In this document: one piece after another, positions 1 to 64,000 of the stretch
Numbering within the stretch: the stretch's first letter is position 1
How the letters are laid out: every line of letters begins with the position of its first letter
From: Halostagnicola larsenii XH-48
Lineage (GTDB): Archaea; Halobacteriota; Halobacteria; Halobacteriales; Natrialbaceae
Assembly: GCF_000517625.1 (NCBI RefSeq)
Contig: NZ_CP007056.1
Location: forward strand, 186,001-250,000
Reading direction: 5' to 3'
Length of the DNA: 64,000 nt
The notes under the pieces: model-generated
Told to the model about the DNA's origin: nothing
Seen by the model: the letters and a program-made list of their open reading frames with translations, nothing else
The model's database searches: none
Program-made: the position numbers and the translations under genes

Positions 1-1787
1 CGGTTCACCCGGACTCGATCGAACGCCTCGAGGACGGGTCCGTCGTCGTCGACTTCGGACGGGTCTACCCCGGGCTTCCCGAAGTCGACTTCGCCGAGGG
101 AGTCGACGGACACCGCGTCGAGTTTCAAGCGGGCTACCTGCTCGAGGACGATGGAACCGTCTCGCCGGTCGAGGGGACCCAGTGGACGGACATGCACTAC
201 GAGTACGTACAGCGCGATGGTGAGTGTCGGTTTCGCCCGTTTACCATCCTCGGCTTCCGATACCTCCAGATCGACGATCCGGGCGAGCGACTCGAGCCGT
301 CACAGGTTCGGTTGCTGGCGACGAGAAATCACGTTCCCGACGAGCGGGCCGCCTCGTTCGAATCGTCGAACGACACCGTCGACGCCGTCTTCGAACTCGC
401 ACGCCACTCCGCGTTATACGGCTCCCAGGAGCAGTTTATCGATACCCCGACCCGCGAGAAGGGCCAGTTCCTGCTCGACGCGTACAACATGTCCCAGACG
501 ACGACGCGGGCGTTTCGGGAACGGACGCTGAGTCGGCGCGCGATCGAGGAGTTCGTCCGCTCGCACTATCGCTACTGGGCGGGAGAGGGTCGATTGAACG
601 CCGTCTACCCGAACGGCGACGGCAAGCGGGACATTCCCGACTTTACGATCTCGTTTCCCGAGTGGGTCTGGCGGTACTATCAGGTCTCGGGCGATCGGCG
701 AACGCTCGAGATGGCCGCGCCGGTCGTTCGGGCGGTCGGGGCCTACGTACAGCGCCACGTCGACGAGGAAACCGGCCTCATTATGAACCTCTCCGGCGGG
801 GAGGGCGGCCCCTACGAGGAGGGGATCGTCGACTGGCCGCCGGAGATGCGCTACGGCTACGATCGAGACTGGTCGGCGAGGACGACGGTCAACGTCCTCG
901 CTGCGAGCACGTTGGGCCGGGCGGCGGACATCGCCGCCGCACTCGAGCGACCGGCACACGAACGAGCGCACTATCGCGAACGCCAGCGCGCGCTCGAGGA
1001 AGCGATCGACGAGCACCTCCGTCACGGCGACCGCTACGTCGACGGGTGCGACGACAGCGAGGCCAGCGACTCGGCGTCTCAGCACGCCAACGCCCTCCCG
1101 CTGGCGTTCGGGCTCGTTCCCGACGCGCGCGTCGACGCCGTCGCCGATCGGATCGCCGGGCAGGGGATGCAAATGGGACCGATGATGGTCCCGTGGCTGC
1201 TCGAGGCGTTCGAGACCGCGGATCGGCCTGAGGCGCTCGTCGACCTGGTGACCGATCCCGCCGCGGACGGCTGGGCGAACATTTTGGAGCAGGGCGGGAC
1301 GTTCACCTGGGAGAGCTGGCACTGTCGGGACCCGTCGCTGCCGGACGACCACCGACAGAATCGAAGCGAGTCTCACGCGATGGGCGCGACGGTGTTGGTC
1401 TCCCTCCTGCGGACGCTGCTTGGCGTTCGACCGTGCGGCACCGCCGGTGAACACGTCGAGATTCGGCCGCCTCATGCAGGGCTCGAGTCGGCGTCCGGCC
1501 GGGTTCCGACGGAGCGAGGAATCATCACCGTCTCGTGGACCCGCGATGCGAGCGGCGAACTCGAGGACGAGGCGACGTTCCAACTCGAGGCGACGATTCC
1601 CTGGAACACCTCGGCGACGATTTCGCTCCCCGTTGCAGATTCTGGGGCTGTCGTGACCGTCGACGGCGAACCAGTCAGTGCGGGCGCGAGTGCACCAGGA
1701 CTACCCGACGGCGTCTCGGCCGTTCGGGCCGCCGACCGACTCGAGATCGATGTCGGCTCCGGGACGTATCGAGTTCGGCTCAAGTGA
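1..1787 (+). CDS. alpha-L-rhamnosidase-like protein (GH78 superfamily), 5' end outside the window
   Basis: The reading frame is open from base 3, so the N-terminus lies left of the window; 594 residues are visible. The visible part opens with a beta-sandwich segment (VVVDFGRVYPG, like the DFGQ-G strand of GH78 proteins). An alpha/alpha-barrel region follows with PTREKGQFLLDAYNM where most GH78 enzymes have CPQRDERLGWTGDA, then GGTFTWESWH, whose WE is the usual catalytic-base region. A C-terminal beta-sandwich ends the protein. The REK motif keeps a Glu but the surroundings differ from the second rhamnosidase at 21042, so specificity may differ. No export signal can be judged because the start is missing. 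Expected role: release of terminal L-rhamnose from oligosaccharides. Confidence 0.8.
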   Translation, partial: VHPDSIERLEDGSVVVDFGRVYPGLPEVDFAEGVDGHRVEFQAGYLLEDDGTVSPVEGTQWTDMHYEYVQRDGECRFRPFTILGFRYLQIDDPGERLEPSQVRLLATRNHVPDERAASFESSNDTVDAVFELARHSALYGSQEQFIDTPTREKGQFLLDAYNMSQTTTRAFRERTLSRRAIEEFVRSHYRYWAGEGRLNAVYPNGDGKRDIPDFTISFPEWVWRYYQVSGDRRTLEMAAPVVRAVGAYVQRHVDEETGLIMNLSGGEGGPYEEGIVDWPPEMRYGYDRDWSARTTVNVLAASTLGRAADIAAALERPAHERAHYRERQRALEEAIDEHLRHGDRYVDGCDDSEASDSASQHANALPLAFGLVPDARVDAVADRIAGQGMQMGPMMVPWLLEAFETADRPEALVDLVTDPAADGWANILEQGGTFTWESWHCRDPSLPDDHRQNRSESHAMGATVLVSLLRTLLGVRPCGTAGEHVEIRPPHAGLESASGRVPTERGIITVSWTRDASGELEDEATFQLEATIPWNTSATISLPVADSGAVVTVDGEPVSAGASAPGLPDGVSAVRAADRLEIDVGSGTYRVRLK

Positions 1788-1853
1788 CAGCGGCGAGATG
1801 ACGCTCGGACGGTCCGCGAAACGATCGAACGGTGGCCAGTCACCGGAATCGGT

Positions 1854-1863
1854 ACGTTATAGC
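1854..1863 (+). promoter_or_regulatory. box A promoter of the CBM9-like gene
   Basis: CGTTATA at 1855-1861 ends 26 bases before the ATG at 1887. This spacing places the transcription start at or next to the ATG, as in haloarchaeal leaderless genes. It suggests the gene can be transcribed on its own although it follows the rhamnosidase closely. Confidence 0.5.
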
Positions 1864-1886
1864 CCCTCGAGTCTCGACCGTGTCCC

Positions 1887-2558
1887 ATGAAGGAGTACAC
1901 GATTACCCGCGCAGAAGGCGACGTTCCGCTGGGCGAGGCCGTCGACGGCACGCCGTGGGAGAACGCGCGACCGTTTCGTATCGACGAGTTCTCGTGGTAC
2001 GAGGGCGGCCCGAAACCGCTGACGACCGGGCGCGCCTGCTACGACGACGAGGCGATCTATCTCCAGTTTTTCGTCGAGGACGACGATATCAGCGCCGACG
2101 TGACGACGCTCAACGGGCCGACGTTCGAGGACAGCTCCGTCGAGTTCTTCGCCGATCCGACGCCCGAGCAAGATTCCATGTATTTCAACTTCGAGCCGAA
2201 CTGCTGTGGCCAGTTCAAGGTGGCCTGGCAGGAGGCCGGCTGGCAGGAACGGGGACTCGAGCGCGACCTCATCTCGCCCGAACTCGCGTCGCGGATTTCG
2301 ATCGAAACGTCCGTCTCCGGCCCGACGACAACTGGTCGTCGGGAGGATAGCTGGTGGCTGACCGCTGCGATTCCGTTCGATGTCCTCTCGGAACTGACCG
2401 GCTACAACATTTCGCCGACCGCGGGGACGGAGTGGCGGGGCAACTTCTATCGCAGCGGCGTCGCGTCCGACTCCCAGAAGGCGACCTGGAACCCGATCGA
2501 GAAGCCCGAACCCGAGTATCACTCGCCGGAGTACTTCGGTCGCCTCCGGTTCGACTAA
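1887..2558 (+). CDS. CBM9-like carbohydrate-binding protein
   Basis: The 223-residue protein has the pattern of the CBM9-like (DOMON-related) fold: GEAVDGTPWENA near the N-terminus, YDDEAIYLQFFVEDDDI in the middle, then DSSVEFFADP and a FNFEPNC strand, ending with PEYFGRLRFD. There is no signal peptide and no attached catalytic domain, so it is probably a cytoplasmic stand-alone protein. It follows the rhamnosidase by 99 bases with its own promoter and converges with the esterase gene. Such proteins accompany glycan-degradation loci; binding of a sugar or polysaccharide fragment is inferred from the fold, and the ligand cannot be told from sequence. Confidence 0.72.
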   Translation: MKEYTITRAEGDVPLGEAVDGTPWENARPFRIDEFSWYEGGPKPLTTGRACYDDEAIYLQFFVEDDDISADVTTLNGPTFEDSSVEFFADPTPEQDSMYFNFEPNCCGQFKVAWQEAGWQERGLERDLISPELASRISIETSVSGPTTTGRREDSWWLTAAIPFDVLSELTGYNISPTAGTEWRGNFYRSGVASDSQKATWNPIEKPEPEYHSPEYFGRLRFD

Positions 2559-2579
2559 TTCTGTTAGCGGGTCGACTGA

Positions 2580-2605
2580 CTCCGCTCTCGCCGGTTTCAG
2601 CGGAG
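2580..2605. terminator. hairpin between convergent genes
   Basis: CTCCGCT at 2580-2586 and AGCGGAG at 2599-2605 form a perfect 7-bp stem with a 12-base loop, between the stops of the CBM9-like and esterase genes. It lies where a bidirectional terminator would, but no strong T-run follows. Confidence 0.35.
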
Positions 2606-2613
2606 CGGTGCCA

Positions 2614-3642
2614 TCAGTCCTCGAGCACCGCCTCGAGTTCGGCGGCGAGGTTCTCGCCCATCGTGATCATGGCGTTGTCACCCGGATGCACGAGATCGGG
2701 AGTGAGCCCTTCGATGGTCGGCAGGAGTTCGGGTCCTTCGAGGAGGTGGACGTTTTCGTGGGGCGTTTCGGCGACGACCGCGCGGAGTTCCTCGCGAAAC
2801 CGCTCGCACAGTCCGTCGGGGTCTTCGCTTTGACAGACGTCTCGAGCGTTCCTGAATATGGTGATCGCGACGACCGGTTTGTCGGGGTTCGCGCCCGCAA
2901 CGCGGTCGATCATCCGCTCCGCGCGGTCGCGAAACGTTTCCAGCGAGAAGGTGCCGACCATGTTCACCGAAATCGAGAGGGTGGCGATATCCCAGTCGTC
3001 GCGCGCTGCGATGTGATCCGCCATCGCGGCGTCGCAGTAGGCCGTCCCGCAGGAACCGAGATTGAGCAGATCGGCCTCGAGTCGACGCGCCGTCTGGCTA
3101 ACGTAGGTCAGGTGCTCGCCAAGCGGCGCTTCCCCCTCGGTGATCGACGTGCCGTAGGCGAGGTACCGCCGGCCGGGCAGTTCGTCGTCGCGGGGCGGGC
3201 GAACCGTTCCCTCGAGGCCGTGATACACCATCGGTCCGCCGCGATGTTCGCCCGGCAGTTGAATCCGACAGACCCGCGGATCGAAGGCGAGGTCTTCGCG
3301 GGCTGACGGCTCGAGATCCGCAAGTTTCGCCGGGAGTTCGACCTCGAGCGTGGTAGGTTCGTCACCGACGACGACTTCGGTCGAGCCCTGAATCGGTCCC
3401 CAGAAGACTCTCACGGTTCCCTCCGCGGAACTCCCGCCGGGAACCGTCGAGAGCGTCACCGTCACGGGGCCGTCGGGAACGAACCGGAGTTCGACGCCCG
3501 CGGGGTGGCGCAGTCGCGACTGTGCGCCCTCGTTGAGTTCGGTTCGAACGACTTCGGGCACGCGCTGGATGAGGTGTCCGTCCCGATCCTCTGCAGGCAG
3601 GATCTCACCGACGTTGTGAAACTGGATGCCGTCGTAGTCCAT
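2614..3642 (-). CDS. SGNH/GDSL hydrolase, probable carbohydrate deacetylase
   Basis: The 342-residue protein has an N-terminal jelly-roll half (about residues 1-150) and a C-terminal SGNH domain. Visible blocks are YGTSITEG (nucleophile Ser about 166), NLGSCGTA, SISVNM and PDLVHPGDNA with the catalytic Asp-x-x-His. This layout resembles carbohydrate esterases of the CE2 type and related acetylesterases. I place the start at the ATG at 3642, where an upstream TTGATATG-like box is correctly spaced; a GTG seven codons earlier is possible. With no signal peptide it would act in the cytoplasm. Among rhamnosidases and a GH4 enzyme, removal of O-acetyl groups from imported pectic fragments is a reasonable inference. 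Confidence 0.75.
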   Translation of the reverse strand: MDYDGIQFHNVGEILPAEDRDGHLIQRVPEVVRTELNEGAQSRLRHPAGVELRFVPDGPVTVTLSTVPGGSSAEGTVRVFWGPIQGSTEVVVGDEPTTLEVELPAKLADLEPSAREDLAFDPRVCRIQLPGEHRGGPMVYHGLEGTVRPPRDDELPGRRYLAYGTSITEGEAPLGEHLTYVSQTARRLEADLLNLGSCGTAYCDAAMADHIAARDDWDIATLSISVNMVGTFSLETFRDRAERMIDRVAGANPDKPVVAITIFRNARDVCQSEDPDGLCERFREELRAVVAETPHENVHLLEGPELLPTIEGLTPDLVHPGDNAMITMGENLAAELEAVLED

Positions 3643-3678
3643 ATCGAAGCCGTAGCCGGGCACTCATATCAATCGTTT

Positions 3679-3759
3679 GGTGGCCCGACCAGGAGTCGAC
3701 AGTTTGGTAGCCTGGCCAGGAGTCGACAACTTGGGTAGCCGACCGGGAGTTGACAGCGG
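3679..3759. repeat. three imperfect tandem copies of a 27-bp unit
   Basis: Copies at about 3679-3705, 3706-3732 and 3734-3759 share the core (A/G)CC(A/G)GGAGT(C/T)GACA. They fill the short gap between the beta-helix gene stop and the esterase start, immediately upstream of the esterase promoter region. They could be a product of slippage or tandem protein-binding sites. Confidence 0.7.
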
Positions 3760-3782
3760 TTCGAGGCGGTTCGCTGGCTCAC

Positions 3783-5012
3783 TCACCCGCAGTAGGTATT
3801 GCCGCTGACCGTCGTACTGTCCGCGTACGTCTCGATCGCGCCGCTTGCGTTGTCACAGAAGTCGTTGCCGCTGATTTCGTTGCCTTCCGTGTCGGGTCCG
3901 GTCTCGTAGACCCCGTACTCGGCGTTGCCCGAAATCTCGAGATTCCGGACCGTGACGTTGCTCGTGTGCGGGTGGTCGCCACTGTCTCTCGAGTCGATGC
4001 GAATACCGCTGCTTCCGGTGTTCGTGATGGAACCGCCGTCGATGAGCGTGTCTCGCGTATCTTGGATGAGATTCCCGCCGTTGCCGTCGAGCGAGACGTT
4101 GTAGATCTCGATGCCGCCGCTGCCGGAGACGGTGAAGATTCCGCGACCGCAGTCGGTGGCGCTGACCTCGTTGACCGTGATATTCGGTCCCGCGCCGTTT
4201 GCGCACCGAAAGCCCGCGTAGCCGCCGCCCTCATCGGCTCGAGTCGCGTCGACCTGTTGGACGGTCGCATTCGTCGTGTCGTTCAACAATAAGCCGCAGC
4301 CGCCCGTATCGACCGTCTCGACGGTCCCGATATCGATGCCGTCGACGCCGTAGGTCTCGACCGCGTGATGTTGGGACCCCTCGACCGAAGCGTACTCGAG
4401 CGAGGCGTTCTGCGTTCGACCGCCGTCGCTGTCGTCGATTCGAACCCCGATTCCGACGTCCTCGGTCGCGTGTAGCGCCATGGTGATCGTCCCCAGTTGC
4501 ACGTCCGAGCAACTCTGGATCCAGATGCCATAGCGGGGATTCCCTTCGATGGTGACGTTTTGGATCTCGACGGCCTCGGCGCTCTGTGCACGAAACGGGA
4601 CGATCAGGTCCTCGCCGGTATCCTCCACGAAGATGGTCCCGTTGTGATCGATTACGGTGTGATTCGGGAGGTCGACGGCCTTGACGTCGCCGTCCCACGA
4701 ATGGGGACCGACCGTCCCGGAGTTTTTGATCAGTACCCGTTCTTTCGAGGATCGGCCCGCAGTGAGGCTGTCGACGGCCGCCTGTATCGCATCGAGGTGA
4801 TCTGTGCCCTCGTATACCGTCTGCTCGTTGGCAGCGTACCAGGTGTCTCCGTCTTGCCAGACTTCTGCGTCGTGGCTGCTCGCCTGCGCGGTCCCTATCG
4901 AACCTGCCACCAGTCCGGTGGCCGCAAGCGACAGTGCCCGCCGACGAGTCAATCGCGAGGCAGCGGTATTCGTTTCTCTGTGCGCTGGATCTCCTGTGTT
5001 ATTATTTGTCAT
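3783..5012 (-). CDS. Tat-exported right-handed beta-helix protein
   Basis: The 409-residue protein starts with a Tat signal (LTRRRALSLAATGL, then AQA as a likely cleavage site) and then has repeated short strands rich in Asn, Gly and Ile, such as EIQNVTIEGN, GIRIDSRD and NVTVRNLEISGN. That is the hallmark of the right-handed parallel beta-helix (pectate-lyase/NosD-like fold). No lipobox is seen, so it should be secreted and folded before export. Catalytic residues cannot be assigned. In this locus it is the best candidate for an outside enzyme or binding protein acting on the polymer before import; a polysaccharide lyase or GH28-like role is only inferred. Confidence 0.72.
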   Translation of the reverse strand: MTNNNTGDPAHRETNTAASRLTRRRALSLAATGLVAGSIGTAQASSHDAEVWQDGDTWYAANEQTVYEGTDHLDAIQAAVDSLTAGRSSKERVLIKNSGTVGPHSWDGDVKAVDLPNHTVIDHNGTIFVEDTGEDLIVPFRAQSAEAVEIQNVTIEGNPRYGIWIQSCSDVQLGTITMALHATEDVGIGVRIDDSDGGRTQNASLEYASVEGSQHHAVETYGVDGIDIGTVETVDTGGCGLLLNDTTNATVQQVDATRADEGGGYAGFRCANGAGPNITVNEVSATDCGRGIFTVSGSGGIEIYNVSLDGNGGNLIQDTRDTLIDGGSITNTGSSGIRIDSRDSGDHPHTSNVTVRNLEISGNAEYGVYETGPDTEGNEISGNDFCDNASGAIETYADSTTVSGNTYCG

Positions 5013-5042
5013 AATAACGGTTCTATATGTTCATTATCATTG

Positions 5043-5050
5043 TATTAAAA
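5043..5050 (-). promoter_or_regulatory. probable box A upstream of the beta-helix gene
   Basis: The 178-base gap 5013-5190 is AT-rich. On the minus strand TTTTAATA reads at 5050-5043, 31-38 bases before the ATG at 5012, giving a short leader or none. No ORF is seen in the gap. Confidence 0.4.
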
Positions 5051-5190
5051 TTTTTTCTGCTAATATGATATGACACAAGATATTCTCCCCCTTCAACAAT
5101 GATGCCGATCCATCCGCATCTCCGAACTGCGAAGAACGCACCTCATCAGCGTTCGATCGCTCGGCCACGCTGCACAGTTCGGCCGCCGCG

Positions 5191-6618
5191 CTATCGCTCG
5201 AGCACGTCGGCGTCCGCCAGATCGTACGCCTGGAGGTACTCGCGCTCGAGGTCGACGAGTTCGACGAACAGGTCGCGTGCCTCTTCCCGGCCGATAGTGA
5301 CGAGGGCGTCGTTGAGAAACGCCTGGAACGCGAGGTCTAAATCGCCGGCGAATCCGGCCTCGATCAGCGTCTCCTGGTTGTGGATGGCTCGCAGGACCAT
5401 CGATCGCACCTCGCGTGGAAGTTCGCCGGCGGTAATCGGTGCGACGCCGCTGCCGGTGATCATCGCGTTCGTCTCGACGACCGCGCCCGTCGGGAGGTCC
5501 GGCGTCTGGCCCCGATTCGGGTAGTTGACGTGGGTTTTGATCGGCTCGAGTCCCACGAGCGCGCGCATGATGTCGACGACTTCCTCGCCGGACTCGGTGA
5601 ACTCGAACGCCTCGTCGCCGGAGAGATATTGCTCCATCTTCGCCGGGCCTTCGGTATCGGTCGTCCGAGCCGAACTCGGCGTCAGCCGGAACCCCCAGCG
5701 CTGGATCTCCTCGGGGTCGTCGATGTCGAGATACCAGGGGACGAACTCGGCGAGGTGCCGATCGCCCGCCGCGCCGAGGACGCCGAACCGGTCGTAAAGG
5801 TCGAACGCGACCTCGTGGTGGTTCGTCCAGTAGGATTCGTCCTCGAAATCGCCGGGTTCGAAGCTCGGAATCGGCTTTCGTTCCTCGAGTTCCTGCTCTA
5901 GGTACTGGAAGACGTCGTGGCCGTTCCAGTGGACGTCGTCGATCCAGGTGAAGTGGTTGATCCCCTTTACGTTCACGTTGATTTCCTCCCCCGCGACGTC
6001 GTCGGCTTCGTCGACGTAGGTTTCGGCGACGTCCGCAAGCATGCGCTGAATCGCAAACACCTCGTGACAGAGGCCGATCGCGTTGATGTCCGGATACTCT
6101 TCGTAGAGCGCGCGCGTACAGACGGTCATCGGATTCGTGTAGTTGATGACCCACGCGTCGGGACACCGTTCGCGAACCGTCGCCGCGATTTCGCGGTACT
6201 GGGGGATCGCTCGCATAGATCGCAGGACGCCGCCGGGACCTACCGTGTCGGCGACGGGTTGATAGATTCCGTACTCCTGTGGTACGTCGATGTCGTGGAC
6301 GAACGTCTCTTCGATCGGATCCTGAATCGAGCAGATGACGAAATCCGCGCCGTCGAGCGCCTCGTCGATGTCCCGACAGGCCTCGAACGACCAGTCGCCG
6401 GTCGCCTCCGGTCGGTCGACGAGCCCGTTTGCGAGTTCGGCGTTCTGTTCGGCGGCTTCGTACTCGACGTCGTAGAGCGACACCGTCCCGACGAGGTCGT
6501 CACACTGCAAGAGGTCATTGATAAGCGTGTGCGCCCAGCCGCGGCTGCCACCGCCGATATACCCGATCTTCGCCGACCGTTGAGACTGCGATGAGGACCG
6601 CTCCTCGAGTTGATGCAT
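5191..6618 (-). CDS. GH4 glycosidase with CHEV motif, probable alpha-galacturonidase
   Basis: The 475-residue protein begins with a Rossmann segment (KIGYIGGGSRGWAHTLINDL) typical of NAD- and Mn-dependent family 4 glycosidases. NYTNPM and GLCHEV (Cys184-His-Glu-Val) follow, then GINHFTW. CHEV is the active-site signature described for GH4 alpha-galacturonidases such as Bacillus subtilis LplD, whereas alpha-galactosidases and alpha-glucosidases carry other residues after CH. The ATG at 6618 is chosen because a TTTTATG-like box A lies 25-30 bases upstream; an earlier in-frame Met 30 codons upstream would cover this promoter. There is no signal peptide. Expected role: NAD-assisted cleavage of alpha-linked galacturonate from oligosaccharides inside the cell. 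Confidence 0.8.
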   Translation of the reverse strand: MHQLEERSSSQSQRSAKIGYIGGGSRGWAHTLINDLLQCDDLVGTVSLYDVEYEAAEQNAELANGLVDRPEATGDWSFEACRDIDEALDGADFVICSIQDPIEETFVHDIDVPQEYGIYQPVADTVGPGGVLRSMRAIPQYREIAATVRERCPDAWVINYTNPMTVCTRALYEEYPDINAIGLCHEVFAIQRMLADVAETYVDEADDVAGEEINVNVKGINHFTWIDDVHWNGHDVFQYLEQELEERKPIPSFEPGDFEDESYWTNHHEVAFDLYDRFGVLGAAGDRHLAEFVPWYLDIDDPEEIQRWGFRLTPSSARTTDTEGPAKMEQYLSGDEAFEFTESGEEVVDIMRALVGLEPIKTHVNYPNRGQTPDLPTGAVVETNAMITGSGVAPITAGELPREVRSMVLRAIHNQETLIEAGFAGDLDLAFQAFLNDALVTIGREEARDLFVELVDLEREYLQAYDLADADVLER

Positions 6619-6750
6619 ACGACCTGTACCGAACGTGGGGCATAAAATAGTTACCGTTGGCCCGCTTAGATTTCCGTTTCGGAGGATTTCGCGAGAACTG
6701 CGGAGCAATGTTTAATTGGCCGGCGTCAGTAGCTACTACGAACGAACTCG
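6619..6750. promoter_or_regulatory. divergent promoter region of the GH4 and CNNM genes
   Basis: On the minus strand CTATTTTATG (about 6641-6650) sits 25-30 bases before the GH4 ATG at 6618. On the plus strand TTTAATT (about 6709-6716) lies about 36 bases before the ATG at 6751. No clear dyad is seen. Confidence 0.5.
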
Positions 6751-8124
6751 ATGACACTAACACAATATCTCCTCGTGGCAGGTATTTCGGTCGATCAGGA
6801 CCTGTTGACCGTCGTCGGTGGTTTCGCCCTACTCGTGTTGTTAGGTCTCTCGGCGTTTTTCTCCTCGTCGGAGCTCGCGATGTTCTCGCTGGCCAGACAC
6901 CGAGTCGAAGCACTGCGCGAGGAAGGCGCAGCGGGAGCGCAAACGCTGGCCGAGTTGAAAGACGATCCGCACCGCCTTCTCGTGACGATTCTCGTGGGGA
7001 ACAATCTGGTCAACATCGCGATGTCGTCGATAGCGACCGCACTCGTCGGGTTTTACCTCGACAGCGGACCGGCCGTTCTCGTCTCCACCTTCGGCGTAAC
7101 TGCTGTCGTATTGTTGTTCGGGGAATCGGGACCAAAGTCCTACGCCGTCGAGAACACTGAATCCTGGGCCCTCAGGACTGCGGGTCCGTTGAAACTCTCC
7201 AAAACACTGCTCTTCCCGCTGGTCGTCGTCTTCGATCACCTCACGCGGCTGGTAAACAGCGTAACAGGCGGCCAGTCGTCGATCGAGGACTCCTACGTCA
7301 GCCGCGACGAGATTCAGGACATGATCGAGACCGGCGAACGGGAGGGCGTCCTCGAGGAGGGCGAAAAGGAGATGCTCCAGCGCATTCTACGATTCAACAA
7401 CACGATCGCAAAGGAGGTGATGACGCCGCGACTCGATGTCGACGCGATCTCCAAGTCGGTCTCGATCGAAACGGCGATTCAGGCCTGCGTCCAGTCCGGT
7501 CACGAACGCCTGCCCGTCTACGAGGCGAGTCTGGACAACGTCATCGGCGTCGTCTCGATTCGCGACCTCGTCCGCGAGCACCTCTACGGCGAACGGACGG
7601 GAATCGAGCTCACCGATCTCGTTCAGCCGACGCTCCACGTCCCCGAGTCCAAGAACGTCGACGAACTCCTCGGAGAAATGCAAAGCGAGCGCGTCCACCT
7701 CGCCGTCGTGCTCGACGAGTTCGGAACCACCGAGGGAATCCTCACTACGGAGGACATCACCGAGGCCGTCGTCGGCGAACTGCTCGAGGAAGAAGAGGAA
7801 CACCCGGTCGAATTCATCGACGAGAACACCGTCATCGTTCGCGGGGAGGTCAATATCGACGAGGTCAACGAGGCACTCGACATCGAACTCCCCGAGGGAG
7901 AGGAGTTCGAGACGATCGCGGGATTCATCTTCAATCGCTCCGGTCGACTGGTCGAGGACGGCGAAGTATTCGTCCACGACGACATCGAAATCCGGATCGA
8001 AGAGGTCGAGAATACCCGGATTACGAAATCGCGCATAACCAAAACCGTACCTGATGAGTCGTCCGAAGGCCTCGAGGAGGGCCCCGCCGAGTACGGTGAA
8101 CTTAGCGACGAAGCAGAGACCTGA
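6751..8124 (+). CDS. CNNM/CorC (hemolysin C) family membrane protein
   Basis: The 457-residue protein has the three-part layout of the family. An N-terminal DUF21 membrane domain (about residues 10-180) contains SAFFSSSELAMFSL and LLFGESGPKSYA. A CBS pair (about 205-330) begins after EVMTPRLDVDAI and includes HERLPVYEASLDNVIGVVS and the VVLDEFGTTEGILT stretch. A CorC_HlyC domain follows (about 345-425, ending IEIRIEEVEN), then an acidic tail. Family members handle Mg2+ or Co2+ extrusion or Na+/Mg2+ exchange. It is divergent from the GH4 gene, with its own promoter, and has no evident link to sugar use. Confidence 0.88.
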   Translation: MTLTQYLLVAGISVDQDLLTVVGGFALLVLLGLSAFFSSSELAMFSLARHRVEALREEGAAGAQTLAELKDDPHRLLVTILVGNNLVNIAMSSIATALVGFYLDSGPAVLVSTFGVTAVVLLFGESGPKSYAVENTESWALRTAGPLKLSKTLLFPLVVVFDHLTRLVNSVTGGQSSIEDSYVSRDEIQDMIETGEREGVLEEGEKEMLQRILRFNNTIAKEVMTPRLDVDAISKSVSIETAIQACVQSGHERLPVYEASLDNVIGVVSIRDLVREHLYGERTGIELTDLVQPTLHVPESKNVDELLGEMQSERVHLAVVLDEFGTTEGILTTEDITEAVVGELLEEEEEHPVEFIDENTVIVRGEVNIDEVNEALDIELPEGEEFETIAGFIFNRSGRLVEDGEVFVHDDIEIRIEEVENTRITKSRITKTVPDESSEGLEEGPAEYGELSDEAET

Positions 8125-9306
8125 TCGCGCGGATATCTGTTACCAACTGTTCTTTCTGCAGGGGCGAACGTTCTGTTGTGCTGTTTCTGTCCGGTTGTCG
8201 AGAGCCAGATTCAGCTACCATGGTCTTATAACCTCTATATTTGGGGGAAATTGACAGCTTGTTTGAGGATTTAACCGAGTAGAAATACACTACCGGATAC
8301 GAACGAAAGGGGACGCCACACCGGTGAATCGATCGACCGGAGATCATGCGCTCGAGGGTCCGGAGGAGACCAGAACAGCGTTATAAATCAGCTTTACATA
8401 CTGGCGTGTTACAGCCACAACCCCTCACTGGGGCCCTACGAGTCGTTTCTTGGACGTGTTTGTGAACGCATTGGTATTTCGAAGCGTCCATCAATACTTT
8501 CTGAGAGGCATCTCGATCACTGACGGATGGCACTGAGGCGGTGAGTCTTCCTACCCCAGTGGGTCTGGCACGATTGCTTCTATCCTGTTCCCTACTTCCG
8601 AACGGTAGTCCGCGATTTCGTTGTATCGCGACATGGTGGTCGACACCGCGTCGTGCAAACCATGCTGTGACAAAACAACGCATAACCTGTCCGGCAGCAC
8701 CGAATATTTTCACAGATCTCTCTCTATAGGCTTCTCCTCGAGGAATTCGTCCGTGTAAACGAATAACTCTCACCCTCTGCCCGTCATTTACATATGTACC
8801 TTCGTAATTCTGGGCTGTCCATTGTCGAGCGGGGAACCTAATATTCCGGTGTGACCGAACGAACTCACCACATTCACCGGGGATTTTCGCTGAATTTCCT
8901 CTCGATATGCCTGTATTCACCGTACACGGCGCTCGAGTTCCTGTTTTCGGCGACGGCGGATGAGTGGGCGGTCGTCGGGCGAATCAACCTGACAAAATTG
9001 CCGCCGCTTTGTCGACTGACACTCCTTCTGTACGGTGATTACCATCAACGGACTCGGGCATCTGTGGTAACGTGATTGGCGCAAATAGTCCATAATCGCC
9101 GCCAGCGCACCCAGATCTTCTTCCTTCCCGAGGTTGCGTCCGTTCCAAAATCTCATCGATTACACCCCGGCGCTCGGTCTCGCCTTGCGAACGTGTGGTG
9201 TTGCATCCAGAACGGTTTCGGACCGTCGTCTCGCCGGACCGATACTGCACTCTCGTCTGCCTTCGTCCGTTCGGCCAGAAAGAATCGTGATCGGGGCCGG
9301 AAAACG
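8125..9306. other. 1.2-kb gene-free stretch
   Basis: No ORF here has the acidic composition or codon pattern of its neighbours. Short frames in several phases, for example 8541-8729 plus and 8381-8920 minus, look random and are basic. A TTATAAAT box at about 8380-8388 is not followed by a recognisable gene. The stretch has less GC than the flanks and may be decayed mobile or gene sequence. Confidence 0.5.
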
Positions 9307-10383
9307 CTATTCGCCCGGTGTTCCGCGGGGTGACTGTGTCGATTCGATTCCAACGGTTCCGATAACGCCGCGGAGATAACCGACCGTAAACCCGCGGGCT
9401 CGATGGCGCCAGTCGTCGTCGCCACACATTTTCGGCACGTGGTCGGGGATCACCGCTCCATCGAAGCCGATCTCCTGCAGCGTCCGAACGGCCTCGACGG
9501 TGTCGAAATTCCCGCGATCGACGAACGTCTCGTGGAATTTCGGGACCGTTCCGACGACATTGCGGAAGTGAATAAACACGATTTGATCGCGTTCACCAAA
9601 CCGGCGGAGCACGTCGGTCACGTCTTCACCCATTTGCGAGAAACAGCCCAAACAGAGCTTTAGGCCGTGATTATCGCTCGGAACGAGGTCCATCGCCTTC
9701 TCGAAGTTTTCGACGTTCCGGAAGAGTCGCGGGATGCCACCGAGGGACTCGAGCACGGGCGGGTCGACTGGATGAAGCGCGAGGTCGACGCCGGCTTCCT
9801 CCGCGACCGGGAGCACGGTCTCGAGGAAGTGCTGGTAGTGCTCCCAGAACTCCGCTTCGGTGTAGGCGCGCTCGAGGCCGGGCGCGAGTTCGTCCGGTTC
9901 CTCGAGTTCGTCGTAATCGAACGCCGTGGCCTCGGCCCCGCCCCGCGTCTCGACCGGGGAGGTCCGCATCGGGACGACGCTCCGCGGGTTCCACTGATAG
10001 CCGAGGACCGGGATGCCGGCTTCGCCAAGATTGCGGATTAACGTCGTAATCTGCTCTAAGGCCTCGTCTGCGTCGTCGCGGCCGAACATAATGTCGCCGT
10101 ACATCGAATACGGGAGCGACTGGATGCCGGTAAACGTGAGCCCTGCGTCTTCGATTCGGCTTTTCGCGGCGCGGAGTTCGCGAACGGACGGGATCTGGTC
10201 CGGACCGACGGCGATCGTCTCGGCTCCGTCCTGATCGTTGAAGTCGTCGGGTTCCTCCTCTGTGTCAGCGTGATCGACGAAAATGTCGGTCGCCCCGAGC
10301 TGGCGGATGTATCGTAATCGATTCCTCGAGAGGGACCTGGTTCGGACGCCGACGCGGACGGCAGCGTTGCTCGTACTGGCCAT
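9307..10383 (-). CDS. mannonate dehydratase-like (UxuA family) TIM-barrel enzyme
   Basis: The 358-residue protein matches the UxuA pattern: VLGYQWNPRSVVPMRTSP, then LALHPVDPP, KLCLGCFSQMG, VFIHFRNV, PKFHETFVDRGNFD and IPDHVPKM, with GFTVGYLRGVIG at the C-terminus. His and Cys of these blocks ligate the metal in the family. The ATG at 10383 (MASTSN) is chosen because the longer frame would overlap the upstream gene. It lies 47 bases after the galactonate dehydratase gene, probably in one operon. UxuA dehydrates D-mannonate to 2-keto-3-deoxygluconate. The sequence is divergent from enterobacterial UxuA, so another aldonate is possible. Confidence 0.72.
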   Translation of the reverse strand: MASTSNAAVRVGVRTRSLSRNRLRYIRQLGATDIFVDHADTEEEPDDFNDQDGAETIAVGPDQIPSVRELRAAKSRIEDAGLTFTGIQSLPYSMYGDIMFGRDDADEALEQITTLIRNLGEAGIPVLGYQWNPRSVVPMRTSPVETRGGAEATAFDYDELEEPDELAPGLERAYTEAEFWEHYQHFLETVLPVAEEAGVDLALHPVDPPVLESLGGIPRLFRNVENFEKAMDLVPSDNHGLKLCLGCFSQMGEDVTDVLRRFGERDQIVFIHFRNVVGTVPKFHETFVDRGNFDTVEAVRTLQEIGFDGAVIPDHVPKMCGDDDWRHRARGFTVGYLRGVIGTVGIESTQSPRGTPGE

Positions 10384-10430
10384 ACTTCCTGACTCTTCCG
10401 GATCGCCTAAATGATTGCGGGGATTTGCCG

Positions 10431-11585
10431 TTACCACTCGGCGACGCTCCCGTCCTCGTGTCGCCAGACGGGATTGTGCCAGTCGTGGTCGACGCCCGTC
10501 TGGGCTCGGACGTGTTCCTCGTCGATCTCGATACCGAGGCCTGGATCGTTCGGAATCTGCACGTAGCCGTCTTCGTATTCGAAGACGGACGGATCGGCCA
10601 GATAGTCGAGCACGTCGCTGGTCTCGTTGTAGTGGATGTTCAGGCTCTGCTCCTGGATGAACGCGTTGTGCGAGCAGGCATCCACCTGCAGACAGGACGC
10701 GAGCGCGATCGGTCCAAGCGGACAGTGTGGGGCCATCGCCACGTCGTAGGCTTCGGCCATCGCGGCGATCTTCTTGACCTCCGTAATCCCGCCGGCGTGG
10801 CTGAGATCCGGCTGGATCACGTCGACGGACCCGTTCTCGAAGATTTCCTTGAAATCCCAGCGGGAAAACATCCGTTCACCGGTCGCGATCGGACTACTCG
10901 TGTGGGCGGCGATTTCGGGGAGCGCGTCGTTGTGTTCTGGGAGCACCGGCTCCTCGACGAACATCGGTTCGTGCGGTTCCAGCCGTTTGACGAGGCGCTT
11001 TGCCATCGGCTTCGAAACGCGACCGTGGAAGTCGACGCCGATGTCGACCTCGTCGCCGACGGCGTCGCGAACTTCGCGAAGCCGAGTGACGGCGGCTTCG
11101 ACCGTCGCTGGATCGTCCACCCGTTCGATTTCTTCCGTCGCGTTCATTTTGAGCGCCGTGAATCCCGCTTCGACCTGCTCTCGAGCCTGTTCGGCGACGT
11201 CGGAGGGTCGATCCCCGCCGATCCACTGATAGACGCGGATCCGATCTCTGGCCGCACCGCCGAGTAACTCGTGGACGGGGACGCCAAGACGCTTGCCCTT
11301 GATGTCCCACAGCGCCTGATCAATACCCGCAATCGCGCTCATCAGAACCGGGCCGCCTCGATAGAACCCTCCGCGGTACATCGTCTGCCAGTGATCTTCG
11401 ATTCGACTCGGGTCAGCCCCGAGCAGGTAATTGTCGAGGAGTTCCTCGACTGCGGTTCTGACGGTCTTTGCGCGACCTTCCACGACGGGTTCGCCCCACC
11501 CGACGGTCCCGTCGGATGTCTCGAGGCGCAAGAACAACCACCGCGGCGGCACTTCGAACAGTTCGTAATCAATAATTTCGGTCAT
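10431..11585 (-). CDS. dgoD: D-galactonate dehydratase (enolase superfamily)
   Basis: The 384-residue protein follows the DgoD pattern closely. It has KMNATEEI, DIGVDFHGRVSKPMAKRL (Asp and His of the active site), MFVEEPV, IATGERMFSRWDFKEI, IQPDLSHAGGI and MAPHCPLGPIALASC with the catalytic His, then IQEQSLNIHYN. The reaction is D-galactonate to 2-keto-3-deoxygalactonate, part of the De Ley-Doudoroff route that haloarchaea use for galactose. It is transcribed with the UxuA-like gene, just after the beta-galactosidase gene, which would supply galactose. A galactose dehydrogenase, kinase and aldolase are not evident beside it. Confidence 0.88.
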   Translation of the reverse strand: MTEIIDYELFEVPPRWLFLRLETSDGTVGWGEPVVEGRAKTVRTAVEELLDNYLLGADPSRIEDHWQTMYRGGFYRGGPVLMSAIAGIDQALWDIKGKRLGVPVHELLGGAARDRIRVYQWIGGDRPSDVAEQAREQVEAGFTALKMNATEEIERVDDPATVEAAVTRLREVRDAVGDEVDIGVDFHGRVSKPMAKRLVKRLEPHEPMFVEEPVLPEHNDALPEIAAHTSSPIATGERMFSRWDFKEIFENGSVDVIQPDLSHAGGITEVKKIAAMAEAYDVAMAPHCPLGPIALASCLQVDACSHNAFIQEQSLNIHYNETSDVLDYLADPSVFEYEDGYVQIPNDPGLGIEIDEEHVRAQTGVDHDWHNPVWRHEDGSVAEW

Positions 11586-11685
11586 TTATTCCCGCTGGGT
11601 CGTTTTCCCGCCGGCTCGGTTAATCGTTTCGGGAGGGTGTCTCGAGCCGTGACAACCTCGGGTGTTTCGATGCTGGCCGTCCGTG

Positions 11686-13695
11686 TCACTCGAGAATCCG
11701 CACAGAGAGTCCGTCGACGACGTCACCATCCGCAATCGAGAGATCGAACGGATCGATCGTCTCATCGCCGAGTCGCCACGAGGCTTCCCCCGTGAGATCC
11801 ACGGTGATCGGGTCGCTTCCGAAGTTCATCACCCAGGTGTATCCCCCACGGTGGGCGACGCGGACGCCTCCGGGTAAGACCGCCGAACGCCGCACGCCGG
11901 CGCGCTCGAGAACCGACCCGACGAGATCGACCGCGAGATCTGGTTCGGGCCAGACGCCACAGTAGACGACGCTTCCCTCACCAATCCGATTTCGGACGGC
12001 CGCCGTCCGTCCGTCTTCGACTGCGTCCCCGTCGTACTCGAGTATCGGCTGTGCGCCGTCGGCCTCGAGCCATTCGGCCCACGTTCGGAACGCGTACCAC
12101 GTCTGCGTGTCGTCGGTGCGAGAAACGGTCGCCTCGAGTTGGGGCGGTACCGACTCGTGCTGGTCGACGGTCGCGCCGACGAGGTCGGTGAGCGGGCCGG
12201 GTTGAACGCTCGAGGCGAGTTTTCCGTACTCGTCTTTGTGTCCCGTGCGCGGGCCGAGCAGTAGTTCGCCGCCGGATTCGACGAAGGCGGTCAGCCGGTC
12301 TGCCAGTTGCGCAGTTGCGAGGTGCACGGTTGGGGCGACGACCGCGTCGTAGGACTCGAGGGAGGTGTCCGGATGAACGATATCGACCTGGACGCCGTGG
12401 GATCGAATCCCGCCGTAGAACGCCTGTAAGAGCTGCCAATAGTCGAAATCGGGGGCGTGTGGTTGTTCGCCAAGTGCCCACGCGTTTTCGTAGTCGTGGA
12501 GGAGTGCAACTGGTGCATCGACATCGTCGACGTCGAACAGTTCCTCCGCGGCCTGGGTGGCGTCGTGATAGCCCCGATCCGCCGATCCGTCCTGCTTGCG
12601 GAGACCGGCGTGGTACTGTTCCTGTCCCTCGAGACAGCGCCGCCACCGGAAGTAGACCACGGCGTCGGCACCGTGGGCGGTCGCGTGGTGGGCCCAGAGT
12701 CGCATCGCGCCCGGCGCGGGCTGTGTGGAGTGGGGCGGCCAGTTGACGTCTCCGGGCTGTTGTTCCATCACCCAGAACGGTCGGTCCAGGACGCTCCGGT
12801 AGAGGTCGTGGTTGAACGAGAGCAAGTCGGGATTGCCGGCGCGAAGTTCGTCCGTGGACGCCTCGTCGACGGCCTGCTGGACGTGTCCGGTCGGGTACGA
12901 GTCCCACGAGATCAGATCGAGGTCCTCGCCCACGTCGTAGGCGTCCACCGACTCGAAGAGGTTCATGAAATTGTGCGTGACGAACCAGTCGTCGTTGGCC
13001 CCTCGAAGGATATCGGCCTGCAATCGGTTGTACTCGACGACGCTATCGCTCGAGAATCTGGCGAAGTCGAGCGCCAGCGACGGATGGTCCTGCGCCGGCG
13101 TGGGTCGCGGGATGTCGACCTGCTCGAAGTCATCGTATTGCTGGCTCCAGAAAGTCGTCCCCCACGCGTCGTTGAGGTCCGCAACCGAGTCGTACTCCTG
13201 GCGAACCCACGAGCGGAACGCGCTGGCACAGTCGTCACAGTAGCACCGAGTCGTGCCGTGACAGCCGTACTCGTTGTCGGTCTGCCAGCCGACGACGCGC
13301 GGGTCATCCGCGTATCGTTCGGCCAGTACCCGGACGACGCGTTCGGATTCCTCGCGGTAGGCTTCGGAGTTGAAACAGTAGTGTCGTCGGCTGCCGACCG
13401 ATCTGACCGTCCCGTCCCGGTCCCGCTGGAGGATTTCGGGTCGCTCAGCGACCAGCCACCGCGGCGGTGCTGCAGTCGGCGTACACAGGACGACTTCCAT
13501 CCCGTACTCGCCGATCAGTCCGATGATCTCGTCGAGCCATTCGAAGTCGAACTCTCCGCGTTCTGGCTCGAGCACCCGCCAGGAAAATTCGGCCATGCGA
13601 ACGTACTCGATGCCCGCGTCGGCCATTTGCTGTACGTCCGTTTCCCACTGTTCGCGCGGCCAGTGCTCCGGAAAGTAGCATACTCCTATCGACAT
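11686..13695 (-). CDS. beta-galactosidase (GH42)
   Basis: The 669-residue protein has a GH42 TIM barrel (about 1-390). WQTDNEYGCH carries the catalytic acid Glu142, and FWVMEQQPGDVNWP carries the nucleophile Glu311. A Cys cluster (107, 145, 151, 153, 156) matches the zinc site of the family. A trimerisation-like alpha/beta domain (about 400-600) and a C-terminal beta domain follow. Length matches the known haloarchaeal BgaH type. The ATG at 13695 (MSIGVCYFPEHW) is chosen because GH42 proteins start this way and a TTTAC box lies about 27 bases upstream. There is no signal peptide, so it cleaves galactosides inside the cell, feeding the galactonate dehydratase encoded next. Confidence 0.92.
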   Translation of the reverse strand: MSIGVCYFPEHWPREQWETDVQQMADAGIEYVRMAEFSWRVLEPERGEFDFEWLDEIIGLIGEYGMEVVLCTPTAAPPRWLVAERPEILQRDRDGTVRSVGSRRHYCFNSEAYREESERVVRVLAERYADDPRVVGWQTDNEYGCHGTTRCYCDDCASAFRSWVRQEYDSVADLNDAWGTTFWSQQYDDFEQVDIPRPTPAQDHPSLALDFARFSSDSVVEYNRLQADILRGANDDWFVTHNFMNLFESVDAYDVGEDLDLISWDSYPTGHVQQAVDEASTDELRAGNPDLLSFNHDLYRSVLDRPFWVMEQQPGDVNWPPHSTQPAPGAMRLWAHHATAHGADAVVYFRWRRCLEGQEQYHAGLRKQDGSADRGYHDATQAAEELFDVDDVDAPVALLHDYENAWALGEQPHAPDFDYWQLLQAFYGGIRSHGVQVDIVHPDTSLESYDAVVAPTVHLATAQLADRLTAFVESGGELLLGPRTGHKDEYGKLASSVQPGPLTDLVGATVDQHESVPPQLEATVSRTDDTQTWYAFRTWAEWLEADGAQPILEYDGDAVEDGRTAAVRNRIGEGSVVYCGVWPEPDLAVDLVGSVLERAGVRRSAVLPGGVRVAHRGGYTWVMNFGSDPITVDLTGEASWRLGDETIDPFDLSIADGDVVDGLSVRILE

Positions 13696-13830
13696 AGCAG
13701 AGGGTTCGTACCGGCCCTTGTAAACATTGTCATGCAGACTGCACGCAGCCACTTACGAGCCGAATTGACGACCCGGTCTCGAGGAAAAATCAGTAACCTT
13801 TGTGATGGATGAGCGTGAAAGACGGGTACG

Positions 13831-14055
13831 ATGTCAGAAGCGACGTTCGTCGACGTGCTCTGTCGGTCCCGTCACAAGTTCCGGCTGCTGTTTATGGTGT
13901 CGGTGCTCTCGTTGGTGATCCTCGGTGTGGCACTACCGGCCATCGAACGGGGGACCGGAACGTACGTCATCACCGTCGTTCAGATCGTGACGTTCCTGGT
14001 GATCGGTTCGTTTTCGCTTGGGATGATGATACTCTGTTCCCGCCGGGCCGACTAA
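13831..14055 (+). CDS. small two-helix membrane protein
   Basis: The 74-residue protein has two hydrophobic helices (about 19-38 and 45-67), a short N-terminal region with basic residues (CRSRHKFR) and a CSRRAD end. No family is recognised. It is divergent from the beta-galactosidase gene and 258 bases before the importer binding-protein gene. A second small two-helix protein follows the importer at 20406. Confidence 0.55.
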   Translation: MSEATFVDVLCRSRHKFRLLFMVSVLSLVILGVALPAIERGTGTYVITVVQIVTFLVIGSFSLGMMILCSRRAD

Positions 14056-14273
14056 TCTCGACACCACCGAACGGACCCAAACGGGGGCCCTTAAGGGTGT
14101 CTGTCACTTTCCCAAAGCGCTCGTCGGGACTTCGTTGACTGTGCCTCGCTCGCGGTGCTGTGGCTCCCACGGCGACTCGTAGCGTGGGCGCTCGCCTCGA
14201 GAGAATTCCCGTTTCTCAGTAGACGAGTACATCACCCTTCCCAGTGTCATCATCTATAATCAGTTACCGTAAT

Positions 14274-14284
14274 TCATATATAGG
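14274..14284 (+). promoter_or_regulatory. box A of the Dpp-type importer operon
   Basis: CATATATAG with TATATA at 14277-14282 lies 32-37 bases upstream of the ATG at 14314. It is the strongest TATA-like element in the 258-base gap and should drive the five-gene operon. Confidence 0.55.
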
Positions 14285-14313
14285 TGGATTGTAACGTATA
14301 GTCCGTGGGAACA

Positions 14314-16089
14314 ATGAGCAATGACAACAGTCGTTTTACCAGACGTACGTTTCTCGGCGCTAGCGGTGGCGCTCTGACGGCAGCACTCGCAGGATGTGCA
14401 GGTGGGGGAAGTAGTGATTCGACGTTCGTGACCGCATTCGAAGGTGGACGACCGCCGAATGAGGTTCACTTCAACCCCTGGAACCCGGCGAACTACGCCC
14501 AGACGTACAGTATCTACTGGCTCCAGCGAACAGTCTCCGCACACGGTGACGGAACCGTTACCACGGATTTCTTCGAGGAGATGAGCGTTGATGGACGGGA
14601 AGTCACAATCGAGTTTCCGACCAACTGGACGTACTGGAACGGCAACGACATCACCGCCGAGGACTATCTCGTTGCCGCGGAACTCGATCGCTACCAGGAC
14701 CCCGAAGGATCGCCGATCGAGAGCAACGAACTCGTCGATGACTACACCATCCGGCGAACCTACAAAGAGCCGATCTCGCCGACGGTCGCACGATTGAACG
14801 CCGGCTACGGGATGGAAGCACCCAAATCGGTCTTCCGGGAATACCTCGATCGGTACGAGGAAGCCTCGAGCGAGAGCGAACGCCAGGACGTCACCGACGA
14901 ACTCCTCCAGATGACGATTTCGACCGAGGAGTTCGTCGAGCAAGGCCTCGGCAGTACGCTGTTCAAGATCGAGGACTTCAACTCCTCGGAGACGCTCGCG
15001 GTGAAACAGGACGACCATCCGTGGGCGGACCGAACGGACATCGAGGAGATCCGCGTCCTCCCGAACGTCGAATCTGGCACGAGCGTTCGGGAACTCGAGC
15101 GAAACAACGAACTCGACATGACCCAGTACATCACCGACGATATGGCGTCTGGGTACCCGGACAACCTCGAGAACATCTACGAACTGAGTCACTACAACTG
15201 CCAGAAATTCATGTTGAACTGGGAGAACGAGCACCTCGCGAACAGATCGGTTCGACGAGCGATCATCTCGGCGATAGACATCCCGTCTATCGTGGAGGGG
15301 GCGACGCAAACAGGCATGCTCGCATCGCCAACGAAGGTCCAGACCGGGATCCGAGAGACGATCGAAGACAGATACCTGGGGGACGGGTTCACCGACCAAC
15401 TCATTCAATATCCCATCGAAGCCGACGAGGAAACGGCGACTGAATACATGGAGGAAGCCGATTATTCGATGGAAGACGACACGTGGGTTAGCCCAGACGG
15501 CGAACCCGTCGAGTTCAATATCATCACGCAATCGTCGAACGCACAGGTACAGCAGGCGAACACATTCGGCGATCAGTTAGCCAGATTCGGAATAAACAGG
15601 GAGGTTACGACCGTCGGCCAGGATTACTACTCGCGAGTCCAAAATTGGGAGTTCGACATCGCCTGGATGTGGCACGTTGCATTGCCGTACTGGCACCCGA
15701 CGGCGTACTTTTCGAACAATTTCTACGGCGTCCTCGCAGGTGATCTGGACTCGGACTCAGCTACCGGTCCGACCGGCGTTCCGTTCGAAACCGAAATTCC
15801 GGAAGAGGTCGGTGCCGAGGAAGTCAGTGGCAGCGGCGTCGAGATCAATCCAGCAGAACTGATGAACCAACTGACCGCCGCGTCGTCCGAGGAAGAGACG
15901 ATCGAGCTCACGGAACAACTCGTCCAGTGGGTCAACTACGACCTGCCGTCGATCATCCACATGCAGGAAAACCGTGGATTCGGCGGCGACGTCGAGAACT
16001 TCAGCTTCCCCGACCCGGACGAAACTCGTCTCGATCACCCGAATCCCGGTCCGTGGGCGTTGACCAGTGGACACATTTCGATGAAATAA
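14314..16089 (+). CDS. Dpp/Opp-type ABC importer, substrate-binding lipoprotein
   Basis: The 591-residue protein starts with a Tat lipoprotein signal: FTRRTFLGASGG, then LAGCAGGG with the lipobox Cys at about residue 31. The rest is a family 5 (SBP_bac_5) binding protein, with NPWNPANYAQTY, FPTNWTYWNGNDITAEDY and ANRSVRRAIISAIDIPSI. The ATG at 14314 is preferred over a GTG three codons upstream. It is followed by two permeases and two ATPases. Family 5 proteins bind peptides, nickel or, in many archaea and Thermotoga, oligosaccharides. Its place between GH42 and GH78 genes points to oligosaccharides. Confidence 0.9.
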   Translation: MSNDNSRFTRRTFLGASGGALTAALAGCAGGGSSDSTFVTAFEGGRPPNEVHFNPWNPANYAQTYSIYWLQRTVSAHGDGTVTTDFFEEMSVDGREVTIEFPTNWTYWNGNDITAEDYLVAAELDRYQDPEGSPIESNELVDDYTIRRTYKEPISPTVARLNAGYGMEAPKSVFREYLDRYEEASSESERQDVTDELLQMTISTEEFVEQGLGSTLFKIEDFNSSETLAVKQDDHPWADRTDIEEIRVLPNVESGTSVRELERNNELDMTQYITDDMASGYPDNLENIYELSHYNCQKFMLNWENEHLANRSVRRAIISAIDIPSIVEGATQTGMLASPTKVQTGIRETIEDRYLGDGFTDQLIQYPIEADEETATEYMEEADYSMEDDTWVSPDGEPVEFNIITQSSNAQVQQANTFGDQLARFGINREVTTVGQDYYSRVQNWEFDIAWMWHVALPYWHPTAYFSNNFYGVLAGDLDSDSATGPTGVPFETEIPEEVGAEEVSGSGVEINPAELMNQLTAASSEEETIELTEQLVQWVNYDLPSIIHMQENRGFGGDVENFSFPDPDETRLDHPNPGPWALTSGHISMK

Positions 16090-16150
16090 TCCATCTCGAT
16101 CCAGAAATTAGAGAACTACCTACGCAATACGAGACCATCTGAAATGAGAT

Positions 16151-17170
16151 ATGAATGGTAACTATTTGTTGAAACGCGTCGGACAGGCAGCGCTGACGTT
16201 CGTTGCGACGGTAACGCTGACGTTCGTCCTGTATCGGATGATGCCGGGCGGTCCAGCACAAGCGCTCGAGAACGTCATCCTCCAACAGCAATCGTCAGGA
16301 GGCAATACGATCGACCCCGAACGGATCGAGCTGTTGGTTTCACAGTATACGAACCTCGAGAGCGACGCACCGCTGTACGAACAGTACTACCAGTACATGC
16401 ACAGCGTCTTCATCGAGCAAGACCTCGGGGAGTCGCTCTACTCAAATGATACCGTGACCCACCTGCTGGCCGAACGCATCCCCTGGTCGATGCTCATCAG
16501 CGTCTATGCGATGGTGATCGGCTACACCGTGAGCATCGTCCTCGGCGCGATGATGGCGTTCAAAGAGAAGTCCCGATTCGACTCCATCTCGTCGGTGGTC
16601 CTCATCGGCCTCAACTCGACGCCGTACTACGTCGTCGGGGTTTTGCTCATTTTCTTCTTTAGCATCCGGTACGAGTTCTTCCCGAGAGGCGGCCGTGTCG
16701 GGCTGGGTATCGACCCGGGCTTCAATCTCGCGTTCATGCAGAGTATCGCCTATCACGCCATGCTCCCCGTGTTCTCGATGAGCGTCCTCGGACTCGGCAC
16801 CGCACTGACCATGCGAGGGAACTCCGTTCGTGTGCTGGGCGAGGATTACCTGCGCGTCGCGAAACTTCGCGGCCTGCGAAACTCTCGCATCGCGACCCAG
16901 TACGTGGGGCGCAACGCAATCTTGCCGATGTACACGCAGTTCATGATCGGTATCGCGGGCGTGCTCAGTAGTTCGGTCATCGTCGAGGAAATCTTCACGT
17001 ACCCCGGCGTCGGACTGCTGGTCTACGATGCCATCCAGGTGCGTAACTACCCCGTTCTCATGGGCTCGCTGATCGTGTTTACTCTCATCACCGTTATCGC
17101 GATTCTGATCGCTGACCTGACCTACGGCTTCGTCGATCCTCGAATTTCGACTGGAGGAGATAATGAGTAG
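16151..17170 (+). CDS. Dpp/Opp-type ABC importer permease (DppB-like)
   Basis: The 339-residue protein has the DppB layout: TM1 near the N-terminus with MMPGGPAQA just after it, a long external loop, then five more helices. The EAA-like loop is in DYLRVAKLRGLRNSRIATQYVGRNAILP, with the family mark VEEIFTYPGVGLLVYDAI near the end. It starts 61 bases after the binding-protein gene and overlaps the next permease by 8 bases, indicating translational coupling. It forms half of the membrane channel with the next protein. Confidence 0.92.
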   Translation: MNGNYLLKRVGQAALTFVATVTLTFVLYRMMPGGPAQALENVILQQQSSGGNTIDPERIELLVSQYTNLESDAPLYEQYYQYMHSVFIEQDLGESLYSNDTVTHLLAERIPWSMLISVYAMVIGYTVSIVLGAMMAFKEKSRFDSISSVVLIGLNSTPYYVVGVLLIFFFSIRYEFFPRGGRVGLGIDPGFNLAFMQSIAYHAMLPVFSMSVLGLGTALTMRGNSVRVLGEDYLRVAKLRGLRNSRIATQYVGRNAILPMYTQFMIGIAGVLSSSVIVEEIFTYPGVGLLVYDAIQVRNYPVLMGSLIVFTLITVIAILIADLTYGFVDPRISTGGDNE

Positions 17171-18161
17171 CAACCGACCTGACGACCAGGAGGGACTCGA
17201 GTCCCTCTTCGAGACAGATATTGATCGAGAACCGGTGTCGCGATCCGAGCGGTTCAAGCGCCAGTTCGACCTGTACGTCCTCGCGCCGTGTCGCGTCGCG
17301 ATGACCGACTGGCGGGCCGTCCTCGGAACCGCGATTCTCACCGTCTTCGTACTGATGGGGACCCTCGGCGTCTGGCTCGTTGATCAACCCTTGAGCGGAG
17401 ACGCACCAAATCTCGTCCCACCGTTTCAGAACACCGAGTACATTCTCGGCACCGATATGAACGGCGAGCCGATCTTGGCTCAACTCATCCACGCGACGCC
17501 GGACATGTTCCGGATGGTGTTCGCCGGCGCCGTCGTGAGCATCGGGTTCGCGGCGATCGTGGGCGTCGTCTCGGGCTTCCTTCGCGGAACGATGGTCGAT
17601 AGGTTACTGATGGGAGTAACGGACATCATCATCACGATTCCCGGCTTGCCGCTGGTGATCGTGCTGATCGCGATCTTTCAGCCGACCGATCCGTACGTTA
17701 TCGGCGTCTTGCTCGGCCTCGACAACTGGCCCGGACTGGCCAGAACCGTCCGATCACAGGTGCTGAGTATCAGGGAGGAATCCTACGTCGAGGCGTCCCA
17801 GATCATGGGCATCTCGACGGGGACGATCCTTCGCCGGGACGTCCTCTCCCAGCTCATGCCCTACATCACCGTCAACTCCGCGTTGGCCTCGCGACGGATC
17901 ATTTTCGAGTCCGTCGGGCTGTACTTCCTGGGGATTCTGCCGTTCACGACGTTCAACTGGGGCGTCATGATGAACCTCGCGTACGAAAACCACGCGCTCA
18001 GTACGCCGGATATGTACCACACGCTCGCGCTCCCCCTGCTGACCATCTTCATGATGTCGTTCGGACTCGTCTTGCTCTCACAGGGGCTCGACAGCGTGTT
18101 CAACGTCCGACTCAGAGCGCGACATGCCTCGACGATCGACGACGACGGAGGGCCAAACTGA
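17163..18161 (+). CDS. Dpp/Opp-type ABC importer permease (DppC-like)
   Basis: The 332-residue protein has a cytoplasmic N-terminus, TM1 at about 58-80 and the DppC mark YILGTDMNGEPILAQLI. The BPD domain carries the coupling loop ESYVEASQIMGISTGTILRRDVLSQ. The helical C-terminal part resembles oligosaccharide and peptide permeases alike. It overlaps the preceding permease by 8 bases, and its stop overlaps a short ORF leading to the ATPase gene. It pairs with the DppB-like protein. Confidence 0.92.
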   Translation: MSSNRPDDQEGLESLFETDIDREPVSRSERFKRQFDLYVLAPCRVAMTDWRAVLGTAILTVFVLMGTLGVWLVDQPLSGDAPNLVPPFQNTEYILGTDMNGEPILAQLIHATPDMFRMVFAGAVVSIGFAAIVGVVSGFLRGTMVDRLLMGVTDIIITIPGLPLVIVLIAIFQPTDPYVIGVLLGLDNWPGLARTVRSQVLSIREESYVEASQIMGISTGTILRRDVLSQLMPYITVNSALASRRIIFESVGLYFLGILPFTTFNWGVMMNLAYENHALSTPDMYHTLALPLLTIFMMSFGLVLLSQGLDSVFNVRLRARHASTIDDDGGPN

Positions 18162-18238
18162 TGAGCCGAGTAACCGACCGAGCCAACAACCACATGCGAG
18201 TAACTGACCATCACCACTCGAGGACGACTCATGAGTAA
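18161..18238 (+). CDS. possible 25-codon coupling ORF inside the importer operon
   Basis: An ATG at 18161 overlaps the permease stop (TGATG), and the frame ends at TAA 18236-18238, overlapping the ATG of the ATPase gene (ATGAGTAA). Inside it, RVTD occurs twice from a short direct repeat (GAGTAACCGACC and GAGTAACTGACC). The product is 25 residues and His-rich (HHH near its end). It may only serve to carry ribosomes from one gene to the next, or it may be chance. Confidence 0.2.
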   Translation: MSRVTDRANNHMRVTDHHHSRTTHE

Positions 18239-19295
18239 GACAGACCCGATCGTGGAGGTTCGAGACCTCGACGTCACGTTCCAGATGAATCGTGGGCAAT
18301 CACGCGTCGTCCGCGACGCCGATATCGACGTCTTCCGGAACGAGACGCTCGGCATTATCGGCGAGAGCGGCAGCGGGAAATCGATGCTCGCGTCGTCGTT
18401 TCTCAACGCCGTCGTCGAACCGGGCGTCTCGACCGGCGACGTGACGTACTATTCGCACGACGGAGAGCCAACCAATGTTCTGGAGTTATCCGAATCCGAA
18501 CTGGACCGATTCCGCTGGGAGGAAGTCGCCATGGTGTTCCAGGGCGCGATGAGTTCGTTTAACCCCGTCCTGAAGATTCGGACTCACTTCAGGGAGACGC
18601 TGCAGGACCACAACCGCGACGTGGGCGCAGGAATGCAGCGCGCACGCGAGCTCTTAGAGAGCGTCTACCTCGACCCGGATCGAATTCTCGATTCCTACGC
18701 GCACGAGCTCTCCGGCGGGATGAAACAGCGGGCGCTCATCGCGCTCTCGCTCGTCCTCGAGCCGGAGCTACTCGTGCTCGACGAGCCGACGGCGGCGCTG
18801 GACCTGCTGATGCAGCGATCGATCGTGACGCTCTTGGAGCAACTGCAGGACGAGTACGACCTGACGCTCGTGTTCATCACGCACGACCTGCCACTGTTGA
18901 CGAAGTTGGCCGACCGGATTGCCGTCATGTACGCCTTCAACATTATCGAGATCGCGACGACCGAGGATATCCTCTACGATGCCTCACATCCGTACACGCG
19001 CGCATTGTTGGATACGACGCCGGATCTGAACGTGCCGGTCGAGGAGATGAACATCATCGAAGGCAGCAAGCCGGATCCGGTTGACCAGATTCCGGGCTGT
19101 TCGTATCACCCTCGGTGTCCGATGGCCGATTCGCAGTGTCGAGCAGAAGAGCCGCCGATGCTGGCTGTCCGCGACGGCCACGAATCGGCGTGTTTCTACC
19201 ACGACCAGGCAGCGGAGGCGGTTCCGATCAGCGCCGCGCCGGACACCCGGCCGGCGACGAGCAAAAACGCCGCGACCGACGGGGGTGACAACTGA
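18231..19295 (+). CDS. Dpp/Opp-type ABC importer ATPase (DppD-like)
   Basis: The 354-residue protein has Walker A GESGSGKS, the Q-loop region VFQGAMSSFNPV, signature LSGGMKQR, Walker B LLVLDEPTAALD and H-loop FITHDL. The C-terminal extension has the oligopeptide-ATPase mark CSYHPRCPMADSQC, with Cys residues that in the family can hold an iron-sulfur cluster. Its stop overlaps the start of the second ATPase (TGATG). It powers import together with that partner. Confidence 0.93.
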   Translation: MSKTDPIVEVRDLDVTFQMNRGQSRVVRDADIDVFRNETLGIIGESGSGKSMLASSFLNAVVEPGVSTGDVTYYSHDGEPTNVLELSESELDRFRWEEVAMVFQGAMSSFNPVLKIRTHFRETLQDHNRDVGAGMQRARELLESVYLDPDRILDSYAHELSGGMKQRALIALSLVLEPELLVLDEPTAALDLLMQRSIVTLLEQLQDEYDLTLVFITHDLPLLTKLADRIAVMYAFNIIEIATTEDILYDASHPYTRALLDTTPDLNVPVEEMNIIEGSKPDPVDQIPGCSYHPRCPMADSQCRAEEPPMLAVRDGHESACFYHDQAAEAVPISAAPDTRPATSKNAATDGGDN

Positions 19296-20365
19296 TGGCG
19301 ACGTCCGAACCGGTGCTCTCACTGGATAACGTTTCCGTCGAGTTCACCGATGACGGCGGCTTGCTCAATATGTTCGGCGACTCCGAAACCGTCAGAGCGG
19401 TCAATGACGTCTCCCTCGAGTTCGGCGAGCAGGAGACGCTCACCCTCATCGGGGAGAGCGGATGTGGAAAGTCCACGCTCGGCAAGACGGCGATTGGGGC
19501 CCAAAAGCCGACCAGCGGCTCCATCAGCTACCGCGGGCAGGATATCTGGGCGGCGCGAAACGGGTCGGGCGACGTCTCGATTCCTTTCGACGAAATCCGC
19601 CACTCGCTCCAGATCATCCATCAGGATCCGGGCAGCGCGCTCAATCCGAACCAGCGAGTTCTCACTTCGCTTTTGTTGCCGCTCCAGAAGTGGTATCCCG
19701 ACCTCAGCCGCGAGGAGTGCGAAGAGCGCATCCATACGCTGTTCGAACGGGTCGGCATGTCGCCGCCGGGAGACTACCTCAACCGGTATCCGCACCAGTT
19801 GAGCGGCGGGGAAACCCAGCGCGTGGTTCTCGTGCGTGCGCTCCTGTTGAATCCCGATCTGATCCTCGCCGACGAGGCGATCAGCGCGCTCGACGTCTCA
19901 CTGCGCGTCGAGATGATGGACCTCATGCTCGAGTTGCAGGATCTGTTCAACACCTCCTATCTCTTCATCTCCCACGACCTCTCGAACGCACGGTATATCG
20001 CCGAAAAATCCGGCGGCCGGATCGCGGTGATGTACCTGGGTGAGATCGTCGAGATCGGGACGGTCGACGAGATCGTCGAGAACCCGCAGCATCCCTACAC
20101 GAAAGCGCTGCAGTGGGCGACGGCGAACCTCTACGAAGACGAACCGGACGACGAGTTCCCACTGCGAAAAATCGACGTGCCCGACCCGACGGATCTCCCG
20201 TCGGGCTGTCACTTCCATCCGCGGTGTCCGAACGCTCGAGAGGTGTGCCAACAACAGCATCCAGGCCGGATCCACGCGAATGGCAACGCAGAAAACTACG
20301 CACGATGTTTCCGTGCCGATGAGGACCACGAGTACTGGAACAGTCCCAAGGTGACCGACGAGTAA
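19295..20365 (+). CDS. Dpp/Opp-type ABC importer ATPase (DppF-like)
   Basis: The 356-residue protein has Walker A GESGCGKST, Q-loop IIHQDPGSALNPNQ, signature LSGGETQR, Walker B LILADEAISALD and H-loop FISHDL. The C-terminal CHFHPRCPNAREVC block is the DppF/OppF extension. Ala in place of Pro after DE is common in this subfamily and not a defect. It is the last transport gene of the operon; a small membrane-protein gene follows 40 bases later. Confidence 0.93.
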   Translation: MATSEPVLSLDNVSVEFTDDGGLLNMFGDSETVRAVNDVSLEFGEQETLTLIGESGCGKSTLGKTAIGAQKPTSGSISYRGQDIWAARNGSGDVSIPFDEIRHSLQIIHQDPGSALNPNQRVLTSLLLPLQKWYPDLSREECEERIHTLFERVGMSPPGDYLNRYPHQLSGGETQRVVLVRALLLNPDLILADEAISALDVSLRVEMMDLMLELQDLFNTSYLFISHDLSNARYIAEKSGGRIAVMYLGEIVEIGTVDEIVENPQHPYTKALQWATANLYEDEPDDEFPLRKIDVPDPTDLPSGCHFHPRCPNAREVCQQQHPGRIHANGNAENYARCFRADEDHEYWNSPKVTDE

Positions 20366-20405
20366 TCAGTCGTCGATCTCACTCTCAAAATACCAACAAA
20401 CAAAT

Positions 20406-20660
20406 ATGTCATCAACAAGTAACCAAGACAACGTGTCATCGTCGGACGAACCGAGCACAACAGCGCCCCTGAGTGTGCGAATTCCTGGCAGTCTCGGTGT
20501 ATGGGTGTCGTTCATAGTCGCCATCCTGTTGCTCCTCAGTGGAATGCTGTTGTTCGATGGACCGATGGCTGGCGTACTCGGCCTGTGGGGACTGTCGCTT
20601 CTCGGGGTCACGGTCGTCGGTGTCTTCGCGTACCGACTCTGGTACCAGTACGGGTCCTGA
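20406..20660 (+). CDS. small two-helix membrane protein after the importer
   Basis: The 84-residue protein has a Ser/Thr-rich acidic N-terminus (about 1-22), then two hydrophobic helices (about 28-49 and 54-76) and a short end. No family is recognised. It begins 40 bases after the DppF-like gene and probably shares its transcript. It has no clear sequence likeness to the 74-residue protein in front of the operon, only the same size and topology. Confidence 0.55.
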   Translation: MSSTSNQDNVSSSDEPSTTAPLSVRIPGSLGVWVSFIVAILLLLSGMLLFDGPMAGVLGLWGLSLLGVTVVGVFAYRLWYQYGS

Positions 20661-21041
20661 GAACCCACTGATCACACGCTTTTGGTATCATCGTTCGACA
20701 GGAGAACGCAATCGCAAGCAATTTCAATGAGATTCGATCCAATAGAGTTATTAGCCACTCTAGTGCTTCAATGAAGCGGGTTCTTGGACATAGAGCCGTT
20801 ATTGTTTCTCGCTTCCACCCTTCGATCTGGACACCGAGTCTTCCGCAGAACACTGTCTTCAATAGATCATCGTATTTTCGACGGACGCGACTGTGTCCAC
20901 TCTGCAGACCAGTTCCGAATGGTCGGTATACGCGTCTCGTTCCGCGTTTCCGAAGCAGGGATAAACGGCGACGAACCGAACAGAGGGGAAATGAGTGTTC
21001 ACCGCACAATCCTTAAGGTAGTTCCTCGAAACCTATGAACG
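20661..21041. other. 381-base gap before the second rhamnosidase
   Basis: No convincing gene. Frames on both strands are basic and Cys/Arg-rich, unlike local proteins. The end of the gap holds a box A, CCTTAAGG at 21011-21018, 24-31 bases before the rhamnosidase ATG, consistent with a leaderless message. Confidence 0.5.
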
Positions 21042-24000
21042 ATGTCCGCATTCGGTCAGGACGGGCGCTGTCGACCAACGGAACTCCGCGTCGAATACGA
21101 ACGGAGTCCCGCGAATCTCGAGCCGACGCGACCGCCGCGGTTCTCCTGGCGCGTCGACACGGATCGTCGCGGCGCTCGCCAGACTGCCTACCGACTCGTC
21201 GTCAGTCGGAGACGCGACGCCGCGGCGAACGGTCGAGGTACTCTTTGGGACTCCGGGCGTATCGAATCGACCGCGGCGACGAACGTCGAATACGATGGCG
21301 TCGAACTGAACGCCGACGAGACGTACTACTGGTCGGTGACAATCTGGACTGACGCCGGCGAATCCGAGTGGGCCGAACCGTCGTCGTTCTCGACGGCGCT
21401 CGAACCGGCGGACTGGCGGGGCGAGTGGATCGCCCACCAGCCTGGCGACGGAGACACCAACGGATGGCGGAGTCGATGGCGTCGTCCGGACGAGAACGCC
21501 GAGGAGTGGGTGCAACTGGATCTCGGCGAAGTCCGGACGCTCTCCGAAATCTCACTCCACCCGACAGATCCAATTTCGGTCGTGCGCACGCCCGACGATA
21601 TCCCCGTCACGATGGCGTGGGAACGTCGAGCCCTCGACGGGTTCGGCTTTCCCAACGCGTACCGCGTCGAGATCGCCTCGGATCCCGAATTCGAGGAGGC
21701 CGTAACCGTCGCCGATACGACGCTATCGGGCGCGGACGAGACTGTAACCGACAGCATTTATCAGGACGAGACGTTTTCGGTTCAGACTCACGAATGCCCT
21801 GATAGTAGCGCTCGATATATCCGTGTCACGGCGACCGAACTCCACGAGATCGTCCCGCGGAACAGCCCCAGTTCCGACGAGCAGGATGCCGATCGAAAGA
21901 CCGTCCAAACCAATTCGTGGCAATGTTTCGCGCTGGCTGCGCTCACCGTCACGGGGACCGACGGCGACGACCTCGCGCGGGGTGGTACGGTGACGGCATC
22001 CTCGAGCGTCGAGTCCGATACGTGGGGCCGTGAACAGCTCGTGAACGGCCATACCGCGTCGACGATGGCGAGCACCGCTCCCCTGTTGCGCACCGAGTTC
22101 GAACTGGAGAAGCCGGTCAGATCGGCGCGGGCCCACGTCGCCGCCGTCGGGTACGGCGAACTGTACGTAAACGGCGAGCGGATCGGCGACCGGAAGCTCG
22201 ATCCGGCGTGGACGGACTACGAGAAGCGCGTTCTCTACACGACCGACGACGTCACCGACCGGTTGTCCGAAGGCGAGAACGCGCTCGGCCTGTGGCTCGG
22301 TCGCGGCTGGTTTGCGAAAGGGGGCTTTCACTGGGTCGGAGACGGCTCACCGCGGGCCCGCGTCACCCTCGCCGTCGAATTCGAGGACGGGACGACCCGC
22401 ACTCTCGCGACGAACGGGAACTGGCGAGCGACCGAGAGCCCGCTGGTGGAAAACGACATCTACGACGGCGAGCACTACGACGCCCGCCGCGAACGGGACG
22501 GCTGGAGCGCCTCGGGCGTCGACGATTCGGACTGGGACGGTGCGACAGTCGTCGACGCACCCGGCGGAACGCTCCGCCCCGAGCGCATCGAACCGATGGG
22601 CGTGGTCGAAACGTTCGACGTCGAAGCGGTCCACGAGAACCCGAATGGTCCCATTCTCGACTTCGGGCAGAACTTCGCCGGTTGGCTCGAACTCGAGATC
22701 GAGGATCCAGACCGCGGCGACGAGATCACGCTCAGCCACGCCGAGACGCTGACAGACGACGGCGACCTCTCGACGGCCGACCTCCGGACCGCCGACGCGA
22801 CGGACACCTACGTCACCCGCGGGGACGACGTCGAGACCTACGAGCCGCGCTTTACCTATCACGGCTTCCGGTACGCCCAAATTTCGGGCTATCCGGGCGA
22901 GTTCGACCCCGAGAACGTGACCGCGAAGGCGGTGACGACGGCGATGGACCGACGCGGCGAGTTCGCCTGCTCGAGTGAGGAACTGAACCGGGTCCAGCAA
23001 AACGCCGTCTGGGGGCTCCGAAGCAACACACACTCCGTCCCCGAGGACTGTCCCCAGCGCGACGAGCGCTTCGGCTGGACCGGCGATGCGCACGTCTCGA
23101 CTCGCTCGTTACTGTTCAACTTCGACGCCGTCCGCTTCGAAGAGAAGTGGACGAGAGACCACGACGCCGCCGCCTCGGCGATGGGCTACGTTCCCGATGT
23201 CGTTCCGAACAAGGCCTTCGAGGCTCCCGCCGATCCGACGTGGTCGATCACGCGCGTGATGGTCCCGTGGTACTGCTACCTACACGACGGCGACGAGCGC
23301 GTTCTCGAAGAGCACTATGGCGGAATGCGTGACTACGTCGACTACTGGACCGGCGTCGCCGAGGATGGCATCGTCCCCGACGCGTACGGGAAATACGGTG
23401 ACTGGCTGGCGTTCGAGAACACCGACGGCCGGCACGGGCTGCCGTACGATCTGTTCAACACGGCGTTCGTCTACCGGGTGACCGATACCTTCGCGAAGAT
23501 CGCTAGCGTCCTCGGCAACGAGGCCGACGCAGAAACCTACCGTGACCGTGCGGACTGCATCGCCGCCGCATTTGACCGGGAGTTCTTCGATCCCGAGACG
23601 GGCGTCTACGGGCCGGGAACGCAGTCGTCGTCTGCTGTCCCGCTGTTTTTCGGAATGGTTCCCGAAGAACACATAGAGCGGGTCGCCGAGAACCTTGCAG
23701 CGAAAGTCCGCGCTGACGGCGGCACGCTTCAGAGCGGGTTCCTCGGGACGCGACCGCTGATCCACACCCTCGCCGAGCACGGGTACGACGAGCTGGCTTA
23801 CGAGGTGGTCAGTCAACCCGAACAACCGGGCTGGGTCTACATGGCTCGCAACGGCGCGACGACGATGTGGGAGCGTTGGGACTCCGACGAGAGCGTCGGA
23901 TCCGGCATGAACTCGCTGAATCACTCGCCGTTCACGCACGTCTCCGAGTTCTTTTACGAAGTGCTCGCGGGGGTCACACTCGAGGACGTGCCGGTGACCG

Positions 24001-24305
24001 AGCACGTGACGATCGCCCCCTCGATCGTCGCCGACCTCGAGTGGGTCTCGGGGAGCATCGAAACGCGAGCGGGCGAGTTGGCCGTCGAGTGGGAGCGCGA
24101 CGGCGACGCCTACGAGCTCGCGGTGACGGTTCCTTGGAACGGGCGAGCGACAATTCGGCTTCCGGAAGCGGCAGACGCGACGGTGACGGAGTCGAACACC
24201 GTGTTGGTCGAAGACCCGACTGATGGCGTCCGCTCGGTCGAAAACGAGGATGACGACCTCGTCGTCGAGGTCGGCGCAGGCGACTACGAGTTCTCGGTTC
24301 GGTGA
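21042..24305 (+). CDS. alpha-L-rhamnosidase (GH78) with inserted discoidin-like domain
   Basis: The 1087-residue protein starts with a fibronectin-like beta domain (about 1-115: RVDTDRRGARQTAYRLVVS, ETYYWSVTIWTDAGESEW). A discoidin/F5-8-like insertion follows (about 130-320: WVQLDLGEVRTLSEISLHP, ARYIRVTATEL, ASSSVESDTWG), then the rhamnosidase N-domain (VNGERIGDRKLDPAWTDYEKR). The alpha/alpha barrel contains the canonical DCPQRDERFGWTGDAHV and TTMWERWDS motifs that hold the catalytic acids, and a C-terminal beta domain ends it. There is no signal peptide, so it acts on imported fragments. The insertion may bind rhamnose or acidic glycans, as CBM67 does in some GH78 enzymes. Confidence 0.92.
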   Translation: MSAFGQDGRCRPTELRVEYERSPANLEPTRPPRFSWRVDTDRRGARQTAYRLVVSRRRDAAANGRGTLWDSGRIESTAATNVEYDGVELNADETYYWSVTIWTDAGESEWAEPSSFSTALEPADWRGEWIAHQPGDGDTNGWRSRWRRPDENAEEWVQLDLGEVRTLSEISLHPTDPISVVRTPDDIPVTMAWERRALDGFGFPNAYRVEIASDPEFEEAVTVADTTLSGADETVTDSIYQDETFSVQTHECPDSSARYIRVTATELHEIVPRNSPSSDEQDADRKTVQTNSWQCFALAALTVTGTDGDDLARGGTVTASSSVESDTWGREQLVNGHTASTMASTAPLLRTEFELEKPVRSARAHVAAVGYGELYVNGERIGDRKLDPAWTDYEKRVLYTTDDVTDRLSEGENALGLWLGRGWFAKGGFHWVGDGSPRARVTLAVEFEDGTTRTLATNGNWRATESPLVENDIYDGEHYDARRERDGWSASGVDDSDWDGATVVDAPGGTLRPERIEPMGVVETFDVEAVHENPNGPILDFGQNFAGWLELEIEDPDRGDEITLSHAETLTDDGDLSTADLRTADATDTYVTRGDDVETYEPRFTYHGFRYAQISGYPGEFDPENVTAKAVTTAMDRRGEFACSSEELNRVQQNAVWGLRSNTHSVPEDCPQRDERFGWTGDAHVSTRSLLFNFDAVRFEEKWTRDHDAAASAMGYVPDVVPNKAFEAPADPTWSITRVMVPWYCYLHDGDERVLEEHYGGMRDYVDYWTGVAEDGIVPDAYGKYGDWLAFENTDGRHGLPYDLFNTAFVYRVTDTFAKIASVLGNEADAETYRDRADCIAAAFDREFFDPETGVYGPGTQSSSAVPLFFGMVPEEHIERVAENLAAKVRADGGTLQSGFLGTRPLIHTLAEHGYDELAYEVVSQPEQPGWVYMARNGATTMWERWDSDESVGSGMNSLNHSPFTHVSEFFYEVLAGVTLEDVPVTEHVTIAPSIVADLEWVSGSIETRAGELAVEWERDGDAYELAVTVPWNGRATIRLPEAADATVTESNTVLVEDPTDGVRSVENEDDDLVVEVGAGDYEFSVR

Positions 24306-24388
24306 CGATCACCGCTACCGAGAGCGTGACCCGCCAAGTGAAACGATCGGGCGCGACCCGACCCCTCGAGGGTGGCGATAGATTCCGA

Positions 24389-24595
24389 TTACGCGGAGGA
24401 AATACGAAACATCGCGACGTCGTGTGGGCCGACTACAGCTCTGATTTCGTTCTCGATAGTCCAGGATTCGTCGTCGAGGAGACTCGAGACGCGGTACGTG
24501 TCGGCGGCCGCGCGCGCTCGAGGGACGGTCGATCTCGTCGACGCGGGTCGCGATTCGGTGTCGCTTGCGGTTAAATGGGATAACCGCACACTCAC
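24389..24595 (-). pseudogene. possible remnant of an alpha-galactosidase-like C-terminal domain
   Basis: A 68-codon minus-strand frame ends with TYRVSSLLDDESWTIENEI followed by RAVVGPHDVAMFRIS. This looks like the final beta-sandwich of GH27/GH36-type alpha-galactosidases, which typically end in a V-x-PH-x-V-x-L/M-F-R pattern. No catalytic part lies upstream on the same strand, where the sequence turns AT-rich. I read it as the tail of a lost glycosidase gene; chance likeness is possible. Confidence 0.3.
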
Positions 24596-25302
24596 GGCTG
24601 GCGAGTCGCGGACTCGTCTCGCGAGATATCGATGTGTTCGTTAGTTGATACCGGCCGCTCGAGTTTGTCTGGAATGATGGCAGTGGTTTTAGACATACTC
24701 CCTTATCGATAAATCCACCGATCAAACAATAAAATAACATGTTTGATAGTGTCGGATTCCACATTTCGATATAGGTGAGACATCACGTCGACGAGCGTGA
24801 TCCAACGCGCTTATTTGATATTTCAAGTGCACCGTTATCATTTATGACAAAAATTTGGTGTTTTATTATCGTCATCATTCCAAACAGCAGTAGGGGTGGT
24901 ACCAGGTACCTGGCATACGATCTGACTAGAACTTACATCGAGCAATAGTTGCTGTGGATCGATACTAGGATTTCTTGGCTGCACTGAAAAGTAGTAATGA
25001 TCGGTGAGATCGTGTGATTCGCCTCGAGTTGTCTTCCAGTATCCGTCCATACTATCTGAATGCAAAATTATACTCGAAACTGATGTATCTGTAAAATCAC
25101 TCGCCACCTTCGATTGTTTTGCGATATGTGTCGGTGGGGTGCCAACTCTGCCACGTCAGATCTCGGTTGCGACCGTGTCGACTGAAGGCATGCTCGCGAT
25201 GCAACCGCCAACCTTTGGAGCTTCGCTCGTGGGGCAAAAAAGTGAATACTCCAACACTTTCTTACGTACTGATCCGGTACTCACACGTACTCTATTCCGC
25301 TT
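24596..25302. other. AT-rich gap before the ABC exporter genes
   Basis: The stretch has clearly lower GC than its flanks. An 89-codon minus-strand frame (24838-25107) and a 108-codon plus-strand frame (25004-25330) match no family I know and overlap each other. I do not call either. It may be decayed insertion sequence. Confidence 0.45.
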
Positions 25303-26340
25303 ATGGCTGCAATACAGGTCGACAATGTGACTCGAACGTTCGGGAGTGTAACCGCTGTCGACGAACTCTCGTTTACCGTCGAAGATGGTGAATTATTCGG
25401 CCTCCTCGGCCCCAATGGTGCGGGCAAGTCGACCCTGATTAACGTGCTTGTTACCCTCTTGGAACCGACCGAGGGGACTGCCACCGTCAACGGCCACGAC
25501 GTTACGTCGGAGACCGCCGCCGTTCGTAATAGCATCGGCGTCGTCTTCCAGGAACAGGCGCTCGACGAGGACCTCACCGGCGAAGAGAATCTGGCGTTTC
25601 ACGCTCGACTCTATGGGATGGGTCGACGCGAACGGACGGACAGAATCGATGAGGTACTCGAGCTCGTCGGGCTAACGGAGGTTCGCGGGGACCCTGTCGG
25701 AACGTACTCCGGCGGGATGAAACGCCGGCTCGAGATCGGTCGCGGACTGTTACACGAACCCGCGGTGCTCTTTCTCGACGAACCGACGGCCGGTCTCGAC
25801 GCACGGACCCGGCGGGACACCTGGGAGTATATCCAGCGGATGAACGAAGACGCCGGCGTCTCGGTCGTCCTGACGACTCACTACATCGAAGAGGCCGAGC
25901 ATTTGTGCGACCGCGTCGCGATCGTCGACGACGGGGAAATCGCCGCGATAGATTCACCGACGGCACTCAAAGCGACGCTCGGGGGCACCGTTGTCTCCCT
26001 TACTGTTCATGGCGCTGTATCGGCGCTGTGTGACCGTCTCGAAGAACAATCGTGGGTTCTCGAGTATGCGAGAACCGATGTTGGTGTCAACGTCACCGTC
26101 GAACGCGGTGAAACGCGGGTCGCAGACCTCGTTCATTTGGCCGATAACGTTGGTGCGGCGATTACGTCCGTGGACATCCACCGACCGAACCTGGAAACGG
26201 TGTTTCTCTCGCTTACCGGCGCGATGATCGAGGACCGCGAGGATGCCGATGGGAGCGCAGGCGAACACAGGACACAGAACGCGCCACTTGATACCGTCGA
26301 CGGGCGATCTGAAATCGCGACTACGGAGGACGACGAATGA
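25303..26340 (+). CDS. ABC-2 type exporter ATPase (DrrA-like)
   Basis: The 345-residue protein has Walker A GPNGAGKST, Q-loop VVFQEQALDEDL, signature YSGGMKRRLEIGRGL, Walker B VLFLDEPTAGLD and H-loop TTHYIEEAEHL. The C-terminal region (about 225-310, ending NLETVFLSLTG) is the DUF4162-like tail of DrrA proteins, followed by a long hydrophilic end. Its last 4 bases overlap the permease gene (ATGA), so the two are co-translated. DrrA-type exporters move drugs, lipids or polysaccharides; the cargo here is unknown. Confidence 0.92.
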   Translation: MAAIQVDNVTRTFGSVTAVDELSFTVEDGELFGLLGPNGAGKSTLINVLVTLLEPTEGTATVNGHDVTSETAAVRNSIGVVFQEQALDEDLTGEENLAFHARLYGMGRRERTDRIDEVLELVGLTEVRGDPVGTYSGGMKRRLEIGRGLLHEPAVLFLDEPTAGLDARTRRDTWEYIQRMNEDAGVSVVLTTHYIEEAEHLCDRVAIVDDGEIAAIDSPTALKATLGGTVVSLTVHGAVSALCDRLEEQSWVLEYARTDVGVNVTVERGETRVADLVHLADNVGAAITSVDIHRPNLETVFLSLTGAMIEDREDADGSAGEHRTQNAPLDTVDGRSEIATTEDDE

Positions 26341-27107
26341 GCCTTGTCGACCCGCTGGGGATCTACGCACTCTGGCTACGCGATGTCAAGCGGTTCCTTC
26401 GAACGCCGTCGCGGATCATCGGGTCCATCGCGATGCCGCTTTTGTTCCTCGTCTTCCTGGCGTTCGGATTTAGCGGTGCAGCGATTCCCGGTCTCCCGGA
26501 GGGCGTCGACTACCTCGAGTACCTCGTTCCCGGAATGGTCGGGTTCACGATGCTGTTCGGGGCGTCGTTCGCTGGACTCTCGATCCTCTCGGATCAGGAC
26601 GTCGGCTTTCTCAAGGAGATCCTGGTCGCCCCGATCAGTCGCACCTCTATCGTCCTCGGTCGCATCGCCGGCGGATCGACTACCGCGCTCGTCCAGGCAG
26701 TTCTCATCCTCGTGCTCTCGATTCCGCTCGGGTTCAGGATCACGAGTCCTCTCCTGTTACCGATCGCGTTTCTGTTTCTCGTCCTGATCGCGGTCACGTT
26801 CGTCGGGTTCGGCGTCGCGCTCGCGTCGCAGTTCAGCGACAGCGAAGGGTTTGGTCTCGTCGTCCAGTTCGTCATCTTTCCACTGTTTTTCCTCTCCGGT
26901 GCGATCTACCCGGTCTCGAGCTTTCCGGAACCGATCCAGCTGGTGGCGCTGGCCAATCCGCTGACCTACGGCGTCGACGGGCTACGGGCGGTGCTGGTCG
27001 GAACCTCCGCCTATCCAGTCGGTCTCGACTTCGGCGCACTGCTCATCTCCTCGATTATAATGGTCGGGGCCGGCACCTACCTGTTCGAACGCGTCGAAGC
27101 GGTCTGA
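26337..27107 (+). CDS. ABC-2 type exporter permease (DrrB-like)
   Basis: The 256-residue protein has six predicted helices and the ABC-2 pattern: YLEYLVPGMVGFTMLFGASFAG near the second helix, KEILVAPISRTSIVLGRI in the cytoplasmic loop, and PLFFLSGAIYPVSSFPEPIQLVALANPLTY in the last third. It overlaps the ATPase gene by 4 bases and completes the exporter. Confidence 0.9.
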   Translation: MSLVDPLGIYALWLRDVKRFLRTPSRIIGSIAMPLLFLVFLAFGFSGAAIPGLPEGVDYLEYLVPGMVGFTMLFGASFAGLSILSDQDVGFLKEILVAPISRTSIVLGRIAGGSTTALVQAVLILVLSIPLGFRITSPLLLPIAFLFLVLIAVTFVGFGVALASQFSDSEGFGLVVQFVIFPLFFLSGAIYPVSSFPEPIQLVALANPLTYGVDGLRAVLVGTSAYPVGLDFGALLISSIIMVGAGTYLFERVEAV

Positions 27108-27173
27108 CCCGTCGTCTGGAGTCATACTGAATCTGTTCCATCTGCGGTGTTCACCTGAAACGGAAAGAGATAC

Positions 27174-27236
27174 TTTAGGGGGGACGAAGGTCACAGTAAC
27201 ATGGCCTACAACCGGGCACACTCTGTAGGTGAGTAG
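27174..27236 (+). promoter_or_regulatory. box A and 11-codon upstream ORF before the DUF2070 gene
   Basis: CTTTA at 27173-27177 lies 24-27 bases before an ATG at 27201 that opens an 11-codon frame (MAYNRAHSVGE) ending at 27236. The DUF2070 ATG follows 3 bases later, with GGTGAG at 27229-27234 as a fitting ribosome site inside the short frame. The short ORF could be a leaderless upstream ORF that couples translation to the main gene. Confidence 0.35.
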
Positions 27237-27239
27237 ACG

Positions 27240-28883
27240 ATGGGCGCTGACAACGTCGATATCTTCAAACACATCGTCTTCAGCCTTCCGCCGCTTTGGG
27301 TCCAGGTAACCGCGATGGTCCTTCTAAGTCCCGTGTATGCCGCTCTCGCCTATCTGTCGTTCAACGCGTTCGCGCCGGTTGCACTTCGTCCCGAAATCAT
27401 CCCCCTCGTTGCGCTCGCGATATTCTTCGTTCCCGCTTTCGTCGCCGCTGAACTGTTCTATCACGCACTCCCCGATTACCCGCGCCACTGGAGCTATTTC
27501 CTCGCCCTGACGAATCAGCTGTTCGTGTTCGTCTACGCGCTGATCCTTTCCGGCGCGGACAACGGCGGAAACGCGTGGCGGATCATCTGGTTGGCACTGA
27601 TCACCGTGAGTCTCACCAACGTCCTGGTCCTGACGATTTCGGTGGGTTACGAGCGCCTGAAACGAATACTCCCGGTTTCGATCGTCCAACCGGTTTTGTT
27701 GATCGCAACGTTTCAGATTTTCGTCGGACGGAGTCTCGGTATCGCCGATTCGGTGATATTCGTCCACTTCGCCGTCCTGTTGGTGGTCATAGCGTTTCTC
27801 GTACTCGTCTTGAAGGTGTTCGACTACCTGATCGGAAGCAACGCGAACGTCTCTGCGTTCGAACTCACGTCCGGACTGTTGAAGGGCGAACGATCCGCGC
27901 TCGACCTCGGGTATCCCGCGAGACCCGACGTACAGACGCTGGTAGTCGACAACGGCCGACCGCTCACGCTCGCCGCTCCCTGGGTCCACCCCGGCCCGCT
28001 CGGCGGGTTCGGCGGCGGCGAACTCAGCAAGCAGGTAATCTCCAGTCTGAACGAGACCGGGACTGGCTTCTTCCTCCACGTCCCCTGTACCCACAAAGAA
28101 GACCTCGCGGATCCCGACGACGCCGACAAGATACTCGAGGCGGTGGGTGATCCCGACACCGAATCACAGGCCTCGAAGCTATACACTGCGGAATACGACG
28201 ACCTTCGCTTCTACGGGAGAACCATCGACGGAACGAAAATCGTGTTCTTCGAGGCTGAAGGCATCGACGACTACCACCCGGGCATCTTCATGGGGGACGT
28301 CTCGAAAGACGACGTCCTGTTGGTGGACATGCACAACCACCACATCCACGCGGAGTTGGATCGGGAAATCCAGTACGGAACCGAAGAAGCTGCCCGGCTC
28401 AAGCGCTCGTTCGACGACTTCCTCGAGCGTCTCGAGGGCGTCGAAACGTTCGAGTACAACGCGGGGTTCGACGTCGATTGCGATGGCAATTCGATCATGG
28501 CGCTCGTCGAGGAAGTCGACTCCCAGCGGACGCTCATCTTCGGGGCCGATACGAACGGCGTGACAGACGATCTGAGAGCGCTTCGTGATCGACTCGAGGA
28601 CGAGTTCGACGAAGTGGTGTTGTTCTCGACGGATACGCACGCATCGGTGTACGAACTGGCGAACATGGACGACATCGAATCCGGTGCGATGGAGTCGATT
28701 ATTCAGAACGCAGCAGCGAACGTCTCGAGCGCCAGTCTGGGTGTGACGAACAATCGAGCGGAATCGGTGCGGTTGCTCAAACTCGACTACAGCGGGCTCA
28801 TTTTCAGCGTGAACATTATCATCAGGCTGGTACTCATCTCACTGGCGACGTTCTATCTCTTGCTCATCTTCATGGTATTCTGA
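27240..28883 (+). CDS. DUF2070 family membrane protein
   Basis: The 547-residue protein has about six helices in its first 200 residues, a large soluble part (about 205-515), and one helix at the C-terminus. The soluble part has conserved-looking polar blocks: TLAAPWVHPGPLGGFGGGELS, FLHVPCTHKEDL, DMHNHHIHAEL and IFGADTNGV. Several His, Cys and Asp residues could bind metal. This layout matches the archaeal DUF2070 family, whose function is not established. It lies 132 bases after the DrrB-like gene with its own promoter. Confidence 0.82.
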   Translation: MGADNVDIFKHIVFSLPPLWVQVTAMVLLSPVYAALAYLSFNAFAPVALRPEIIPLVALAIFFVPAFVAAELFYHALPDYPRHWSYFLALTNQLFVFVYALILSGADNGGNAWRIIWLALITVSLTNVLVLTISVGYERLKRILPVSIVQPVLLIATFQIFVGRSLGIADSVIFVHFAVLLVVIAFLVLVLKVFDYLIGSNANVSAFELTSGLLKGERSALDLGYPARPDVQTLVVDNGRPLTLAAPWVHPGPLGGFGGGELSKQVISSLNETGTGFFLHVPCTHKEDLADPDDADKILEAVGDPDTESQASKLYTAEYDDLRFYGRTIDGTKIVFFEAEGIDDYHPGIFMGDVSKDDVLLVDMHNHHIHAELDREIQYGTEEAARLKRSFDDFLERLEGVETFEYNAGFDVDCDGNSIMALVEEVDSQRTLIFGADTNGVTDDLRALRDRLEDEFDEVVLFSTDTHASVYELANMDDIESGAMESIIQNAAANVSSASLGVTNNRAESVRLLKLDYSGLIFSVNIIIRLVLISLATFYLLLIFMVF

Positions 28884-28933
28884 CTTTACGAGGGTATCGT
28901 CAGTAGTCTCCCTTATGCGTATCACATTCCGCT

Positions 28934-28949
28934 GAATCGGAACCGATTC
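28934..28949. terminator. inverted repeat 51 bases after the DUF2070 stop
   Basis: GAATCGG at 28934-28940 and CCGATTC at 28943-28949 are perfect arms around AA. A second small dyad, TCGGT-TTG-ACCGA, follows within about 10 bases. Placement suggests transcription ending, but there is no long T-run. Confidence 0.35.
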
Positions 28950-29538
28950 TGGGGGTCGGTTTGACCGATTGACGTCGGGAATCGGTAGCTCGATGGCCAA
29001 ACCGGACCGAACGACAGTACGACTGTCTGTGCTACTGATCACCGGTAGCTGAGAACGCAGTACTATAATCACACTTACTCCGATAACTCTTGGATCAAGT
29101 CGATAAATATACATTCGATACTGTCGGTTTCCATGTTGTTCACTGTCGTTTTCACCCCTCACAAGCTACCGTTGGCCATCGGTCATATAACTGAATAAAT
29201 TACATTTCTTTTGGAATTATGCCGAAATATATTTAAAATACTCGTAACAAATGCGGACTTCCTGTCGCAATCATAAAAAGGAGTCGCCCGATCAACTATA
29301 CCGTAGCGTGCGGCCACTACTGTCGGTCGTCACGTCGAATCACAGTTTCGTTGTCCGTGACCGGATCACCGTTTCTGCGATCCAGTCCGGTCCGGAATCA
29401 GTTGGTGGTCAGTGCTGTTGATCCAGTTATGGACGATCCGTCGATTCCACTTTATCTGAGATTCCTCGAGAAAACAAACAGTATAGTAAACCGAGATATA
29501 GTGGGCTGAGTTACATACTGGCCGTCGCCAACGGGGTG

Positions 29539-29556
29539 CTCGAGCGGCCGCTCGAG
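29539..29556. terminator. 18-bp perfect palindrome downstream of the FAH-family gene
   Basis: CTCGAGCGGCCGCTCGAG at 29539-29556 is self-complementary throughout. It lies about 95 bases beyond the stop of the minus-strand hydrolase gene, in a gene-free gap. It could be a terminator or a site for a dimeric protein. Confidence 0.35.
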
Positions 29557-29651
29557 GGTTACGGTAGCGACATCGTCGCGTCGAAGCACACCGACCGGTG
29601 ATGCCAGTTTTCCCACCGATTGTGCTTCCCAGCGTATCTACTCTCTCGAGC

Positions 29652-30494
29652 TTACTCCGAGACGACTGGGTTCGTAAGCGTCCCGATCCCCTCGATTTCG
29701 GCTTCACAGACCTGGCCGGGCTCGAGGAGATCCGTTGGCTCTCGGAAGATACCGACCCCGCCGGGCGTGCCGGTCGAGATGACGTCGCCGGGCTCGAGCG
29801 TCATGGTTTCGCTGATGTAGGCGATCAGTTCCGGGATGGTGAAAATGAACTCCTCCGTGTTCGAAGATTGTTTCGTCTCCCCATCGACACGCAGCGCGAC
29901 GTCGACGGCGTTGGGATCGAAGTCCGACCCGGTGACGAGCGTCGGTCCCATCGGCGAGAAGGTATCGTAGCTCTTGCCCCTGAAGAACTGTCCGTCAGAG
30001 AACTGCGCCGATCGACCGCTCACATCGTTGAGAACGGTGTAGCCGGCGATGTGATCGGACACCTCCGATTCCTCGAGGTCCTTGGCCGTCCGACCGATTA
30101 CGGCGGCGAGTTCGACCTCGTAGTCGACCTGTTCGTCGCCAGGGTGGACGATCGGACTGTTCGGGTTCGTGACCGTCGTCGGGGCTTTCGAGAACAGAAG
30201 CGGGACGTCGGGGATCTCTTCGTCCTGCTCTTCGGCGTGATCGAGGTAGTTGAGGCCGGCACAGACGATTTTTGGCGGGCGAGGGACCGGCGCGAGCAGG
30301 TTCGCGTCGTCGAGGTCGACTCGAGAGAGCGTGCCGTTTCCGACGGCGGCTCGCAACTGGTTGCAGTAGTTTTGGTTCGTGAGATCCTGATATGACGGTT
30401 CGCCCGCCGGAAGGTCAGCGAGCGCGTGGATCTCCGTGTCGTCTTTGACGCCCCAGGCCGGCCGGCCACCGCAGGTGTATCGAACGAGTTGCAT
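29652..30494 (-). CDS. fumarylacetoacetase-family hydrolase, possible 2,4-diketo-3-deoxy-L-rhamnonate hydrolase
   Basis: The 280-residue protein has a short N-terminal domain and an FAH C-terminal domain: CAGLNYLDHAEE, DYEVELAAVIGR (metal-binding Glu residues), VLNDVSGRSAQ, RGKSYDTFSPMGP and GDVISTGTPGGVG. The start at 30494 (MQLVRYTCGG) is typical of these proteins and has a TTTAAG box about 25 bases upstream. Members cleave C-C bonds of 2,4-diketo acids or act on acylpyruvates. In haloarchaeal and bacterial L-rhamnose breakdown by the diketo-hydrolase route, a protein of this family yields pyruvate and L-lactate. The rhamnosidases in the window make that role attractive, not proven. Confidence 0.75.
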   Translation of the reverse strand: MQLVRYTCGGRPAWGVKDDTEIHALADLPAGEPSYQDLTNQNYCNQLRAAVGNGTLSRVDLDDANLLAPVPRPPKIVCAGLNYLDHAEEQDEEIPDVPLLFSKAPTTVTNPNSPIVHPGDEQVDYEVELAAVIGRTAKDLEESEVSDHIAGYTVLNDVSGRSAQFSDGQFFRGKSYDTFSPMGPTLVTGSDFDPNAVDVALRVDGETKQSSNTEEFIFTIPELIAYISETMTLEPGDVISTGTPGGVGIFREPTDLLEPGQVCEAEIEGIGTLTNPVVSE

Positions 30495-30605
30495 CGATTG
30501 AATGATGTCGGCCGTATCTCTTAAATGTGGAGGTCGCCCGACTCGCCGCCCAGCACCGATCGGATGTGGGGCAGATTTATGGGTGGAACACGCAAACGTT
30601 CGCGC
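30495..30605. promoter_or_regulatory. divergent promoter region of the FAH and LarA-like genes
   Basis: The two genes start 111 bases apart. Minus-strand TTTAAGAG (about 30513-30521) and plus-strand GATTTATG (about 30571-30578) are spaced about 25-30 bases from their respective ATGs. The tight divergent arrangement suggests joint control. Confidence 0.5.
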
Positions 30606-31955
30606 ATGGATACCGATCAATCGAGGGCCTCGCTCGCCGTGCCGGAAACGGCGATTCGCGAGGCGTGTGGTGAGACGCCGCTCCCCGAACTCGGCGTCAT
30701 CGAACAGGTCTGGGAGACGAATCCGATCCCGGACGACGAAATAGCCGAACGCGCCGGAGCGGCCTTCGAGTCGCTTCCGCTCGAGGACGTACCGGCTGGT
30801 GGCGAAATCGCACTCGGCGTCGGCAGTCGGGGCATCGCAAACTTAGGGACCATCGTCGAGGGCGTCGTCGCGGCCGCCCACGAGAACGGATACGAACCGT
30901 TCATCTTCCCGGCGATGGGCAGCCACGGCGGGGCGACCGGCGAGGGTCAACGCGAGATGCTGGCCGACCTCGGCGTCTCGCCGTCTGGCGTCGGCTGTGA
31001 AATCCGCTCGAGCATGGAGGTCACCGAAATCGGACGGACCGCAGACCGCGACGTGCCGGTCGTCGCCGACGCAAACGCCGTCGAAGCCGACGCGATCGTT
31101 CCGATCAATCGGATCAAACCGCACACCGACTTCGACGGGACGGTCGAGAGCGGCCTCTCGAAGATGCTCGTCATCGGCATGGGCAAACAGCGCGGCGCGA
31201 AGATCGCCCACGACTGGGCGGTCGACTGGTCGCTTCGAAACATGATCCCAGAGATCACCGAACAGTTGCTCGCGGAACTGCCCGTCGTCGGCGGGGTCGC
31301 GATCCTCGAGGATCAGCGGGACGATACGGCGATGCTCGAGGGAATTCCGCCGGAGGGCTTTCTCGACCGTGAGGCCGAACTGCTCGAAACCACGTACGAC
31401 ATCATGCCGACGCTTCCGTTCGAGGAACTCGATATTTTGGTCCTCGACGAGCAGGGCAAGGACATCAGCGGGCAGGGTATGGACACCAACGTCATCGGGC
31501 GGCGGCCGTTTGCGATTCAGGAACCGGAGCCCGAAAGCCCCGATATCAAGCGAATTTATACGCGCGGATTGACCGAGACGACTCACGGAAACGCAATGGG
31601 GATGGGATCGGCCGACTTCGTCCACGCGGATCTCCTCGAGGAAATCGACATGCCGACCACGCTCATCAACGCGCTGACAGCGAGTACGACCAGGGGCGTC
31701 AGGCTGCCGCCGGCCGTCGAGACGGACCGCGCGGGGCTCATCGCGACGCTATCGACCATTGGTATCGCCGACCCCGAAACCGTGCGCGTCCTCCGTGCGC
31801 CCGATACCATGCACCTCCAGCGCCTCTACGCTTCGACCGCACTGATCGAGGAGGCACGAGAGCGCGAGGATCTCCGCGTCGTCGAGGAGCCGAAACCGAT
31901 CAGCTTCGAATCGGGCGATTTCACAGCCCCGTCTCCTCACTCGAGCGGCGAGTAA
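30606..31955 (+). CDS. LarA-like (DUF2088) protein, possible nickel-pincer hydroxyacid racemase or epimerase
   Basis: The 449-residue protein has the LarA two-domain pattern. FPAMGSHGGATGEGQREMLADLGV corresponds to the His-bearing GxHR loop of lactate racemase. NRIKPHTDFDGTVESGLSKML corresponds to the PHxxAGxSGGxK loop, which holds a nickel-binding His and the Lys that anchors the pincer cofactor. Both His and the Lys are present, but the Arg after the first His is Gly. The ATG at 30606 is favoured by the box A spacing. LarA homologues interconvert lactate and other 2-hydroxy acids. No cofactor-making larB, larC or larE gene is in the window. Confidence 0.7.
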   Translation: MDTDQSRASLAVPETAIREACGETPLPELGVIEQVWETNPIPDDEIAERAGAAFESLPLEDVPAGGEIALGVGSRGIANLGTIVEGVVAAAHENGYEPFIFPAMGSHGGATGEGQREMLADLGVSPSGVGCEIRSSMEVTEIGRTADRDVPVVADANAVEADAIVPINRIKPHTDFDGTVESGLSKMLVIGMGKQRGAKIAHDWAVDWSLRNMIPEITEQLLAELPVVGGVAILEDQRDDTAMLEGIPPEGFLDREAELLETTYDIMPTLPFEELDILVLDEQGKDISGQGMDTNVIGRRPFAIQEPEPESPDIKRIYTRGLTETTHGNAMGMGSADFVHADLLEEIDMPTTLINALTASTTRGVRLPPAVETDRAGLIATLSTIGIADPETVRVLRAPDTMHLQRLYASTALIEEAREREDLRVVEEPKPISFESGDFTAPSPHSSGE

Positions 31956-32135
31956 GCCGATTCGGAACGAAAGGGAGTGGATTCGGACGGGAGGAATTCG
32001 GACCGGAGCAAAAGACGACGAGTATCGTGCAGAAAGTTGCTGAGAAGCGTTCGGAAACGATGACGAGCACCGTTCAGCTTGCTCACGCGGTATGCCGTCA
32101 GTTTACAGCCTGACTGTCTTCGTTCGATACGCCGG

Positions 32136-33284
32136 CTATATCTCGAGGTCGTCGAGGACGACCCGTCGGTTTTCATCCGAGGACTGATAGCTCGCTTCGG
32201 TGAGCTGGACGCCCCTCGCGCCGGCTTCGAAATCCCACGGGAACGGTTCGTCCGCGACGACGTGTCGAATGAACTTCTCCCACTGGACTTTGAAGGCGTT
32301 TTCGAACACCTGATTTTCCGGAACGGACTCCCAGTCTTCGGTGAAGTCGTGATCTTTCGGCGTGTCGGGGTTCCACTCCGGTTTTGGGGTGTTGGAGTGA
32401 TGCTGCGTTTTGCAGTCGCGCAAGCCTGCGACGGCGCTGCCCTCTGTCCCGTCGACCGTGATCTCGAGCAGGTCGTCCCGGTTGACGCGCACCGCCCACG
32501 AGGAGTTGAGTTGGGCGACGATATCGTTCTCGAGTTCCATGATGGCGTAGGCCGCGTCGTCCGCCGTCGCCTCGTACGCGTCGCCGTTCTCGTCGATGCG
32601 TTCTGGAATGTGGGTCGTCTCGTGACACCGTACGGACTCGACTCGGCCGAAGAGGTTCTCGAGGACGTAGCTCCAGTGTGAGAACATATCGTCGACGATG
32701 CCGCCGCCGTCCTCCGCGCGGTAGTTCCACGACGGACGCTGTGCGTCCTGTACGTGCCCGGTAAACACCCAGTACCCGAACTCGATTCGTACTGAGAGAA
32801 TCTCGCCGAAGAACCCCTGCTGGATCAATCGATCGAGCTGCATGATCCCTGGGAGCCACAGCTTGTCCTGGACGATTCCGTACTTGACTCCGCTTTGTTC
32901 GGCCGCTCGGACGACCTCGAGTGCGGTGTCGAGGTTGTCGGCCAGCGGCTTCTCGCAGTAGACGTGCTTTCCGGCGTCGATCGCTTTCAAGAGCGCCTCG
33001 GGACGCCGCGGGGTGATCTGTGAATCGAAGTAGATCTCCTCGTCGCCGTCGAGAACCGTCTCGAGGTCCGGATCGGCGACCCAGCGCTCGACATCGTGCT
33101 CTTCGCTCAACGCTTGCAGTTTTCGCTCGTTTCGACCGACGAGTACCGGTTCCGGCATCACCCGCTCTCCGCTCGGGAGTTCGACGCCGCCTTCGTCGCG
33201 CAGTGCCAGTATGGAACGAATGAGGTGTTGATTCGTCCCCATTCGGCCCGTCACGCCGTTCATAATGATGCCTAGCTCTTGCAT
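32136..33284 (-). CDS. Gfo/Idh/MocA family oxidoreductase (1)
   Basis: The 382-residue protein has an N-terminal Rossmann domain with GIIMNGVTGRMGTNQH as an unusual glycine loop. DSQITPRRPEALLKAIDAGKHVYCEKPLAD contains the family EKP motif with the catalytic Lys. The C-terminal alpha/beta domain includes WNYRAEDGGGIVDDMFSHW, matching the GGG-x-x-D-x-x-x-H pattern. It should use NAD(P) on a sugar or sugar derivative. It is divergent from a second member of the family and converges with the LarA-like gene. A sugar dehydrogenase step of galactose or rhamnose use is possible; the substrate cannot be read from the sequence. Confidence 0.85.
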   Translation of the reverse strand: MQELGIIMNGVTGRMGTNQHLIRSILALRDEGGVELPSGERVMPEPVLVGRNERKLQALSEEHDVERWVADPDLETVLDGDEEIYFDSQITPRRPEALLKAIDAGKHVYCEKPLADNLDTALEVVRAAEQSGVKYGIVQDKLWLPGIMQLDRLIQQGFFGEILSVRIEFGYWVFTGHVQDAQRPSWNYRAEDGGGIVDDMFSHWSYVLENLFGRVESVRCHETTHIPERIDENGDAYEATADDAAYAIMELENDIVAQLNSSWAVRVNRDDLLEITVDGTEGSAVAGLRDCKTQHHSNTPKPEWNPDTPKDHDFTEDWESVPENQVFENAFKVQWEKFIRHVVADEPFPWDFEAGARGVQLTEASYQSSDENRRVVLDDLEI

Positions 33285-33477
33285 TGGGCTCTCACTTCGT
33301 TATCCTCTCTTGTGTGAGCTATCATAATGTTTTGGTCGCCCGTCGGTGGGACTCGAGCGAACGTGACACTGCCGCTGGTCTGGAGAGACTGCCCGAGGGG
33401 AACGAACTAACCGCTCCTGCGGCACGTATTTGGCCGCAATACATAGATTCTTATGCGAGGTTACGTCAATCGGACGT
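33285..33477. promoter_or_regulatory. divergent promoter region of two oxidoreductase genes
   Basis: On the plus strand TTCTTATG at about 33449-33456 is about 25 bases from the ATG at 33478. On the minus strand a TTATGATAG box (about 33318-33327) is about 35-40 bases from the ATG at 33284. No long dyad was found. Confidence 0.45.
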
Positions 33478-34584
33478 ATGACCGTGAACATCGGTTACGT
33501 CGGTATCGACCATCACCACCGGGATCCGTACTTCGCCGTCGCGAGTGAACTTGACGCCACCGTTAGCGCGGTCTGTGAGCCGGGCCGCGAGGTCGACGTC
33601 GAGAGCATCTCCGCGATGGACGACCGTCCCGACGAAGTTACGACCGAAGGACAGAACGCCTCCGATCTCGTACGCGGCGCGGCGGTCTACGAGGATCCAC
33701 ACCAACTCGTTGGCGACGACAGCGTCGACGTCGTCTGGATCACGTATCGGAGCGACGAAACGCCGTCGATCGTCGAGAGCGCCGTCGAAAACGGCGTCCA
33801 CGTTATCAGCGAAAAACCCATCGCTCGGACGGCCGACGACCTTGAGGCGGTCGCCGAGCGAGCGAACGACGCCGGCGTTACCGTTTCGCCGACGATGTAT
33901 TATCGGAAGAATCCGGTCGCAATGGAACTACGCGAACGGGTCCGCGAGGGGTTCTTCGGCGATGTCTGGACCGTCGAGGGACGATTCAACGCGAGTCAGC
34001 TATCCTACCGAAACACGGACCACTACATCTACGACGCGGAAACGAGCCGGGGCGGCGCGCTGCAGTGGATCGGCCCGCACTGGGTCGACGCAATTCCGTG
34101 GATCCTTGACGATCCGATCGCACGGGTAAACGCCGAGTTCCACGAGGGCGAGGACGTCGACGTCGATATGGGTGCAGTGCTCCAGTTCGAGACGCGCGAC
34201 GGAACGCTGGGAACGTACCACACCGGCTACTATCTCAGCGACCGCGGGAAGGACACTCACCTCGGACTCTACGGAGAGAGCGCGCAGGCTCTGACGCCGC
34301 TACACCACGACTCGCTCCAGCACGAACCGACGATTCCGCTCGAGATCACCTCTGAGGACTCCGATTGGTCGGCCGCGCCGAAGCGAACCACGCAGTTCGA
34401 GTTCACCTACGATCGATTCCCGGCTTGGGGCGACTTCGTGCAGGACTATTTCGAGGCTTACTTCGCGGGCTACGAAACCGGCGATGTTCCTGCGACAGTC
34501 GACGATGCCGTCCAGCTGCTTCGTGTCCTCGATGCGGCTTACGAGTCCGGCGAACAGGGCGGCTGGGTTGACGTCGCGAACTGA
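33478..34584 (+). CDS. Gfo/Idh/MocA family oxidoreductase (2)
   Basis: The 368-residue protein begins MTVNIGYVGIDHHHRDPYF, a glycine-poor nucleotide loop in which His residues replace the usual GxGxxG. The EKP motif is intact in NGVHVISEKPIAR, and SRGGALQWIGPHWVDAI supplies the G-x-x-x-H-x-x-D pattern of the second domain. The start at 33478 is set by the leaderless box A. It is followed 87 bases later by the IclR regulator gene. Substrate unknown; context suggests sugar oxidation or epimerisation. Confidence 0.82.
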   Translation: MTVNIGYVGIDHHHRDPYFAVASELDATVSAVCEPGREVDVESISAMDDRPDEVTTEGQNASDLVRGAAVYEDPHQLVGDDSVDVVWITYRSDETPSIVESAVENGVHVISEKPIARTADDLEAVAERANDAGVTVSPTMYYRKNPVAMELRERVREGFFGDVWTVEGRFNASQLSYRNTDHYIYDAETSRGGALQWIGPHWVDAIPWILDDPIARVNAEFHEGEDVDVDMGAVLQFETRDGTLGTYHTGYYLSDRGKDTHLGLYGESAQALTPLHHDSLQHEPTIPLEITSEDSDWSAAPKRTTQFEFTYDRFPAWGDFVQDYFEAYFAGYETGDVPATVDDAVQLLRVLDAAYESGEQGGWVDVAN

Positions 34585-34636
34585 AGCGCCGACGACTGTT
34601 TTTCAGCACGGATCTGCAACCGCTGTTCTAACATCA

Positions 34637-34651
34637 CGAACTTTAAGTTCG
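34637..34651. promoter_or_regulatory. palindrome overlapping the box A of the IclR gene
   Basis: CGAACTT-T-AAGTTCG at 34637-34651 has perfect 7-bp arms. The central TTTAA is itself the box A, 26-30 bases before the ATG at 34672. A dimeric repressor bound here would block promoter recognition, so autoregulation by the IclR protein is a direct prediction. Confidence 0.5.
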
Positions 34652-34671
34652 AAGCTGGCCGAGTCTCTACT

Positions 34672-35439
34672 ATGCCCCCCCAAAACGAATCACACACGCT
34701 CCAGACGACGACGACGTCGATAGAAATCCTCGAGTTTCTCGAGGAAGCGGACGGTGCACGGGTATCCGAGATCGCCGATACAATGGAGATTCCCAAGAGT
34801 ACTGTTCACGGGCATCTCGCGACGCTCAAAGCGAAACAGTTCGTGACCCAGCAGGCTGACTTTTATCACCTCGGCCCTGAACTCCTCCGTCTCGGAAACC
34901 AGGTTCGGACGCGAGAAGAGGGGTACGTACTGGCTCGAGAGTTCACGGAACGGCTCTTCGACGTCGTCGGACTCCGCTCGATTTTCGCCGTTGAAATGGG
35001 TGGTAAAGCGGTCTTCCTCCAGACCGCATCGGGGCCGAAGATGGGCTGGATGCACGAACGACTTGGAAATCGCCTCCATCTCCATAATACCGCCGTGGGG
35101 AAGGCGATACTCGCCAATCTACCCCGAATGAGAGTCGAGCAGATCCTCGATACGTGGGGGCTCCCGGAGGAAACGGGAAACACCATTACTGATCGAGAGA
35201 CGCTGTACGCCGAACTCGAGACCGTCCGTGAGCAGGGATATGCTATCAATCACGCGGAGAACTTCAAGGAACTGCACGGTATCGGGGTCGCTGCCACGGA
35301 TCATGCCGACAACGTGATCGGAGCTTTCAGCGTCACCGGCCCGGAGCATTCGTTGAGTGGTCCAGAGAAGGAAGCCAGTATCGCGGATTCAGTGGTCGAA
35401 ATCGTCAACGAGTACGAGTTGGAACTCGCACTCGTGTAG
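34672..35439 (+). CDS. IclR family transcription regulator
   Basis: The 255-residue protein has an N-terminal winged helix (about 10-65: SIEILEFLEEADGARVSEIADTMEIPKSTVHGHLATLKAKQFV) and the IclR effector domain (about 80-250: HNTAVGKAILANLP, INHAENFKELHGIGVAATDHADNVIGAFSVTGP). IclR proteins sense small organic acids or sugar-acid intermediates. Haloarchaea use members of this family to control sugar-acid pathways. It sits beside oxidoreductase and sugar-acid genes and has a palindrome over its own promoter. Confidence 0.9.
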   Translation: MPPQNESHTLQTTTTSIEILEFLEEADGARVSEIADTMEIPKSTVHGHLATLKAKQFVTQQADFYHLGPELLRLGNQVRTREEGYVLAREFTERLFDVVGLRSIFAVEMGGKAVFLQTASGPKMGWMHERLGNRLHLHNTAVGKAILANLPRMRVEQILDTWGLPEETGNTITDRETLYAELETVREQGYAINHAENFKELHGIGVAATDHADNVIGAFSVTGPEHSLSGPEKEASIADSVVEIVNEYELELALV

Positions 35440-36066
35440 GCCGCGCTCGCTTTTCACCCGTGGTGTGCCTCGTCGATGGTGGTTAGATACCGGTGGCGAA
35501 TCACTTGTCAAGGCGATAAGGACGTTCGATATATAGGAACTTAATACCTATCCCGCGTTGGATTACATAGGTACTCGTGTAATATAGCTCCGACACTGTT
35601 AACCGCTCACTCGGCTTAGGTCGTTCCGGTGTTCGAATAAATCGAACTATTTAACAGTCTGCTGTAGTTGCCACCCGGCTGTTATCACGCGGTCGGCACG
35701 ACCGGCCTCTCGGGGTTTGCACATTACTTGCAGGGAACCGCTGCAGAACACGGGTACGAGAATCGTCGCGTGCTTTGCGGTTGAGACCACATTATCATTG
35801 TACTTCACCGTTGAACTACACTTCGACCTCGTGATGAGGGGTCACTCGTCCAACGTACTGCGGACTTCGAATGCTGACCACCTCGCTGTCCGAGGGATGG
35901 CCAGTTCTACGAGGTTCCTGCGAACGTTGTGAGCGTTCAGTTGAATCTGAAAATTCTCTCGAACCAACTACTAATCTGCCGCGAACGGGGCGTATACGGC
36001 CATTCCTTCAATCCATCATCATTTTATGGGGCAATCTTTATGGTGCCGGGTTGTTACACTTGAGAT
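35440..36066. other. 627-base gap with dyads and promoter-like words
   Basis: No gene is called; a 71-codon frame at 35717-35932 has unlikely composition. Dyads include ATAGG-AACTTAATA-CCTAT (about 35534-35552) and TTCGA-ATAAA-TCGAA (35632-35646). TCTTTATG at about 36039-36046 is a well-spaced box A for the importer gene at 36067. Confidence 0.45.
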
Positions 36067-37224
36067 ATGGTAGAACGGCACAAAGATGGGGAGATAGTCA
36101 GCGAACTCGACCGTGTGCTTCCTGACGGAATCGATCGACGTCGATTCTTGCAGGCGAGTGCGGGCGGATTCGCCGCGGCAATGGCAGGGTGTCTGGGCGG
36201 TAGTGAAGGTGATGGCGGTTCTGGCATTACCTGGCGACAGCCGTGGGCGCAGGAGCCGACGTGGTCGATCGCGTACATCGCCGACCTCGAGGGCCACTGG
36301 GAGGATGCGGGCATCGAAGCACCCGACGTTCAGGCAGGGGAAGGCTCTCCCGATACTGCTCGGCGTGTCGGAACAGGGGAGGACGAGATCGGTCAGGCAG
36401 AAGTCGGCTCGTGTATCACCGGGCTCACGGAGGGACAGGACATGCGGTTCTTCTCCGTTCCGAAACCGCGCGCGTTGCTCGGGCTAATCTACCGAACTGA
36501 TGAGGTGGACAGCGAGGAGGACCTTGCGGGGAAGAACGTTGGTCTCGCGTCGCCGTTCGCCGAGGAGACGTGGCCGATTTTCCCCGATGCGGTTGGCATC
36601 GATCCGGATGAGGTGAACGCGGATTTCGTCGCCGAGGACGCCGCGCCGGGACAGTTTGCAGAGGGTGATCTGGACGCCATCTACGGGGCACTCGACCTCC
36701 TCGGAACGTACCGGGATCAGGTCGATGACGACGTCGAACTCGGCGTGACGCCGATCAACAACTACCTGACCGTGATCGGGTACCCATTGATGGTCAACGG
36801 CGCGTGGCTCGACGAAGACGAGGAGAACATGGAGTACCTCACCGGCGTCCTCGAGGGCTACTCGGCCGCCATGAAGTGGTGTCTGTTGAACCCGGAGGAG
36901 ACCATCGACATTATGATCGACGAAGTGAATCAAGAACTCGAGATTCAGGATCGGGAAACCCTCTCCTCGCAGATGCGCTGGAACGTCGCCATCACCGCCA
37001 ACGAGGAGACTCGAACGGAAGGACTCGGTTGGTTCACCGAGGACCAGATCCAGTCGACGCTCGATAACTTGTCGATCATGGTCGACGGGTCTAACGACGT
37101 TCCCGCCGCGAGCGACATCGTCGAGATGGGGCCCGTCGAAAACGCCGAGCTGTCGACGCTTTCGGACGACGAATGGGATGAGGTGCTCTCGTACACAGAA
37201 GAGGAGTCCGCGTACTTCGAATAA
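36067..37224 (+). CDS. NitT/TauT-type ABC importer, substrate-binding lipoprotein
   Basis: The 385-residue protein has a Tat lipoprotein signal, DRRRFLQASAGG and then MAGCLGG with the lipobox Cys at about residue 41. The mature part has the NMT1/SsuA-like fold: AQEPTWSIAYIADLEGHWEDAGIE, GEDEIGQAEVGSCITGLTEGQ and DLAGKNVGLASPF. Such proteins carry nitrate, sulfonates, taurine, thiamine precursors or aromatic acids. It opens a four-gene operon. The substrate cannot be told; neighbouring genes suggest an organic anion rather than nitrate. Confidence 0.85.
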   Translation: MVERHKDGEIVSELDRVLPDGIDRRRFLQASAGGFAAAMAGCLGGSEGDGGSGITWRQPWAQEPTWSIAYIADLEGHWEDAGIEAPDVQAGEGSPDTARRVGTGEDEIGQAEVGSCITGLTEGQDMRFFSVPKPRALLGLIYRTDEVDSEEDLAGKNVGLASPFAEETWPIFPDAVGIDPDEVNADFVAEDAAPGQFAEGDLDAIYGALDLLGTYRDQVDDDVELGVTPINNYLTVIGYPLMVNGAWLDEDEENMEYLTGVLEGYSAAMKWCLLNPEETIDIMIDEVNQELEIQDRETLSSQMRWNVAITANEETRTEGLGWFTEDQIQSTLDNLSIMVDGSNDVPAASDIVEMGPVENAELSTLSDDEWDEVLSYTEEESAYFE

Positions 37225-37241
37225 CTACTGGTGTATCTACT

Positions 37242-38060
37242 ATGAGCTCAATCGAATCTAACGAGAATACTCGCACAATGGACGCAGAACCCGCAATCGC
37301 GTTCGACGACGTCACCATGCACTTCGGGACGGGTGAGGACGCGATTCACGCACTGGACGACATAAACCTCTCCGTCGCCGACGGGGAATTCGTCTCCATC
37401 GTCGGTCCGTCGGGGTGTGGCAAATCGACCCTGCTAAACATCGCGGCCGGGTTGCACGAACCGACCGGCGGAGCGCTCCGACTGGACGGTCGTGACTTCA
37501 GCACCACTGACGCCACCGGCGACATCGGGTTCATCTTTCAACGGCCCGTGTTGCTCGACTGGCGGACGGTCCGACAGAACATCCTCCTTCCGGTTCGAAT
37601 CATGAAGAAAAACGGCGACCTGGAGGGTGATATGCAGGGGTACCAGGACCGGGTGGACGAACTGATTTCACTGGTCGGTCTAGAGGGATTCGGCGACTCC
37701 TACCCGAACGAACTGTCGGGCGGGATGCAACAGCGGGTAACGATCTGTCAGAGTCTCATCTACGATCCGAGCCTCCTGTTGATGGACGAACCGTTCGGAT
37801 CGCTCGACGCCCTCACGAAAGACCAGATGAACGCGGAACTGCTCGACATCTGGAAGCGGACCAACAAGACGATCCTGTTCGTCACCCACGACCTAGAGGA
37901 GGCCGTGTTTCTCTCGGACAAGGTGGTCGTACTCAGTCCGCGTCCGGGTCGAATTCAGGACGTAATCGACATCGACCTCCCACGCCCCCGGGACGCAGAG
38001 ACGAAACAACTGACCGAATACAACGACCTTGTGACGTCAATCTACACGTACTTTCAGTGA
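37242..38060 (+). CDS. NitT/TauT-type ABC importer ATPase
   Basis: The 272-residue protein has Walker A GPSGCGKST, Q-loop FIFQRPVLLDWRTV (the DW-R-T stretch is usual for SsuB/TauB ATPases), signature LSGGMQQRVTICQSL, Walker B LLLMDEPFGSLD and H-loop FVTHDLEEAVFLSD. It lies 17 bases after the binding-protein gene and 4 bases before the first permease gene, so the four genes form one operon. Confidence 0.93.
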   Translation: MSSIESNENTRTMDAEPAIAFDDVTMHFGTGEDAIHALDDINLSVADGEFVSIVGPSGCGKSTLLNIAAGLHEPTGGALRLDGRDFSTTDATGDIGFIFQRPVLLDWRTVRQNILLPVRIMKKNGDLEGDMQGYQDRVDELISLVGLEGFGDSYPNELSGGMQQRVTICQSLIYDPSLLLMDEPFGSLDALTKDQMNAELLDIWKRTNKTILFVTHDLEEAVFLSDKVVVLSPRPGRIQDVIDIDLPRPRDAETKQLTEYNDLVTSIYTYFQ

Positions 38061-38064
38061 GACA

Positions 38065-38850
38065 ATGAACATCAACGACACGAGACGAACGCAGTGGGTG
38101 CTCACGGTTGGCGGGATAGTACTGGCCCTGTTGTTTTGGCACCTGACGACTGAAACCTTTGGGCTCGTTTCGGAGACGAAGTTTCCCGCGCCGTTGAGCG
38201 TCTACTCCGAGTTTACTGATAATCAGGAACTGATCATCGACAACACCTGGCCGACGATCACCGCCGGCTTCATCGGATTCGGACTCGCCGTCGTAACGGC
38301 GGTCCTCAGCGCCATCTTTCTGTCGCTGAATAAACGCGTCGAGAACGCGCTGATGCCGATCGTCGTCGGAGCGAATTCGGTCCCGCGAGTGACGCTTGCC
38401 CCGTTGATCATCTTTTATCTCGGCTCGGGAGTCGCCGCGAACTACATGATCGCCGCCTGGGTCGCGTTCTTCCCGATGTTCCTGAACGCTATGGAAAGCC
38501 TCGGGAAGATGTCCGACGAACACCAGGATCTCTGCGATCTCTACAAGGCATCGACCTGGCAGGAGTATCGTTACATCCGCATTCCGAACGCGCTCCCGCA
38601 GATATTCGACGGCATGAAGATGGCGATCATCCTCGCGATGATCGGGGCCGTCGTCGGCGAATTCGTCGCCACGACCGAGGGGCTCGGCTACCTCTCGACG
38701 CTCGCGCTCCGGAACGCGAACATGGGGCTGGCTTTCGCCATCGTCGGCGTCTTGGGCCTCATCTCGACGCTGGCCATCTTCGCCATCTACCAGGTCCAAG
38801 ATAAACTGATCTTCTGGGAGGACTCGAGTTTCTTCACAACGGAGGCCTGA
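38065..38850 (+). CDS. NitT/TauT-type ABC importer permease (1)
   Basis: The 261-residue protein has six predicted helices and the BPD_transp_1 coupling loop LCDLYKASTWQEYRYIRIPNALPQIFDGMK. MPIVVGANSVPRVTLAPLIIFYLGSG is the usual start of the permease core. It is followed 2 bases later by a second permease gene. The two are related but distinct, so the channel is probably a heterodimer, less common in this transporter class than a homodimer. Confidence 0.9.
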   Translation: MNINDTRRTQWVLTVGGIVLALLFWHLTTETFGLVSETKFPAPLSVYSEFTDNQELIIDNTWPTITAGFIGFGLAVVTAVLSAIFLSLNKRVENALMPIVVGANSVPRVTLAPLIIFYLGSGVAANYMIAAWVAFFPMFLNAMESLGKMSDEHQDLCDLYKASTWQEYRYIRIPNALPQIFDGMKMAIILAMIGAVVGEFVATTEGLGYLSTLALRNANMGLAFAIVGVLGLISTLAIFAIYQVQDKLIFWEDSSFFTTEA

Positions 38851-38852
38851 CA

Positions 38853-39668
38853 ATGGCGGAAGAACACTCACTTCCGTCCACCGGTCGATACGACCACTTC
38901 GGCGTGCTCGAGCGACTGAAGCAGTGGGCGAGCGAGAACGTCGGGACCGCACTCGTACTCGTCTCTCTGCTCGGAATCTGGGAGGGATATTCCAGATTCT
39001 TCAACGACCGCGGCGATATTTACTTCCCGAGCATCGAATACACCGTTCGCCAGACGGTCGAATCATCCGACATCGTGCTGGCGGCGATCAGAGTGACGTT
39101 CGTCGAGGTCATCGTCGGGTTCGTACTCGCCGTCGTACTCGGTATCACGCTCGGGATGATTCTGGCCGAGTCGTTCGTCGCCAGATACCTCTCGATGCCG
39201 ATGTTGATTTACGCCTACGGTATCCCCCATCCGATTCTCGCGCCGGTGTTCTTGCTCTGGTTCGGCCTCGGACTGGAAGGCGTCGTCACGTTCGCGGCGT
39301 GGGTCGCGTTCTTCCCGACGTTCATCAACACGGTCTCGAGTCTCAGCCGAATCGATCCCGAGTACGAAAAGTTTCGGTCGATCGTCGGTGCCAATCGATT
39401 GCAGTACCTCCGCCATATCAAGTTCTGGAACGCGCTCCCGGAGATCGTGAGCGGGGTAAAAATCACGTTCCAGTTGACGATCGTCGGCGCGATCATCGCG
39501 GAGTTCCTCGGCGGAGGGGGCGGTCTCGGCTACCTGATCATCCAGTCGACCCAACGGGCGCAACTGGGGCTGACGTTCGGGATCATCATCCTGATCGCGT
39601 TGTTCGCGTCGGTTCTGTACAAGCTTCTCTCGCTTTTCCTCGACGCGATTACTCCCCAACAAACGTAA
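38853..39668 (+). CDS. NitT/TauT-type ABC importer permease (2)
   Basis: The 271-residue protein has a hydrophilic N-terminus of about 30 residues, six helices and the coupling loop EYEKFRSIVGANRLQYLRHIKFWNALPEIVSGVK. It shares WVAFFP and the PxxxxG pattern with the first permease. It ends the operon and is followed by a long AT-rich gap. Confidence 0.9.
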   Translation: MAEEHSLPSTGRYDHFGVLERLKQWASENVGTALVLVSLLGIWEGYSRFFNDRGDIYFPSIEYTVRQTVESSDIVLAAIRVTFVEVIVGFVLAVVLGITLGMILAESFVARYLSMPMLIYAYGIPHPILAPVFLLWFGLGLEGVVTFAAWVAFFPTFINTVSSLSRIDPEYEKFRSIVGANRLQYLRHIKFWNALPEIVSGVKITFQLTIVGAIIAEFLGGGGGLGYLIIQSTQRAQLGLTFGIIILIALFASVLYKLLSLFLDAITPQQT

Positions 39669-40432
39669 CGGGCGTCGGTCTCTTCTTTCGTCTCAGCGAT
39701 TTTCCTGTCGTTCTTCACCGAGACGGACAACGTGACAGCCGATACCGTCGACTCCTGCCAGTTGACGAAACGAATAGGTCGTCGAGCAAGTGTGATACCT
39801 GGTCACAAATCTTCTCGGCGTAACGAGGCGGAGTGTGACGAATCGTGGGAGAGTGATCAGCCGATGAATTCATCCGCAAAACGCGTCGCGTATTACGAAC
39901 GGTAGGGCCATTTAGGAAGATTGTTATTGAATCTGATGAGTTTGGGAAGCTATTGATATTGTTGAAATACCACAATAATAACTGGGCAATATCGATTGTA
40001 GCTATCATATACTTCGGACGGTTCGGGACCGAGACTACGGGTGTATTTCTGCGTCACTTCTCCTAGATGGACGATATTCCCGAAACCACTCTCTTGATGA
40101 TAGTGTATTCTCTCTGACTACAACATTCGATCCGACTGAACCAATCGATCGATTATCTCGGCCGTAATTTGGTCGAAACGGAGTGTTATCCGTACAAAAC
40201 CGCGTCGACCGTTTCAATAATCTCTGGGCGAACGGTCAGGAGAGTAGCAATAAAATATTGTGGATTATGTACAATTCCATATCGTTCAAAATCACACAAC
40301 TCACTTGTTAGACAGTATATAAGGAGTACTACTCTAAACAGTTCGAGCACACGGTACGAACCGATATCTACTTTATGTGTAGGCCAACGATCATTTTCCC
40401 GATTGCGGGCAGATCGGCTCGAGCCATCGAAG
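39669..40432. other. 764-base AT-rich gap
   Basis: No gene is supported on either strand; frames up to about 97 codons have poor composition. A strong TATATAA at 40316-40322 on the plus strand points toward the 3' end of the minus-strand glycosyltransferase gene with no ORF of its own behind it. The sequence from about 39900 is much richer in A+T than the flanks. Confidence 0.5.
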
Positions 40433-41791
40433 TCACGCAGTATCGGTTCGACTCGGCCAGCCGTCGCATTTCTGTGCGTCCAGCCGGTCGTCGGTCATGG
40501 CGACCCAGCGTATCTCGTTCCAGCTCAACCGGTAGTGACAGGTTTCCGGCTGCAGTTGGTCCCAGTAGATGGTCTGCATCGACGGAGCGTTCCCGTCCGC
40601 CGGGGTTATCGGCAAGTCCTCTCCGGGTGGTTCAGCCTGCAGTTGATTTGTTTGAAGCGTCTGTTTCGGGGCCGGCGAATCGAGGTGCCAGACGACCCCG
40701 CCGAGGACGAGCACGGCGACGAGCATGACGATGACGGCACCCGTCCACAGATTGCGGTTCGTTTGGTTCTCATCGCCACGCTGCGGATCCGTCGATAGTG
40801 AGCGCCACGCGAGCACGCGTTCGACGGTAACTGCGACACCCAGTGCAATGAACGAAAGCAACAGGAACGCGTCCGTGGAGCCGTCGAGATCGACGAATAG
40901 CACCTGTAGGGTGAGGAGCACGCCACCAACCGGCAGCCACCAGTGGGCTCCTAGGTCACGGGCGACCGCGCGTCCCCAGCCATAGATGGCCACCGGGAAG
41001 AGCACTGCTCCGTAGCCAAACACCAAGAGTATCGAGTAGACGCGTTCGGCCAACGTGTAGGGCGAACCGGCGCTCAACGGTGCGATTATCGACTGTACCA
41101 CCATGGGGACGAGCGCCCCCACAGCCGCGAACACCCCGACGACGATTCCGGTCACGAGACCGCCACCAGCGATCGCAGAGAGCGCGTCTCGCCCGCCGTT
41201 TCGCTGATAGGCCATCCCGACAATAAGTGGTGCGAAGACCGCCCCTGACTGCCACGACCCGGCGCTTAGCGCCGCGAGGACTCCGGCGAGAAATGGGCGG
41301 TCACGGAGGACGAGCGCGAGGGCGAGCGTCCCGAAAAACAGCGCGTAGAACTGCGCTCTGACCCCTTCTAACGAAAGAACGAGGAGCTCCGGGACGATCA
41401 GCATCGTGAGGCCGGCGGCGATCGCCGCAACGTGCTCTTCGGTCACGAGGTACGCAATCCAGCCGACGAGCAGGACGCTCGCGGCCGCGACGAGCACCGT
41501 GAGTGCCGTGCTAAGGCCGTGCAGGACGAGCATATCCCCGCCGGAGAGGACGGCGAGCACGGCAGTAATTCCGAACGGAACGGGCGGGTTCACGTCCCAG
41601 ACGTCGACGTATGGAACGCCGCCCTGAACGATGTACCACCCCGTGTGCTGGAAGAACGCGGGATCGGTTGCGATCGTGGGCCACCTCGTTTGCAAATAGC
41701 AGACGGATCCGGCGGTGAACAGGACGGCGACTATCGGACCGAGGACGACGAGCCAACCGACACGGATCTCGGAGAGTGAACGCGGTGACAT
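40433..41791 (-). CDS. GT-C fold membrane glycosyltransferase (PMT/ArnT-like)
   Basis: The 452-residue protein has about 10-11 helices. After the first helix comes an external loop, DPAFFQHTGWYIVQGGVPYVDVWDVNPPVPFG, whose Asp residues resemble the catalytic loop of GT39/ArnT-type enzymes, which use polyprenyl-phosphate sugars. A C-terminal hydrophilic part outside the membrane ends WVAMTDDRLDAQKCDGWPS. It lies downstream of the SDR gene on the same strand with 25 bases between them. A transferase using a lipid-phosphate sugar made by the neighbouring UbiA-family enzyme is a plausible role; acceptor unknown. Confidence 0.72.
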   Translation of the reverse strand: MSPRSLSEIRVGWLVVLGPIVAVLFTAGSVCYLQTRWPTIATDPAFFQHTGWYIVQGGVPYVDVWDVNPPVPFGITAVLAVLSGGDMLVLHGLSTALTVLVAAASVLLVGWIAYLVTEEHVAAIAAGLTMLIVPELLVLSLEGVRAQFYALFFGTLALALVLRDRPFLAGVLAALSAGSWQSGAVFAPLIVGMAYQRNGGRDALSAIAGGGLVTGIVVGVFAAVGALVPMVVQSIIAPLSAGSPYTLAERVYSILLVFGYGAVLFPVAIYGWGRAVARDLGAHWWLPVGGVLLTLQVLFVDLDGSTDAFLLLSFIALGVAVTVERVLAWRSLSTDPQRGDENQTNRNLWTGAVIVMLVAVLVLGGVVWHLDSPAPKQTLQTNQLQAEPPGEDLPITPADGNAPSMQTIYWDQLQPETCHYRLSWNEIRWVAMTDDRLDAQKCDGWPSRTDTA

Positions 41792-41816
41792 AGTGGGAGT
41801 TGACGGGACCGATCCG

Positions 41817-42908
41817 TTAGATTTTCTGGGAGACCTTCTTCGCGATGGTGAGGGCTCCTTGATCCCACGCGACGCGGTGGTCGAGGCCGGTCTCGTTGGC
41901 CGCTTCGTTCGATTCGTCGTGCGCTAAGTACCAGTCGTACGTCTCCACGAGCGCCTCCCGGTTGGAGTACTCGGGCTCCCAGCCGAGCCTCTTCAGCTTC
42001 TCGACCGAGACGTAGGAGTCCTCGTGGGCCGTCTCGTAGACCCACGGGTATAGCGGAGACAGATTCAGGCGGTCCAGTACGCGGAGGACAGCGACCGTGA
42101 GGAAGGCTGGCGTCCCGATGGTACGTTTGCCCGTGCCCGCGTAATCGATGGGGGCCTGAAAATCCGCTTTCATCGTGGTGAACTCGTCGGTGCCGACGTT
42201 GAACGTGTCGTCGACTGCCTCCTCGTCGCCGGTGAGCACCAGATCGATGGCGGTGACAAGGTCGTAGACGTGCAGCAGTTGGTACCGGTTGTCGCCCCAC
42301 CCGACGAGCGGGACGTTCGCGCCGTCTTCGATCCAGTCGAAAAGCACCTGAAACACGCCGAGTCGCTGCGGACCGATGAACGTCTTCGGGCGAAGGATGG
42401 GGACACAAAGCCCCATGCGTCGGAAGTCTTCACACACCTTTTCGGCCTGAATCTTGGCCTCGCCGTAGGGTCCGACCCCTTCCAGCGGCGACTGCTCGGT
42501 GATGGGGTGGGTCTCGTGGGTTCCGTACACCGCGGTCGAAGAGATATAACAGACCCGCTCGACGCCGCCTTCTTTGGCCGCCCAGAGCACGTTTCGCGTC
42601 CCGTCGATCGTCGTCTCCCGGATGCGGTCGGCGTCCCATAGCGGAAGTGCGGCCGCGGCATGTACGACGGCCGTCGCGTCGCTCTGCTCTATCGCATCGG
42701 CCACGGAGCGCTCGCTGCGTACGTCTCCCTCGACGTACTCGATCCCGTCCGTGTCGTCTTCGTCCTCGAAGGACTTGAGATCGAACGCGGTAACGTCCCA
42801 CCCCTGGTCGCGGAAGTACTGGCACGCGTGGAGGCCGAGAAAACCGGTTCCTCCCGTGACGAGGACCGAGCCAGTCGAGTCGCCGGCGTCGCGCTCACTC
42901 TCGCTCAT
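41817..42908 (-). CDS. extended SDR, NAD-dependent sugar epimerase/dehydratase-like
   Basis: The 363-residue protein has VLVTGGTGFLGLHA (NAD-binding glycine motif, about 16-28), the acidic stretch YVEGDVRS, ISSTAVYG with the catalytic Ser/Thr, and PYGEAKIQAEK with Tyr148 and Lys152. This is the extended SDR class, which epimerises, reduces or dehydrates nucleotide or lipid-linked sugars. It is transcribed with the GT-C gene and divergent from the UbiA-family gene. Mycobacterial DprE2 is a shorter classical SDR, so this is not a direct equivalent. Confidence 0.82.
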   Translation of the reverse strand: MSESERDAGDSTGSVLVTGGTGFLGLHACQYFRDQGWDVTAFDLKSFEDEDDTDGIEYVEGDVRSERSVADAIEQSDATAVVHAAAALPLWDADRIRETTIDGTRNVLWAAKEGGVERVCYISSTAVYGTHETHPITEQSPLEGVGPYGEAKIQAEKVCEDFRRMGLCVPILRPKTFIGPQRLGVFQVLFDWIEDGANVPLVGWGDNRYQLLHVYDLVTAIDLVLTGDEEAVDDTFNVGTDEFTTMKADFQAPIDYAGTGKRTIGTPAFLTVAVLRVLDRLNLSPLYPWVYETAHEDSYVSVEKLKRLGWEPEYSNREALVETYDWYLAHDESNEAANETGLDHRVAWDQGALTIAKKVSQKI

Positions 42909-43413
42909 TGTGGTATCGAACTAATTCTCGAGACGACGGGTGAATAGTGTATCGCCGGTTAGCGCCCCTCTAATGGTCCGGTGAGTGCCTCGGATGACGA
43001 AAAGGGGATCATTATGTCACCGCGAAAACGGGCCGTCCGACTCGGGCGGGCGGTCGCCCTGCGAGCATCGGAGGCTTCGCTCGCAGAGACTCATGTCGAA
43101 TCGATGGCTCAGCAGCGGCTTCGTAACGACCAGTTATGTCCGACAGCGACGCGACCGTACTCCTGCGAAGGGGTATCTCGCTACGTTTGCGCTCCGGTAT
43201 ATCGAATCCTTACTGGATGGGTGCCACGATCTACATCGTGATTACCGTCCGGACGACTTCCGATCGGCGATTCTTTTCTCGTTCGTCCGACGGGCCGACC
43301 CGAATCGAGTGGGCCATGAGAATCGTTTCACCGGTAGTCCGATATTGTGGGCTGTAACGGAACCCGGGAAAGCCGGACTTTTTTGCCACCGTATGTGGGA
43401 GTGATATCGATCG
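42909..43413. other. 505-base gap between divergent glycan genes
   Basis: It should hold the promoters of the SDR and UbiA-family genes. An inverted repeat CTGCGAG (43059-43065) and CTCGCAG (43080-43086) lies in it. An 86-codon plus-strand frame at 42981-43241 is Arg/Ala-rich and not convincing. GACTTTTTTGCC about 30-38 bases before 43414 is a weak box A. Confidence 0.4.
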
Positions 43414-44328
43414 ATGGCCCGAGCATACGCCACTCACCGCCGGGTCGCAGTAACCGTCTCCGGGCTGGCCAAGGAGATCCGTCCATGGCAGTGGTACAAA
43501 CAGAGTATCCTGTTGCTGGGGCTCGTCTTCTCCGGGAGCCTGTTCGATCCTGTCGCGGTCACGAACGTCGCAATCGGCGTCGTCGCCTTCTGTGCCATCG
43601 CGGGCGCGACGTACATCGGCAACGACATCGCAGACCTCGAGGAAGACCGCAAGCACCCGCGGAAGAAACATCGCCCCATCGCTAGCGGGCAAGTGCCGAT
43701 CTCCGTCGCAGTGGCGTTCGCGGCGGTGCTTTTCGTCGGCGGTATCTCCCTTTCTGCCACCCTCGGGCCGCTGTTTCTCCTGATCGTCCTCGCGTACCTC
43801 GCACAGAACGCGCTTTACTCCGTGTTCCTGAAGGAAGTCGTCCTCGTCGACGTGATGGTGATCGCCGTCGGGTTCGTGTTGCGGGCCATCGCCGGCGTGG
43901 TCGCCATCGACGTCTCCCTGAGCCCCTGGCTCGTCGTCTGTACGTTCCTCGGAGCGCTGATGCTCGCGTTCGGCAAGCGTCGCCACGAAATGGTCGTCAA
44001 CGACGATCCGTCCGCGTCGCGGTCGATTCTCGCCGAGTACACCGAGGAATTATTGGACCAGTTTCTCGTCGTCGTGCTGTCTGCGCTGCTCGTTTCCTAC
44101 TCGCTTTACACGTTCTTCGGCAGCGGCGTCTGGATGATGGCCACCCTCCCGTTCGCTTTCTTTGCGGCCTTCAGATACCACTACCTTGCCCATACGCGCG
44201 ACCTCGGCGGCGATCCGAAGTTCCTCTTCGCCGACCGTCCGTTCTTCCTGAACCTCGTCGTCTGGGGCCTCGTCGTCGTCGGGATTCTGTACGACGTCCC
44301 GATCGTTCTCGTCGAACTGTTCGCCTGA
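43414..44328 (+). CDS. UbiA-family prenyltransferase, polyprenyl-phosphate phosphoribosyltransferase-like
   Basis: The 304-residue protein has about nine helices. It matches mycobacterial decaprenyl-phosphate phosphoribosyltransferase (Rv3806c) at its landmarks: EIRPWQWYKQ near the start, NDIADLEEDRKHPRKKHRPIASG (Asn70, Asp71, Asp74 and Asp78 for Mg and diphosphate), VLRAIAGVVAIDVSLSPWL, FGKRRHEM, and ILAEYTEELLDQF. Quinone, heme and archaeal ether-lipid UbiA enzymes lack the KR-H-E and the Tyr-Thr block. The predicted reaction is transfer of phosphoribose from PRPP to a polyprenyl phosphate. It leads a plus-strand series with a phosphoesterase and a flippase-like gene. Confidence 0.82.
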   Translation: MARAYATHRRVAVTVSGLAKEIRPWQWYKQSILLLGLVFSGSLFDPVAVTNVAIGVVAFCAIAGATYIGNDIADLEEDRKHPRKKHRPIASGQVPISVAVAFAAVLFVGGISLSATLGPLFLLIVLAYLAQNALYSVFLKEVVLVDVMVIAVGFVLRAIAGVVAIDVSLSPWLVVCTFLGALMLAFGKRRHEMVVNDDPSASRSILAEYTEELLDQFLVVVLSALLVSYSLYTFFGSGVWMMATLPFAFFAAFRYHYLAHTRDLGGDPKFLFADRPFFLNLVVWGLVVVGILYDVPIVLVELFA

Positions 44329-44359
44329 TGATCAGCATGCCTCGAGTCCACCAACCACC

Positions 44360-45040
44360 ATGACACGCCGATACGATCTGCAGGTTCACACGGACGCTTC
44401 GCCCTGCTCGAGTACGCCTCCCGAGCGCGTCGCAACCGCGGCGGTCGACGCCGGACTCGACGGTATCGCCGTCACCGACCACGACACGCTCGCCAATGTC
44501 GACGCCGTTCGGGACGCCGTCCCCGCGTCCCTGGACGTAATCTCCGGGGTCGAGGTGACCACGACCGAGGGGCACCTCTTGGCGCTCGACGTGACTGAGC
44601 CGCCGCCGCAGACTGACCCGTTGACCGTGATCGATCACGTCCACGATCAAGGAGGTGTCGCCGTCCTATCACACCCGTTCGATACAATGAGACAGTACTA
44701 CGAGGCGGACCTTGATACCCTCGCAGACGCCATCGACGGGGTCGAGGCGATAAATTCCCGTTGTGTCCGCCGCCGATTCAACGAACGCGCAGCGCGCTTC
44801 GCGGCCGCCCACGACCTGCCGGCGACCGGCGGAAGCGACGCCCACTTTCCGATGGAGGTCGGCCGCGCGTACGCCACCGTCGAGGGCGACGGGCCGCTCG
44901 TCGAGGCCGTACGCGAAGGGCGCGTTCGTCCCGGCGGTCGCGGACGATACCTCTCGGGGCACGTCGCGACGAAAATCCATCAGTTTCGAACCGCTTCGGG
45001 TCGCTTCGTCGCGGACCTCACACCGGGGAGATCACCGTGA
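44360..45040 (+). CDS. PHP-domain phosphoesterase
   Basis: The 226-residue protein has YDLQVHTDASPCS (motif I, where Gln8 replaces the usual first His), GIAVTDHDTLAN (II), VLSHPF (III) and GGSDAHFPMEVG (IV). These form the multi-metal site of the PHP fold, used for phosphoester cleavage as in histidinol phosphatase or nucleotide phosphatases. The start is 31 bases after the UbiA-family gene. Its stop overlaps the GTG start of the next gene. A possible task is removing the 5-phosphate from polyprenyl-phospho-ribose phosphate, a step mycobacteria assign to another phosphatase; this is inference. Confidence 0.8.
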   Translation: MTRRYDLQVHTDASPCSSTPPERVATAAVDAGLDGIAVTDHDTLANVDAVRDAVPASLDVISGVEVTTTEGHLLALDVTEPPPQTDPLTVIDHVHDQGGVAVLSHPFDTMRQYYEADLDTLADAIDGVEAINSRCVRRRFNERAARFAAAHDLPATGGSDAHFPMEVGRAYATVEGDGPLVEAVREGRVRPGGRGRYLSGHVATKIHQFRTASGRFVADLTPGRSP

Positions 45041-46002
45041 CGACGAGCGGAAAGGCGGTCGTCGACCGGGGCCTGACGGTCGTTCGCGACCACGGCGTCT
45101 GGCTGACGGCATTACTCTCGGTCGTGGTCTTCTTCACCTTGGCCGCTTACGCGGACATCGACAGCGTGACGAGCGCTCTCGCCGCAGTGAACTGGAGCAC
45201 GTTCGGCATCGTCCTCGGCCTCACGACCGTCGGATACGGCTTCCGATTCGCAAAATGGCACTACTACCTCCGGCGACTCGACGTGGACATTCCGCTCGCG
45301 GCGAGCGCTATCGCCTTCTTCAGCGGGCTGATGATGGTCGTCACGCCGGGGAAAGCCGGCGAGGTCTGGAAGGCGTGGTTCCTGAGCGACACGCGCGGCG
45401 TTCCCGCGAGCAAGACGACCTCCGTCGTCGGCGCGGAGCGTATCACGGATCTCATCGCGCTGAGCGTGTTGGCCGCGCTCGGCGTCCTAGTTTACAGCCG
45501 CTCGTCGCTTCCCGTGATCGGTCTCCTCGGGACCATCGCGCTCGGGATCGGCCTGCTTCAGTGGCGACGGGGGTGTCTGGCGCTCCTCGGACGGCTCGAG
45601 TCGGCCCCGGTCCTCGGCGAGTACGCGAGCGAACTCGAGCAGTTCTACGAGGGTACGTACCGACTGTTCCAGTTTCGTCCGCTCGTCGTTTCGACGCTGC
45701 TCAGCCTCGCGGCGTGGGGGCTCGAAGGCGTCGCGTTCTGGCTGGTTCTCGAGGGATTCGGCGTCGACGCCAGCGTCGTCATCGGGCTGTTCGTCTTCGG
45801 CTTCGGGTCGGTCGTCGGCGCGGTGTCGATGCTCCCCGGCGGACTCGCGGCGACGGAGGCGTCGATGGTCGGCGTCCTGCTCTCGATCGGGTACCCGGAG
45901 ACCGTCGCGGCCGCCGCCACGATCGTGATCCGTGTGGGGACGCTGTGGTACGCTGCTGCGCTCGGCACGGCCACGTTCCTCACGTACAGGGGGACGCGAT
46001 GA
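45037..46002 (+). CDS. UPF0104/LPG-synthase-TM family membrane protein, flippase-like
   Basis: The 321-residue protein has eight or so helices and matches the lysylphosphatidylglycerol synthase TM (UPF0104) family: NWSTFGIVLGLTTVGYGFRFAKWHYYLR, GLMMVVTPGKAGEVWKAWFL, TTSVVGAERITDLIAL and SMLPGGLAATEASMVGVLL. The GTG at 45037 is the start: it overlaps the PHP stop as GTGA and has GGGGAG seven bases upstream. Proteins of this family are thought to move lipid-linked molecules across membranes and occur near glycan genes in archaea. It could translocate the lipid-phosphate sugar to the GT-C enzyme. Confidence 0.82.
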   Translation: MTTSGKAVVDRGLTVVRDHGVWLTALLSVVVFFTLAAYADIDSVTSALAAVNWSTFGIVLGLTTVGYGFRFAKWHYYLRRLDVDIPLAASAIAFFSGLMMVVTPGKAGEVWKAWFLSDTRGVPASKTTSVVGAERITDLIALSVLAALGVLVYSRSSLPVIGLLGTIALGIGLLQWRRGCLALLGRLESAPVLGEYASELEQFYEGTYRLFQFRPLVVSTLLSLAAWGLEGVAFWLVLEGFGVDASVVIGLFVFGFGSVVGAVSMLPGGLAATEASMVGVLLSIGYPETVAAAATIVIRVGTLWYAAALGTATFLTYRGTR

Positions 46003-46261
46003 GCGGGCCACGAATTGCGGCTTTCGTCGAGTTCGGCTTGTCTTCACTGCGTCCACACCTCCGCTCGAGTTGGTTCTCGAGCGGTCCGTCTGCAATCGCA
46101 GTACCGGTCCGGATACTGCTTTCACGCTCTCACAGCGCTCGAGACGTAACACTTGTGACCACGTCTCCAACCCGTATATCCTGTATTGTACGCCAATTCA
46201 CCCAATTTTGGGATCGATCACGTCCGATACGATTCGAACGAACCGCTCCAGCTAAGTATCT

Positions 46262-47566
46262 ATGAACCAGCGTATCCGCGTCACCGTCGCCGCCGCCGTC
46301 ATCGCTCTCCTGATCGCATCACTTGGCGTCCAGGCAATCACCATCGACCGCGAACCGACCGTTATCAATGAAGATGGCCGCTATCCCGGGAACACGCTCG
46401 TGGGGGTTCATTCGTACACCGACGATGGGCAAGTCGTCGAAATAGCGCCCGACGGCGATGTCGTCTGGGAGTGGTCGGTGCCCGACTCGCGCGTGTTCGG
46501 CGTCGAACAGATCGATCCGGAGACAGTGCTGGCGGCCGTCGCCGTCAAGACGCCTGCCGAAGAGTGTTCCCAGGAGTACCTGGAGTACGAGGAGTACGAT
46601 GACCACTGCGTTCACAACCGCGTCGTCGAAATCGACAAGGGGTCGAAGGAGGTCGTCTGGGAATACGACTGGTACGACGACTTCATCGACTACCAGGAAG
46701 TCCACGACTTCGAGCGCCTCGATACTGGAGAAACGGCGATCATCGACATGGGGAACGATCGCTCGTTTACCGTCGACCGCGACGGCGAGATCACCTGGGA
46801 GTGGTATGCCGAGGACCATTTGACACCCGGAACGCCGTTCTACGAGGAGTACGGCGGTCACCAGCGAGACGGCGAACACGACGACTGGACGCACATGAAC
46901 GACATCGACCAACTGGAAAACGGCAACTTCCAGATGAGCATCCGGAACTTCGACTCGATCATCGAGGTCGATCCGGAGACTGACGAGATCGTCGATGTGA
47001 TCGGCGAACCGGGGAACAAAACCGTGCTGGATGAACAGCACAATCCTCACCGTATCGAAGATGAGGGGACGATGGTCGTCGCCGACAGCCGAAACAACCG
47101 GATCGTCGAACTCGACCTCGAGTCCAACGAGGAGATCTGGCGCTATACCGGCACTGCAAACGACCCCCTCCAGTGGCCACGTGACGCCGATCGACTGCCC
47201 AACGGCAACACGCTCATCACGGATTCGCGGAACAATCGTGTGCTCGAGGTCGCCCCCGATGGGGAGATCGTCTGGGAGTTCGACGACGCCGACGGGACAG
47301 TTATTCCGTTGGCGTACGAGGCCGACCGCATCGGAGTCGGCGAACAGCCCGATGTGCCGCCGGGGAGCGAACTGACCGAGGTCGATGTCGAACCTGGGCC
47401 CCTTCAGTCAGTGATTCAAGAATGGGAAGCCATGGCGCAGTACGTCTTCCCGACGTGGATGCACCTTCCGCAGATACTGCACGTCGTCGGTATCGGTCTG
47501 GGTGTGCTGTGGCTTGGTGGAGAGGGGTGTCTATTCGCGTGGCGACGAATCAGTACCAAGTGGTGA
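46262..47566 (+). CDS. arylsulfotransferase-like (ASST) beta-propeller membrane protein
   Basis: The 434-residue protein has an N-terminal helix (about 6-25), a propeller of repeated strands such as VVEIAPDGDVVWEWSVPD, HNRVVEIDKGSKEVVWEYDWYDD and SRNNRVLEVAPDGEIVWEFDD, and a C-terminal helix (about 405-425) followed by RRISTKW. Such D-G-x-x-x-W-E/x-W repeats are typical of archaeal ASST-family proteins. Bacterial ASST moves sulfate between phenolic esters; an active-site His is expected but not assigned here (candidates in THMNDIDQL and HNPHRI). Its place after the glycan genes suggests modification of a surface glycan or protein. Confidence 0.75.
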   Translation: MNQRIRVTVAAAVIALLIASLGVQAITIDREPTVINEDGRYPGNTLVGVHSYTDDGQVVEIAPDGDVVWEWSVPDSRVFGVEQIDPETVLAAVAVKTPAEECSQEYLEYEEYDDHCVHNRVVEIDKGSKEVVWEYDWYDDFIDYQEVHDFERLDTGETAIIDMGNDRSFTVDRDGEITWEWYAEDHLTPGTPFYEEYGGHQRDGEHDDWTHMNDIDQLENGNFQMSIRNFDSIIEVDPETDEIVDVIGEPGNKTVLDEQHNPHRIEDEGTMVVADSRNNRIVELDLESNEEIWRYTGTANDPLQWPRDADRLPNGNTLITDSRNNRVLEVAPDGEIVWEFDDADGTVIPLAYEADRIGVGEQPDVPPGSELTEVDVEPGPLQSVIQEWEAMAQYVFPTWMHLPQILHVVGIGLGVLWLGGEGCLFAWRRISTKW

Positions 47567-47846
47567 GCGAGCGTAGATGCGCCACCGGCTAGCGGCCCTG
47601 TCTCGATTTCGGTCTGGTGGGAACTTCCCATCGGCCGATCCAGAAACCGGTGTTTCCGGACCGGATCGGTCGTCACCAACGGGATCTCCCGTTCAACGGG
47701 ATGGCTGGTTGGTAGCCCACTCGCCAGTTCCGATGCGTACGAACGCGAACTCACCTCTCTTCGGTGGTGATTTTGCTCCGACAGGACGGGTGGGCGTATT
47801 CGGACAGCGGACACACTTATCGAACTAGAAGTATAACTACGAGTGT

Positions 47847-48134
47847 ATGCCCGAAGAAGTTCTGTTCAAATCCGAACACACGCAGGATAGAGAAGCAATT
47901 GCGTCGTACCTCCGCAGTGTTGCCGAAAAACTCGAGCAAGGGGGTTCGATCACACTGAAAGCCGGATCGGAGTCCGTAACCGTAGAGCCGCCCGCGCGAC
48001 CGACGTTCGAAGTCAAAGCCGAACGCGAGGGTCCGGCAGACGGCGCCGGTGAGCTGAGCATCGAATTCGAACTCGAGTGGGACGAGGATAGTGACGGAAG
48101 CGGTGGAAGCGGTGGCGCCCTCGAGATCGAGTAA
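47847..48134 (+). CDS. amphi-Trp domain protein
   Basis: The 95-residue protein follows the amphi-Trp pattern: VLFKSEHTQDREAIASYLRSVAEKLEQG, then GSITLKAG, SVTVEPP, and a strand pair ending LSIEFELEWDE, with an acidic Gly/Ser tail. A CACTTATCG box (about 47813-47821) is 26-33 bases from the ATG. Function of the family is unknown. It stands alone between the glycan cluster and a membrane-protein gene. Confidence 0.85.
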   Translation: MPEEVLFKSEHTQDREAIASYLRSVAEKLEQGGSITLKAGSESVTVEPPARPTFEVKAEREGPADGAGELSIEFELEWDEDSDGSGGSGGALEIE

Positions 48135-48532
48135 CGAGTTCAGTTTTCGCTCCGGGGCGGAACTGCGATCCCCTCTAGCACACTCTCCGTCGCTGGTGAT
48201 AAGCGGTGACCGAATAGCGACAGCGCCGACGATAGGAGGCGGTATTCCACCGTCGGGGATGCAGCCGGTGGGCGGTGGTCGAGAGATCGTAGTCTGTTGC
48301 ACACAGCGGGGTGTACGACGGGTACCACACGCCGGTGAACCGGTGTCAACCGCTATCCGATTTCCAGTCGCCCGCAATCGTGGCGGCTACTCGAGTTCCT
48401 TCCGTGCCATCCGCACAGGAGCCGTACGGGAAACGACGTGAGCATTTCCGTGGGTGGACAGCGAGTTCGAGGGGGACACGAGTGTCCTTGCGGCGAGGGG
48501 CTTATACTGTCTCCACACATATCACCGACGAC
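48135..48532. other. 398-base gap before the YdjM-like gene
   Basis: No gene is seen. Although the downstream frame stays open upstream to 48311, that extension reads as Arg-rich non-protein sequence. CTTATACTG at 48501-48509 is the box A for the GTG start at 48533. Confidence 0.45.
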
Positions 48533-49579
48533 GTGTTTCTTGGACACGCGCTGCTGGCGTTCGCCCTCGCCACGCTGCTTGCGGACTGGCGAGGGTGGCC
48601 CGCTCGCCGCGCACTGACTCTCGGGGTGATTGCGGGTGCGTTCGCGGCGATCCCGGATATCGACGTCGCGTACGCGGCTGTGGCGCTGGATTTTGGCCGG
48701 CTGACCACCGAGTCGGTCGCTCGCCCGAGTACGTTCTGGGACGCGACGCGGGGCGTCCACCGGGCGATGACCCACTCGCTGATCGTCTCGCTGCTGGCCG
48801 GTCCCGCGTTCGGACTCTGGACGGGCGCGAAAAACGGCTCGGCGCTGACCCGGACCATCGGTCGAGGCGTCGGTGCCGCCGTGCTTGTCGGACTGGTCAC
48901 CGTGGCCGCTCTCTCGAGCGGCCCGCTCGGGGCTATTGTGATGGGGCTGTTCGCAGTCGCCGGCGTCGGAGTCGCTCTGCTGTGTCGGATCGCGACGGAC
49001 TTTTCGGCTCGGACGATCGGACTCGCCGCCACGGCCGGGTTGCTGTCTCACCCATGGGGCGACCTGGTGACGGGCGAACCGCCGCAATTGTTCTACCCGC
49101 TTTCCGTTCGCGTGTTCGACGGGCGGGTGATGCTCCACGACGACGCGACGGTTCACCTGCTGGGTGCGTTCGCGCTCGAGCTAGCGGTCGTCTGGCTCGC
49201 GGCGTTCGCGATCGCCCGCGTCACCGACCACTCGCTGTCGAGGTTGGTCGATCGACGCGCGAGCATCGGTGTCGCGTACGGCATGGTGGCCGTCGTGATG
49301 ACACCGCCGACGCTCGACGTGTCGTATCACTTCGTGTTCTCAATTCTGGCAGTCGGGATCGTCTGTGCCGGCTTCTCGGCACGATCCGCTGTGTCGGCGT
49401 CGGTGACCGACCTTCGACAGTGGTTCGGCTTGCCGACGTTCGACGGGGTGTTGGCCGGCGAACTCGAGGGCGTGCACGCGTCGTCGCTGCAGGTTGCCTT
49501 CACTGCGCTGACCGGAATCACCGCGGCGCTCTGGGGGTACGCGACCGTGTATTCGATTGCGATATTCGTGACAGCCTGA
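48533..49579 (+). CDS. YdjM/DUF457-type metal-dependent hydrolase, membrane
   Basis: The 348-residue protein starts VFLGHALLAFALATLLADWRGWP from a GTG that lies about 26-29 bases after a TATA box, so it is probably leaderless. Marks of the family are the first His in GHALLAF, the block GAFAAIPDIDVAYA, RGVHRAMTHSLIVSLL and LLSHPWGDLVTG, whose His and Asp residues should bind metal. About eight helices surround them. Bacterial YdjM is an inner-membrane protein of unclear substrate. It is followed by two more membrane-protein genes. Confidence 0.82.
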   Translation: MFLGHALLAFALATLLADWRGWPARRALTLGVIAGAFAAIPDIDVAYAAVALDFGRLTTESVARPSTFWDATRGVHRAMTHSLIVSLLAGPAFGLWTGAKNGSALTRTIGRGVGAAVLVGLVTVAALSSGPLGAIVMGLFAVAGVGVALLCRIATDFSARTIGLAATAGLLSHPWGDLVTGEPPQLFYPLSVRVFDGRVMLHDDATVHLLGAFALELAVVWLAAFAIARVTDHSLSRLVDRRASIGVAYGMVAVVMTPPTLDVSYHFVFSILAVGIVCAGFSARSAVSASVTDLRQWFGLPTFDGVLAGELEGVHASSLQVAFTALTGITAALWGYATVYSIAIFVTA

Positions 49580-49650
49580 CTTCACAATTCGCTCGTGAGA
49601 ACCGGTCCGACAGCCATACATAATTTATGTTCGAAGTCCTAACGCCCTGT

Positions 49651-50280
49651 ATGTCGCTTTCTGAACTCGACCAGTTACTCGACGACGGTCGCCGAAACGC
49701 GATCATCGCCTGGCTACTGGTCGCCCTGCTGGCGAGCGCCAGCGTGGGCATCGTGGTCGTCACGGGCGTCCTGTGGTCGCTGTTCGCGCTGGTGTTGCTC
49801 GTGCTGGCGGTGATTCCGCCGCTGGCCTACCGAACGCCGTACGTAATGTTACCCTGGGAGGTGTTACTGATGGCTGCGCTGCCGGTCGTCGGACTCGCAC
49901 TCGGCTCGGAGTGGCTCTCGAGCCAGTTTGCCGCCTACTTCGCGGTCGCGGCGATCGCGCTGGTGATCGCGGTCGAACTCCAGTCGTTCACGGCCGTTCG
50001 ACTGTCGCCGGGGTTTGCGGTCGTCCTCGTCGTGATGTCGACACTGGCGGCCGCGGCGCTGTGGGGGCTGGTCCAGTGGGGATTCGACGTCTATCTCGGG
50101 ACGAACTTCATCACGACCAACGAGGCGTTAATGTACGAGTGGATCTACTCGACGATCGCCGGACTCTTCGCTGGCGTCGTGTTCACGTTGTACTTTCGCC
50201 GACGTATCACGATGGAAGACCGGCTGCCAGCCGAGATCAAAGACGACGTGTTACAAGATCGCGCGGGTGAGAACCGATGA
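49651..50280 (+). CDS. hypothetical membrane protein
   Basis: The 209-residue protein has six hydrophobic helices and ends in a charged tail (FRRRITMEDRLPAEIKDD). I do not recognise the family. The ATG at 49651 is chosen because CATAATTTA (49618-49626) gives box A spacing for it; an ATG eight codons earlier would overlap that box. It overlaps the next gene by 4 bases (ATGA), so the two membrane proteins are made together and may interact. Confidence 0.65.
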   Translation: MSLSELDQLLDDGRRNAIIAWLLVALLASASVGIVVVTGVLWSLFALVLLVLAVIPPLAYRTPYVMLPWEVLLMAALPVVGLALGSEWLSSQFAAYFAVAAIALVIAVELQSFTAVRLSPGFAVVLVVMSTLAAAALWGLVQWGFDVYLGTNFITTNEALMYEWIYSTIAGLFAGVVFTLYFRRRITMEDRLPAEIKDDVLQDRAGENR

Positions 50281-50933
50281 AAAACGTGCTCATCCGTGGA
50301 CTCGCTTCCCAGCGTCGACAGCGCCAACTGTCGTACTTGATGGAGATCAGCCTCGTGGGGCTGTTGTTCGTCGGCATCGAACGGGGGAGCGTCGGCGTCA
50401 TCGTCAACACGGTGGTCTGTTTGGTCGTAACCCAGCTCCCGGCGCTTCTCGAGCGGGATTACGAGATTCCGATGGACCCGCGGATCACGCTGTGGGTCAC
50501 CAGCGCTGCGTTCCTCCACGCGCTCGGCACCGTTGGCATCCCCGGGATGGGGTGGAACTTCTACTCCGGAGTGGAATGGTGGGATCACCTGACCCACGCG
50601 CTGTCGGCGTCGGTCGTGGCGGCCGTCGGCTACGCGACAGTTCGGGCGATCGACGAGCACTCCGATACCGTGTATCTGCCGCCGAAATTCATGGCCGTGA
50701 TCATGCTGTTGTTCGTGCTCGCGTTCGCCGTGCTCTGGGAACTCCTCGAGTTCGGGATCGGTATCGCCGCCGAACAGTTCGGTACCGCGTCGGTGCTCAC
50801 CCAGTACGGCGTCTACGATACCCTCTGGGATGTCGTGTACAACTCGGTGGGTGCTGTCATCGTGGCGCTGTGGGGCGGCGTCTACCTCACGGACCTCTCG
50901 TCGGCGATCGGCGAGCGGTTCGGGAAAAACTGA
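50277..50933 (+). CDS. DUF2238/YjdF-like membrane protein
   Basis: The 218-residue protein has six helices. GVEWWDHLTHALSASVVAAVGYA, LWELLEFGIG and YGVYDTLWDVVYNSVGAVI carry the WWD-x-x-TH, E-x-x-E and DT-x-WD pattern of YjdF/DUF2238 proteins; the acidic and His residues may form a metal or lipid site in the membrane. It is co-translated with the preceding membrane-protein gene and followed by a strong hairpin. Confidence 0.75.
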   Translation: MKNVLIRGLASQRRQRQLSYLMEISLVGLLFVGIERGSVGVIVNTVVCLVVTQLPALLERDYEIPMDPRITLWVTSAAFLHALGTVGIPGMGWNFYSGVEWWDHLTHALSASVVAAVGYATVRAIDEHSDTVYLPPKFMAVIMLLFVLAFAVLWELLEFGIGIAAEQFGTASVLTQYGVYDTLWDVVYNSVGAVIVALWGGVYLTDLSSAIGERFGKN

Positions 50934-50945
50934 GTTTCGACTGGA

Positions 50946-50985
50946 GCCGCCTCACGAGAATAGAGGCGGCGACGCGGGGCGTTTT
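50946..50985 (+). terminator. stem-loop terminator after the YjdF-like gene
   Basis: GCCGCCTC at 50946-50953 and GAGGCGGC at 50963-50970 form a perfect 8-bp GC-rich stem with a 9-base loop, 13 bases after the stop. TTTT follows at 50982-50985. Confidence 0.6.
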
Positions 50986-51080
50986 GCTGGATCTCCGAGA
51001 GCTACTCGAGCGAACCACTCTGCTTTCCTCTCCGGCGGGTCATCTGAGTATCTAAAACGAGTGACACGAACGAGCGGCAT

Positions 51081-51105
51081 TTATATACTGCTTCAGTAAC
51101 TGAAG
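51081..51105 (+). promoter_or_regulatory. box A and adjoining inverted repeat of the TrkA-C gene pair
   Basis: TTATATA at 51081-51087 is 25-31 bases before the ATG at 51112. Directly after it, CTTCAG (51091-51096) and CTGAAG (51100-51105) form a perfect dyad around TAA. Outer ACTG and CAGT extend it with one bulge. It covers the expected transcription start, a fitting operator position. Confidence 0.5.
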
Positions 51106-51111
51106 CCAGTT

Positions 51112-52344
51112 ATGGTTCTGGCACCCATTACGGACGTTTTACTTGGAATTTATCTCGGACTACTCGCCGCCATCTTCCCGGCGTTCATCGCGTTTTCCAT
51201 CGGTTTTATATTCAAATACTTCACGGCCGTTACCGTCCCCGCCCTCGGTGTCGTTGCACTGGGCGGGACACTCGCCGGGGTGTCCGGCGGGTTAATGGGG
51301 CTGATGGACCCGACACTCTCCGGGAGCTGGACGGGTATCACTGCTGTCTTAGTGATCTTGATGGCTTGCCTATGGGCGCACAGTCAAGGAGACACACTCG
51401 CGGATGCAACGCCTCGGAGGCTGACGCTAAAATCCATTCCGGGGGCGAAACTCTCCACCGACTTGGCCGAGCGGGTCGACTCCTACGGCCAGGTCCGCAT
51501 TCGGCCCGTGGGGGAGATACACGACATCGAGGGGTACCCTCAGTTGTCCGAGGATCTGCGAGAACAGATCGCCAATCGTTCCTGGAAGTTCCCCGTTGCT
51601 CTCTCGGTTTCGGCGCTCGAATCCCGGCTCGAGGAGCGTCTGATGGCCGACTACGAACTCGCCGAAGCGAGCGTGACCATCGACAAAAAGGGACGCGCAC
51701 ATATCGCTGGGGCGCCGACTGCTGCCGGACTATCTCGGCGCGTACCGCCCAGAAAGCGGGCTGTAACGATTGAGACTCTCCTCCCGACCGGTGTTGCCCG
51801 GGGCGACTCCGTGACGCTTCGGCTCCCGGACGGCGACGTTACGGGTCCAATGGTTAGCGCCCGAACGAAAGGCGTCGAGACGAATGAGGTCGAGACGAAG
51901 AGTGAACCAGATCCGTCGAAGGAAACTGACGGTATCCAAGACGGTGTGAAACAACTCATCCCGAAGATGACGACGACCGGAGGAGAGGGGTTCGTTACCA
52001 TCGCCGTTTCCCTCGCCGAGGGAAAGCGGATCGTTCGGAACGACTTCGCACCGATGGTTGTCAATTCGCGGGGAAAACAGCGCGAGTACGAAACGATCGC
52101 GGTTCTTCGGCAACACGGGAACCGATTTCGGAAACTGGTTGTGGGCGAACGGAGCTCACTCGCCGGCACCACGATCGGCGGTTCGCAGATTCGTGACGCC
52201 TACAGGGTGGCGATTCTAGCGATCCGACGTCCGTCGGAGGTGCTCATCGCTCCGCGGGGTTCGACTGAACTCCGGAGCGGTGACGAGCTAATCGTCGTCG
52301 GCAAGCCAACTCAGCTCCGTGAATTTGAGGGGGTGATCGCATGA
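51112..52344 (+). CDS. membrane protein with C-terminal TrkA-C (RCK_C) domain (1)
   Basis: The 410-residue protein has three helices in its first 90 residues (one near 10-35, one 40-65, one 70-90), then a soluble region. The middle part (about 105-230) has IRPVGEIHDIEGYPQL and LESRLEERLMADYELAEASVTID. The end (about 320-410: RKLVVGERSSLAGTTIGGSQIRDAYRVAILAIRRP, then RSGDELIVVGKPTQLREFEG) is an RCK_C domain. There is no Rossmann RCK_N domain and no potassium pore loop. It overlaps the next gene by 4 bases. Its role may be to sense ions or nucleotides for a channel or transporter encoded elsewhere. Confidence 0.75.
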   Translation: MVLAPITDVLLGIYLGLLAAIFPAFIAFSIGFIFKYFTAVTVPALGVVALGGTLAGVSGGLMGLMDPTLSGSWTGITAVLVILMACLWAHSQGDTLADATPRRLTLKSIPGAKLSTDLAERVDSYGQVRIRPVGEIHDIEGYPQLSEDLREQIANRSWKFPVALSVSALESRLEERLMADYELAEASVTIDKKGRAHIAGAPTAAGLSRRVPPRKRAVTIETLLPTGVARGDSVTLRLPDGDVTGPMVSARTKGVETNEVETKSEPDPSKETDGIQDGVKQLIPKMTTTGGEGFVTIAVSLAEGKRIVRNDFAPMVVNSRGKQREYETIAVLRQHGNRFRKLVVGERSSLAGTTIGGSQIRDAYRVAILAIRRPSEVLIAPRGSTELRSGDELIVVGKPTQLREFEGVIA

Positions 52345-53576
52345 GCCTGATATCGACGGCGCTCACTCACTCGTTCGTAGCGGCGTTGGTTAGCATACTC
52401 GGCTTGTCGCTGCTGGCGTTTGCGGTAACGACGATCGTCACGTTCGTGTTCCAGGTGCGGGTCCGACAGCGGTTCCCTGCGGGTGCAACACTTATCGTTG
52501 GTCTGGGCGTCGTCGCGATCTATCTCAACTCTCGATTGGCCCTCGTCCAGTTCATCAGTAACACGGGCGATCCCGTCACTGTGGAAGAGGCGATCCTCAA
52601 CGTTTCGGCGTTCGCCGCGGCCGGCGTCGTGTCGTATGCGGGCCGATACGTCGGCAACACGGTTGGTGCCTCGAAGCAACTACCATGGCTAACCGTCGCG
52701 CCCGATTTCAGCCCGCTGGTTCGGGCCACTGGCCGATTCATCACGGTTACCCTGCCAGAGGACGTCCAAGACATCGATGGCTACGATGCAGTAAAGGGGG
52801 AAACGAAGAAGATACTCTCCGGGAAAACGATGGATTTCCCGCGGGGATTGACGATAGAGGAACTGGAATCCCAGATCGCCGCTCGGCTGACAGACGGATA
52901 CGATATCGGCTACGTCGACGTGGACCTCGATACGAACGGGTCAGTCCAGTATCTCGCCGTGGGCCAGCGTCCGATCGGGATCGGGCAGACGCTACCCCAA
53001 CAGTCCGCGGCAGTTGCGATCCGTGCGGACCCTCCTTACAGCGCAACTGCGGGTGATACAGTCCAGGTGTGGCGAACGGACGACGACGGCGTCGAAACAC
53101 TACTCGGGACAGCAGAACTCCGAGGGAGTGTCCAGACGGTCGCAACGCTTGCGATGGACAAAGCGATGGCATCCGAGATGGATCCGACCGAGGATTACCG
53201 GCTGATGACGCTCTCGGCCGATTCGAACCCCGAACGCGAGTTCGCTGCGATGTTGCGGCGGGAGGACGAGACGATGAGCACCGTCGAGATTACGGCCGAG
53301 AGTCCGCTTATCGGGAGCTCGATCGGGGCGCTCGACGTGACCGTTATCGCTGCTCGGACCACCGACGGCGGTATCGAAACGCTCCCGAAGCGAGATCACA
53401 TCATTCAGGCGGGAGACTGTCTCTTCGCGATCGGGCGTCCGGAAGCTCTGAGACGGCTCGAATCGGAAAACACCGCGCGTATCACTCCCACCGAACAGGT
53501 ACTCGAGTATACCGAACAAATTCCGGCTCGATCGGAAGCATCGGGCGACAGACCACAGACGAAACGCGATCGGTGA
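52341..53576 (+). CDS. membrane protein with C-terminal TrkA-C (RCK_C) domain (2)
   Basis: The 411-residue protein repeats the layout of its neighbour: three helices (about 10-95), a soluble middle with LPEDVQDIDGYDAVKG and IEELESQIAARLTDGYDIGYVDVDLD, and a C-terminal RCK_C-like domain (VEITAESPLIGSSIGALDVTVIAARTTDGG, then IQAGDCLFAIGRPEALRRLE). The aligned DIxGY and LESxxxxRLxxxY motifs show that the pair arose by duplication, though they have diverged widely. The ATGA overlap indicates coupled synthesis and probably a heteromer. Confidence 0.75.
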   Translation: MSLISTALTHSFVAALVSILGLSLLAFAVTTIVTFVFQVRVRQRFPAGATLIVGLGVVAIYLNSRLALVQFISNTGDPVTVEEAILNVSAFAAAGVVSYAGRYVGNTVGASKQLPWLTVAPDFSPLVRATGRFITVTLPEDVQDIDGYDAVKGETKKILSGKTMDFPRGLTIEELESQIAARLTDGYDIGYVDVDLDTNGSVQYLAVGQRPIGIGQTLPQQSAAVAIRADPPYSATAGDTVQVWRTDDDGVETLLGTAELRGSVQTVATLAMDKAMASEMDPTEDYRLMTLSADSNPEREFAAMLRREDETMSTVEITAESPLIGSSIGALDVTVIAARTTDGGIETLPKRDHIIQAGDCLFAIGRPEALRRLESENTARITPTEQVLEYTEQIPARSEASGDRPQTKRDR

Positions 53577-53706
53577 TGCGACTCACCGTCGCCCGCCGAC
53601 GGGTCGCTCGTCTGGTGTACTGAATATACCGTTTCATCGTTGACTCACTACTGCTGACCGAACTTCGTGCGGAGATCCTTCAGGACGAGGCCCTCAGCCG
53701 ACATCA

Positions 53707-53746
53707 CCGTCGTCTTGAGACGGAACGCATCGGGAAGTCCCGATGC
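53707..53746. terminator. two hairpins between convergent genes
   Basis: CCGTC (53707-53711) pairs with GACGG (53719-53723). GCATCGGG (53727-53734) pairs perfectly with CCCGATGC (53739-53746) around the tetraloop AAGT. They lie between the TrkA-C and copper ATPase gene ends. Termination for both strands is the simplest reading. Confidence 0.45.
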
Positions 53747-53791
53747 AGCCACAACACCAGGACGTGAGAACAGCATATTCGGCGGGCTGCG

Positions 53792-55978
53792 TCAGGATCG
53801 GTCCGTTCGTTCGATCGGTCGGTCGCCGTGTCCGGTCGGCTGACCACCGTTCTGTGACGAACGACCGGGGAGACTCGAGAGAGACAGATCGACGCGACGG
53901 AGTAGTTGCGCGTTGATCGCGACGATAACCGTACTGAGAGACATGAGCAACGCTCCTACGGCCGGAGAGAGAAGAACGCCGATCGGTGCGAGGACGCCCG
54001 CTGCGAGCGGGAGAGCGAAGACGTTGTACCCGGCAGCCCAGAGGATATTTTCCTGCATTTTCCGGTAACTCGCTCGGCTCAGTTTCACCAGACGGGTAAC
54101 GTCCATCGGGTTGTTCTGAACCAGAATGACGTCTGCGGACTGAACGGCGACGTCAGTTCCGCTTCCGATGGCGATGCCGATATCCGCTCGAGTCAGTGCG
54201 GGGGCGTCGTTGACGCCGTCCCCGACCATCGCGACGAGTTTTCCCTGCTTCTGTAGCGCCCGTACTTTCTCGTCTTTGTCTTCGGGCAAGACCTCCGCGA
54301 ACACCGTGTCGATACCCAGTTCGTCGGCCACCGCAGTGGCTACGTCCCGCGAGTCGCCGGTCAGCATCGCCACCTCGATCTCGAGTTCGTGAAGCGAGTC
54401 CACGACTCGGTAGCTCTCGTCTCGGATCACGTCCGCCATGGCGAAGGCGGCGATGGGTTCGGCGTGCTGGCTGACGGTTCCGTCGCTCGTTTCTCCTTCG
54501 CGGACGACGTAGACGACGGTTTGTCCGTTCTCGCCGGCTTCGTCGGCGAACCGCTGGAGGCTCGAGGGGGCCCCAGCGTCGAGTTGTCTGAGGAGGTTCG
54601 GACCGCCGACAGAGATCGTTTCATCCGCTACTCGTGCACGGACGCCTCGACCTTTCATCGCCTCGAAATCCGTTGAATCCGGAACACGAACGCGACGATC
54701 GACTGCCGCTTGGCGGATAGCACGGGCGATCATGTGTTCGGAGTCCCCTTCGACTGCAGCGGCACGGGCGATAGCGTCGTCTTCGTCGATGTCGTCAACA
54801 GTTGCTATGTCGACGACGCCGTGTTCGCCCTCGGTGAGCGTCCCGGTTTTATCGAAGACGATCGTATCCAGGTTTCGCGCTTCTTCCATGGCGATGCGAT
54901 CCCGAACGAGCATTCCGTTGCGAGCGGCAAGCGAGGTGTTGATCGCGACCACGAGCGGGATAGCGAGGCCGAGCGCGTGCGGACACGCGATCACGAGGAC
55001 GGTAACGACTCGCTCGATGACCGCCGCATCGAACGACGTGGCGACCGTCCACGCGAGGGCGGTCACGGCCGCCGCTGCGACAGCGACATAGAATAGCCAG
55101 CCGGCGGCTCGATCCGCGAGTAGTTGCGTCTGTGACTTGCTGCCCTGGGCCTGTTCGACGAGGCGCATGATCCCCGCGAGCGTCGTCTCCTCGCCCGTCG
55201 CGTCGACGCGGACGCGGAGACTTCCGTCGCCGTTTATCGTCCCTCCGATCACCTCGTCGCCCGGCTCTTTCGAAACCGGCCTCGATTCGCCGGTGATCAT
55301 CGACTCGTTCACGTCCGAGTCGCCCTCCTCGACGACGCCGTCTGCGGGGACGCTCGCTCCGGGTCGCACGAGCACGAGGTCGCCTTCCGAGAGGGTGTTT
55401 ACGGGAACCTCCTCCGTCTCGCCCCCGTCGATAATTCGTTCGGCAGTGTCGGGCATGAGTTTCGCCAACTCGTCGAGTGCGCTCTGGGCCCGTCGGACCG
55501 ATCGCATCTCGATCCAGTGGCCGAGCAGCATGATGTCGATCAACGTCACGAGTTCCCAGAAGAACGCCGACTCGGTCGGGAGAACGACGCTCGCCATACT
55601 GTAGACGAACGCGACCGAGATCGCCATCGAGATGAGCGTCATCATTCCCGGCGACCGATCGCGCAGTTCCGGGGCCGCCATTCGAAGGAACGGAACGCCA
55701 CCGTAGGCGAAGACGATCACCGCGAAAACCGGATTGATCCACTCGCTCCCGGGAAACGCCGGGACGGAAAATCCCAGCCATTCCTGGAGCATGTCGCTGT
55801 AGAGCAAGACCGGAATCGAAAGCAACGTCGAGACGAAAAACCGACGGCGAAACATCGCTTCGTGACCCTCGTGCATTCCGCCGTGATCTCCCTGATCGTG
55901 CTCACTTCCGTCCCGATCACCGCGGATCCCGGACGTAGTTCTCTCGTCCGAAGTGCGGGTGTCCTCGTGCTCGTCCAT
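53792..55978 (-). CDS. copB: CopB-type heavy-metal P-type ATPase (P1B)
   Basis: The 728-residue protein has a His-rich acidic N-terminus ([16 protein letters not shown]) instead of CxxC domains, then eight helices. Key motifs are TGES (229-232) in the actuator, CPH (332-334) in the sixth helix, DKTGT with phosphorylated Asp376, and [10 protein letters not shown] near the end. CPH and the His-rich end mark the CopB subgroup, which exports copper. The usual HP dipeptide of the nucleotide domain is His415-Met416. It lies downstream of the arsenic genes on the same strand, 142 bases after arsC, with a TTATCC box before its start, so it can be transcribed separately. Confidence 0.9.
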
Positions 55979-56120
55979 ATTCGTCGTAGCTAGTGAACCA
56001 CTCTCGAGGATAATCTAGCTATTGGCACACGAGCGGTTCGTTCCGCTTTTCGTTAGAGTCCGAGACGAGAGTCGAATACGCAACCCGGAGTCGACGTGTG
56101 TACAGTCGGTTGAAACGCAA

Positions 56121-56570
56121 TCACTGAACGGGACCGATACATTCGTCGAACAGCGCGATGATACGTCGTTCGATTTCGTCTCGAATCTCTCGAACCTGCT
56201 CTATGTCGCGTCCGTCCGGATCCTCGAGCGACCAGTCACGGACGTCGACGTCCTCTCCGACGTCGCCGACCTCGAGCGTCGAACAGCCCATCGTTGCGAC
56301 GTAATCACAGGACTGCAATTGCGCTCTCGTAATCTCTCGTGGCGTTCGATCGGAAAGGTCGATTCCTTCCTCGCCCATGACCTCGATTACTTCGTCGTGG
56401 ACGCGGTCGGCAGGATGGGTCCCTCCGGTGAGGATTTCGACGCGGTCCTCGAGGTTGCGCCGGGTGCGCTCGCGCTCTGCGAATGCCGTCGACATCTGGG
56501 AGCGACCGGCGTTCTGGACGCACATGAAGGCGATACGAATCGGATCTGGTGATTCGGTGTTAGGTGTCAT
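56121..56570 (-). CDS. arsC: arsenate reductase, low-molecular-weight phosphatase fold
   Basis: The 149-residue protein starts with the CX5R phosphate loop, FMCVQNAGRSQMS (Cys17 to Arg23). Cys87 and Cys95 (QSCDYVATMGCS) are placed like the resolving cysteines of thioredoxin-linked ArsC, and DWSLEDPDG supplies the acid of the DP loop. It reduces arsenate to arsenite for the Acr3 pump. It lies 14 bases after acr3 in the same operon. Confidence 0.9.
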   Translation of the reverse strand: MTPNTESPDPIRIAFMCVQNAGRSQMSTAFAERERTRRNLEDRVEILTGGTHPADRVHDEVIEVMGEEGIDLSDRTPREITRAQLQSCDYVATMGCSTLEVGDVGEDVDVRDWSLEDPDGRDIEQVREIRDEIERRIIALFDECIGPVQ

Positions 56571-56584
56571 TGGAATCGTCGTGG

Positions 56585-57748
56585 TTAGTCGTTAGTTGTC
56601 GGCTCGAGTGCAGACGAATCGAGGCTTTCGGCCTCGAACCCGTCCCAGTCCAAACGCCGCCTGAAGTACAGGGCGACGTTGACGAGCGCGAGGAGGACCG
56701 GCACTTCGATGAGCGGCCCGACGACGGTCGCGAACGCGACGCCGGAGCCGATACCGAACACGGCTACTGAAACGGCGATTGCGAGTTCGAAGTTATTCGA
56801 GGCCGCGGTGAAGCCGATGGCCGTCGTCGTCGAGTAGTCCGCACCGACCCCCCGTCCCATCCCGAAACTCACGAGAAACATCACGACGAAGTATATCGTC
56901 AGTGGGACGGCGATCAACAGGACATCGCCCGGAGAGGCGACGATATTGTCACCCTGCGTGGCGAACATCATGACGATGGTAAACAGCAAGGCGACGAGCG
57001 TCAGGGGATCGATCTTCGGGACGAACTCCTCGTCGTACCACTCCTCGCCCTTGCGCCGAGTGCCGACGTAGCGGGTGAGAATTCCGCCTGCGAAGGGGAT
57101 ACCGAGAAAGACGACGATGGCGAAGAATACCTGATCGGGCGAGATGTTGAAGGTCGTAATCCCGGCAGCGAGCGCCTCCATTCCCAGTAACTGGGGCAAG
57201 AATAGCGCGAAAAACCAGACGTATACCCCGTATGTAACGATCTGAAAGAGGCTGTTGAACGCGACTAGTCCGGTGACGTACTCGGTCGACCCTTCGGCGA
57301 GCTCGTTCCAGACGAGTACCATCGCGATACACCGGGCCATTCCGATAAAGATGAGTCCGAGGAAGAACTCGGGACGGGCCGGGAGGCCGGGAACGAGCCC
57401 GCTGAAGAAAACGATAGCCAACGCGAACATCAACGTCGGTCCGATAAGCCAGTTCTGGACGAGGCTCAAGCCGAGCACGCGCCAGTTGCTGAATACCGTC
57501 GGAAGCTGCGAGTAGTCGGCTTTCGCCAGCGGCGGGTACATCATCAGGATTAGCCCGAATTCCACGAGGTGGAGGTCCTGGATCGGCTGCGTAACCGTTG
57601 GCGCGACGTATCCGAGGCCGACGCCGATGGCCATCGCTCCGAAGATCCAGATGGTGAGGTACTTATCCAAAAAGTCCATCGACCGCGGGTCTCCGCAACT
57701 CTCACACTCACAATTTGGACCATGTTCGTGCGTATCGACGTTACTCAT
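56585..57748 (-). CDS. acr3: Acr3-family arsenite efflux permease
   Basis: The 387-residue protein has ten helices and the Acr3 mark GMARCIAMVLVWNELAEG, where Cys140 is the arsenite-handling residue. YPPLAKADYSQL and GIPFAGGILTRYVG are also typical. An N-terminal extension with three Cys and two His (HEHGPNCECESCGDP) precedes the first helix and may bind metal. Its start overlaps the arsR stop by 8 bases. It expels arsenite produced by ArsC. Confidence 0.93.
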   Translation of the reverse strand: MSNVDTHEHGPNCECESCGDPRSMDFLDKYLTIWIFGAMAIGVGLGYVAPTVTQPIQDLHLVEFGLILMMYPPLAKADYSQLPTVFSNWRVLGLSLVQNWLIGPTLMFALAIVFFSGLVPGLPARPEFFLGLIFIGMARCIAMVLVWNELAEGSTEYVTGLVAFNSLFQIVTYGVYVWFFALFLPQLLGMEALAAGITTFNISPDQVFFAIVVFLGIPFAGGILTRYVGTRRKGEEWYDEEFVPKIDPLTLVALLFTIVMMFATQGDNIVASPGDVLLIAVPLTIYFVVMFLVSFGMGRGVGADYSTTTAIGFTAASNNFELAIAVSVAVFGIGSGVAFATVVGPLIEVPVLLALVNVALYFRRRLDWDGFEAESLDSSALEPTTND

Positions 57749-58139
57749 CGCTCACGCTTCCCTCGAGGAGAGTTACCAACGCAACGGCGCGATTCGTCGC
57801 ACGGTATTTCTTCCACCGGCCGTCTTTCCGGCCGTCAACGAGTCCGGCGTCGGCGAGTTTCGAGAGCGCATGGCTGAGGCCGCTCTCGGTCACGTCCACG
57901 ACGGCTTGCAGTTCACAGACGCACAGTTCTTCGCCGGCCGCCACGAGAACGCGAACGAGCGTGTACCGAGTTTCATTGGCGAGCGCCGAGAGGACACCCA
58001 GTTCAGCTGTGACCTGTTCGGATCCAAGTGCCGCCTCCAGTGTACTCAGCTCGTCGAGACGCTGTTTCACATCTTCACTTCGACAGTCGCCGAGTTCATC
58101 GTCGAGGTAGCGACGAAGCCGATCTGTTGCTTGCGCCAT
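57741..58139 (-). CDS. arsR: ArsR-family metalloregulator
   Basis: The 132-residue protein has a winged helix (about 45-125). ELCVCELQ holds Cys73 and Cys75 in the classic ArsR arsenite site, and VTESGLSHALSKLADAGLV is the recognition helix. The N-terminal 45 residues are a charged helical extension. As the first gene of arsR-acr3-arsC it should repress its own operon until arsenite binds. An upstream dyad at 58189-58212 is a candidate operator. Confidence 0.9.
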   Translation of the reverse strand: MAQATDRLRRYLDDELGDCRSEDVKQRLDELSTLEAALGSEQVTAELGVLSALANETRYTLVRVLVAAGEELCVCELQAVVDVTESGLSHALSKLADAGLVDGRKDGRWKKYRATNRAVALVTLLEGSVSDE

Positions 58140-58188
58140 CGATACCTATTTGAATAGTTCATCAATTAATGATTTCGGTATATCCTCC

Positions 58189-58212
58189 ATATATTGCCTA
58201 AATGCGATATAT
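58189..58212. promoter_or_regulatory. candidate ArsR operator
   Basis: ATATATTGC (58189-58197) and GCGATATAT (58204-58212) are 9-bp inverted arms with one mismatch around a 6-base spacer, about 50 bases before the arsR ATG. Size and AT-richness fit a winged-helix dimer site. A second weak dyad, ATCATTAATTGAT on the minus strand, lies nearer the gene. Confidence 0.4.
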
Positions 58213-58746
58213 TAGTGAATTCAGGGCTATACAGATACAGTGGTGGAGAGAAATACTTGAGAAACAATTCAAATCGAGTGCGGATCTAATCCAGACGAAT
58301 CGTTCCCAGTCCGTCAGCCCGAGCGAACTCAGCCGAAAACAACGTGACGGAACTGCCTTTACCCAGGGACAGTTGCCAGAGCGTGAGGTGAACATGGCGA
58401 GCAACGAACCCGGCTCGAGACAGCTCGGGCGCTGTTTGCAGAACCTCGAGCCGACGCCGCAGTAACGCTCGGCGCGGTCGCTATCGAACGTGTGCGACCC
58501 CGAAAAGGTGGACAGACCGTCTCGTGTTTGAGCGTGCCGTTAATTTTCACTCCCGCCGTCCCGATACTGTTCTGCGGACTCCGTGAGTCTGGTGAATTGA
58601 TGGTGGCGTACCGAGTGAGTGAATGACTTCATCCGACTGTTCAGCGTAGTACAGGAGGCGTAGAAATACTAGTATTCATATGGTATGGGAATATAGTCAT
58701 CTCACATATAGGTTAGGGAGTTCAAATGATGTGAGCCAGGCAAAGC

Positions 58747-58845
58747 AACCGCTTCGTCCGCCCTGAAGGACGAATAGTGAAGCGGAGTCGGTTTTCACGA
58801 GGCAATAGCGAGCGCAATCCATGGAGTTACTGTATCCTCGCTATT
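58747..58845. other. strongly structured segment with two stacked hairpins
   Basis: AACCG pairs with CGGTT (58747-58751, 58789-58793). Inside it, TTCGTCC (58753-58759) pairs perfectly with GGACGAA (58768-58774). AATAGCGAG (58804-58812) pairs perfectly with CTCGCTATT (58837-58845) across 24 bases. The first hairpin resembles the structured ends of IS200/IS605-type elements in haloarchaea, which also encode guide RNAs, but no tnpA or tnpB is present. It could also be a small RNA. Confidence 0.4.
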
Positions 58846-59687
58846 CGGCTTAGATGGCGTGGTACCTCGAGAATAAATTACTGAAACGGATACCTCGAAG
58901 TATGAGATCACGTGTTGGCTTTTCCTGTAACCCTTGTCCCCACGCTACGGTCCGAACTCTATCGATACTGGACGATTTTCTTCTCGCTATCATTTTAGTT
59001 GCCCTGGTACAATTTTCTAAAATATATACATATATAAAACATGGTAGTATGGCATCAACGTGTTGTAGGAGGATGGAAGCCTCTTTCTTCCTCTGATGAA
59101 ATACCTCGATGCTCATTTCGGTTTCCTGTACATGCGGGTTGTCCGGATTCTGCCCGCATCGATCGGACTGGTGACAGCAGATGCTCACAAACAGTTCAAA
59201 ACGTTAGATCTGTCGGAACCGTTCATTATTGATAAACGCCAGCAATGGCGGACGAATGTCGAGAGACGAGGTGGTGTACGAAAGGCGATTGATTGACGAG
59301 AGAGGATTGGTCCCAAATACCATGTTTTACACCCATATTCTTGTAAACACGGCCGATACAACGAACGCGTTCACAGGGAGGCGTTCCCGCAACCGAAAGT
59401 ACGTTGCTAACAATTCACAATGAATGAACAGGCCAATTACACCGGTTTGCGTCTGCGAGTGTGAACTCCGAGTTCGCGTGTCCCGGTCCGACGATTACGT
59501 CTCGAGAGAGCACTCAGCACGAATAGCTGGTAGTACTATGTCGCTCCCGGTAACCGCCACGTTGTCGCTGTTCTCGCGAGAGCGGCCATACTGGATCCGC
59601 GGCGGTCGACATCTCGTTCACCGATTCGAAACGCACGGCTCGAGCCAGTGTGTCTCGTGAGAAAGGAGTGCGGTCAGCAAAGAGTTA

Positions 59688-60605
59688 TCACTCTTTGAGT
59701 GCGCCTTGCGTGAGACCGCTTACGATGCGCTCTTGGGCGATCATGACGAGGATCGCCATCGGAATGACGCCGATGATACTCGCTGCGGCCATGAGGTTGT
59801 AGGCGACCTGTTGTGAGCCCTGAAACGACAGGATACCGTGGAGGACTGGCGACCAGTTCCTCGCGGTTCCGTTGACCATGAGATACGAGAAGAAGAACTC
59901 GTTGTAGACGATGATAAACGTCAAAATTCCGGCGGTTGCAACGCCAGGAGCCGACAGAGGCACGATGATTCGACCGAGGGCCCCGATTCGGGTCGAGCCC
60001 TCGATTCGCGCAGCGTCCTCGAGACCGTCGGGGATCTGCCGATAGAACGTGGTCAGCAAGAAGATGATCAGCGGCAGCGTAATCGCGCTCAGCGGCATGA
60101 CGATCCCCCACGGAGTATTGTACAGTTCCGGGGACGACAATCCAATGAGCGTCACGTTCCCGGTGAAGAGCCTGAATAGCGGGATGAGAAACGCGACGGG
60201 CGGGAAATACGAAATCACGAGTATGCCGAGCAGTAGCGGCGTTCGACCCGGAAACTCGTATCGACCGAAGACGTATCCCGCAATGCTGCCGATCAGCAAC
60301 ACGAGAATCGTCGAAAGCGTCGCGATTATAATGCTGTTGAGCATATAGAGGTGAAACGGAATGATGTCGAAGACTTCGACGAACGCGCCGACGTTGAAGC
60401 CTTTCGGGACGATACCCATATCAGAAATCGCCCGGTTCGGCGTTAGTGCGAGGACGAACAACCAGTAAAACGGAAAGAGTGACGCGAGTATGAAGAAGGC
60501 GGCGCCGATGTACGTCAGCCACCGGTAGACGGTATCGGGGTCGTGGAGCGCTCGGTGTGCTGTCCGTTCGATCACGTTTCTCTCGTCGGTGGTTGATTCT
60601 GTCAT
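59688..60605 (-). CDS. CUT1 sugar ABC importer permease (MalG-like)
   Basis: The 305-residue protein has six helices and the MalG coupling loop IPDGLEDAARIEGSTRIGALGRIIVPLSAPG. The protein ends RIVSGLTQGALKE, the usual MalG C-terminus. Its start directly follows the MalF-like stop. It forms the channel with the MalF-like protein for a sugar or polyol. Confidence 0.93.
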   Translation of the reverse strand: MTESTTDERNVIERTAHRALHDPDTVYRWLTYIGAAFFILASLFPFYWLFVLALTPNRAISDMGIVPKGFNVGAFVEVFDIIPFHLYMLNSIIIATLSTILVLLIGSIAGYVFGRYEFPGRTPLLLGILVISYFPPVAFLIPLFRLFTGNVTLIGLSSPELYNTPWGIVMPLSAITLPLIIFLLTTFYRQIPDGLEDAARIEGSTRIGALGRIIVPLSAPGVATAGILTFIIVYNEFFFSYLMVNGTARNWSPVLHGILSFQGSQQVAYNLMAAASIIGVIPMAILVMIAQERIVSGLTQGALKE

Positions 60606-61589
60606 TCACATACCTCCATTCCCTTGGCGGCGAATCTGGACGAGGTAGCCAAGAAGCAAGATCCCGATAACGGCGGCGATAATGAACGCCACCGCCGCCG
60701 CGGATCCGTATCTGTTCGCGTTCCAGAGGCTGATCACCAGACAACTGAGCGTCGGCACCGTGTTACACCCCGCCGTCGATTCGACGAGGCCGTATACTTT
60801 GAGCGCGCCGATCGTTCGAAAGAGGAGCGCAACGAGGAGCGCTGGAAGGATCAGCGGAAAGGTAATCGACCTGAATTGTTGGAGCTTCGACGCTCCTGCG
60901 ACTTTGGCGACATCGTAGAGGTTTCGATCGATGCTCTGGAGTCCTGCGAGGATAAGCAGAGCCATAAACGCCGACTGCTTCCAGATGTCGGCGATGATAG
61001 CGATCAACAGTCCATCCCGACTGGTCGCAAGCGGCGTCGTCGAGATCAACCCGAGTTCGTTGAGGGGTTCGACGGCAAAGCCGATCGACGGCTGAAACAT
61101 GAGATAGAATATCATCCCCTGGATGACGATCGGAACCGCCCACGGCAGAATCATCGCGACGCGTACCCACCGCCGTCCCCGGAACTGTTTGTTCAGGATG
61201 AGCGCCATCGCGAGGCCGAACAGCGTTTCGACAGCTACGGCAATTATCGTGTAGAGCAACGTCACAGGAACGGCGCTCGTGAACGGATCCGAGAGGCTGA
61301 AAAACGGCCGTTGCAGGTTCGCCTGGCCGGTGAGAATCTCGACGTAGTTCTGGATGCCGACGAACGAACCAACCGGATCGGCGGACGTGATCGCATCCGC
61401 GTGCAGCGAGATATTTCCCGTATAGACCAGCGGCCAGATAGCCATCGTCCCCAGGAGGGCGAATACGGGCGTTAACATGAGATACACGAATTGCGTGTCG
61501 CTCCGGCGCTCGAGCCAGTTGAGCGTCGTGAGGTCCACCCGGTAGGAAGCGGAATCGCGGCTCGTCGAGGAGCGGTCTTCCAGACTCAT
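60606..61589 (-). CDS. CUT1 sugar ABC importer permease (MalF-like)
   Basis: The 327-residue protein has about six helices, an N-terminal hydrophilic end of about 30 residues, and the coupling loop SIDRNLYDVAKVAGASKLQQFRSITFPLILPALL. YVEILTGQAN in the large external loop is typical of UgpA/MalF proteins. Its ATG overlaps the stop of the binding-protein gene (ATGA), showing translational coupling. Confidence 0.93.
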   Translation of the reverse strand: MSLEDRSSTSRDSASYRVDLTTLNWLERRSDTQFVYLMLTPVFALLGTMAIWPLVYTGNISLHADAITSADPVGSFVGIQNYVEILTGQANLQRPFFSLSDPFTSAVPVTLLYTIIAVAVETLFGLAMALILNKQFRGRRWVRVAMILPWAVPIVIQGMIFYLMFQPSIGFAVEPLNELGLISTTPLATSRDGLLIAIIADIWKQSAFMALLILAGLQSIDRNLYDVAKVAGASKLQQFRSITFPLILPALLVALLFRTIGALKVYGLVESTAGCNTVPTLSCLVISLWNANRYGSAAAVAFIIAAVIGILLLGYLVQIRRQGNGGM

Positions 61590-63043
61590 GATTCGCTTGC
61601 GGACTCTTCGAGATCGGTCAGTCTCGATCGAAGTTCGGACATCGCATCACTCACGCTGACATCGCCCATGAGCGCAGCGTTCGCTTCCTGGGCGACCGGA
61701 TCGGATTGCTGACTCCAGACCGCCGTCGCCGGTCGGGCCATCGTGTGTTCGCCGGCAAACGAGAGCGGTTCGAGGTACCGGCTCATAATCGGGACATCGG
61801 TCGAACTCTCGAGAACCTCGGGATTCGGCGGAATGTGGCCCACGAGTTCGAAGTTCGCTCGCTGGAACTCCTCGGATGTCAACGCTTCGAGAAACTCGAG
61901 ACAGTCCTCGAGTCGATTCGTGTTCGGGTTCACGCTGTAGTTCCAGCCCCCGAGTGCGCCGATGGAACCGCCGGTACCGGGATAGTCGCCTTCGCCCGCT
62001 GGTACCCCGTACGGCATCGGTATCACGCCCATATCCTCCCCGAGCGCGTCTTCGACACCGTTGATGTTGATCGAGTATGGCCAGTTTCTGAGCGCGACCG
62101 CATCGCCGTCGGTAAACGGCCGCATCGAAGGTGACAATCCCCACTGGAACGCTTCCGTGGACGTGATTTCACCGGCGAACTCGTCGAGCGTATCGGGGGC
62201 GTCCGTTCCGTGAATAAACGTCCGTGCCATCCGGAGCGAGTCTAAGACGGGTTCTTCGTCGACCGTAACCGGCCGATCCCCGATCTCTCCGTAGAGATTT
62301 TCCTCCGGATTTCCGAAGTACGCCCCGCCCCACGAACTCAGAAACTCATTGAACACGCAACACGACAGCTGAATCTCGGGCGCTGCTTGCCAGTTGTATC
62401 CGTACGTGACGTCGGATTGCTCGAACACGTCCTTGAGCTCATGCGAGAACTGTTCCCACGACATCGGATCCGACCGGTACTGTTCCCAGTCGTAGCCAGC
62501 ATCAGAAACGAGATCCTTCCGGTATTGAATGGTCGGAAAGTCGGGGTACAACGGAACGCCGTAGAGCTCCGAGTCCGGGCCCGTTGCAGTCTCGACGCTT
62601 TGGCCGAAGTAGTCGTTGTGGACCGTATCGAGGACGCCGTCGGGTAACTCCGCCTCGAGGTTCTGGAGTTGGCCGCGGGCGATAAATGGCAGCGTCCACC
62701 CGCTATCGAACGCCATGAGGTCGGGTTTTTCCTGCCGGGCCGAAAGCCACTGGGAGTACTGATTTTGCATTTCATCGGTCGTCTCCCCGCCGCTGATGAA
62801 CTCGAGTTCGATATCCTCTGAGAGTCCAGCGTCGTACAGCGCCTGCGTAATCTCCTCGCTGTTGTTCTGCCATTCGTTCGTGGCGGTCAGTTGCAGCGCC
62901 GAATCGCCGCCACCACCGCCGTAACAACCAGCAACGGTAGCAGCTATCCCCACTGTGCCGACGGTTTTGACGAATCGTCGTCGACGGAGCGAACGAGTAC
63001 CGTTGCTGGACGCTTGCTGTCGATGGTTGCTAACCATACTCAT
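61586..63043 (-). CDS. CUT1 sugar ABC importer, substrate-binding lipoprotein
   Basis: The 485-residue protein carries a Tat lipoprotein signal, LRRRRFVKTVGTVGIA followed by VAGCYGGGGG with the lipobox Cys. The mature part is a family 1 binding protein (LMAFDSGWTLPFIARGQLQNLEAELPDG, PYSININGVEDALGEDMG). An ATG at 63037, two codons on, fits the box A spacing better and may be the real start. The substrate is not evident; the rest of the operon gives no enzyme to hint at it. Confidence 0.9.
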   Translation of the reverse strand: MSMVSNHRQQASSNGTRSLRRRRFVKTVGTVGIAATVAGCYGGGGGDSALQLTATNEWQNNSEEITQALYDAGLSEDIELEFISGGETTDEMQNQYSQWLSARQEKPDLMAFDSGWTLPFIARGQLQNLEAELPDGVLDTVHNDYFGQSVETATGPDSELYGVPLYPDFPTIQYRKDLVSDAGYDWEQYRSDPMSWEQFSHELKDVFEQSDVTYGYNWQAAPEIQLSCCVFNEFLSSWGGAYFGNPEENLYGEIGDRPVTVDEEPVLDSLRMARTFIHGTDAPDTLDEFAGEITSTEAFQWGLSPSMRPFTDGDAVALRNWPYSININGVEDALGEDMGVIPMPYGVPAGEGDYPGTGGSIGALGGWNYSVNPNTNRLEDCLEFLEALTSEEFQRANFELVGHIPPNPEVLESSTDVPIMSRYLEPLSFAGEHTMARPATAVWSQQSDPVAQEANAALMGDVSVSDAMSELRSRLTDLEESASES

Positions 63044-63058
63044 GCCATCTGGAAGTAG

Positions 63059-63066
63059 CTATAAAT
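63059..63066 (-). promoter_or_regulatory. box A of the sugar-binding protein gene
   Basis: ATTTATAG on the minus strand at 63066-63059 is 22-29 bases before the ATG at 63037. It shows that the binding protein and permeases have a promoter of their own besides any read-through from the ATPase gene. Confidence 0.5.
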
Positions 63067-63162
63067 GTGTTTTCATTATGCAACAATCTCTGTGCTGAAA
63101 ACACGGTACGCCAGGGTCTCCGCGTCAGAACGCGTTCGGTTGCAACGACGCTTGCTCGAAGC

Positions 63163-64000
63163 TTACGACATCGATGGCGATTCCCGTTCTAGCCCGTGAA
63201 CGAGAGCCGCTCCGGAGTCGCCGTCGAAGAGATGAACGCTCGACTGATCGAACGTCACCGTAATGGTCTCGTTTTCAGCAATCTCCGTATCCGGATCAAC
63301 GCTCATCAGTAAAGACTCTTGGTCGATATCCGCTGGCTCCGTCTCGGAGTGGCCCTCAGGGAGGAGATAGACGAACATCTTCTCGCCGATCGGTTCGATT
63401 ACGTCGACAGACGCACGCAGCGAGCCGACCGTTTGGGAACGACGGTGGCTCTCGACGGGATAGATATCCTCCGGCCGAACGCCGAGGGTGATGGCGTTCG
63501 AATCTTCAATTCCAGTCGCGGTGACGGTCACGTGAGTCGATTCGAATCGGTCGTCCTCGAGCGATCCGTCGATAAAATTCATCGACGGAGAGCCGATAAA
63601 CCCGGCGACGAAGACGTTTTTCGGCCGTTCGTAGCACGTCAGCGGTGGGTCGATCTGCTGGAGTCGACCCTCGTTGATGATCGCGACCCGATCGGACATC
63701 GTCATCGCCTCCTCTTGGTCGTGAGTGACGTAAATCGCCGTCACGTCCAGTTTCCGTTGAATGCGCTGGAGTTCCGTCCGCATGTGTACGCGAAGCTTCG
63801 CATCGAGGTTTGCGAGGGGTTCGTCCATGAGGAACACCTCCGGATTTCGGACGATGGCCCGTCCAATCGCGACGCGCTGGCGCTGGCCACCGGAGAGTTC
63901 ACTCGGCATCCGCTCTAACATTCCATCTAGTTTTAAGGTGTCTACTGCCTCGCTAACGCGTTGGTCGATGACCTCCTCATCCGCACCTTGTATTCGTAAC
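63163..64000 (-). CDS. CUT1 sugar ABC importer ATPase (MalK/UgpC-like), 5' end outside the window
   Basis: The frame is open to the window edge, so the N-terminal part with Walker A lies to the right. Visible are signature LSGGQRQRVAIGRAI, Walker B VFLMDEPLANLDAKLR and H-loop YVTHDQEEAMTMSD. FVAGFIGSPSMNFIDG then opens the C-terminal MalK regulatory domain (TOBE, with VTLGVRPEDIYP-like strands). It precedes the binding-protein gene on the same strand by 119 bases. This ATPase type can be shared between several sugar importers. Confidence 0.93.
   Translation of the reverse strand, partial: LRIQGADEEVIDQRVSEAVDTLKLDGMLERMPSELSGGQRQRVAIGRAIVRNPEVFLMDEPLANLDAKLRVHMRTELQRIQRKLDVTAIYVTHDQEEAMTMSDRVAIINEGRLQQIDPPLTCYERPKNVFVAGFIGSPSMNFIDGSLEDDRFESTHVTVTATGIEDSNAITLGVRPEDIYPVESHRRSQTVGSLRASVDVIEPIGEKMFVYLLPEGHSETEPADIDQESLLMSVDPDTEIAENETITVTFDQSSVHLFDGDSGAALVHGLERESPSMS

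Follow-up and report, generated by a model that had tools for sequence, protein, structure and literature searches.

The question raised by this locus is whether an archaeon makes a pentose donor on a polyprenyl-phosphate carrier and uses it in glycan assembly, as an earlier sequence-only reading had proposed. The window is the whole stretch of DNA that was analysed, 64,000 nucleotides of Halostagnicola larsenii XH-48 (contig NZ_CP007056.1, positions 186,001 to 250,000). A lipid-linked pentose pathway is known from mycobacteria and other bacteria, and as far as we found the literature holds no archaeal description. The general scheme (PRPP-derived polyprenyl-phosphate pentose, SDR epimerase, flippase and GT-C transferase) is already established in bacteria (PMC11127046).

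At a probability of about 0.78, we take the locus to encode an archaeal module that makes a pentofuranose donor on polyprenyl (probably dolichyl) phosphate, together with its transferase. The class of the UbiA protein, the linkage of the core genes, the fusion that replaces PHP and UPF0104 in one archaeon and the GT-C families (AftA among them) in the partner slot support the proposed scheme; what each enzyme does and in which order, and which sugar, lipid and acceptor are involved, is what we infer from sequence.

Gene content of the locus

All six open reading frames were found on the window gene map as listed here, and domains were assigned to the six proteins by Pfam and NCBIfam profile search.

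40433-41791, minus strand: GT-C glycosyltransferase, AglS type, 452 aa (PF15971, E 3.9e-29)
41817-42908, minus strand: extended SDR, 363 aa, divergent from UbiA (PF01370, E 1.3e-42)
42909-43413, no strand: divergent intergenic region between SDR and UbiA on the gene map, predicted to be a shared promoter region
43414-44328, plus strand: UbiA-superfamily protein assigned as PRPP:polyprenyl-phosphate phosphoribosyltransferase (Rv3806c/DPPR-synthase class), 304 aa (PF01040, E 4.2e-30; NF008977)
44360-45040, plus strand: PHP-family phosphoesterase, 226 aa (PF02811 and PF13263)
45037-46002, plus strand: UPF0104/LPG_synthase_TM membrane protein, 321 aa (PF03706, E 4.9e-41; TIGR00374)
46262-47566, plus strand: arylsulfotransferase-like (ASST-like) protein, 434 aa (PF05935/PF14269, partial and weak, 44 bits)

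The UPF0104 gene has a GTG start and overlaps the end of the PHP gene by 4 bases. The divergent order of the SDR and UbiA genes recurs in most loci compared.

Class of the UbiA protein

The UbiA protein scores 240.5 bits against NF008977, the decaprenyl-phosphate phosphoribosyltransferase equivalog (cut-off 234), and falls below the cut-offs of the sister models NF008978 and NF008976. Its best solved relative is Rv3806c (8j8j, E 1.6e-34), with DGGGP synthase at 2e-4. We checked 13 Rv3806c positions taken from the paper on the PRPP-bound structure, where these residues bind Mg2+ and the pyrophosphate, ribose and 5'-phosphate of PRPP (PMC10994848). Eleven are identical in the window protein (R22, K28, Y70, N73, D74, D77, D81, K87, R90, Y138 and K143), which carries the motifs Y-x2-ND-x2-D-x3-D-x2-HP-x-K-x2-RP and KRxxE. 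The two substitutions, Q135N and Y157F, recur across the relatives compared, in the archaeal ones and in almost every bacterial one; some mycobacteria, too, have F at position 157. In a tree of 64 proteins the window protein groups with Rv3806c and the bacterial DPPR synthases (split support 93/93); DGGGP synthase and the other UbiA proteins encoded in its genome all stand apart on very long branches. No relative was found when viral contigs were searched with the window protein.

The sequence-only reading had likened this protein to the mycobacterial DPPR synthase rather than to quinone or ether-lipid enzymes, and model score, residues and phylogeny all bear this out. That it is instead an ordinary prenyltransferase (quinone, ether lipid or heme) in an incidental neighbourhood could draw on its membership in the UbiA superfamily and on weak matches of general UbiA models. 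This reading is already contradicted, and we give it next to no probability: the PRPP-contact residues are kept, the other functional UbiA models stay far below cut-off, the tree splits the protein from DGGGP synthase and its own genomic paralogues, and its gene co-occurs strictly with those for PHP, UPF0104 and SDR. A quinone or ether-lipid enzyme was rejected on the NF008977 score, the 8j8j match and the tree.

Distribution and linkage of the core genes

Our census covered 293 Halobacteriales genomes, 29 of which carry a DPPR-class UbiA gene, in 31 copies. The class is separated by a clean score gap, its 31 genes lying at 198-251 bits and the next UbiA at 36 bits. Across the census, orthologues of the PHP, SDR and UPF0104 genes are confined to the genomes with this UbiA, with one exception; there PHP and UPF0104 are present, and beside them only the C-terminal part of UbiA survives, decayed and carrying a stop. 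PHP adjoins UbiA in all 31 haloarchaeal loci. An SDR orthologue occurs in 27 of the 29 UbiA genomes, all 27 SDR-bearing genomes hold the DPPR-class UbiA, and in three genomes the SDR lies elsewhere in the genome. One genome (G124) has UbiA and PHP and is missing the UPF0104 and SDR orthologues. Fisher tests of co-occurrence with UbiA over the 293 genomes give p = 4e-36 (SDR), 8e-37 (UPF0104) and 3e-39 (PHP). These values take no account of relatedness, but several families are represented among the genomes. The grouping of UbiA with its partner genes is far beyond chance.

Two outcomes would have refuted the sequence-only reading, a UbiA protein grouping with ether-lipid or quinone synthases and a scattering of the six genes in relatives, and neither was observed. 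The core stays together in relatives: UPF0104 stands beside the UbiA-PHP pair in 30 of 31 loci and the SDR is linked to the core in 26 of 31, but the constant unit is one of four genes, less variable than the GT-C slot, whose occupant changes, and the ASST gene, which is occasional. The core also recurs in other Halobacteriota. In places the proposed donor module lies on plasmids, and some genomes have two copies. A constant donor module with an exchangeable GT-C, distributed in this way, looks like a device for surface diversification.

Proposed pathway and middle steps

The UbiA protein would transfer 5-phosphoribose from PRPP to polyprenyl phosphate, giving polyprenyl-P-ribose-5-P. The PHP phosphoesterase, its proposed 5-phosphatase, would remove the 5-phosphate. 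The SDR, the proposed epimerase, would then convert the lipid-linked ribofuranose to arabinose by inversion at C2 or to xylose by inversion at C3, and the UPF0104 protein, by analogy the proposed flippase, would carry the pentose, still on its lipid, across to the outer side of the membrane. There the GT-C, as proposed final pentosyltransferase, would attach the sugar to a glycan of the cell surface, with the S-layer N-glycan as the likeliest acceptor.

Phosphoesterase. The window PHP exceeds the Pfam gathering scores of both PF02811 and PF13263. Its first metal motif is QxH instead of the usual HxH, as in nearly all haloarchaeal copies, a point against the proposed scheme; HxH is kept in the DPPR-linked PHPs of other, more distant Halobacteriota. 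Residues H10, E65, H105, D160 and H162 are near-invariant. No match came from a pattern check on PHP paralogues located elsewhere than in the loci.

Flippase candidate. A flippase function of PF03706 proteins rests largely on analogy. At a locus from one of the other Halobacteriota (L121), a single reading frame fuses a HAD phosphatase (DFDKT motif) to a GtrA/DPMS transmembrane domain (PF04138). The fusion takes the place of PHP and UPF0104. UbiA lies on one side of it and an SDR of 53% identity on the other; a PMT_2 GT-C follows.

SDR. Motif conservation was compared in 43 sequences, and the window SDR has its motifs intact (TGxxGxxG at T18-G25 and Y148xxxK152). Nonomuraea, Sphaerisporangium and related genera have an SDR 41-44% identical to it next to a DPPR-class UbiA, and these actinobacterial pairs sit next to a class-III aminotransferase, so chemistry other than epimerisation is possible. 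The same module might leave the pentose skeleton unchanged, the donor being plain polyprenyl-P-ribofuranose or a form oxidised by the SDR (a keto- or 5-aldehyde sugar, for instance), with ribose or modified ribose reaching the glycan. The aminotransferase would need such a carbonyl sugar, and ribose is the sugar of Citrobacter O1, which is without an epimerase (PMC11127046). We consider this version unlikely, since the SDR is nearly constant with UbiA (27/29 genomes), the bacterial precedent is an SDR converting Ribf to Xylf (PMC11127046), an AftA homologue at one locus points to arabinofuranose, and an unsystematic look at the haloarchaeal loci revealed no aminotransferase.

The transferase slot

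The window GT-C is the only PF15971 protein in its genome, at 102 bits against a gathering score of 33. An AglS-type GT-C fills the same slot in Natrialbaceae relatives, and other GT-C families, including the PMT_2 type, fill it elsewhere. The AglS-type family is known for mannose transfer, and the window protein, being of this type, could use another donor. Its AlphaFold model, built on a 10-sequence alignment, has a pLDDT of 44 and was left out of the argument. Mycobacterial AftA is an arabinofuranosyltransferase that uses decaprenyl-P-arabinose. A homologue lies directly beside the core at one haloarchaeal locus (L081:5692-7464, minus strand; AftA_N E 1.5e-24, AftA_C 2.4e-7; solved AftA 8if8, E 2.1e-18). 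None of the 293 genomes gave another AftA_N match, and the window's genome is without AftA.

The exchange of GT-C families between genomes, and the few loci without any Pfam-recognised GT-C, could be taken to mean that the end product of the UbiA-PHP-UPF0104-SDR set is itself a membrane lipid or glycolipid of phosphoribosyl origin, the GT-C genes nearby being unrelated glycan genes. This seems to us improbable: most loci have a recognisable GT-C-type gene next to the core, drawn from several families including AftA, and a pathway for a donor would account for the dedicated phosphatase and flippase candidate.

Our literature search for pentose in haloarchaeal S-layer glycans or N-glycans found nothing direct. 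In Natrialba chahannaoensis, GC-MS peaks of the exopolysaccharide suggest derivatives of arabinose and ribose (PMC12457646), a hint too weak to count as support. A more specific version of the donor-module reading, to which we give somewhat less than even odds, has certain archaea producing D-arabinofuranose (or xylofuranose) on dolichyl phosphate from PRPP, by a route that has the first enzyme, and no other, in common with mycobacteria. The remaining donor steps would fall to a PHP phosphatase, one SDR that is independent of DprE1/DprE2, and a UPF0104 flippase, and interchangeable GT-Cs, including an archaeal AftA, would decorate S-layer glycans with the sugar. If true, archaea too have the lipid-linked pentofuranose chemistry familiar from bacterial O antigens and from drug targets in tuberculosis, with different middle-step enzymes, and offer a natural point of comparison in the debate over the sidedness of epimerisation. 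It would also propose functions for a generically annotated PHP protein, an SDR and the UPF0104 family, and predict pentoses in haloarchaeal surface glycans.

Comparison with known systems

The mycobacterial decaprenyl-phospho-arabinose pathway consists of Rv3806c, Rv3807c, DprE1/DprE2, Rv3789 and AftA/Emb. Its first enzyme is homologous to the archaeal one over its length with the PRPP site kept, the succession of tasks would be the same, and an AftA homologue lies beside the module in one haloarchaeon. The sequence-only reading had expected phosphatase and epimerase to come from other families; here a PHP protein and one SDR would take the places of Rv3807c and of DprE1 plus DprE2. No Rv3807c-type phosphatase was recognised in the archaeal locus, an ALO-domain (DprE1-type, PF04030) oxidase is absent from 17 of the 18 module-bearing genomes tested, the window's own included, and the flippase family differs.

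The dolichyl-phosphate-mannose branch of Haloferax volcanii comprises AglD, AglR and AglS. There too a monosaccharide on dolichyl phosphate crosses the membrane and an AglS-type GT-C (PF15971) transfers it outside. The donor in the window would come from PRPP via UbiA, in contrast to the glycosyltransferase AglD, and AglR is a different candidate flippase from the window's UPF0104.

Closest are the bacterial three-component pentofuranose systems, which combine a UbiA synthase, a phosphatase, an optional SDR epimerase, a flippase candidate and a GT-C and are experimentally established except for flipping (PMC11127046). We best read the module as an archaeal variant of these, with different phosphatase and flippase families. 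Like them it is patchily distributed and encodes a UbiA-class phosphoribosyltransferase, a phosphatase, an extended SDR (TGxxGxxG, YxxxK), a flippase candidate and a GT-C together; phosphoribosyltransferase, flippase candidate and GT-C are grouped in the window and 30 further loci, with the GT-C in most. The prototype, Citrobacter youngae O1/O2, has a PPPRS-HAD protein (ORF15), a MATE protein (ORF14), a GT136 GT-C (ORF12) and an SDR epimerase (ORF13) (PMC11127046). The archaeal module instead has a PHP phosphatase for the HAD domain, a UPF0104 (PF03706) flippase candidate for MATE, and GT-Cs that by Pfam assignment are AglS-type, PMT_2 or AftA-like and so apparently of families other than GT136. 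The SDR, optional in bacteria, is almost always present. With a PF03706 protein as flippase candidate instead of MATE, the module is classed as a variant that would work like the prototype, not as a member of that system.

Other genes near the core

A 477-aa polytopic family lies near nine loci. Its sequence profile matched no solved structure. Foldseek of its AlphaFold model (pLDDT 51) ranked AftA 8if8 first (E 7e-3, TM 0.36) and ArnT fourth, which is no more than a hint.

The ASST-like gene was set aside as a core member; it lies near only about 10 of the loci, on varying strands. Its product is possibly an accessory protein for sulfation of the glycan.

Gene layout and verdict

The sequence-only reading had proposed a six-gene polyprenyl-phospho-pentose pathway for glycan assembly. 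All six genes are present as described in the gene map and in Pfam/NCBIfam matches, and the interpretation is upheld for a core of four (UbiA, PHP, UPF0104 and SDR); the claim of a six-gene unit is narrowed, the GT-C gene being variable. The UbiA, PHP and UPF0104 genes are co-directional and spaced as in an operon (gap of 31 bases, overlap of 4 bases), and the SDR and GT-C genes run opposite to UbiA, diverging from the intergenic stretch 42909-43413. The window is located on a 574-kb contig of the genome. Two further gene groups were noted in it, the first unrelated to the locus:

34672-39668 (+), IclR-type regulator, then an NMT1/THI5-like binding protein, ABC ATPase and two permeases
51112-53576 (+), two membrane-type proteins in tandem, each with a TrkA_C domain at its end

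The first enzyme

The UbiA protein (89% identity to its Natrialba asiatica counterpart) scores 240.5 bits with the NCBIfam equivalog model for decaprenyl-phosphate phosphoribosyltransferase (DPPR; cut-off 234) and far below the cut-offs of the quinone, heme O and geranylgeranylglycerol-phosphate models; NCBI had already named the gene automatically. The top solved structure is mycobacterial Rv3806c (E 1.6e-34; 33% identity over 272 columns), with archaeal DGGGP synthase far lower (2e-4). Among positions named in the Rv3806c structure paper (PMC10994848), R22, K28, Y70, N73, D77, K87, R90, Y138 and K143 are conserved; Q135 and Y157 are replaced by Asn and Phe, as in every archaeal relative compared and almost every bacterial one. 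KRxxE, the second loop motif, is intact in 51/51 sequences. A maximum-likelihood tree splits all DPPR-class proteins from DGGGP synthase and from the genome's seven remaining UbiA proteins (support 93/93) and places the haloarchaeal ones in a single group (100/98), although deep placement is inexact because the other UbiA branches are very long.

Distribution in Halobacteriales

DPPR-class UbiA is encoded by 31 genes in 29 of 293 Halobacteriales genomes (198-251 bits; the next UbiA scores 36), two genomes having two locus copies each. In the ~20 kb around each gene, PHP adjoins UbiA in 31/31 loci, UPF0104 is next in order in 30/31, and an SDR relative is linked, mostly divergently, in 26/31; three genomes have the SDR elsewhere. 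Whole-genome searches found SDR orthologues in 27 genomes, every one among the 29. PHP orthologues were found in all 29 and UPF0104 orthologues in 28, each also occurring in one further genome (G168), which keeps the stop-containing remains of a UbiA gene next to these two. One genome (G124) has UbiA and PHP, with a Wzx-like protein ~5 kb off; the whole-genome searches found neither an SDR nor a UPF0104 orthologue there.

Two strains, Haloterrigena sp. KLK7 and Natronococcus sp. CG52, carry the locus on plasmids. In CG52 both the SDR and the AglS-type GT-C have changed position without leaving the neighbourhood, where genes for a sulfotransferase and an adenylyl-sulfate kinase also occur. A similar PHP-UbiA-epimerase run in Halanaeroarchaeum sulfurireducens (HLASA_2009 to HLASA_2012) is tabulated in the phage-like-elements section of PMC4866403.

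The transferase slot

The window GT-C is the sole PF15971 protein in its genome, of the same DolP-mannose mannosyltransferase type as AglS, the enzyme that attaches the final mannose residue of the Haloferax pentasaccharide. Four other loci (L071, L086, L089, L010) have PMT_2 proteins in the slot, and others the following:

L064:12360-13790 (-), 477-aa polytopic protein with eight relatives, with possible weak structural resemblance to AftA
L081:5692-7464 (-), homologue of mycobacterial AftA, both AftA domains matched (solved AftA, E 2.1e-18)

The 477-aa family, conserved at nine loci and usually convergent with the UPF0104 gene, had no Pfam match. The L081 protein is the only AftA_N match among the 293 genomes; its adjoining SDR copy is broken by stops or a frameshift, and the second locus of that genome has an intact SDR. 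In bacterial three-component systems, too, the donor step stays constant and the later parts are interchangeable (PMC11127046). The first comparison for the locus should be with these systems; what would be new is its occurrence in archaea as a variant in which two or three of the parts are non-homologous. The literature searched, which takes in a minority of subscription journals, contained no description of the module in archaea.

Outside the haloarchaea

Seven non-haloarchaeal Halobacteriota genomes have DPPR-class genes. Four (L118, L120, L122, L123) have UbiA, PHP and UPF0104 together (32-48% identity) with a protein whose N-terminus is DUF362-like, PF04015 being confirmed by Pfam for L118 only; no SDR was found at these four loci. 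At L121 UbiA comes first, followed by a protein that joins a HAD phosphatase to a GtrA/DPMS transmembrane domain, then a 53% identical SDR and lastly a PMT_2 GT-C. In actinobacterial genomes the gene immediately upstream of DPPR-class UbiA encodes an SDR (41-44% identity), preceded in the one case scanned by a class-III aminotransferase.

L118:10411-11472 (-), DUF362-type protein, encoded with UbiA-PHP-UPF0104; also at L120, L122 and L123
L121:10311-11336 (+), HAD phosphatase-GtrA/DPMS fusion, between DPPR-class UbiA and SDR
L015:5468-8921 (+), consecutive genes for a class-III aminotransferase, an SDR and a DPPR-class UbiA; similar actinobacterial loci exist

The last arrangement possibly makes a lipid-linked amino-pentose.

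Proposed pathway

By analogy with PMC11127046 and the mycobacterial pathway, we infer five steps: PRPP and polyprenyl phosphate would give a 5-phosphoribosyl lipid, which PHP would dephosphorylate, the SDR would epimerise at C2 or C3, UPF0104 would flip and the GT-C would transfer. Directly established are the family membership and active-site residues of the first enzyme, linkage, co-occurrence, and the substitution in one archaeon. This substitution, at L121, puts a known phosphatase fold and a known polyprenyl-P-sugar flippase family in the place of PHP and UPF0104, and is the strongest indirect evidence for dephosphorylation and flipping. We count as weak points a Gln in the PHP metal motif and the gene content of G124. 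DprE1-type oxidases are absent from 17 of the 18 module-bearing genomes examined, so any arabinose is probably made by the SDR alone. The genome encodes an AglB-type oligosaccharyltransferase, on a different contig, and an N-glycan acceptor is thus available.
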